32,489 bases of DNA from Acetobacteraceae bacterium (GTDB lineage: Bacteria > Pseudomonadota > Alphaproteobacteria > Acetobacterales > Acetobacteraceae), in contig JASHQG010000017.1 in the NCBI GenBank assembly GCA_030037665.1, positions 1-32,489 of the forward strand, read 5' to 3'. A program made the translations under genes and the position numbers. Each line of letters begins with the position of its first letter. Positions within the stretch are counted from its first letter, which is position 1. The notes under the pieces were generated by a model, which saw nothing but the letters and a program-made list of their open reading frames with translations, did not search any database and was not told where the DNA came from. Positions 1 through 32,489 of the stretch are shown here, one piece after another.

Positions 1-483
1 CGTCGTCGCGCCAATCCGGCGCGATATTAATGCCGAATCCCGGATCTCGCCGACACAAACCTGGAGATCGATGCCTTCTTCGATGAGGTCACGCAGCCTG
101 TCATGCAGGATAAGGTCGATCGACAATTCGTCGTGCTTCTTCAGCAGGTAATCGAGCTTGCTGGTGAAATATAGCCCCAGCGGGACCGGAACACTCAAGC
201 GAACGCGTCCGGCGGGTCTGGCACGCCGCCGCCCGATCCGTTCCTGGAGCGCGTCCGCTGAATCGACCAGTTGGTGAGCGCCGGGCACAAGCTCGCGACC
301 CTCATCTGTGAGGGTGACGGCATGCGTGCTGCGTTGGACCAGACGGGTCCCGAAATGGCTCTCGAGTGCGGCGACCTGTCGCGAGACCGCGGGCTGCGTG
401 ACACCTCGCTCTTCCGCCACCGCGGAGAAAGAGCCGACTTCGGCAACGCGAAGGAAAGTCCGCAATGCGGCAACCAGATCCAT
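1..483 (-). CDS. LysR-family transcriptional regulator (3' part cut by window edge)
   Basis: The reading frame is open from ATG 483 to the window edge, giving 161 codons, so the ORF track missed it. The protein starts MDLVAALRTFLRVAEVGSFS and continues with AEERGVTQPAVSRQVAALE, the classic LysR winged-helix DNA-binding domain (about residues 1-60). It is followed by the linker helix and the start of the periplasmic-binding-protein-like effector domain (RVRLSVPVPLGLYF). LysR proteins bind a divergent promoter and respond to a small co-inducer. The gene is divergent from the MBL hydrolase at 620 with 136 bp between start codons, so that gene is its likely target. The start is supported by homology; the C-terminal half lies outside the window. 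The family call is firm, the effector unknown. Confidence 0.93.
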   Translation of the reverse strand, partial: MDLVAALRTFLRVAEVGSFSAVAEERGVTQPAVSRQVAALESHFGTRLVQRSTHAVTLTDEGRELVPGAHQLVDSADALQERIGRRRARPAGRVRLSVPVPLGLYFTSKLDYLLKKHDELSIDLILHDRLRDLIEEGIDLQVCVGEIRDSALISRRIGATT

Positions 484-619
484 GGCTCATACCCGATGTA
501 ACAAGCGTTATGAGGCGACTGTGGTTTCCCGACCGCGTGCCCTACGTCATTCTCATCGACACCAGAAGCCGCGCATCGTCCGCACGGCTTATACGGCAGT
601 TGAAATAAGGAAAGCGACT
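484..619. promoter_or_regulatory. Divergent promoter region between lysR and MBL gene, with inverted repeat
   Basis: This 136-bp gap separates two divergent starts. It contains the perfect inverted repeat TAAC-AAGC-GTTA at 499-510, just upstream of the lysR start, in a position where LysR proteins commonly bind. The sequence AAGGAAAG at 608-615 is the ribosome site of the MBL gene. No convincing sigma-70 box pair was found. The regulatory role is inferred from position and symmetry only. Confidence 0.35.
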
Positions 620-1600
620 ATGCCAGGCGCAAGCCGCGATCCCAGGAAGCTACCGGAAATCGGCGACATGACGACCTGGGGTGGCTCCGCCAGACACAGT
701 TTTCCGCCGAACGGCCTCGTCGCCCTGTCTCGGAAAGTCTGCGGGTCAACGCCACAGCGGACGACACGGATCCGGCCGGCCGTCTACGTCTTCGGAAGCG
801 CCGGAGGCAACGTCACGGCGATCGGGGGGCGACGGGACGGCGCGATCGTCGATTCCAGCTATGGCGCCCGCATCGGGGAGATCGAGCACAGCGTTACCAG
901 TGCGCGCGGGCGAGCGCCCCAATGGCTCGTCAACACGCACTGGCATTTCGATCATACGGACGGCAACGAGGCTTTTGCTTCGGCCGGGGCAACGGTCCTC
1001 GGTCACACCAACTGCCGTGTGCGACTGTCAACAGATCAATTCGTACGCTCGCTTTCGTGGCGAGTCTCGGCGTCGTCGCCCAAGGCATGGCCGACGCTGA
1101 CCGTCGACCATCCGGTGACGATAGATATTGGAGCGGAAGAACTGCGTCTGATTCCGCGGATGCCGGCTCACACCGACGGAGACGTGGCGATCCTTCTGAT
1201 ATCTGCCAACGCGCTCATCATAGGCGATCTCTTCACGAATGGCAGCTATCCCGTCATCGACGAAGCGTCGGGTGGATCGTTGCACAGGATGATAGAGGCC
1301 ATTGATCGCCTGATGCCGCTGATTAACGCCGGCACTGTCGTCGTCCCGGGTCACGGTGCCACGACAGATCGCGCGGGGCTCCTCGCATACCGTGACATGT
1401 TGCGATCTATCGAACATCGGCTCCTGGCTATGATCGAGGCGCAATGCGGGATTCCTGAGATCCTGGCGGCGCAACCCACGGCCGCACTCGATGCCAATAG
1501 GGGACGTGGCTACGTCACCGGCGAACATCTTACCCGCATGGCGCTGGCGGGTATGGGATTGATCAAACCGCCGGTCATGTTCCCGGTACCTGGAGCCTGA
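620..1600 (+). CDS. MBL-fold metallo-hydrolase
   Basis: A 326-aa zinc hydrolase of the metallo-beta-lactamase superfamily. The zinc motif HWHFDH lies at residues 107-112, with further ligand candidates H184 (PAHTDGD), D203 (IGDLF) and H245 (VVPGHG). This is the complete dinuclear site order of the fold. The ORF track opens at 308 inside the antisense of lysR. I prefer ATG 620 because AAGGAAAG precedes it at good spacing and the extra residues are arginine-rich and non-family. The first ~50 residues still look loosely structured, so the start could be slightly later. No clear signal peptide. The divergent lysR suggests inducible expression. The substrate (lactone, thioester, glyoxalase-II-like or other ester) is not predictable. 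Confidence 0.85.
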   Translation: MPGASRDPRKLPEIGDMTTWGGSARHSFPPNGLVALSRKVCGSTPQRTTRIRPAVYVFGSAGGNVTAIGGRRDGAIVDSSYGARIGEIEHSVTSARGRAPQWLVNTHWHFDHTDGNEAFASAGATVLGHTNCRVRLSTDQFVRSLSWRVSASSPKAWPTLTVDHPVTIDIGAEELRLIPRMPAHTDGDVAILLISANALIIGDLFTNGSYPVIDEASGGSLHRMIEAIDRLMPLINAGTVVVPGHGATTDRAGLLAYRDMLRSIEHRLLAMIEAQCGIPEILAAQPTAALDANRGRGYVTGEHLTRMALAGMGLIKPPVMFPVPGA

Positions 1601-1863
1601 TTCAATTATGCGGCCACATAGAACGCAAAGGATCCATTCGTTTTGTGGTGCCCAATGCACCCTGCCCGGCGGACGTTGGCCCCAAGCCCCGAAGCGCTGC
1701 TCTCGATCACGTCTCGGCGGAGCTGCGTCATCGCGTCGGCCTGTCCGACCTGATGGAAGCAAGAGCGGTCGTCTGAGGAAGGGCGTTCCCCAGTTACGCC
1801 GTGCAGTGACAACCCGCCGGGCTGGCGATGAAGCGGACCTGGTCTCTTCAAAGGAGGGTATAC

Positions 1864-2616
1864 ATGAATTCCAGGTCGGACACCTCGCCCCGGCGCGTGG
1901 CTCTCATTACCGGCGCCTCGGGTGGTATCGGTGCGGTTGTTGCTGTCCGGCTTGCATCCGACGGCTTCGCTATTGCTGCGGCCTATTCCGGCCGCCCGGA
2001 CCGTGCAGCAGCGGTTGCTGAGCAGATCAAGGCTGCGGGCGGGCGGGCAATTGCGGTCGCGGCCGACGTCGCCGACCCTCGGGCCGCGGCAGCCCTGTTC
2101 GAGTCGGCCGGTACGTCGCTCGGCCCCATCACGGTCGTGGTGCACTGCGCCGGCATCATGCCGTTGACTCGCATCGCGGACGGAGAACTCGACATCTTCG
2201 ACAACGTCATCGCCGTCAATCTGCGCGGCACTTACGTCATCCTCTCCGAGGCGGCGAGAAGGCTGGCCAACGGGGGCCGCATCATCGCATTCTCCAGCAG
2301 TGTGCTGGCCAAGTCCTTTCCCGGCTATGGGCCTTACATCGCCTCCAAAGCCGGAACAGAGGGCTTGGTGAAAGTGCTGGCCAACGAGCTTCGCGGGCGC
2401 AACATCTGCGTCAACGCCGTGGCCCCGGGCCCGGTGGCGACGCCCCTGTTCTTGACCGGCAAGACCGATGTAGAGATTTCTCAACTGGCCAAAATGGCAC
2501 CACTGGAGCGTTTGGGAGAGCCCGAGGATATCGCCGGTACCGTCGCTTTTCTCGCAGGTCCAGGCGGCGCCTGGATCAACGGTCAGGTGCTGCGTGCCGA
2601 TGGGGGTTTCGCCTGA
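1864..2616 (+). CDS. SDR-family oxidoreductase (3-oxoacyl-ACP-reductase-like)
   Basis: A 250-aa classical short-chain dehydrogenase. It has the Rossmann dinucleotide motif TGASGGIG (residues 16-23), the HCAGIM variant of NAG (94-99), Asn119, a catalytic serine in FSSS (144-146) and YIASK with Tyr158 and Lys162. The C-terminal part contains the usual N-A-V-A-P-G segment. NADP(H)-dependent reduction or oxidation of a ketone or alcohol is expected; FabG-like length fits. Start ATG 1864 follows a near-perfect AAAGGAGGG; the ORF-track start 36 nt upstream lacks that. It is 263 nt downstream of the MBL gene on the same strand and may share its induction, although the gap is long for an operon. The substrate is unknown. 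Confidence 0.9.
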   Translation: MNSRSDTSPRRVALITGASGGIGAVVAVRLASDGFAIAAAYSGRPDRAAAVAEQIKAAGGRAIAVAADVADPRAAAALFESAGTSLGPITVVVHCAGIMPLTRIADGELDIFDNVIAVNLRGTYVILSEAARRLANGGRIIAFSSSVLAKSFPGYGPYIASKAGTEGLVKVLANELRGRNICVNAVAPGPVATPLFLTGKTDVEISQLAKMAPLERLGEPEDIAGTVAFLAGPGGAWINGQVLRADGGFA

Positions 2617-3036
2617 CCCGCATGCGTGTCGCGGCCTATGCCGACCGGGACGCAGGGCTGGGCTCAATGCGCCACCACATCTGTTATGTTGTCGCGCTCG
2701 GGGCCCACCACCGGCCCAAAGCGCACGCGGCAACCCAATCAACTCCGACGACCAATGCTGAGGCGGCGGCATCGCAGGCGCCGGCCAGTGTCGCGCGCCT
2801 TGTCGTCACTTACAAATGCGGCTGCCAGCACGCGCTGGTGTTGCCGACCGAGAGTCGCAGCGAGCGGCATGCTCTACCCGGTGACCATGTCTTCGCAATC
2901 GTGCGTTGAGCGATGCGACTGGCAAACGGGATCTTATAGTCCCGCATGCCTGTCCACGCGATACGGACATCGGCAGATGATATGGCGGTCCCTTCCGTGA
3001 TCGCCGATATCGTTGGCGGCGATCCGGCAGACCGGT
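2617..3036. other. Intergenic stretch without a convincing gene
   Basis: This stretch lies between the stop codons of two convergent genes. Several overlapping ORFs exist, but none has a recognisable domain. One minus-strand ORF (2810-3040, 76 aa) begins with an ATGA overlap on the HpnN stop codon. It could be a translationally coupled small gene, but its codon third positions are not strongly GC-rich and the protein resembles nothing I know. Confidence 0.4.
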
Positions 3037-5814
3037 TCATCGGCGTGATCCCCTGGTCGCTCGAGCATCGTGATCATCTCGGACGGGCAAATGTTCCCCC
3101 AAAGAATGAGCGACCAGATTCCGGCCTCGACGATCCCCCGAAAACGGGATGAGGCCGTCCGATCGCTGATGAGAGTTGCCGGTTAGCGCCGCGAGCAGTG
3201 CCGGGACGAATACGAGGCTCGCCAGCAGCGTGCAGCCGAGGCTGATGAGCAGCAGCCTGCCCATCGATGCCGTTCCGGCGTTGGCCGAAAGTGCAAGCGA
3301 GCCGAACGCGGTGCCTGTGGTGAGCGCGGAGAAGGCGACCGCCCGCGCTGTCGGCGAGCCCAGCATTTCTCTCCGCCCAGCCCGCCAGTTCATAACGAAG
3401 TAGATATTGAACGAGACGCCAACACCGAGGAGCAGCGGCAACGCAATGATATTCGCGTAATTGAGCCTGAGCGGCACCACCACCATCGCCAGCACAGTAA
3501 GCACGCCGGATAGCAGGAGCGGCGCCACGACCAACACGGTGTCCCTGAGGCGCCTGAGTGCGAGCAGGAGGATCACCGTAATCGCGAGCAGCGCCGCCGC
3601 CGCCGCCGAGCGAAAGGCGGCAACGATGGTATCACCCGTCGCCACCACTGTGACCGCAGTCCCGCCGGCATCGGGCGCCACGCGACTCACCTCGGCCACA
3701 AACCGATGGAGGCCGCCGCTGTCGCGTGCAGATGCCACCGGCAGCACTTCGATGCGAGCCCGCCCGTCCGGCAGCACCCAATCCCGCCGGATGTCCGCCG
3801 GCACCGAGGCAAGGCTTGCAGGCTCGGCCTGAAGCGCGGTGCGCAGCCGGTCCAGCTCGCGCGGCAGGAACAGAGTCAGCGCCTCGCCAACTGCGCTCAC
3901 CGTGTGATCGGGCGCATGTGCGACGGCGCGAAGATCGCCGGCAATGGCCGTAAGCGGGCTACCCCGTGGCAGGAGGCGCAGTGCGGGCTCGATCTGGTTC
4001 AGTGCCGCCTGTGCCGCCACGCGGATCTCGGCAGGATGGATCGGGCGCGGATCGAGCGGCACAAGCGGGGTTGACGCCAGGATATTCGCCGCGTCGTTCA
4101 GCAGTGCAAGTTTTTGCTTTTGCCCTCCCGGCACGAAGCTCCTGAGCGTGAGTGCGCGAGAAACCACTGGCAAAGTCCGGAGCTTCGCTGCCACCACCTC
4201 GGCCTCGTTCACATTCGGTGCCACGATGTCGATGCTGTAGGGGTTGCTCAGCGGCTGGTTCATCAGTTCGCGGAGCGTACGCATGGCCTCCGTGTTCGGA
4301 TTCTGTGTGTCGAGCGGGTCGGAATCGAACGCAAGCCGTGGGGCAACAGCGAGCGACGCGACCACGAGCACGCCGAACCCCGCAATGATAGGGCCACGCC
4401 AACGGGCAATCAGCCGATCTGCGGGCCGTCCCCAGGCAAAGCCCACCTCAGCCCGCTCGTCGCGAACGCGGCAGACCGCGATCGCGGCTGGAAGAAAGGT
4501 CATCGTGCAGAGAAAGGCGATCAGCATGCCCATCCCTGCAATCAACCCGAGCTCGGCCACGCCGGCGAAGTCGGTCGGCACGAAGGCAAGAAACCCGGCC
4601 GCGGTGGCCAGCGCAGCTACGAGAATGGCTCCACCTGCACGCCGTGCGGTGAGGTTGAACGCGGCCGTCGTATCGCCCGCCTCGTGCTGCGCCTCGCGGA
4701 AACGGACGGCGAATTGGATCGCAAAGTCCACGGCAATGCCGACGAAGAGTATGCCGAACCCAATCGAAACGAGATTGAGCGTGCCGATCGTCGCGGTAGC
4801 GAAGAAGAGCGTCGCCATCAGCCCGAGCCCAAGGGTACCAACGATCGGGACGATCAAACGCCAGCTCCGCACAGCGAGCGTAAGCCAAAGCGTGATCAAC
4901 ACGAGGCTGGCGATCAGTCCGCTCACGGTACCCTTTGCCACGGACGCGAACTGTTCATCCGCGAGCGCGACGGGCCCGGTGACACGCACCCGCGCCTCGC
5001 CGCTCTGCACGAATGGCAGCTTTGCGGCAGCCGCGCGAATTGCCGTGGTCGCCGCCCCGCCAGGCTCGAGCGAATGAAAGTCGAGTCGTGGCTTGAAGAG
5101 CACGAACTGGTCCTTGCCGGCGAGATTGGACAGCCCGCCACTCAGCATTTGCTGCCACGAAAGAGGTTCCGGGTGTCCAGAGAGCGCGGCTGCCATCGCC
5201 TTGTGAAACGCGAGGAGCTCCGTGGTGTAGGGAGCGAGGTCCGCACCGGCGTGCGTGACCCCTTGCCCGAGCAACCCGAGTGCGGAAAACAGACCGCGCG
5301 CCGTCGGGTCCTGGCTCAGCGTACCGAGGAAGGGTTGGGCGTCGATGATCCGGTCCAAGACCCTGGTGAGATCCTTTAGCGAAAGAAAAAGCAGCCCCTC
5401 CTTCGCAAGATAGGGTGAGGCGCCAGGCCGGCTCACCATGTCGAAGTGCTGATGATCGGAGTGCAATGCCCGGGCGAGACCGCGTGCCGTCGCCTCCGCC
5501 GCCTCCGGCGCCTTGGCGTCGATGACCGCGACCAGGAGTCCTTGGAACTGAGGAAATTCGCGCTCGAACGATATCTCTCGCTGCCGCCATGGCAGCGAGG
5601 CGGAGAACATTTGGTCGGTATCGGTGTTCACGCCGAGGTGGCGGGTCGCATAAACACCCGCGCCAGTGGAAAACAGGAGCCCGGCGATCACGACTGCCCA
5701 GGCATGCCTTCGGCTCGTACCGACAAGCCATACGAGCAAGCGCTGCAGCGCCGACACGTCAGGCGCCGCGCTGTGCATCGCACTGCGAGGCGGAAAGTTG
5801 CTGTCAATCTTCAC
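3037..5814 (-). CDS. hpnN: HpnN-like hopanoid-associated RND/MMPL transporter
   Basis: A 925-aa inner-membrane RND-superfamily protein of the MMPL branch. An N-terminal TM (about 35-57) precedes a large periplasmic domain (60-300), then a TM bundle (about 300-450) with the conserved GIAVDFAIQFAVRF helix. A second TM/periplasmic/TM repeat follows and ends near residue 875. This duplicated layout and the sequence fit HpnN, which moves hopanoids from inner to outer membrane. The start overlaps the DUF2147 stop as ATGA, indicating translational coupling. The last ~50 residues after LLAAL are polar, unlike a family tail, and may be read-through into former intergenic DNA. No other hopanoid gene (squalene cyclase, hpnC/D/E, hpnH) is in the window, so the exact cargo is inferred. 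A generic MMPL lipid exporter is the alternative. Confidence 0.78.
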   Translation of the reverse strand: MKIDSNFPPRSAMHSAAPDVSALQRLLVWLVGTSRRHAWAVVIAGLLFSTGAGVYATRHLGVNTDTDQMFSASLPWRQREISFEREFPQFQGLLVAVIDAKAPEAAEATARGLARALHSDHQHFDMVSRPGASPYLAKEGLLFLSLKDLTRVLDRIIDAQPFLGTLSQDPTARGLFSALGLLGQGVTHAGADLAPYTTELLAFHKAMAAALSGHPEPLSWQQMLSGGLSNLAGKDQFVLFKPRLDFHSLEPGGAATTAIRAAAAKLPFVQSGEARVRVTGPVALADEQFASVAKGTVSGLIASLVLITLWLTLAVRSWRLIVPIVGTLGLGLMATLFFATATIGTLNLVSIGFGILFVGIAVDFAIQFAVRFREAQHEAGDTTAAFNLTARRAGGAILVAALATAAGFLAFVPTDFAGVAELGLIAGMGMLIAFLCTMTFLPAAIAVCRVRDERAEVGFAWGRPADRLIARWRGPIIAGFGVLVVASLAVAPRLAFDSDPLDTQNPNTEAMRTLRELMNQPLSNPYSIDIVAPNVNEAEVVAAKLRTLPVVSRALTLRSFVPGGQKQKLALLNDAANILASTPLVPLDPRPIHPAEIRVAAQAALNQIEPALRLLPRGSPLTAIAGDLRAVAHAPDHTVSAVGEALTLFLPRELDRLRTALQAEPASLASVPADIRRDWVLPDGRARIEVLPVASARDSGGLHRFVAEVSRVAPDAGGTAVTVVATGDTIVAAFRSAAAAALLAITVILLLALRRLRDTVLVVAPLLLSGVLTVLAMVVVPLRLNYANIIALPLLLGVGVSFNIYFVMNWRAGRREMLGSPTARAVAFSALTTGTAFGSLALSANAGTASMGRLLLISLGCTLLASLVFVPALLAALTGNSHQRSDGLIPFSGDRRGRNLVAHSLGEHLPVRDDHDARATRGSRR

Positions 5815-6281
5815 GCGAAACGGCAGTCGGCAGCGAGGCGGCCGGTGAAACGGCGCCAGACCTGGGTGGACCCCAACGCGGGAATGCCGATGAAAACGCG
5901 AAGCCGGAGATCGCCACGCTGGTCCACCGACAGCCGTGCCTGGTACGAGTGGCCGTCGCGTGGGTCAGTGATCTCGCCATGCCAGGTTCCGGCGGGATCG
6001 GCTTTGTCCGCCATGATGATAGTCAGGCCGCATTGCGAGCGACCTTGCCCATCGGTCGGCATCGGCTCACCGGCCGCGCGCTCAATGCCGACGATACGGC
6101 CGCACAACCCGCCTCCGCATCGCGCGATCTGCACCACTCCCTGGCCATTCTCCGTCGACCAGTTGCCGTGCACGTTCGGCGACGTCGCTGCTGACGCCAT
6201 CGGCGTCACCAGCGCGAGGGCGAACAGGGCTGCACAGCGGGTCAGCCAATGCAATCGTGATGGCCTGTACATCGGAAGCAT
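5811..6281 (-). CDS. DUF2147 exported protein
   Basis: About 156 aa. A hydrophobic N-terminal signal peptide (WLTRCAALFALALVTPMASA, cleavage after ASA) is followed by a DUF2147 domain. Its marks are GNWSTENG, IARCGGGLCGRIVG with the two conserved cysteines, and a C-terminal beta-rich part ending VWRRF. It is a small periplasmic beta-barrel-like domain of unknown biochemical role. The stop codon overlaps the hpnN start (ATGA), so the two genes form one transcription and translation unit. The pairing suggests a function at the envelope alongside lipid export. The start is uncertain: ATG 6281 and ATG 6272 are both just before the signal peptide and neither has a good Shine-Dalgarno sequence. The ORF-track start at 6347 adds non-signal residues. 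Confidence 0.82.
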   Translation of the reverse strand: MLPMYRPSRLHWLTRCAALFALALVTPMASAATSPNVHGNWSTENGQGVVQIARCGGGLCGRIVGIERAAGEPMPTDGQGRSQCGLTIIMADKADPAGTWHGEITDPRDGHSYQARLSVDQRGDLRLRVFIGIPALGSTQVWRRFTGRLAADCRFA

Positions 6282-7928
6282 CCCGGCGTGACAAGATGCG
6301 GCCCGATATGGATTGCGGCCAAGATTACGGAATAGGGATTTCGGCAAAGCTCATCTCCCCGATTCGCATTCCTCATGCCGCCGGGCAGGCGCACCGCCCA
6401 TCCGTAAGGGATGCGACGCGGACCAGCCGAGGTCGCAACAACAGCGATCCGCCGGAGAAAAGCGTACTCGGTCCACAGGACCTAACCCGGATTGGAACAG
6501 ATAGCGGTATACATAAAAGTCCTCTCAAATGTGCCTGACCTTACTGTCATTCAATATGTCAGCACGGTCTGGGCTGCGGCAGCACCCGACGTGTCGACCG
6601 TCCTCGATCCATCAGATGCGGGGGAAGGCCGCAGCCGAAAATCGAAAGGATGCGGCGCTATGCCAGCGCTCTGCATCGCTCCGACGGGCTATATCCATCG
6701 ACCCGCACGCGAAGGTGCCGCCTCGGCGATGACGGGGGCGATGCGAAGCACGGTGTCACAAACGCGTTGGCTCACGGCTTGCGCGATGATCACGCAGCGC
6801 ATGAGTCACGCCGTGTGGGTAAGTGGGATGTCGCTTCGCCATCTACCAATAGATATTCTCGATCCAGTTGATCGATGATAGCGATGGATCGCGTGTTTAC
6901 TTATCCCACGGGCCGATCAGATGAAGCACAACGCGGATCTGGATAAGACGAATCGGTGCGACCGATGCTGGCCGTTCTCGGTGTCCAGAACGCTCTTGCC
7001 AATATTCGCCACTGAGATCACGGCAGCGTGAGAACCGCGGATGAGCCACGGCCCATGTCAGGCGACGGTTCATTCTGGTCCGCGGAAGAACCAGCGCCGA
7101 AGTCGGTACCTTGGTTTGGGCCTCGGTCGGACGCAAGACCGCACGGCAACTCATTCCACGCAGACCGGATGCTTACCACGTGGCCGCGGCACCGTGATTT
7201 TTACCGGCGGATCGGCCAGCTGCCGCGGCAAGCCGGGCTTTGCACAATTTACGGCAGCGGAGGCGGGCTGGCGGATGATCACCAAATCATAGTGCGTGAA
7301 CGCGGATCGCACCGCCCTTGCGTCGCCTGCATGCCCACTGCCGCGACGAGAGCACGTGCCACTCGCATCGCGTAAACGGGATGGACTTCCTGGTTTTGCG
7401 GGCCGCTTTGCGCAGCACCTTAGGGCGCATCGTCGGTTGGTCTGACGACAGCCGGCCGGCCGACTGAAGCACCTTCTGGCGGAAGGGACGCTCCAAGCAA
7501 CTGCGGTGCAGGCGGCCTCGCGGCCTCCTGCAGGCCGCGTCCGGGCTACAACGACGGCCCTCGCCAGCGCGGTTGTTCACCACGAACTGGTGGGATCTGA
7601 TGACAATTGGGCCCCATGGTCCGAGGCGAAGCCAATCGCTACTGGTACCGTGCAGTTGCGACGGATTCTCGTCTTGGAGGAATCCCAGCTGGAGGGTCCC
7701 TGAAAAGCCCGACGTGCAGATCGCTCGACTGAGGATAAGCCAGCTTGTGGCCCGGTCGATCATGATCTCCATCGACTGGCGGACCAGCCGGTCGCTTGGC
7801 TCCACGCACGCAAGCATGCCCCCGTCCACACATTCGTCGCGGCGCATCGTGCCCGGATCCCGGCACGGAGCGATCGAGTCTCTACCTGGAGAGCGGACCT
7901 ACCCTGATAGGTGTCAGGTCACGCACAC
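6282..7928. other. Gene-poor, decayed stretch
   Basis: In 1.6 kb no intact gene can be supported. Overlapping ORFs up to 186 aa occur on both strands, but they lack ribosome sites and family motifs. The one recognisable piece is an SDR fragment near 7170-7290, listed separately. The region looks like eroded coding DNA rather than designed spacer. Confidence 0.5.
7170..7292 (+). pseudogene. SDR-family remnant (catalytic-region fragment)
   Basis: In one frame the translation reads LPRGRGTVIFTGGSAS followed by KPGFAQFTAAEAGWRM. This matches the central strand and active-site helix of atypical short-chain dehydrogenases, where the usual wording is GRGTIIFTGA...FA-FA-AKAGLR. The Rossmann N-terminus and the C-terminal half are not in any nearby frame, and a stop follows shortly. 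The Tyr and Lys positions of the YxxxK site read F-x-x-x-E, so no active enzyme could result. Confidence 0.5.
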
Positions 7929-8363
7929 CTATGAACCCGTTCGTACGCCGCGCATCGCGTCGACCGAGTACTTCCCTGGGCCGGTGACGTAGAGAAGGAG
8001 GAAACCGCCGATAATGCATATATTTTTGTAGAAGTTGATCGCATTTGGGAGGCGGTCGGCACCTGTCATGCTCCAGAAGTGATGCCCGATGAGTGCGGTC
8101 GCAAGCGTGTAGAGCGCCATCAAGAGGGCCAGAGGCCGGGTCCAGAAGCCGACAGCAATCACGAGTCCGACGAAGAATTCGGCCACGATGGACACGAGCA
8201 CGGCGATCGATGGCACGGGAAGTCCCATCCGCGTCATGTAGCCGACAGTCGCCGTGTAGTTCGTGAGCTTAGTCCATCCGAACACGACGAACAGCAGAAT
8301 GAGCAGGATGCGGGCAACCAGGATGACCTCGTCCCTCGCCCGCGCATCAGAGGATGTCGTCAT
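7929..8363 (-). CDS. DoxX-family membrane protein
   Basis: A 144-aa integral membrane protein with four predicted TM helices: about 15-33, 55-77, 80-100 and 110-130. The first carries the family-typical LLFVVFGWTKL, followed by GMPVP-like GLPVPSI. DoxX proteins are linked in other bacteria to redox or sulfur metabolism and to membrane oxidoreductase complexes, but most have no assigned role. ATG 8363 follows GGAGTGAGGT. It stands alone between two gene-poor stretches, so context gives no further clue. Confidence 0.85.
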   Translation of the reverse strand: MTTSSDARARDEVILVARILLILLFVVFGWTKLTNYTATVGYMTRMGLPVPSIAVLVSIVAEFFVGLVIAVGFWTRPLALLMALYTLATALIGHHFWSMTGADRLPNAINFYKNICIIGGFLLLYVTGPGKYSVDAMRGVRTGS

Positions 8364-9436
8364 ACCTCACTCCATTGGTTTGGCGGTTCGCCGCAGCTAA
8401 TGGACGCAGCGACATAGTCTCCTCGTTTAGCCCGTCCAGGATTATTCTTTCGTGGTGTCGGTTTCACGAAAAGCGTGGACTTGATAACGAACCTGCGAAC
8501 TTTTGCGTAACTTGGCAGACTCTGGGTTGTAGAGTGATCACGCAAATCCTGAGGCGCCGCAAGCCCTTTCAGGGTGACCCGCGGATTCGGCAGGTCACGT
8601 TTGCGACGTGACTTGGTTCTGCACGCACCGAACGAGTCTGGTTATTCAGAGCATTTCTCAAATTCGATGCCCGGCCTCGGTTTCCGGCGCCCACCTCGTC
8701 GCCCCGTACGCGAAGCTCGATGAAGCCTCACCGTCGAATCTCGTTTGCTCCGTGCTAGGGCTGTGGTCGGACGGCATTCCTATCAGCGCGTTGGCAGCGA
8801 CGAAGCACTCGTCCTCTGGAGGGAGTGGCGAACGGGTCGTTCGGGCCCCATGCGGACGCCCTATGCGGCGTGTCGGCGCACTCCGGCGACCGTGTAAAGT
8901 CACTCATCAGGCCAGCCCCTTGAGAACAAGCGGGCCGGCCGAGAAGGCAGCCCTTCGTGTGGCGTCCCGAGCAGGATTGCTGCCGGGGGCAGGGTCCGTC
9001 AGCGACGAGCCGGGTTACGATCGGTCGACCACTGCGTTGGCTGCCCAGCGTGAGACTGGATAGCCGGCCCCAATCTCAAGCCCAACGCACTTGAGCCAGG
9101 CTAGAGCGCAGAACAAGAGCCAGAATTGAAGCCACGTTGCGCGGTCCAGGGGGTGTACATATCGACTGTAATACCGGCGAACGCGAGACCGTCACCGACC
9201 GCGACGGGGCACCGCGCGTGATCCCTCCAAGCACCAGCACGAAAACGAGGATATGATCCAGATTGCGGTCTCACACGCGCCTTCCGCGTGGTCAGAAACC
9301 CAGTTGATGCCACGCAACGCACCGTTGCGTGCGACTTTCATGAACGCCTCAAGCCTCCTCACTGACGACAACCTGGCCTAATGCGACGGTAGTGTCCGAG
9401 TATGACCAAACGCAAGTGATTGGAAGGAGCAGCTGG
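8364..9436. other. About 1.07 kb with no supportable gene
   Basis: ORFs such as 8608-9063 (+) and 9101-9322 (-) are open but have no ribosome site, no family motif and a composition typical of chance frames in GC-rich DNA. The last bases hold the xylulokinase ribosome site GGAAGGAGC (9422-9430). I see no rRNA, tRNA or repeat here. Confidence 0.45.
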
Positions 9437-10900
9437 ATGCACCTTGGTCTCGATCTCGGGACTTCGGGCGTGAAGTCGGTACTGCTGGACGCCGTCGGCG
9501 CTGTTGTCGGTCAATCGACCGCGCCGCTGCCCCTCTCGCACCCTCATCCATTGTGGAGCGAACAGGATCCATCGGACTGGTGGCAGGCCACACAGGAGGC
9601 TGTCGCGCAGTTGCGGCAGCAGCACGACCTAACGCGCGTGAGGGGGGTGGGGCTATCCGGGCAGATGCACGGCGCGGTGCTGTTGGACTCGGCAGACCGT
9701 GTTCTGCGCCCCGCTATCCTGTGGAACGACGGCCGCGCGCACGCAGAGTGCTCCGAGCTGGAAACGGCGGAGCCGCTGTCACGTGCCATTACAGGCAACC
9801 TCGCGATGCCCGGCTTCACGGCGCCCAAGCTACTTTGGGTACGGCGACACGAACCTGACGCGTTCGCGCGGCTCAGCCGTGTCCTGTTGCCGAAGGACTG
9901 GCTGCGCCTGCGCATGACCGGGGAAGCGATCTCTGACATGTCCGATGCCGCTGGCACCTTGTGGCTGGATGTCGGCGGCCGCCGTTGGTCGCGGGCGATG
10001 CTCGCCGCGACGGATTTGGCGGAGACGCACATGCCCTGGCTTGCGGAGGGAACCGAAATCGCCGGCCATCTGCGTGCCGATATTGCCACTGAGTGGGGAT
10101 TGCCGGCGGGCATTCCGGTGGCGGCGGGCGCGAGCGACAACGCGGCGGGTGCGGTCGGGATAGGATGCATTAACCCCGGGCAGGCATTCGTTTCTCTGGG
10201 AACGTCCGGCGTGGTATTTGTCGCGGACTCCGCATTTCTCCCCGACGTTGAGCACGCAGTCCATGCATTCTGTCACTGCATACCGGGCATGTGGCACCGC
10301 ATGTCGGTTACTTTATCGGCCGCCGCTTCATTGGCGTGGTGGGCGCACATAGCCGGTGCGAACGAAGCCAGCTTGCTGGCGGAACTACAGGAGGCGGGGG
10401 TTGCAAGCACGGGCGGGCCAGTGTTCTTGCCGTACCTCTCCGGCGAGCGCACGCCCCACAATGATGCCGGCGCGAGCGGTGCCTTTGTCGGCCTCACGGC
10501 AGCGCATGGGCGCGCCGATATAACGCGCGCTGTACTGGAAGGCGTAGCGTTTGCTTTGGCCGACGGTCTGAACGCGCTCGAGGTGCGCGGTGGCTACATT
10601 CACGGACTGACGGCGATCGGCGGTGGCGCGCGGAGCCCGCTGTGGCTGCGCATTTTGTCCTCCGCCCTGGATCGTCCGCTGCGAACGGTATCTGGCGGGG
10701 ACGTTGGCCCTGCACTGGGGGCAGCGCGGCTGGCTCGCATTGCAAGTGGCGACGGCAGCGTGGCGGACACCTGTATTACGCTGCCGACCACGGCTGAGTT
10801 TGCTCCGGATGCCGCGCTTGCGAGGCAACTCGAGTCGCGGCGGACGGTGTTCCGGCGGGTCTATCCGGCCTTGAAGAGTCATATCGGACGAGAGGTATAA
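9437..10900 (+). CDS. xylB: Xylulokinase (FGGY carbohydrate kinase)
   Basis: A 487-aa cytoplasmic kinase that phosphorylates D-xylulose to xylulose 5-phosphate for the pentose phosphate pathway. Residues 6-12 give the N-terminal phosphate loop DLGTSGV. GLSGQMHGAVLLD (72-84) and ILWNDGR (94-100) are xylulokinase hallmarks. Asp234 in GASDNAAGAVGIG is the expected catalytic base, at nearly the same position as in the E. coli enzyme. Length matches the family. ATG 9437 follows GGAAGGAGC, so the ORF-track start at 9392 is too early. No xylose isomerase, xylitol dehydrogenase or sugar transporter is nearby, so it may serve a ketose or pentitol route encoded elsewhere. Other FGGY kinases are less likely given the MHG motif. 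Confidence 0.9.
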   Translation: MHLGLDLGTSGVKSVLLDAVGAVVGQSTAPLPLSHPHPLWSEQDPSDWWQATQEAVAQLRQQHDLTRVRGVGLSGQMHGAVLLDSADRVLRPAILWNDGRAHAECSELETAEPLSRAITGNLAMPGFTAPKLLWVRRHEPDAFARLSRVLLPKDWLRLRMTGEAISDMSDAAGTLWLDVGGRRWSRAMLAATDLAETHMPWLAEGTEIAGHLRADIATEWGLPAGIPVAAGASDNAAGAVGIGCINPGQAFVSLGTSGVVFVADSAFLPDVEHAVHAFCHCIPGMWHRMSVTLSAAASLAWWAHIAGANEASLLAELQEAGVASTGGPVFLPYLSGERTPHNDAGASGAFVGLTAAHGRADITRAVLEGVAFALADGLNALEVRGGYIHGLTAIGGGARSPLWLRILSSALDRPLRTVSGGDVGPALGAARLARIASGDGSVADTCITLPTTAEFAPDAALARQLESRRTVFRRVYPALKSHIGREV

Positions 10901-11463
10901 CTGCTCATTCGGCGTCGCAGCGGGCGATGGCCGCCTTGCTGCGGAAAACAGGGGAATGCAAACCGCAATCGGACAGGCGCCTGGCCTCATCTTTCCGGCG
11001 ACCGACGCGCCACCGATTCGTTCGATCCCAGTGGTCTGCTCGAAAGCCCGCCTCTCAAACCCCGAGTCGCAGTATGAGACGTTATCCCGCCTACCCTTGG
11101 AAGACGTTTTTCACGCCGCACCTAAAGTCTATTCGGCGCGATGGCGGATTTTCCCCTGTCCACTCGAGTCGCCAGCAATCTTGTGAGCGCGTTGCGAGGG
11201 GGACGGAAGTGATTGCCCGATCCACCGGCAGAGAGAGTGATTCTTCGGAAACACGGAGTGGTGTCCACAAGGCGCTAGGGCATTTTCTCTTGCTTGGTGT
11301 CTCGGTTGCCTGTCTCCGGCGTGTCCGCAACGTTGAACTGAAATGCGGGAGATACGATGAGGGTCAACAACTCTGCTTCGCGAAGGCTCTTCGCCTGCTC
11401 GCCCATCGTCGCCTGACGATGCGCATGCAGCGCTCCGACCAGCTGCACAAGTGTTTCCATACT
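10901..11463. other. Intergenic stretch with one weak small ORF
   Basis: The plus-strand ORF 10927-11598 has no recognisable domain and runs antisense through an Xre pseudogene, so I treat it as chance. On the minus strand a 61-aa ORF (11275-11460, starting METLVQLVGALHAHRQ) begins four bases after the stop of the Xre pseudogene. It could be a coupled small protein or degraded tail, but it lacks a clear ribosome site. Confidence 0.35.
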
Positions 11464-11714
11464 CTAGTTGGTGGCGCCATCACTGAGCAGGAGCGCGCCC
11501 GGGTCGGTGTGCACTACGTGGGCCAGACGAACCAAGGTCGAGAGCCTGACACTCTGCTCGCCGCACTCGATTGCCGCACGAACGGCTGTGAGCGATGAAC
11601 GATGTTGACCACGTCCGTCTGCATCAGCCCCACGCGGCGACGGGCCTCCCGCACATTCGCGTCTGATAACATCAGGATCTGCTTCTCGGCCGTCGCAAAC
11701 CGCTCTTGCGGCAC
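11464..11714 (-). pseudogene. Frameshifted Xre-family HTH regulator
   Basis: From GTG 11714 the frame encodes NVREARRRVGLMQTDVV and VHRSQPFV, the first three helices of a lambda-repressor-like (HTH_3) domain. Just after SQPFV the frame is lost. The adjacent frame continues exactly where the family does, with AIECGEQSVRLSTLVRLAHVV and DPGALL, ending in TAG at 11464. One missing base near 11570 (GTG CG GCA ATC GAG) joins both halves into a normal ~80-aa single-domain regulator. This is strong evidence for a recently broken gene, unless the base is a sequencing error. What it regulated is unknown. Confidence 0.72.
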
Positions 11715-11823
11715 CCGCTGGAATTTGCTCGGCCGCGGACGGCTCAGCTTAGCCGCGATGGCCGCGGGTCCGTCAAAGGCGTTCGGGACCCGCGGTCATC
11801 GGCGACTGGAACCGATCAGCGGC

Positions 11824-12144
11824 CTAATAGGCGGCGTAAGGCGGTGGGGCCGGCGGCGCCGGGTACGCGGGTGCGTAGGACGGCGCCGCATAGTAGCCGT
11901 AGCCCGGATAGCTGTAAGCCGGCGGCGGGGCATACACCACGGGGGGCGGGGCATAGACCGGGGGCGGCGCTAGCGCGACGCCTAAGCCCAGCAACCCGAG
12001 ACCAACCGCCAGCCCGACCCCGGGACCGCGCCAGCCGCCATGCCAGCCATGATGCCAGGGAGCGGCTTGCGCCGTGAGGGGCATGGCGAACGCCAGGACA
12101 CCAGCCAGGGACACGGCCGCGAGGGATTTGAAAGAACCGCGCAT
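11824..12144 (-). CDS. Small exported Pro/Tyr/Gly-rich protein
   Basis: A 106-aa protein with a strong Sec signal peptide (MRGSFKSLAAVSLAGVLAFA, cleavage likely after TAQA). The mature part begins with a His/Trp/Gly-rich segment (PWHHGWHGGW) and a glycine-rich hydrophobic stretch. It ends in proline-tyrosine repeats of the type VYAPPP and APAYPAPP. ATG 12144 has an ideal AAGGAGG, so this is a real, well-translated gene; the ORF-track start at 12357 is wrong. Such proteins are common in alphaproteobacterial envelopes, but no function is known. The low-complexity tail suggests a cell-surface or periplasmic location. Confidence 0.82.
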   Translation of the reverse strand: MRGSFKSLAAVSLAGVLAFAMPLTAQAAPWHHGWHGGWRGPGVGLAVGLGLLGLGVALAPPPVYAPPPVVYAPPPAYSYPGYGYYAAPSYAPAYPAPPAPPPYAAY

Positions 12145-12373
12145 AGCAACCTCCTTCGGGGTAAACTCCCCGTCTCGCAGAACAGATGGTGCGCGACTAT
12201 GACGAGAATCTGGCAGGCCGGTTTCTATTTGTATCAATGTAGCCACCCGCGTCGCATTGCTGCTTGGACGGAGAAAAGTGGCTGTACGGCATGAGCATTG
12301 CTGTTTGGAGCGACGAATTGGCGGCCCGGATCGCAGCCATGCGGCAACGCTTTCCACCCGGTCGTCATCGCGC

Positions 12374-12616
12374 TCAGCCCTTTACCGCCGCCGTCCTCAG
12401 AGTTCTCGCTCCCTCAAGAACATTGCCAAAATTTATTGCGGAAATTGCGGCTTTGGGGCAGGCCCCTGCCCTGGACGTGGCATGCGGGTTTGGCGTCGTC
12501 GCGCATGTGCCGCCGCTTGCTCCGGTGGTGGCCGCGCCGCATTGCGGCTGCCCGTAGATGTTAGGCGTCGTCGTGCATGTGCTGCCGCACAGCTCGGTGG
12601 CGGACATGTCACGCAC
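12374..12616 (-). CDS. Possible small Thr/Cys-rich repeat protein
   Basis: An 80-aa minus-strand ORF opening with GTG (or ATG nine bases on). It contains two related units, STCTTTPNIYGQPQC and GTCATTPNPHATSRAGAC, at a 24-residue spacing. The underlying DNA repeat has a period of 72 bases, a multiple of three, which favours real coding on this strand. Against it, there is no convincing ribosome site and no known family. It lies antisense to the leader of the PPOX gene, without overlapping that gene's chosen start. It may be a fragment of a longer repeat protein. Confidence 0.33.
   Translation of the reverse strand: MRDMSATELCGSTCTTTPNIYGQPQCGAATTGASGGTCATTPNPHATSRAGACPKAAISAINFGNVLEGARTLRTAAVKG
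12492..12600. repeat. Imperfect 72-bp-period direct repeat
   Basis: GGCGTCGTCGCGCATGTGCC at 12492 recurs as GGCGTCGTCGTGCATGTGCT at 12564, and the similarity extends to CTCCGGTGG / GCTCGGTGG about 37 bases in. The period of 72 bases keeps reading frame. Two units are visible. Confidence 0.6.
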
Positions 12617-12694
12617 AACCAGACGTCAGGTGGGATTCCGCAATTTGCCGTGCTACAAAGTTGGGGAAATCAACTGGGCTACGGGAGGGACGAT

Positions 12695-13219
12695 ATGGGG
12701 GACGGATTCACCATCGCGAAGTTCCGGGATGTTGCGCACGGGCTGCAGCCTGGGCAATTTGCCGTCGGCGAACGGAAGGCGGCGGCGAACCTTGCCGATC
12801 TCGATCCGATCTACCGGCAATTGCTGGACCAGCCGATCACCGTGACGCTCGGCCTCAGCGGTCCCGACGGACGGCCCAGCCTGACACCGATGTGGTTCGA
12901 CTACGAAGGCGACAAGATCCTAGTGAACACTGCCTCGCATCGGCCAAAATGCGAGTGGATCCGCAAAAATCCCCGAATGACCGTTCTCCTGGTAAACCCG
13001 AAGAACCCCTACCACTGGATGCAGATCAAATGCACGGTGGAGAAGGAGATGCGCGAGTGGGAGCCAGGTGGCGATTACGTCACCAGGCAGCTCGACCGCA
13101 TCTGGACCAAATATACCGGCAACCCGCCGCCCTATGCGTTGCGCGACCCTTCGATTGACGAGAAGCGGGTGCTGTTCATTTGCGGCGTTGACCGGGTCGC
13201 CACCTTCGGCGAGCCGTAA
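12695..13219 (+). CDS. PPOX-class FMN/F420-dependent enzyme
   Basis: A 174-aa split-beta-barrel flavoprotein of the pyridoxamine-5'-phosphate-oxidase-like superfamily. The hallmarks are VTLGLSGPDGRPSLTPMWFD and the strand DKILVNTASHRPKCEWIRKN, where Arg and Lys contact the FMN phosphate, then NPRMTVLLVNPKNPY. Members reduce or oxidise varied small molecules using FMN or F420; true PdxH signatures are absent. ATG 12695 follows GGGAGGG at proper spacing, so the long N-terminal extension in the ORF track (from 12257) is rejected. It appears monocistronic. The substrate is unknown. Confidence 0.83.
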   Translation: MGDGFTIAKFRDVAHGLQPGQFAVGERKAAANLADLDPIYRQLLDQPITVTLGLSGPDGRPSLTPMWFDYEGDKILVNTASHRPKCEWIRKNPRMTVLLVNPKNPYHWMQIKCTVEKEMREWEPGGDYVTRQLDRIWTKYTGNPPPYALRDPSIDEKRVLFICGVDRVATFGEP

Positions 13220-13478
13220 TCCCGCGGCGTATCCGCGCCGACGGGCCTGCCTCCTGGTCTTGCGGGTGGGCCCGGCCTGGACTAAATACCGATACTGATT
13301 GTCGCCGTGCACAAGCGTTTGATTCCCCAGCAAACCCAACCTCCTAATTAGCGGCAATGCGACAGACGCGCATGGGACGGTGAGCTGGTGAGTAGCCGAT
13401 GCGAAACACTGGTCGCAAGCCGCCGGGTGGATTAGTCTGACGCAAGCAAAGGGCTCGTGCACTACGTCGGTTCAAGTC

Positions 13479-15326
13479 GTGCAAGAGACATCCAGAAGTC
13501 AGTCCGTCAATCGTGTCGCTCGGGCCGCCACCGATCCTCGGCCGGTGCTGGTCTTTGACGGCGATTGTGGTTTTTGCGGCTACTGGGCGCGCTACTGGCA
13601 GAAACTCACGGGCGACAGCGTCGATTACAAGCCGTATCAGGAAGTCGCCGCGCAATACCCTTCGATCCCGGTCGCCGAATTTCGGCGCGCCGTGCAATAC
13701 TTTACCGCCGCCGGAGAGCGAGCAAGCGCCGCCGAAGCCAGCTTCCTGACCTTGGGCCACGCACGCGGCAAGCGATTTTGGCTGGCGCTCTACAGACACC
13801 TGCCTGGTTTTGCGGCCGTCTCGGAACTGACTTACGCCTTCATCGCTGCACACCGTGAGGCGTTTTATCACGTCAGCCTGCTGCTGTGGGGCCGCCACCA
13901 CGAACCGCCGCGATACGAGCTTGTTGCTTTCCTGTTCCTGCGCCTGATCGGACTGATCTACCTGTCGGCCTTTGTCTCCTTCGGCGTTCAGGCGCAGGGA
14001 CTCATAGGGAGCCATGGCATCCTGCCATTGGCGGACATGATCGATAATCTGGCCAGTCTCATCGGGCCGGAGCGTTTCTTCCTGATGCCGATGGTGTTCT
14101 GGTTGAATGCCAGCGACTTCGCCATCCATGCCGTTTGCTGGGCGGGGGCCGGGCTGTCACTGCTGCTGGTTTTCAACGTGCTGCCACGCCTCAGCCTGTT
14201 TCTGCTCTATGTGCTGTATCTGTCGCTGTTCTACGCCGGGCAGATCTTCATGGACTTCCAATGGGACACGTTCCTGCTGGAGGCCGGGTTTCTGGCGCTG
14301 ATACTGAGTTTCGCCACGACGCAGGGTGCATGGCTGCTGCGGTGGCTGCTGTTCCGCTTCATCTTCATGTCAGGCGTGGTCAAGCTGCAGAGCGGCGATC
14401 CTAACTGGTGGAACCTATCGGCGCTGTCCTATCATTTTCTTACTCAGCCGCTGCCCACGCCGCTGGCCTGGTATGCCGCGCAACTGCCGCCGGGCATGCT
14501 GAAATTCGCTACCGGCGCCACGTTTTTCGTAGAACTGGTCCTGCCGTTCCTTATCTTCTGCCCGCGTCGGCTGCGTTTTGTTGCGGCCTTCGGCATCCTG
14601 CTGTTGCAGAGCTGTATTTTGATGACCGGTAACTACAACTGGTTCAATCTCCAGACCATGCTGCTGTGCCTGCCACTGTTCGACGACGCGGCGCTGCAAA
14701 GGATCGCGCCGCGGCTCCTGATCCGGCCGCTGCAGGCACGTGCGGAACACAAGACGCCGCGCAGAGGGGGTATGGCCATCGTCGGGGGGTTGGCACTGCT
14801 GATCGTGTTCTGCGGCCTGGTGAAGATGGATGAACGCTTTGGCGGAAGCCCCCCGGCCGTGGCGCAGGCGGTGGACCAGTTGGTCGATCCGCTGCGAATC
14901 GTCAGCAGTTACGGGCTGTTCGCGATCATGACCACGGAGCGCGACGAGATCGTCATCGAGGGTTCGGACGACGGCGTCGAATGGCGCGAATACGAGTTCC
15001 GCTACAAGCCCGGTGATGTCGCGCGCCGTCCGCGCTGGAACATCCCGCACCAGCCGCGCCTGGACTGGCAGATGTGGTTCGCCGCACTCGAGGACCCGCA
15101 GAGTCTGCCGTGGTTCCGGCAATTCATGGGGCGGCTCCTGGAGAATGAGCCGACGGTGACGGCACTGCTGGAAAAGAATCCCTTTCCGGACAAGCCTCCG
15201 CGCTACGTGCGCGCACTGATCTACGACTACACGTATGCCGACAGCAGGGAGAAAGCCAAGGGGCTGTGGTGGAACCGGCGGTTGTTAGGGGTCTACTTTC
15301 CTGCAGTGCAGCTGCGAGACGAGTAA
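13479..15326 (+). CDS. DCC-thioredoxin-like / lipase maturation factor fusion membrane protein
   Basis: A 615-aa, two-part protein. Residues 20-130 form a DCC (DUF393) thiol-disulfide domain beginning VLVFDGDCGFCGYW, with the redox pair Cys30-Cys33. From about residue 145 a lipase-maturation-factor-like (LMF1 family) domain follows. It has many TM helices (about 145-165, 215-235, 240-260, 265-285, 350-370, 375-395, 435-455) and typical wording such as FMDFQWDTFLLEAGFLA and GNYNWFNLQTMLLC. Its C-terminal soluble domain contains IVIEGSDDGVEW and WFRQFM. In animals LMF1 helps lipases fold in the ER; the bacterial role is untested. The fusion suggests disulfide handling coupled to folding or export. 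The start is GTG 13479 with a poor ribosome site, so it is approximate. Confidence 0.88.
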   Translation: MQETSRSQSVNRVARAATDPRPVLVFDGDCGFCGYWARYWQKLTGDSVDYKPYQEVAAQYPSIPVAEFRRAVQYFTAAGERASAAEASFLTLGHARGKRFWLALYRHLPGFAAVSELTYAFIAAHREAFYHVSLLLWGRHHEPPRYELVAFLFLRLIGLIYLSAFVSFGVQAQGLIGSHGILPLADMIDNLASLIGPERFFLMPMVFWLNASDFAIHAVCWAGAGLSLLLVFNVLPRLSLFLLYVLYLSLFYAGQIFMDFQWDTFLLEAGFLALILSFATTQGAWLLRWLLFRFIFMSGVVKLQSGDPNWWNLSALSYHFLTQPLPTPLAWYAAQLPPGMLKFATGATFFVELVLPFLIFCPRRLRFVAAFGILLLQSCILMTGNYNWFNLQTMLLCLPLFDDAALQRIAPRLLIRPLQARAEHKTPRRGGMAIVGGLALLIVFCGLVKMDERFGGSPPAVAQAVDQLVDPLRIVSSYGLFAIMTTERDEIVIEGSDDGVEWREYEFRYKPGDVARRPRWNIPHQPRLDWQMWFAALEDPQSLPWFRQFMGRLLENEPTVTALLEKNPFPDKPPRYVRALIYDYTYADSREKAKGLWWNRRLLGVYFPAVQLRDE

Positions 15327-15792
15327 GGGGTTAGCGGACCGACGTGGACCCGAGCGACGGCACGCTGCAAATCTCGCTGTCGCATTGCCGACAATGAGTG
15401 GAAAAGTGCCCGTTCGCCTCGATCGGTGCCATTAACCCCGGAATTTGTCAGCACGGGATTCTCGATTCCCGTCATTAATGGCAACGCGAGATTGGGAGCA
15501 ATGGATATGGCGGCGGCCTGTCAGAGCCTATGATCGGCCATCGCGCAACCACGTTCAAAGGCCAAGTCCGGCCGAACCCAGGCTTGGTGCACCGACGGTC
15601 AGTTCCAGTGCAGCGTGATCGGTGCGACCCCTCAGGCCTAAGCGGTTGCTTCAGCCGGTTTTGCGCCGTCAGGACCGCGCCAGCGTCGCCAAAGACCGGC
15701 GATGCACTGCTCCTGACCTTTGCGCCTAGGGGGGCTTGCGCCCGCGCGATGGCGGACCATGATATCCGGCGAAGGACCAGTGGGAGGCTCCA
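15327..15792. other. Intergenic stretch carrying repeat copy C1
   Basis: The left part holds repeat C1, listed separately. The right part (15490-15780) has no convincing gene; the long antisense ORF there runs through the VOC gene and is a shadow. GGGAGGCTCCA immediately before 15793 is the VOC gene ribosome site. Confidence 0.5.
15377..15490 (+). repeat. Dispersed IS-end-like repeat, copy C1
   Basis: The core runs CTGTCGCATTGCCGACAATG, then GTGGAAAAGTGCCCGTTCGC and CCCCGGAATTTGTCAGCAC. It closely matches copies at 16725 and 24769. It continues into GATTCCCGTCATTAATGGCAACGC, related to the short repeats at 16943-17002. The look is that of a decayed insertion-sequence end, possibly of a type with multiple internal terminal repeats such as IS21. 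The family is inference. Confidence 0.6.
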
Positions 15793-16272
15793 ATGATCAA
15801 GGGTCTGCATCACAACGCGTACCGCTGCCGGGACTCCGAGGAAACGCGCGGCTTCTACGAGGACTTCCTCGGCCTGCGGCTCGTCAGTGCCTTCGAGATC
15901 GACGAGGGGCGCGGCCTGCATAGCTTCTTCGAGATGGACGACGGATCGTGCCTTGCCTTTTTTGAGGTTCCGGGGAAACCGTTCGACTTCAAACGACAGG
16001 ACACACTGGACCTGCATATCGCGCTTGGTGTTGACCCGGGCGTCTTCGACAGCATGCTCGACAAGGCGCGGAACGACGGTGTCGAAGTGCGCGGTCCGGT
16101 CGATCACGGCTTCTGCCGGTCGATCTACATGCGAGATCCGAACGGCTACGTGGTCGAGCTGGCCACTAGCACCGGCGTTCAGCAAGAGATCATGGATCCA
16201 TCGGTCTCGAAGCCGCGCGAGGCCCTCGCGCGGTGGCAGGCGGCGAAACCCGGTCAGCCAGCAGCCGCCTGA
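15793..16272 (+). CDS. VOC-family (glyoxalase/bleomycin-resistance/dioxygenase fold) protein
   Basis: A 159-aa protein made of two beta-alpha-beta-beta-beta modules. It opens with IKGLHHNAYRC and FYEDFLGLRLV. Likely metal ligands are His7, His75 (LDLHIALG) and Glu122 (NGYVVELAT), the usual H-H-E set, so it probably binds Fe or another divalent metal. Roles in the family include glyoxalase I, extradiol ring cleavage, epimerases and drug binding; small size and single domain pair fit a glyoxalase-like lyase or isomerase. The start is firm, with GGGAGGCTCC upstream. It is flanked on both sides by direct copies of the same repeat (C1 and C2), so it may have moved as a cassette. Confidence 0.85.
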   Translation: MIKGLHHNAYRCRDSEETRGFYEDFLGLRLVSAFEIDEGRGLHSFFEMDDGSCLAFFEVPGKPFDFKRQDTLDLHIALGVDPGVFDSMLDKARNDGVEVRGPVDHGFCRSIYMRDPNGYVVELATSTGVQQEIMDPSVSKPREALARWQAAKPGQPAAA

Positions 16273-16458
16273 CAGCAAGCCCTTTCGGGAATTTGAGGTC
16301 GACGGACGCCTCACCGTCTATCCCCTACGGAGGTCGAAACGAGCGGCGGAGATTGCGCAGCGGAATGCCGTTGGGGCAGAGCGCAGGAGAGGCGAGATTC
16401 CCGATAGCGCGCGATCTCGATCAGGGAGCAATAGCTCGAGGGTTCAGGGACTGCGGGA

Positions 16459-16674
16459 ATGATGGCAGATAGCGACCGGCCAAGCCCGCCGGCGCGGGTG
16501 GAGGTGACGGCGAAATTCATGGCGGAGAACCGCGCCAAGCAGCGTGCCTACGAAGAGCGCCGCCGGCTGTGGACCGAGCCATTGCAGCCTTTGAGGCCGC
16601 GCGCACAAGCCACCGCCGCCTCGCGCGGTCGCGGCAAGATCAACGATCCGCGGCAGCGCAAGTTTGACTTGTGA
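16459..16674 (+). CDS. Small basic hypothetical protein
   Basis: A 71-aa, highly charged protein (MMADSDRPSPPARVEVTAKF...) with a helical middle rich in Arg, Lys and Glu (ENRAKQRAYEERRRLW) and a basic tail ending RQRKFDL. No domain is recognised. There are two adjacent ATG codons (16459, 16462) and a weak ribosome site. It ends 50 bases before repeat C2. It may be a genuine small alphaproteobacterial protein or the tail of a lost mobile-element gene. It does not resemble IstA or IstB that I can see. Confidence 0.45.
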   Translation: MMADSDRPSPPARVEVTAKFMAENRAKQRAYEERRRLWTEPLQPLRPRAQATAASRGRGKINDPRQRKFDL

Positions 16675-16724
16675 CCATGTCGCCGTTTTCTCCCCGACTT
16701 GAAAGAAGGTGGCCGCGAGATCCT

Positions 16725-16810
16725 CTGTCGTGTTGCCGCAAAAGAGCGGAAAACTGCCCTTTCGCCTCGATTGCTGTCCGTTTACCCCGGAATTTATGGG
16801 CACGGGGTTC
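16725..16810 (+). repeat. Dispersed IS-end-like repeat, copy C2
   Basis: The sequence CTGTCGTGTTGCCGCAAAAG, then GCGGAAAACTGCCCTTTCGC and CCCCGGAATTTATGGGCACG, aligns along its length with C1 and C3 in the same orientation. Together with C1 it brackets the VOC gene at a spacing of 1,348 bp. Confidence 0.6.
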
Positions 16811-16942
16811 CGGAGATTGCGGCAATCTAGGGTATCTAGCGGAGGCGCCGACCGTCGCCTCGCAGCGGCGAAGCTTGTATCGAGTCGGGTTCGTTCTTTG
16901 CAAAATCGTCTGACATCGGCGACTGACCCTGCAGCAACGTGC

Positions 16943-17002
16943 GGCCGCAAGATTGCCGGATTAACGGCAACGGCCGCGCGAAGATTCCCGAATTAACGCG
17001 AC
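16943..17002. repeat. Two tandem ~30-bp repeats
   Basis: Unit one contains AAGATTGCCGGATTAACGGC and unit two AAGATTCCCGAATTAACGCG, each preceded by GGCCGC. A related form, GATTCCCGTCATTAATGGC, sits at the 3' side of C1. Such spaced repeats are typical of some transposase-binding ends. Confidence 0.5.
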
Positions 17003-17336
17003 GGTCCTGAATTATCTGCAATCGTAAGTGATTGTTTTCCCACATTTCTGACTGCCGTCATCAATCACAACGCGACACCGCTGCCAAAACGGTCGGCACG
17101 TGGGGGCTCGCTACAAAACCTCGCCAGGGAACCGATCTCGCTTTCGGAGCACAGCCACGCAGCTCGATGCGACAGGCACTGCGCACCAGTCGGTCCAAGA
17201 TCGAGTCTGCTTAGGTGGGATCCGCACCGCCATGGTACGCAACACCGTCTCCGTGTCCGACAAGGGGATGGTGCGGATGGAATGGACGATCGGCTCGTCC
17301 GCTGTTGCTGTGCTCAGCGCACCCTCCCCCCTCAAC

Positions 17337-18209
17337 TCACTCCGACTGGGCGCATGCCTTGGCGGAGGCCTCGGCAAGCGCTCGGCGAACATGAACGACA
17401 GCCATTTTTCGTTTGTAATCGACCGAGCCACGGAAGTCGGCGATCGGATCAATCGCGTCTAGTACCATCGGCGCCGCTTCGCGGAACGTCGTCGCATCGG
17501 CGACTTTGCCGGACAGCATTGCTTCAACTGCCTTGGCGCGCACCGGTACCATCGCAGCCGCGCCGAGCGCGACGCGCGGCTCCGAAATGATGCCATTTCC
17601 ATCCAGTGCGAGCCGCACCGCGACCGAGACGGTGGCGTAATCGTCCTGCGTTGCTGGAAGAAATTTGAGGAAGGCGGTGCCACTGCCGGCTGGCTGTTCC
17701 GGAATCAGGATCTCGGTCACGATTTCATCTTGCGCCAGTATGGTTTCATAATAGCCGCTGAAAAACTGGTCGGTCGGAATGGTACGTTGACCGCGCTGCG
17801 AATGGGCAATGATCTGCGCATCCATCGCCATAAGGGCTGGCGGCGCATCGAGATTCGGATCGGCATGCGCAACGGCACCACCAATCGTCGCCATGGACCG
17901 TATCCGCACAGTCGCGACATGACCGCAGGCTTCGGCCAGTAGCGGCGCGAGGAGCCTGACAGATCCGCAGGTCGCGAGAGACTGGAGCGTCGTCAGCGCG
18001 CCAATCGTGAGTCCGCCCGATTCCTCGACCCGAGCCAAGGTCTTCAAGGCCCGAAGCCCAATCACGAAACGGGGCCGCACCAAGCGTTGCTTCATTAAGT
18101 TGACAAGACCAGTGCCGCCGGCGATCAGCTTTGCTTCATCGCCATGCCGGGCCAGCAGCGCCAGTGCTTCGTCACGGGTCAATGGTTCGAGATAGGTGAA
18201 CGGAATCAC
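17337..18209 (-). CDS. Molybdenum hydroxylase, FAD-binding medium subunit
   Basis: About 290 aa, the usual length of CoxM/CutM-type subunits of the xanthine oxidase family. The FAD motifs are IAGGTGLVNLMKQ (29-41) and ATIGGAVAHADP (107-118). It passes electrons from the 2Fe-2S clusters to FAD and on to an external acceptor. There is no Cys-rich 4Fe-4S insertion as in 4-hydroxybenzoyl-CoA reductase. GTG 18209 lies one base after the small-subunit stop; the ORF-track ATG 18236 overlaps it. I prefer GTG because IPFTYLEPL is the natural N-terminus, but the choice is not certain. Last gene of a three-gene operon. Confidence 0.88.
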   Translation of the reverse strand: MIPFTYLEPLTRDEALALLARHGDEAKLIAGGTGLVNLMKQRLVRPRFVIGLRALKTLARVEESGGLTIGALTTLQSLATCGSVRLLAPLLAEACGHVATVRIRSMATIGGAVAHADPNLDAPPALMAMDAQIIAHSQRGQRTIPTDQFFSGYYETILAQDEIVTEILIPEQPAGSGTAFLKFLPATQDDYATVSVAVRLALDGNGIISEPRVALGAAAMVPVRAKAVEAMLSGKVADATTFREAAPMVLDAIDPIADFRGSVDYKRKMAVVHVRRALAEASAKACAQSE

Positions 18210-18210
18210 G

Positions 18211-18672
18211 TCATTCGGCCCCGCAGGCCGCAGCAATCGATTCGATGATCTTGTAGTAACCTGTGCAGCGGCAGAGATTGCCCATCATCCAATGCCGGAT
18301 CTCCGACCGCGTGGGGCGCGGATTGGCGTCGAGCAACGCCTTGGCCGCGAGGATCTGCCCAGGCGTGCAGATGCCGCATTGCAGTCCACCATGCGCCAGA
18401 AACGCTTCCTGAAGCGGATGCAGCCGGTCGCCATCTGCAATACCTTCGATGGTTGTGACGGCACCCCCATCGGCGTGTACCGCAAGCGCGAGACAAGAAC
18501 TTATCGGCTTACCATCGAGCAGTACGGTGCAGGCGCCGCATACGCCGACGCCGCAGCTCTCCTTGGTACCCGTGAGCTTCATATCCTCACGCAGAAACTC
18601 GATAAGCAGGCGGCTGTCCTGCACCTCGCGGCTGACGGACGCGCCGTTGAGCATGAGCGTGATGCGTCTCAT
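18211..18672 (-). CDS. Molybdenum hydroxylase, 2Fe-2S small subunit
   Basis: A 153-aa iron-sulfur subunit with both clusters intact. The plant-ferredoxin-type cluster uses C40, C45, C48 and C60 (CGVGVCGAC...C). The second uses C99, C102, C134 and C136 (QCGICTPGQ and GNLCRCTGY). It relays electrons between molybdenum cofactor and FAD. Its ATG overlaps the stop of the large subunit by ATGA, and the medium subunit starts one base after its stop, so the complex is made in a fixed ratio. Length and motifs are canonical. Confidence 0.95.
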   Translation of the reverse strand: MRRITLMLNGASVSREVQDSRLLIEFLREDMKLTGTKESCGVGVCGACTVLLDGKPISSCLALAVHADGGAVTTIEGIADGDRLHPLQEAFLAHGGLQCGICTPGQILAAKALLDANPRPTRSEIRHWMMGNLCRCTGYYKIIESIAAACGAE

Positions 18673-20951
18673 ACCGCGCCTACCCCGTCGCTGAGACCTT
18701 CGAGCACCTTTTCGGCGCTAACCGGCAGTTCGCACAATCGCACGCCCACCGCATCGAACACCGCGTTGGTAATCGCCGCCGGAAGCGCGACGTTGCTCAT
18801 CTCGCCAATCGCGGTAGTCGAGAACGGAGCGGCCCCGCTGCCACCCGGCATCAGAACGGTTTCGAGCTCGGGTATGTCCGCAATCGTCGGCAGCTTGTAG
18901 TCGCCGAGATGCGCAGTGATCACGGCGCCGTCTTTCAGAACGATCCGCTCGCTCAAGGCCTGGCCCATGGCCTGGATCAGTCCGCCCTCGATCTGACCTT
19001 GATGCGTAATCGGATTGACGATGGTTCCAACGTCGTGCGCGGTGACGACTCGGCGCAGGCGTACCTGCCCAGTCTCGCGATCAACCGCCACTTCGGCGAA
19101 ATGCGCAACAAAGCTTGTGCGATCGGTCGGCTGGCTGGGCGCGTTCTCGCCCTGGCAGCTCAACGGCGCCTTGCCGCGTGCCGTGCTCCAGGCCATGAGC
19201 GGACCCAAGGCAATCGTCGCGCCGGCCGCGGAAAACGATCCGTCCTCGCCCAGCCGGACGTCGGCGGGTGCGCAATTGAGCCGCTCCGCAGCGAGTGCTG
19301 TCAGGTCTTGCTTCATTGTGTCGGCGGCGGCGGCTATTGCCTGTCCAATCGTCGTCGTCAGCCGCTGGCCGCTGGAGCCGGCTTCAAAGCCGCTAGACAG
19401 CGTGTCGCCTTGCACAATGTGAACCTCGGCGACCGAGACGCCGAAATGCTCAGCCACGAGCTGCGCCGCAATTGTATGAAAGCCGGTGCCCGTATCGGGT
19501 GACCCGAGCATAAGAGTGAAGCGGCCATCGGCGCCCACGGTGAGCGTCACAGTTGATCGTCCGAAGTTGCCGGGCGGATGTCCATAGATCGAGATGCCGT
19601 GGCCGATATCGGGCGGCTTCGGCTTGTCCCAACCGAAGGCCCGAGCGCCCGCCTCGATGGTCTCGCGGCACCTCATATGCCGCCGGGTTTCGCCAAGCGG
19701 CGTCAAATCGCCGTCTATGATCGCATTGCGCTGCCGCATCTCAAGAGGATCAAGTCCCATCTCATGCGCGATCATGTCAATGTGGCTTTCGACCGCGAAA
19801 GCCACCTGCGGCGCACCAGGTGCGCGCATGTGGCCGCAAGGCACGGTATTGGTGTGGACGCGCAGCACCTGGATAGCGCAATTCGGCACACGATAAGTTC
19901 CGGCGAGCTCGGCATAGCCGCCGTGAAGCGTCGGCACGGGAACGAAGCCGGCATAGGCACCGGCGTTGAAGATCACCCGCGCCTCGATTGCAAGCAGCCT
20001 CGCGTCGGAATCGACTCCGGTGCGCAAAGTGACGCTGGCGGAATGCCGCGGGTTCCCCGCCGTCAGCTCCTCAAAGGAATTCATGATCATCTTGACTGGC
20101 CGGCGAGCGGCGCGCGCCAGTTCATAGCAGAGGAGCGTGTCCATCAGCGATCCCTTGCCGCCGAAATCGCCGCCGATCGCCACGGGATTGAACCGGATAA
20201 GATGCTCGGGCACGCCGATGGCGTCCGCCATGTGAGCGCGCGCGATATGCGGGCCTTTATTGGCGATCCAAACATCAATCAAGTCGTCTGCGCCGATTGA
20301 GACAAGGCAGGTGTGCGGCTCGATATAGCCCTGATGCACCGAAGGAACGGCGAAGTGATGTTCGAAAATCTTGTGCGCCGTCACGAAGGCGCGCGCGACA
20401 TCACCATGCCGCGCCCTGAACTGCGAGATCACGTTCGGAATCGGCGGATACATATTCAGCTCGCCGTGGCTCCTGGTCGCCACGCCTGGTTGGATCTCAA
20501 CTGATTCCGGATGGATGATGGGCGCGGTTGGCTGCATCGCGTCCTCAGGCCGCAAGACCGCCGGCAGCTCCACGTACTCGACATCGATCAGCTCCAGCGC
20601 GGCCTCCGCGATCTCGAGGGTATCGGCTGCGACAGCCGCCACTTTCTCACCGACGAAGCGGGTTACGCCTTTAGCGAGCAGTGGAATATCCTTGCACATA
20701 CGGCCATAGCGCGTATCAGGCACATCGGCGCCAGTCAGCACGGCATGCACGCCGGGCAGCGCTTTGGCACGTTGTACATCGATTGAGACGATGCGTGCGC
20801 TGGCATGTGGGCTGCGCATGCAGCGGCCGAAGAGCGTGCCAGGCAGCTCGACATCGCCGGCATAGCCGGCACGGCCTGTTACCTTGGCCACTCCATCCAC
20901 GCGTCGGATTGGCTCGCCCACGGCCTTGCCGCTCAGCCTTATTGCCTCCAT
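18669..20951 (-). CDS. Molybdenum hydroxylase, molybdopterin-binding large subunit (xanthine oxidase family)
   Basis: A 760-aa catalytic subunit that would hydroxylate a heteroaromatic ring, aldehyde or related substrate using water as the oxygen source. It opens RRVDGVAKVTGRAGYAGDV. Cofactor contacts include QGYIEPHTCL (207-216), AIGGDFGGKG (258-267), MRAPGAPQ (375-382) and EAGSSGQRL. Glu717 in AIGEMSNVALPAA is the expected catalytic base. The CO-dehydrogenase signature AYRCSFR is absent, so it is not CoxL. Start ATG 20951 fits the family; the ORF-track extension to 21113 is non-family. Order L-S-M. No maturation genes (XdhC, MobA, CoxDEF type) are adjacent. The substrate is unassigned. Confidence 0.93.
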   Translation of the reverse strand: MEAIRLSGKAVGEPIRRVDGVAKVTGRAGYAGDVELPGTLFGRCMRSPHASARIVSIDVQRAKALPGVHAVLTGADVPDTRYGRMCKDIPLLAKGVTRFVGEKVAAVAADTLEIAEAALELIDVEYVELPAVLRPEDAMQPTAPIIHPESVEIQPGVATRSHGELNMYPPIPNVISQFRARHGDVARAFVTAHKIFEHHFAVPSVHQGYIEPHTCLVSIGADDLIDVWIANKGPHIARAHMADAIGVPEHLIRFNPVAIGGDFGGKGSLMDTLLCYELARAARRPVKMIMNSFEELTAGNPRHSASVTLRTGVDSDARLLAIEARVIFNAGAYAGFVPVPTLHGGYAELAGTYRVPNCAIQVLRVHTNTVPCGHMRAPGAPQVAFAVESHIDMIAHEMGLDPLEMRQRNAIIDGDLTPLGETRRHMRCRETIEAGARAFGWDKPKPPDIGHGISIYGHPPGNFGRSTVTLTVGADGRFTLMLGSPDTGTGFHTIAAQLVAEHFGVSVAEVHIVQGDTLSSGFEAGSSGQRLTTTIGQAIAAAADTMKQDLTALAAERLNCAPADVRLGEDGSFSAAGATIALGPLMAWSTARGKAPLSCQGENAPSQPTDRTSFVAHFAEVAVDRETGQVRLRRVVTAHDVGTIVNPITHQGQIEGGLIQAMGQALSERIVLKDGAVITAHLGDYKLPTIADIPELETVLMPGGSGAAPFSTTAIGEMSNVALPAAITNAVFDAVGVRLCELPVSAEKVLEGLSDGVGAV

Positions 20952-21261
20952 GCGATCACCGCTCTCCGATTGGTCGCAGCGTGACCTCCGAGTGTATCCG
21001 CCACGTTCAGTATGGCAAGGAGACCAATGGCGGCACTCTGCATTTTTACGCCACGCTAATATTGAGCCGTCACCCATCAGGCTGACCTCGCCCCCTCGAA
21101 CAGCGGCGACCATTCCGGAAGCGTGATGCGCGTGGTTGCATCGTTATGGTCGCCGAACCCGGGCGATGAAATCGGATTATCGGGCGGCTATTTTTGTTTG
21201 CAACCCTGGAATGGGACACGTGCTCCCGCTCTCGGACAACCATGATCAGTGGTTCCTTAAC
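20952..21261. promoter_or_regulatory. Divergent intergenic region, Mo-hydroxylase operon versus enoyl-CoA hydratase pseudogene
   Basis: A 310-bp gap between divergent starts that should carry the Mo-hydroxylase promoter. I see no certain promoter boxes or operator symmetry. Both reading frames extend into it in the ORF track, but those extensions lack family similarity. Confidence 0.35.
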
Positions 21262-21995
21262 ATGACGACGCCCGACAATGCGGCGCTGACCGAAACCACA
21301 GGCGCCGTGCGCCTGCGGACCCTGAACCGCGCCACCAAGCCGAACGCGATCAACGCCGACCTCGTGCACGCCTTGATACATGCGCTGCGCGCGGTGCAGC
21401 GCGACGACGACATCGTGGTCGGGATCCTGCGCGGCGCCGGGAGGGTTTTCTCGGCGGGCGCCGACACCTCAGCGCCGTCGCCTGTGACACCGGAAAATCG
21501 CCCGAATCTGATCCGGCATGGCGATGCCAACATCGCGCTCACGAGACGGTTCGGCCGCATCGACAAGCCGATGATCGCCGCCGCGCACGGTTATGCTCTG
21601 GGAGCCGGCACAGGCCTCGCATTCGGGAGTGACCTCGTGGTGGCGGCCGAAAGCGCCTGTTTTGGGCATCAAGGCTGAAGGCAGGCCTGACCGCCACCAC
21701 GGTCGCTGCTCAGATGGTGCATCCGATGGGACGCAAGTTCACGTTCGAACTGCTGTCGCTGTGTGACAACATGCTCCCGTGGCGCGCTTATGAAGTCGCT
21801 CTTGTCAATCGGGTCGTACCTGACGACAGATTGCCAGATGGCGCGATGGCCCTGGCGGAATGCTTGGCGGGCTGGAACGAGTGGCAATTGCGGCAGACCA
21901 AACCGGTCTTCTAGCGTTTGCCGTCGATGGACGTGGACAAGGCACTGGAGCTGACGCGTGACGTGTCGGTGATGATGGGCCGCTTGCCGGCCTGA
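21262..21995 (+). pseudogene. Enoyl-CoA hydratase/isomerase, broken by a frameshift and a stop
   Basis: The first part (from ATG 21262) is a normal crotonase N-terminus: VVGILRGAGRVFSAGADTSA is the oxyanion-hole segment, and MIAAAHGYALGAGTGLAF the second. At CFGHQG the frame ends. One base lower the family continues with LKAGLTATTVAAQMVHPMGRK, VALVNRVVP and LAGWNEWQLRQTKPVF, so one base is missing near 21676. A second lesion follows: a TAG at 21912-21914 replaces the Tyr of the VFYR-type motif, after which DVDKALELTRDVSVMMGR completes the protein. Two independent lesions make a sequencing error unlikely. Beta-oxidation or ring-degradation role lost. Confidence 0.85.
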
Positions 21996-22207
21996 CTTCT
22001 TCGATCGAAGATCGGCTTGCGGTCCCGTACCACGGCCCGGTTCGAAATGGTCTCGTCCAGGCATTGGCGGGCGCGATAATTGGGTGATACTCCTCAAGCA
22101 ACGCGACCCCGGAAACCGCGTCGGCTCGCGCCTGGTAGGTTTCGGCGTGCACCCGACCGATCACGACACGGCTCACCAGACACCACACTGCGTAAGGAGA
22201 AACCGTC

Positions 22208-22993
22208 ATGCCATTCTACGAAAGAGGCGATGTCCGCATCCATTACCAGGAGGCCGGCTCTGGCTTTCCGTTGCTGGTCATCCCCGGTGGCGGACTGAAC
22301 TCCACGATCGCGGGCTTGGCGACCTCCAGCCATCCGTTCAACCCGTTCGATGAATTCCAGGACGAATTCCGCGTCATCGCAGCTGATCTGCGCAACGCCA
22401 AGGGCGGCCAGTCCTCAGGTCCGCTCGAGACCGACCGACCGTGGGACGCCTATACCGACGATCAGATCGGCCTGATGGATCACCTCGGCATCCGGGAATT
22501 CCTGGTACTCGGCTTCTGCATCGGCGGCCCTTTCATCTGGAACATGTTGAAGCGCGCGGGCGACCGCGTCATCGCTGCGGTGCCGGCGCAGCCCAGCGGC
22601 TGGCGCCCGGAGATGCCCAGCCTTTCCTACGACAACAACATGAAGGGCTGGGGTCCGGAATTGTGTGCCCGCCGGTCCGACATCACGATGAAGATGGTCG
22701 ATGAGTTCCTGACCAATATGTACAGCGCCCGCGCCGACTTTGTTTACACAGTGACGCGTGATTTCGTGCGCGGCTGCCAGACGCCGATTCTGGTGTTGCC
22801 GGACGACGTGGCGGCGCATCCATATGCCGTCGCCATGGAAACCGTGCGTCTCGCGCCCAACGCGCAGGTGAGCCTTTACCCTTGGAAGGATACCCCGGAT
22901 AAGATCCCGCTGGCGGTACGCCATATTCGCACATTCCTGCGGGCGTATCGGCCGGTTACAGGAGCGCGAGCAATGGCGGCCGCCGCGCAGTAG
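22208..22993 (+). CDS. Alpha/beta hydrolase with cysteine at the nucleophile position
   Basis: A 261-aa alpha/beta-hydrolase-fold protein. It has the oxyanion segment VIPGGGLNS, the FRVIAADLRNAKGGQS strand-loop and a nucleophile elbow GFCIGG (102-107). Cys104 stands where most members carry Ser. After strand 7, LVLPDDVAAHP offers the acid residue (Asp199 or Asp200) and His204. The usual catalytic His before the last helix is not evident (YPWKDTPDKIPLAVRHI). ATG 22208 has GTAAGGAGAAA upstream. It sits between a broken enoyl-CoA hydratase and a flavin monooxygenase, fitting an ester or C-C-bond hydrolase of a ring-degradation route. Activity could also be altered or lost. Confidence 0.85.
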   Translation: MPFYERGDVRIHYQEAGSGFPLLVIPGGGLNSTIAGLATSSHPFNPFDEFQDEFRVIAADLRNAKGGQSSGPLETDRPWDAYTDDQIGLMDHLGIREFLVLGFCIGGPFIWNMLKRAGDRVIAAVPAQPSGWRPEMPSLSYDNNMKGWGPELCARRSDITMKMVDEFLTNMYSARADFVYTVTRDFVRGCQTPILVLPDDVAAHPYAVAMETVRLAPNAQVSLYPWKDTPDKIPLAVRHIRTFLRAYRPVTGARAMAAAAQ

Positions 22994-23171
22994 CGCCGGA
23001 TTAGTCCTTGCGCCGGGCCGCCATGGAGCCCGGTGCGGCGGCAATCAGCAATAGGTCCCCTTCCAGCCGTCCACCCCCCGACTTTCGCCCTGCGTGGCCA
23101 AAGCTTGACCACGGCACCCGGCCCGTCGGTAATCGATCGAAGCCGCGTTGTCGCGGAGCAGGAGACACACC

Positions 23172-24305
23172 ATGCCGAGCGTCCATCCGCAGGTACAGAA
23201 AGCGCGCGATCTCATGCCTCTTATCGCCGCGACCTCGGACGAACACGACAAAATCCGCAAACTCACCAAACCAGTCGTCGAAGCCCTGATCGACGGCGGA
23301 TTCTTTACCATGCTGAAGACGAAATCCGTTGGCGGAATGGAGCTAAAACCCTCGATCTTCGCCCAGGTGACCGAGGCGTTCGCCACCGCGGATGGATCGA
23401 CCGGATGGGTGGTCTGTCAGAGCAACGGCTGCTCGACGACAAGTGCGTATCTCGATCCACACATTGCCCAGGAGATTTTCGGGAGGCCGGACGGGATAGT
23501 CGCCTGGGGACCGCCCGGTTCACCATACGAGGCCACACCGGTGGAAGGCGGGTACCGCATCACCGGCAAATGGCGCTTCATGAGCGGCAGTCAGAACGCC
23601 CACTGGCTTGGTGCGCATCTGCGGGTGGCGGGCACCAAGGAAACCAAGACCTTTCTGTATCCCAAATCGAGCGCCACGTTCCACGATATCTGGCACACGC
23701 TTGGATTGCGCGGCACGGCCAGCAACGAGTATTCCGTCGACAATCTGTTCATTCCGCACGAGCGCGCCATACACCGAGACGATCCGCGCGACCGCCGAAC
23801 CGACAGCCCACTTTATCATTTCACCAGCAACCAACTCTATTCGATCGGGTTCGGCGGAGTCGCGCTTGGTATCGCCCGAGGCACGATGGACGCATTTCTG
23901 GCCCTGCCGCGGGAAAAGACCCGCCGCGGCGCTGGCAAACCGATGGTAGAGAACAACGTCGTGCAGTCGCACGTGGCTCAGTCCGAGGCGAGGTGGCGGT
24001 CCGCACGCTATTTCCTGCACGCTGCGGCGGACGAAGCGTTGGAAACGATCGAGGAAAAGGGCGAGATGGATCCGGATCAGCGCACCCGCCTGCGCCTCGC
24101 CTCCACCTGGGCCATTCAGTCGTCACGGGAGATCGTCAACACGCTGTTTCACGACTGCGGCTCGATGGCGGTATTCGAGGAGAACCCTTTCGAGCGCCGG
24201 CTGCGCGACATTGACACGGTCGCGCAACAGGGCCAGGGGCGGATACTGCACTACGAGACGGTCGGTCAGATCATGCTTGGCCTGTCACCGGAGAATATTT
24301 TCTAG
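23172..24305 (+). CDS. Acyl-CoA-dehydrogenase-fold flavin-dependent monooxygenase (HsaA/HpaH type)
   Basis: A 377-aa protein of the group that includes HsaA and other two-component aromatic hydroxylases. It has the acyl-CoA dehydrogenase fold but acts with reduced flavin from a partner reductase. Seen: the helical N-terminal domain, ATADGSTGWVVCQSN (71-85), the flavin-binding strand ITGKWRFMSGS (130-140), and a C-terminal helical domain with ALGIARG-type and DCGSMAVF segments. It lacks the catalytic Glu context of true acyl-CoA dehydrogenases. ATG 23172 follows AGGAG at eight bases. The preceding alpha/beta hydrolase ends 178 bp upstream and may be co-transcribed. No reductase is in the window. 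Dibenzothiophene-desulfurisation-type enzymes are a more distant option. Confidence 0.85.
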   Translation: MPSVHPQVQKARDLMPLIAATSDEHDKIRKLTKPVVEALIDGGFFTMLKTKSVGGMELKPSIFAQVTEAFATADGSTGWVVCQSNGCSTTSAYLDPHIAQEIFGRPDGIVAWGPPGSPYEATPVEGGYRITGKWRFMSGSQNAHWLGAHLRVAGTKETKTFLYPKSSATFHDIWHTLGLRGTASNEYSVDNLFIPHERAIHRDDPRDRRTDSPLYHFTSNQLYSIGFGGVALGIARGTMDAFLALPREKTRRGAGKPMVENNVVQSHVAQSEARWRSARYFLHAAADEALETIEEKGEMDPDQRTRLRLASTWAIQSSREIVNTLFHDCGSMAVFEENPFERRLRDIDTVAQQGQGRILHYETVGQIMLGLSPENIF

Positions 24306-24768
24306 CGGTGTCCTCGTCGATCAAGACGCGACCGTCATTGCCACAAATGGCGGCTAATTCGCCCATACCCATGGCCAGGCACGCTTGCACGAATGTCTGC
24401 TTCAGAACACCTGGCGGGTGCAGCTGCACGACCTGGATGGCTGCATTGCCGTCACCCTGAAAACGGCGGTTGGTTGATTGCGTCGAATGGCCGGATCGTT
24501 GGATTTGGGATGGACACAAACACGACAGAGCTGATCGCCCGCCAAGCGGGTGGAGAATCGCTGGTTGACGAACTGTCTGCAGCGGCGGACACGTTCGGCG
24601 GCCGGCTGCAGGTGGAATGGGACCCGGCGACACCGGTGCCGCAGTCTCGCCGCGGCGACATCACTGTCGCCCTCACCAACAGGGGGCAAGGCCCAGCAAG
24701 GCCAGCTGTCGGATCAGCCGAGCCTCACCTACGCCTCCAATCCTGACGACGCGGCCGTCACGATCAGT
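24306..24768 (+). pseudogene. Remnant of an IS4/IS1380-like transposase N-terminus
   Basis: From ATG 24510 the frame gives MDTNTTELIARQAGGESLVD then GGRLQVEWDPATPV. This strongly recalls the N-terminus of a transposase group in which GGRxQVxWDP is followed by TPLGQLPFFI. That continuation is missing. After a gap, a neighbouring frame has LSDQPSLTYASNP, similar to the next conserved stretch (CPLTYxSPNAP). The piece stops at repeat C3, so most of the transposase is deleted. The 24306-24509 part upstream shows nothing recognisable. The family label is from memory of motifs and is tentative. Confidence 0.5.
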
Positions 24769-24850
24769 CTGTCGCCTTGCCAAAAATGAGCGGAAAAGGG
24801 GCCGTTCGCCGCGATCTACCATGAGCCTCGGAATGTGTCGCACCGGTTCG
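24769..24850 (+). repeat. Dispersed IS-end-like repeat, copy C3
   Basis: CTGTCGCCTTGCCAAAAATG, GCGGAAAAGGGGCCGTTCGC and CTCGGAATGTGTCGCACCG match C1 and C2 in the same order with a few single-base gaps. It lies exactly between the transposase remnant and the truncated MFS gene, as expected for a decayed element end at an insertion junction. Confidence 0.58.
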
Positions 24851-24936
24851 GCTGCCGGCCGGCGTTGCTGGGCGGATCGGCCCGTGCGTCTGTCTCCGGC
24901 TCCGCGATGCGGCCGGTGCAGGACACGGGAAGCGCT

Positions 24937-25292
24937 ACTGATGCCTTGGTCTACTTGTGCCCGGCATTGGGGATGGTGAGTCTGGTCTATGCACCGATGG
25001 GGGCGCTGCTGCCAGGCCTGTCTCCACCTCAAGCACTGTGCACTGGCGCCTCGACAGCCTACGGCCCGGGGCGCATTCTCGGCGCGTCGCTGATACCCTA
25101 TGCGGCTCAGCGCCTGCTCGGATACGATGGGCTTGCCGCGGTCGAGCTCTATATCAGCGGTGCGGCGGCGGTGATTTTGTGGCCTCGTTGTTCCTGTGCC
25201 AGGTTCCCACCGTCGCTGAGGAACGCAACGACAACACACTCTCGTCGAGTGTGAGAGGGGTAGCGCGGACCGCTTCACGTGCCCCTCCGTAA
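24937..25292 (+). pseudogene. C-terminal fragment of an MFS (metabolite:H+ symporter-like) transporter
   Basis: The frame encodes TM segments and the loop typical of the last third of sugar/metabolite:H+ symporters: MVSLVYAPMGALLPGL, then TGASTAYGPGRILGASLIPY, GYDGLAAVELYISGAA. The familiar family forms are ALPELFPTRVRYTGASLAYN-LGGILGASLAPY. Near 25180 the frame must shift by one base to reach VASLFL and the polar tail EERNDNTLSSSV. The N-terminal two thirds are absent, cut at repeat C3. The fragment cannot make a working transporter. It may once have imported the substrate of the neighbouring catabolic enzymes. Confidence 0.7.
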
Positions 25293-25311
25293 CAAAGTGA
25301 GGAGGAGGTGT

Positions 25312-26322
25312 ATGCGCTTCGGGGTCTTTGATCATCTCGACGACAGCAGCCGGCCACTCGTGCAGCATTTCGAGGAGCGGCTGCGCCTCACCGAGGCCTA
25401 CGATCGGGCCGGCTTTTACGGCTACCACCTGGCCGAACACCATAATACGCCCTTGGGCTATGCGCCCTCCCCCGGTATCTTTCTCGCCGCCGTCGCGCAG
25501 CGCACGACAAGGCTAAAATTCGGGCCGATGGTCTATCTCTTGCCGCTCTATCATCCGCTGCGCCTGATCGACGAAGTCTGCATGCTCGACCAGATGAGCC
25601 AAGGGCGGTTCCTCTACGGCGTCGGGCGGGGCATCTCGCCGATCGAAGTCGGATTCTACGGCGTTGATTTTGCGACCGGAACGGAGCGCTTTCGTGAAGC
25701 CTTCGAGGCGATCCGCATCGGCCTAACCGAAAACGTCCTGACGTTTCACGGCAAATATTACGAATTCGACGGCGTCCCGATCGTCATGAAGCCGCTGCAG
25801 AAACCTTATCCCGAACTTTGGTACGGAACGAGCCGGCCGGACAGCATCCCCTGGGCAGCCGAACGCGGCGCCCATATCATCACGCTGCGAGATACGACAG
25901 CGGCGCGCGCCATCATCGATCTTTATAAATCGGAATGGACGAACCTTGGCCGCGACGAGGCGGAGCTTCCGATGATGGGGATCAATCGGCACATCGTGGT
26001 CGCCCAGACCGAAACGGAGGCGCGTGAGATCGCTGGCCGGACGTATCGACCCTGGAGGCGGCACATGGAACTCTTGTGGGCGGAATACGGCGTCCCGTTT
26101 CCCCTCAAGGATTCACTGCCGGAGGAATGGGATGCGCTCCAGGCGCACGGTCACGGGATCGCCGGGACGCCGCGGCAGGTCCGCGACTATGTCGGCGCTG
26201 TCGCGGAGGCGGCGGGTGCCAGCTATTTTGTCTGCGACTTTGCCTTCGGCACGATCGCATACGAGGAGGCGCGACGATCGATCGATTTGTTCGCGAGCGA
26301 AGTGATGCCGGCATTCGCCTAA
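25312..26322 (+). CDS. LLM-class flavin-dependent oxidoreductase
   Basis: A 336-aa luciferase-like (bacterial luciferase/F420 reductase fold) TIM-barrel protein. It starts MRFGVFDHLDD, with YDRAGFYGYHLAEHH (34-48), LAAVAQRTTRLKFG and the conserved DQMSQGRFLYGVGRG. A C-terminal IAGTPRQVRDYV segment is the usual flavin-phosphate region. Such enzymes hydroxylate, desulfurise or perform Baeyer-Villiger oxidations with FMNH2, or use F420. Which flavin applies here is not clear. An ideal GGAGGAGG lies directly upstream. Same-strand neighbours are catabolic flavin enzymes, with the decayed MFS fragment just upstream, so this start region has survived a deletion event. Confidence 0.9.
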   Translation: MRFGVFDHLDDSSRPLVQHFEERLRLTEAYDRAGFYGYHLAEHHNTPLGYAPSPGIFLAAVAQRTTRLKFGPMVYLLPLYHPLRLIDEVCMLDQMSQGRFLYGVGRGISPIEVGFYGVDFATGTERFREAFEAIRIGLTENVLTFHGKYYEFDGVPIVMKPLQKPYPELWYGTSRPDSIPWAAERGAHIITLRDTTAARAIIDLYKSEWTNLGRDEAELPMMGINRHIVVAQTETEAREIAGRTYRPWRRHMELLWAEYGVPFPLKDSLPEEWDALQAHGHGIAGTPRQVRDYVGAVAEAAGASYFVCDFAFGTIAYEEARRSIDLFASEVMPAFA

Positions 26323-27205
26323 CTGGTCGACCATATTCGCTCCGAGCCTGCTGCTGGTGGCCGCCCGGCGGCCGAACCGAAAGAGAGCGGCGCACAGCGC
26401 ACCTGCGAGATCGATCCCGCCGTAATCGATGTCATCACACGTGTGGTCTCGACCAGGAAGCTGGCAATTGTCGCCTGGAGAATTTGCCGGGCATTGGCCG
26501 GGACAGCGATTGGCACCCCCGAACCGATGACCACATCGGCCCTCCTCCTGCACCCTGCGAGCATAGGACTTGCCCTCGTCGCGCACGGGGTCGAATTCCA
26601 CGGTGATCACGAAACTCCTCGCAATAGCCATACTTGTCGCCGTTAGGGCGCAGGCGACGGCAGGTTCTATCCCCGAGAAATCCGGTCCCTCCAAACACCG
26701 CAGCAGGGGATCAGCGAGCCATTATCAGACAATCAGTGACTGCGCCCGACGGCTGCCGAGAGATTTGGCCGGCGTTCGGAACGCGTAAACGACGTAATGA
26801 TCGAGCGACCAAGTCGAAACACTGATTAACCGACTCAAGACTCTGAGGCGAGCGATGTATGGCCGCGTAAGTGTCGAAATTCTTCCGGCCAGACTACTTC
26901 CGTCGCCACACTTTCGAGTGCACACAAATCACACCAGGGCCTGATCAGGGTCAGCGCAACACCGCACTCCTCCAGCGCTATGGCCAACTCCGGCACCGTC
27001 AGTGAGTACTGGGTAACGGACATTGCACCGCCAGACTTCATGCGTCCCTCCCCACACTGCTATATGGTCAGAAAGCATAGGCGACCTTGGCTGGTCGGAC
27101 TATCGTGTCCGCTTTCCCCATTCCTACGGCAGCATCCGCTGCGTTCGACTGGCCTGGACGGGCGAGGTTTGTTAACCTGAACAGGAGTCAACGGAGGACG
27201 CAGGC
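26323..27205. other. Decayed minus-strand coding DNA, mostly unassigned
   Basis: On the minus strand (about 26330-26640), pieces in different frames read EEG...ADVVIGSGVPIAV, ITAG and IDLAGALCAALFRFGRRAA. They loosely recall the C-terminal half of Asp/Glu-hydantoin racemases, but at least two frame changes are needed, so this is weak. AAVFGGTGFLG with RRLR just upstream (about 26650-26706, minus) recalls an NAD-dependent epimerase. The two readings do not agree. Only the small ORF at 26835 has a good ribosome site. Confidence 0.3.
26835..27041 (-). CDS. Small hypothetical protein with strong ribosome site
   Basis: A 68-aa ORF whose ATG 27041 follows GGGGAGGGACGC, a good Shine-Dalgarno sequence. 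The product (MKSGGAMSVTQYSLTVPELA...) has an amphipathic helix-like stretch and two close cysteines (CDLC). No domain is recognised. It is divergent from the MBL gene at 27206. It could be a true small gene or the surviving start of a larger gene decayed downstream. Confidence 0.42.
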   Translation of the reverse strand: MKSGGAMSVTQYSLTVPELAIALEECGVALTLIRPWCDLCALESVATEVVWPEEFRHLRGHTSLASES

Positions 27206-28090
27206 GTGCAACAGATAACCATCGGCGACATCACTATAGATGCAGTGGTCGAACGCGAGGGCCCCTGGCGCAGACCACAGGATTTCTTCCCGTTGTACGA
27301 CGAGGCGACCTTCATGCGACACCTGCCAGTGATGGAGCCGGAAGTTTTCGATGTCGCCTCGGGACGGATGTGCATCACGTACCAGACCTTCGTGGTTCGC
27401 TCGCCGCATCACACTATCCTGGTCGATACCTGCACAGGCGAGGACAAGGGCCATCCACCACCGTTCGACTTTCCCGGCAAACAACGATGGCGGAATGAGC
27501 TATTCGCGTTGGGCGTAAGCTACGACCAAATAGACTACGTGTTTTGCACGCATCTGCATATCGATCACACGGGCTGGAACACAACCCTGCACGACGGACG
27601 TTGGGTGCCAACGTTCCCGAATGCGAAATACGTGTTCCACAAACGCGAGTATGCAGCCTGGGAAGGGGAGCATGCCAAGGGCGCCAATCCGCCCGGCACG
27701 GTATTCCGTGATAACTGCCTGCCGATCGTGGAAGCAGGCCAGGCACTGCTGGTGGATGACGATTATGCCCTGGACGACACCATCACGTTGACGCCGACGC
27801 CCGGCCATTCACCATGTCATTGCTGCGTCAATATCTCCTCTCGGGGACAGCGCGCGATAGTAACCGGGGACATGATGCACCACGCGATCCAATGCCGAGA
27901 GGTCGCTTGGTCCCCTGGAGTCGACTGGGATCCAATCGAAGCAGCAGTCTCCCGGCGGCGGTTTTTGTCGTCGGTCACAGATACCGATACGTTGCTATTG
28001 CCGATTCACTTTCCGGCACCCACCGTTGGCCTGGTGACAACGGACGGGGACCGATTCAACTACCGGTTCAAGCGTGCAAGCTCGCCATGA
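27206..28090 (+). CDS. MBL-fold metallo-hydrolase (lactonase-like)
   Basis: A 294-aa zinc hydrolase of the metallo-beta-lactamase superfamily, closest in look to AHL-lactonase-like members. The zinc motif HLHIDH is at 116-121, H201 in TPTPGHSPCH, D222 in VTGDMMHH and H268 in LLPIHFP, so both metal sites are complete. No signal peptide, so cytoplasmic. GTG 27206 follows ACGGAGGACG at good spacing. It is 121 bp upstream of the HpaB-family hydroxylase on the same strand and plausibly co-transcribed, in which case it would open a lactone or ester made by the hydroxylase. Substrate otherwise unknown. Not closely similar to the other MBL gene at 620. Confidence 0.9.
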   Translation: MQQITIGDITIDAVVEREGPWRRPQDFFPLYDEATFMRHLPVMEPEVFDVASGRMCITYQTFVVRSPHHTILVDTCTGEDKGHPPPFDFPGKQRWRNELFALGVSYDQIDYVFCTHLHIDHTGWNTTLHDGRWVPTFPNAKYVFHKREYAAWEGEHAKGANPPGTVFRDNCLPIVEAGQALLVDDDYALDDTITLTPTPGHSPCHCCVNISSRGQRAIVTGDMMHHAIQCREVAWSPGVDWDPIEAAVSRRRFLSSVTDTDTLLLPIHFPAPTVGLVTTDGDRFNYRFKRASSP

Positions 28091-28211
28091 TGCCACGGCC
28101 GCGAAGCCTTTTCCGGTGGCTTCTGAGGACGTCTCGAAAGGCTCTTGTGCTGGTCGCGGTGTCCCTGCCGCCAGCCAGGAGAGACACGGCCATAACACCA
28201 AGGATTCACGC

Positions 28212-29681
28212 ATGAGAACTGGTGCCGAGTATCGCGAAGCATTGCGCGACGGCCGTAGGGTCTTCGTTATGGGCGAGGGCCACGTCCACGACGTGGTAAC
28301 CCACCCCGCGACAAGCGCGATGGTGGAGCAATACGTAGCTTGGTACGATCGCCATTTCGATCCTGCCTGGGCTGACACATTGCTTTCGCCACCCGATGTG
28401 AACGACATCCGCGTGCCTTGGGCTTTCGTGCTGCCGAAGACGAGCGCGGAGGTAATCGCGATCGGTCGCGCGATTCAAACAACGATTTTCCTCAGTGCCG
28501 GCAACATCACCCATACCCCTCAGTACGGCCACCTGATAAGCCTCGGTGTGTTGACCGCGGCCGAGACCCGCAATGCCGGCGCACATCACCCCGCCAACGC
28601 GATGGCCTATCGCGACATGATCGCCAGCACTGGCCGGTTCCTCACCTTTTGCGGCGGCGCACCCGTGATCGGCCAGCGGATGCGGGCCGATCCAATGGAC
28701 CGGGTCTCGGTCAAACGGGTGAGCGAGAATGACAAAGGCATGGTGGTACGCGGCCGGCTGGGCATGCACACAAGCCCTGCCTTTGCTGAGGATGTTTACG
28801 TCGGTACGCTGACTGGGCTCGAAATCGACGGACATCCAGCTGGGTTTATCGTCCCGGTCAATGCCCCCGGCGTCACCGTTCTGTGCCGCAAAGTCGCGAC
28901 CCGCGACCGTGACCGGTTCACCGCTCCGCTGTCCGCTCGGTACGACGAACTCGACGGCCAGATGTGGCTCGACAACGTGTTCATCCCATGGGAACGCGTG
29001 TTCGCCGTCGATCCCGAGCCGGAGGCGATTCCGCGCTGGTTGCGGTGGCACCACCTGCGCGGCTGGCTGGCCCGGGCTGAGTTTACCCTCGGTCTGGCGC
29101 TGGCATTGACCGACGCGATGGGACTCAAACAGCACGAGGCGACAGTCGGATACCTCGTCGATCTCATCGCCGAGGTCCAGGTCGTTCGCTGCTGCATCAT
29201 CGCCAGTGAGCATGATCCAGACTTCACCCCGACCGGCTACTGCGTCCCCAACCACGCGCACCTCGCGGCCGGCGGAATTGCGTTGCTAAAGGCGCGACAG
29301 CTCATGTCCGAACTGTTGCGCATCATCCCGGGATCCTCGCTGGTGATGGCACCGCTTAGCAGCGATTTGGAGATGCCCGAACTGGCGGCGGGCCTCGAGG
29401 AGGCGTTCGGCGGTGGCGGGTTCTCGGCACGCCAGCGTGCGGCGTTATTGCAGCTCGTGTGGGATCATGTCTCATCGTCGCTTGATGGGCGCGAATCGGC
29501 GTTTGAGCTACATGCCAGTGGCGGCCTGCCTGGCTGGCGTGCGTGGCTGCGCCGCAGCTTCAAGGATTACAACAGTCTTGCGAACGGTGTCCTTCACGCG
29601 ATCGATCTTCCCATGCCGGCGATCGACGTAGCCAGCATCCGCACCGCGCCGGTCGCGCCGCGGCGAACCGTTGCCCGATGA
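28212..29681 (+). CDS. 4-hydroxyphenylacetate 3-hydroxylase (HpaB) family oxygenase, divergent active site
   Basis: A 489-aa member of the HpaB/PvcC family of FADH2-dependent hydroxylases. The N-terminus MRTGAEYREALRDGRRVFV and VVTHPATS are family hallmarks, as are DKGMVVRGRLGMHTSPAFAEDVYV and DGQMWLDNVFIPWERVF. In the Thermus enzyme, substrate residues lie in RTPDY (Arg100, Tyr104) and LTH (His142). Here the matching places read HTPQY (101-105) and LTF (144-146): Tyr kept, Arg and His replaced. A non-phenolic or differently charged substrate is likely. ATG 28212 follows AAGGA; the ORF-track start at 28074 overlaps the MBL gene. No HpaC-type reductase is nearby. Confidence 0.88.
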   Translation: MRTGAEYREALRDGRRVFVMGEGHVHDVVTHPATSAMVEQYVAWYDRHFDPAWADTLLSPPDVNDIRVPWAFVLPKTSAEVIAIGRAIQTTIFLSAGNITHTPQYGHLISLGVLTAAETRNAGAHHPANAMAYRDMIASTGRFLTFCGGAPVIGQRMRADPMDRVSVKRVSENDKGMVVRGRLGMHTSPAFAEDVYVGTLTGLEIDGHPAGFIVPVNAPGVTVLCRKVATRDRDRFTAPLSARYDELDGQMWLDNVFIPWERVFAVDPEPEAIPRWLRWHHLRGWLARAEFTLGLALALTDAMGLKQHEATVGYLVDLIAEVQVVRCCIIASEHDPDFTPTGYCVPNHAHLAAGGIALLKARQLMSELLRIIPGSSLVMAPLSSDLEMPELAAGLEEAFGGGGFSARQRAALLQLVWDHVSSSLDGRESAFELHASGGLPGWRAWLRRSFKDYNSLANGVLHAIDLPMPAIDVASIRTAPVAPRRTVAR

Positions 29682-30021
29682 CGTTGCGGCATCGATTGTG
29701 CGTTCGAGCGCGGGCTATCCTGTTCGCCACGCCGTTGCGCGGGGCGGCGGCTCGGGGCCGAACACGCTTCGGCCGCCGTATTGGAACGACCGCACTCGTT
29801 CATGGGCGAACCGCACTTCCATCGACGGTCTGCTTGTGAACTGCTCCGGGTGACGGGCCCGTTTGTCCAGGCACCGGATCGCCGCCAGGAGGAGTCCGCC
29901 CCGGCCTGTCACATCGGTACTTTCGGTCTCGGGTTGTCGGCAGTGCGCCTTTTCTCTTGCCATCAGCGAGCTAGTTCCCGAAACACCCGCCGATCGAATC
30001 AGTGCTGACATGCGGCTTTGA
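29682..30021. other. Intergenic stretch without a convincing gene
   Basis: In 340 bp only short chance frames occur. None has a ribosome site or a motif I recognise. No terminator hairpin with a T-run was found after the HpaB-family gene. Confidence 0.4.
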
Positions 30022-31161
30022 ATGCCATTCATCTGTCCCCGTCGCACGCTGCTCGCCGCCCTGCCGGCCTCGGTTGCGGCCTGCGCTGCGCCCCGTCTCA
30101 CGCCGCCGCTGCCATCTCGCGGCACCCGCCTCGTACTTGCCCCCGTCGATGTCGCTCGCGACCGAATCATTCGCATTGATGTTGGCCTGCGCCCATTCCG
30201 CCCTGCCGGCTTTGTCGTGCGCAACGAAATTCTCGGTGACAAAACGATCGTGCACAATTACGGGCACGGTGGCGGTGGTGTCACACTTTCCTGGGGCACC
30301 GCCGCGCTCGCCCTCGAGCAGGCTCCGCCCGCGCGCCACTGCGCCGTGCTCGGCTGCGGCGCAGTCGGCCTTGCCACCGCGCGGCTTGCCCAGGAGCGCG
30401 GCATGCAGGTGACCGTCTACGCTGCCGCGCTTCCGCCCGATACCACGTCGAACGTCGCCGGTGCACAGTGGTGGCCGTCTTATGTTTATGACGAAGACGC
30501 GTTGACTTCTGCATTCCGCGTGCAGTTCGTTCGCGCAGCCGGCCTCGCGTACCATCGCTTTCAGACTCTGCCGGGCGAGACCTACGGCATAAGCTGGCGA
30601 CGCAACTACGTCGTCCGCGCCACGCCTTATCGGGAACCGCCGCCCGACGACCGGTCCATGGCGCTTACGGATCTCTGTATCGAGTGCCGCATCCTCGAAC
30701 CTCGCGAAAACCCGTTCCGCGGGTTCTTCACGCGCCAGTTCGATACCATGATGATCGAACCAGCCCTGTATCTGCCCGCGCTGATGCGCGACGTGCGCGA
30801 AGCGGGCGGCCGCATTGTGGTGCGGCGGTTCAACACACCCGCAGACATATTGCGCCTTACCGAACCCGTCGTGTTCAACTGCACTGGCCTCGGCGCGCGC
30901 GACCTGTTCGGCGATTACGACCTCATTCCCGTGAAGGGCCAGCTCGTCGTGGTGCTGCCGCAACCGGAAGTCACCTACAACATGATCGGTGACGCTATCT
31001 ATGCATTCCCGCGCCGCGATGGCGTTCTGCTCGGCGGCACCGAACAACGCGGTGTCTGGACCCTTACCCCCGATCAGGCGGAAGTCACGCGCGTGCTGGC
31101 AGCGCAGAAGTCGGTCTTCAAGAGTCTGGGGTACCGCGACACTGTGACGGAGGGTGTCTGA
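30022..31161 (+). CDS. Circularly permuted D-amino-acid-oxidase-like FAD oxidoreductase with export signal
   Basis: A 379-aa flavoprotein. It carries all the blocks of D-amino-acid/D-aspartate oxidases but in rotated order. First comes the normally C-terminal part: VGLRPFRP (54-61) and HNYGHGGGGVTLSWG (78-92). Next is the normally N-terminal FAD fold AVLGCGAVGLATARL (108-122) and TTSNVAGAQW (141-150). Then follow the middle domain, FNCTGLGARDLFGD (285-298) and GVLLGGTEQRG (334-344). The N-terminus has twin arginines and a lipobox-like end (PRRTLLAALPASVAAC), suggesting a Tat-exported lipoprotein. ATG 30022 lacks a strong ribosome site. Expected chemistry is oxidative deamination of an amino acid or related amine with O2 or another acceptor; this is inferred from the fold. 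Confidence 0.82.
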   Translation: MPFICPRRTLLAALPASVAACAAPRLTPPLPSRGTRLVLAPVDVARDRIIRIDVGLRPFRPAGFVVRNEILGDKTIVHNYGHGGGGVTLSWGTAALALEQAPPARHCAVLGCGAVGLATARLAQERGMQVTVYAAALPPDTTSNVAGAQWWPSYVYDEDALTSAFRVQFVRAAGLAYHRFQTLPGETYGISWRRNYVVRATPYREPPPDDRSMALTDLCIECRILEPRENPFRGFFTRQFDTMMIEPALYLPALMRDVREAGGRIVVRRFNTPADILRLTEPVVFNCTGLGARDLFGDYDLIPVKGQLVVVLPQPEVTYNMIGDAIYAFPRRDGVLLGGTEQRGVWTLTPDQAEVTRVLAAQKSVFKSLGYRDTVTEGV

Positions 31162-31230
31162 CAGTCCGGCCTCGAGCGTTACGCTGCCGCGGTTTCAGTT
31201 TCATTACCTCGCCGATATAGAGACCAGAGC

Positions 31231-31255
31231 AAAAAACGGCAGCGCATAACGCTGC
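31231..31255 (-). terminator. Rho-independent terminator (minus strand)
   Basis: On the minus strand GCAGCG-TTATG-CGCTGC forms a perfect 6-bp stem with a five-base loop, followed by CGTTTTTT. It would stop minus-strand transcription, for example from the small exported-protein gene at 32068, about 490 bp after its end. On the plus strand no T-run follows, so it is unlikely to end the oxidase transcript. Confidence 0.6.
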
Positions 31256-31288
31256 GAAGACTGGCCCGCACGCTCAAGGTGGATTTTA

Positions 31289-31518
31289 ATGCGCTTGTGC
31301 CTGCGGGGCCGACCAGAGGTGGGTGCGCCGGTAGCCGGCCGGACGCCGCCGACCATCAACTTCCGTGTCGATTACCTGCGGCTGGCGATCAACACCGCCT
31401 TGATCGTGACCGCAAGTGTGCGCCGCACCGGGGGTAGCGTGGGCGTAGTGAGTATTGATATTGCAACGAAGTCGGCGTACTGGCGGCGATCGGACGCGCC
31501 AGCCACGCGACGGCGTGA
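31289..31518 (+). pseudogene. PaaI-type hotdog thioesterase remnant
   Basis: The frame reads TPPTINFRVDYLRLAINTAL, then VTASVRRTGGSVGVVSIDIA. This matches the second half of the hotdog fold in PaaI-like thioesterases (family form: TIxFxVDYLRPA, VxRxGRSVAVVDVDI). Near 31465 the frame must change by one base to continue NEVGVLAAIGRASH up to TGA 31518, which matches the family's last strand. The catalytic N-terminal half is absent. The piece may derive from an acyl-CoA catabolic cluster like the one upstream. Confidence 0.6.
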
Positions 31519-31744
31519 GACAGGTTGACCTCGATGCAGTGAAGCGAAAGATCAGGCTCCCTCTCCGCGCGCAAAGTTCCGCGCATTCCATTGCTGTCCC
31601 ATCGGTTGGCTCGTGCGAACGGGTGCGCCGCTGACGGCGACCTCTTCTAACAAATTCCTCCAACCCGAGATAGGACATGAGCCGAGCGGCGGCCCATTTT
31701 GATTAACGTTTTTTCGCGATCACTGCTGAATGCGCAGGGCATGG

Positions 31745-32068
31745 TTACTGATGCGCGGCGTCCTGACCAAGCGGAATGCGGATTAGTATTCCTGGAACTT
31801 TCGGCGCCGGACGTTTGCTCGGAATATTGAAATAGTAAGGATCGTCGCCACGACCGGGCACGTACGACGCCCCCGCCTGGGAATCCAGCCCAACGGAGCC
31901 GAAAGACAGCTTCGCGCCTGAGGCGCCATTGCCCGTGAGCGGGCCGAGCGGCAGATCAAGTCGTTGCTGGTCTGTGCTCTGGTTAAGCGTTTGCTGTTCG
32001 GCGCTCGGCTGGACCGCTCCGATCGCTAGCGCAAAGGTCAGAACCATCCCGCTCCTGCGAACCCCCAT
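31745..32068 (-). CDS. Small exported hypothetical protein
   Basis: A 107-aa protein with an N-terminal signal peptide (MGVRRSGMVLTFALAIGAVQ, cleavage near PSA-E). The mature region is Gln/Ser/Gly-rich and ends in a short PKVPGILIRIPLGQD segment. ATG 32068 follows AGGAGGTGCTGA, a near-perfect ribosome site, so expression is likely. No known domain. Length and composition resemble small periplasmic proteins of unknown role in alphaproteobacteria. The terminator at 31231-31255 is probably its transcript end. Confidence 0.75.
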   Translation of the reverse strand: MGVRRSGMVLTFALAIGAVQPSAEQQTLNQSTDQQRLDLPLGPLTGNGASGAKLSFGSVGLDSQAGASYVPGRGDDPYYFNIPSKRPAPKVPGILIRIPLGQDAAHQ

Positions 32069-32489
32069 TCAGCACCTCCTGTGCTGACGACGCGGGCCGC
32101 CAGCATTGCGCCGTCGCCTGACCGAACGCAAGACTTTGTCTAAAACGCCGCTCCCGCCGCGCGACGCGTCGCCCCGTGAACGGCTTCGCACGCCGGTGGT
32201 TGGTTGTTGTCCGAAACGGGGTGACGTCCTCTTGCGTCACGTATCAGCTTGGGCGTTGTGACCTCGTGCGGCGCTCGGACCGCTACGCCTCCAGCTCTTC
32301 AAGCTCGCCAGTCAGTCCGTCGAGAACCGCACGTAGTGCCGCTGGCGCGAGAGGTGCCGATCGGACCGTGGATTCCTGCCGAAGCGATTGTAGTGCGTGA
32401 GTTGAAGCTGAATTCCCGTATCAGTTTGTTGTCAATGAATGGACCCATTGCCGAGTCGACGATGCGCTTGCTTCGCTAGCAGGCTGCTT
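32069..32489. other. Right-edge stretch without a supported gene
   Basis: No frame reaching the right edge shows a family motif. A minus-strand frame (about 32290-32420) encodes a short acidic helix ending LDGLTGELEELEA, with no start codon, which could be the tail of a broken gene. The promoter of the exported-protein gene should lie in the first 100 bases. Confidence 0.35.

Follow-up and report, generated by a model that had tools for sequence, protein, structure and literature searches.

The window analysed here, a stretch of 32,489 nucleotides, is an entire contig (C694) of an Acetobacteraceae genome (GCA_030037665.1) that is divided among 803 contigs and is 96.7% complete and 6.3% contaminated. 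Near its 3' end, on the forward strand, lies a complete gene (30022..31161, +) for a 379 amino acid flavoprotein of the D-amino-acid oxidase (DAAO) family, which scores 128.9 bits against the Pfam DAO profile (PF01266; curated cut-off 27.9, E=4e-37). The forward-strand frame is backed by relatives, and two overlapping minus-strand ORFs (29971-31047 and 29715-30257), for which there was no support from relatives or families, are probably shadow frames produced by coding DNA of high GC content. The ATG is immediately preceded by an in-frame TGA (30019-30021); the protein therefore cannot extend further upstream into an additional FAD domain, which rules out the missing upstream domain that the preliminary description had named as grounds for rejecting its interpretation. 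No second DAAO copy was found in the source genome. The gene looks monocistronic, with an HpaB-type hydroxylase gene (28074-29681, +) as its nearest same-strand upstream neighbour, and the window also contains genes for a metallo-beta-lactamase-fold protein (27206-28090, +), a luciferase-like monooxygenase (25279-26322, +) and the large subunit of a molybdopterin dehydrogenase (18669-21113, -). Molybdenum dehydrogenase genes are likewise found near the permuted DAAO gene at two Gemmatimonadota loci (L057 and L062). There was no PHROG match to indicate a link to viruses or phages.

The full set of sequence blocks that characterise the family, i.e. GxGxxG, TTxxxAGxxW, NCTG, GxRPxR and YGHGGxG, was recognised in the sequence and in alignments. 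Their order is rotated exactly as the preliminary description had listed it. The chain opens with a putative export signal (30022..30093, +; core residues 7-21), followed by a rotated segment (residues 48-100; 30163..30321, +) that aligns to residues 280-331 of human D-aspartate oxidase (DASPO) and 274-324 of pig DAAO. Within this segment are GLRPFRP (residues 55-61; 30184..30204, +), in which R57 is the aligned equivalent of Arg283, the residue of pig DAAO that binds the substrate carboxylate, and the DAO signature block HNYGHGGGG (78-86; 30253..30279, +), with H78, Y80-G84 and G86 invariant. A new junction at residues 100-106 (30319..30339, +), placed by a rotation scan and the predicted structure, connects the formerly C-terminal helix to the opening strand of the FAD fold, after which come the dinucleotide-binding (FAD) motif GCGAVG (111-116; 30352..30369, +; G111, G113 and G116 invariant), TTSNVAGAQW (141-150; 30442..30471, +; S143 invariant), corresponding to the FAD-contacting TTxxxAG-W block, and FNCTG (285-289; 30874..30888, +; N286 and G289 invariant). 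Further downstream are Tyr327 (31000..31002, +), aligned to the active-site Tyr228 of pig DAAO, an LGGT block (337-340; 31030..31041, +), and a new C-terminal helix (352-367; 31075..31122, +) that is internal in canonical DAAOs (241-254 in the homologue L172).

Comparison with solved structures showed the same arrangement. In a phmmer search, residues 106-359 aligned with residues 14-264 of human DASPO (6rkf) and residues 50-98 with residues 280-331 (E=1e-31 for the whole match), the N-terminal stretch alone matching the C-terminal portion of that structure with an i-Evalue of 1e-6, and pig DAAO gave the same two-block pattern. The Pfam DAO profile was covered from position 2 to 300 of 353 by the protein as encoded, and from 2 to 350 in one stretch once the sequence had been computationally un-rotated. 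When the cut was moved along the chain in steps of four residues and each rotation was locally aligned to four canonical-order bacterial DAAOs, all four comparisons placed the optimum at residues 96-108, and alignment scores rose from 260 to 318, 199 to 242, 166 to 224 and 205 to 283. The top phmmer score against the PDB was not raised by un-rotation (112.3 versus 113.4 bits), because the two stretches are scored separately there, and in some targets they were joined.

An AlphaFold2 model built with 66 relatives was of high confidence (pLDDT 90.8, pTM 0.87), with pLDDT values of 97-99 over residues 41-100, including the HNYGHGG segment. The predicted elements run E49-59, E65-71, E74-80, H90-100, E106-110, H114-125, E129-134 and so on to H352-367, and those of a canonical Acidobacteriota homologue run E5-9, H13-24, E28-33 and so on to H241-254, E262-273, E279-285, E288-293 and H301-317. 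The two lists are identical except that the last four elements, three strands and a helix that form the canonical C-terminal end, are shifted to the front, so that the model predicts a DAAO-like three-dimensional arrangement from equivalent elements in rotated order. The best Foldseek matches were all DAAO or DASPO, over approximately 275-290 aligned columns of chains of about 335 residues; no full-length PDB match was returned, as expected of an order-dependent aligner, which cannot align the moved end.

Sequence, profile, rotation scan, predicted structure and approximately 90 relatives with the same block order, which was every relative inspected, all back the earlier contention that this is a true rotation and not a truncation, and the ORF is confirmed as a circular permutation of the DAAO fold. 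Given that the canonical N-to-C block order is absent, we classify the protein as a permuted DAAO variant rather than an ordinary family member. A fragmented and partly contaminated assembly might be thought to invite another reading, in which the block order is an artefact arising from a frameshift, from an assembly join or from the loss of a canonical copy in front of a truncated second one. Such an origin is extremely improbable, since the in-frame stop abuts the ATG, a second copy is absent from the genome, none of the loci retrieved contains an ORF in which the moved block (YGHG) occurs twice, and the approximately 90 independent genes of the same order, some from complete genomes such as that of Sphingomonas sp. 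7/4-4, refute it.

The preliminary description regarded a permuted flavo-oxidase as a rare natural case and proposed a database search for the same block order. A scan of the genome collection revealed at least 563 matching loci, so that rarity does not hold. The best 80 of these loci belong to Acidobacteriota, Gemmatimonadota, Verrucomicrobiota, Pseudomonadota, Myxococcota, Bacteroidota, Zixibacteria and Dadabacteria, and plasmid and genome searches added rhizobia, acetic acid bacteria and Nonomuraea; the rotated form is therefore present in hundreds of bacteria from at least eight phyla. Within the host's phylum it was found in 20 of 399 sampled genomes, among which a canonical-order query detected no extra DAAO; additional places hit by that query in two genomes (G381 and G559) were without YGHG and look like glycine oxidases. 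A canonical-order DAAO does occur in the phylum, in Vibrio (L095). Among 149 Acidobacteriota genomes, permuted genes were counted in ten and canonical-order genes in six. The counts for both phyla vary with query and cut-off. One Acidobacteriota genome (G711; contigs C16, C40 and C42) has four permuted genes, which suggests paralogous diversification.

In a quick-search tree of 82 rows, for which the permuted proteins were un-rotated, permuted and canonical proteins fell on the two sides of one branch with an SH-aLRT support of 100. As the permuted forms are one clade, one permutation event is enough to account for them; the lack of two-copy ORFs leaves a duplication intermediate undocumented. 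Three permuted clades were distinguished: clade A, with the motif GLRP[FY]RP, to which the window protein belongs; clade B, with CLRPFRA, mostly from Alphaproteobacteria including acetic acid bacteria; and clade C, from rhizobia, Nonomuraea and relatives, which branches first if the root, as assumed, lies on the canonical side. Other members of the host's family have clade B proteins, approximately 39% identical to the window protein, whereas the latter, of clade A, reaches up to 55% identity over the tree columns with relatives in Hyphomonadaceae and Bryobacteraceae. This mismatch is possibly the result of horizontal transfer or of a foreign contig, and the finding of a permutation is unaffected by either.

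No single conserved neighbourhood was found for the whole permuted family, context being clade-specific, nor was a conserved substrate-specific neighbour found for clade A. In Sphingomonadales and related bacteria, the permuted gene is flanked by hslV and hslU, all in the same orientation, at 15 of 15 such loci (L002/L128, L027, L035, L037, L047, L055, L059, L060, L074, L076, L083, L085, L131, L132 and L133). Two rhizobia (L089:2476-6702 and L090:2363-6690) carry a cluster of three genes, in which a signal-less clade C permuted DAAO gene is placed between those for a BBE-type FAD oxidoreductase and a TPP-dependent enzyme.

The N-terminus of the window protein, MPFICPRRTLLAALPASVAAC, displays, by eye and by pattern, twin arginines (R7-R8; 30040-30045), a hydrophobic stretch and a lipobox-like VAAC ending at Cys21 (30082-30084). 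Twin arginines occur within the first 30 residues of all 85 clade A and B proteins checked, although the choice of start codons favoured them, and a strict lipobox pattern was present in 63 of the 85. Nearly all permuted proteins thus appear, judging by their N-termini, to have Tat-type and often lipoprotein signals. In clade C, four of five proteins are signal-less and start 25-27 residues ahead of the RP motif, and the fifth has a Tat-like signal. Rotation and export are therefore separable, which leaves the earlier suggestion that the permutation may allow the export signal unsupported, and export is weakened as the reason for the permutation.

The substrate-binding arginine R57 is invariant in 71 of 71 sequences. 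At the position of Y327, clade A has tyrosine in 51 of 64 sequences and histidine in 10; the equivalent of pig DAAO Tyr224 is not kept, being G323 in the window protein. Where DASPO has Arg237, which serves in binding the acidic side chain, the aligned residue is E341, a substitution that does not fit a D-aspartate oxidase. The LGGT block, of which G338 and G339 are near-invariant in clade A, is absent from clade B, as is the Tyr228 equivalent. Retention of R57 and Y327 supports, by homology, D-amino-acid oxidation in clade A, and the window protein is most likely an exported D-amino-acid oxidase or dehydrogenase, a description in which we infer both the substrate and the electron acceptor.

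The explanation that we consider probable is that of a permuted DAAO-family enzyme, exported by the Tat system and anchored to lipid, which would oxidise D-amino acids in the periplasm. The mature protein begins with what is the C-terminal end in canonical enzymes (the GLRPxRP strand, HNYGHGGxG and the helix after them); a short linker ties this end to the strand that opens the FAD fold, and the last element of the chain is the helix that formerly preceded the GLRPxRP strand. The protein would presumably fold and load FAD in the cytoplasm, be exported in the folded state and become lipid-anchored at Cys21. In the periplasm it may convert D-amino acids, derived for example from cell-wall turnover or from soil, to imino or keto acids, with oxygen or, possibly in some clades, cytochrome c receiving the electrons.

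The choice of electron acceptor marks one departure from this explanation. The same permuted fold could act as a periplasmic D-amino-acid dehydrogenase delivering electrons to cytochrome c or quinone instead of oxygen, as is suggested by a small secreted cytochrome c gene immediately 3' of the permuted gene at ten clade B loci from nine Acetobacteraceae genomes of acetic acid bacteria (L096 and L119-L127), by a Kozakia neighbourhood that includes genes for a DAO-family protein, a serine hydrolase, S9 and S15 peptidases and a TonB receptor, and by a CxxCH protein encoded 20 bp downstream at a Longimicrobiales clade A locus. For clade B, where the LGGT block and tyrosine are lost and a cytochrome c gene adjoins, dehydrogenase use is the natural reading. 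The window protein, however, is of clade A and has no cytochrome among its neighbours, and canonical DAAOs are oxygen-using oxidases, so that we regard this alternative as rather unlikely. A different substrate, such as another amine, a D-amino-acid-containing peptide or a 2-hydroxy acid, is a further departure and one that we doubt. The carboxylate-binding arginine is the only constant active-site residue, clade B shows the losses just described, and the contexts differ between clades (hslV/hslU, cytochrome c, or BBE oxidase with TPP enzyme), all of which is compatible with such a change; against it, clade A, including the window protein, keeps R57 and mostly Y327, and DASPO and DAAO are the best matches among solved structures.

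For the family as a whole we put forward a more tentative evolutionary proposal, at somewhat short of even confidence: a single ancient permutation may have founded a large, mostly Tat-exported bacterial DAAO branch that became the main form in the sampled proteobacteria, part of which was rewired from oxygen to cytochrome c for periplasmic D-amino-acid respiration. Among flavoenzymes DAAO is a textbook case, and it is in wide use as a biocatalyst. A natural permutation that probably arose once and spread over many phyla offers a natural experiment on new chain ends in a two-domain flavoprotein, in which the effects of permutation and of export can be told apart because some relatives have a signal peptide and others do not. 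The cytochrome-linked subgroup would allow a direct test of the conversion of an oxidase scaffold into a respiratory dehydrogenase. Standard annotation is order-dependent and labels the permuted genes only as 'FAD-dependent oxidoreductase', aligning them in part, so that the extent of D-amino-acid oxidation in the bacterial periplasm may be underestimated.

The marks of bacterial DAAOs have been given as GxRPxR and YGHGGxG in a search that makes no mention of permutation (PMC9844085), and for Asaia, an acetic acid bacterium, a 'D-amino acid oxidase' is listed among its released proteins (PMC12502724). No permuted DAAO was found in the literature searched, an absence that is not proof, since subscription papers and preprints lay outside the search; D-amino acid oxidase and circular permutation were co-mentioned only in a review dealing with fluorescent sensors for neurotransmitters and in one paper on thermophilic proteins, in neither case in the title or abstract.

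Among known systems, the window protein is closest to DAAO and DASPO (human 6rkf, pig 1kif/1an9 and Rhodotorula 1c0k; EC 1.4.3.3/1.4.3.1), with which it has in common every FAD and substrate block, the invariant substrate arginine and corresponding elements of secondary structure, and among which it has its best sequence and fold matches. It differs in that the last three strands and helix stand at the front, that the chain terminates within the former substrate-domain region, and that it has a putative Tat or lipoprotein-type N-terminal signal, whereas DAAO and DASPO are cytosolic or peroxisomal. Canonical bacterial DAAOs, such as those of Tsukamurella (L092), Nocardia (L093), Streptomyces (L094), Vibrio and Acidobacteriota (L169-L174), have GxRPxR and YGHGGxG in common with it, but last in the chain rather than first, and the two kinds form separate clades. 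The D-amino-acid dehydrogenase DadA and the glycine oxidase ThiO, from the wider DAO superfamily (PF01266), share the superfamily fold, FAD motif and chemistry class, but lack the rotated order, and the window protein scored below the NCBIfam cut-offs for both (ThiO 49.2 bits against 250.8; DadA 18.4 against 383). Both the fold and the chemistry of this family, like the family itself, are already known; what appears to be new is a large, widespread and mostly exported permuted sub-branch, with a function predicted by homology.
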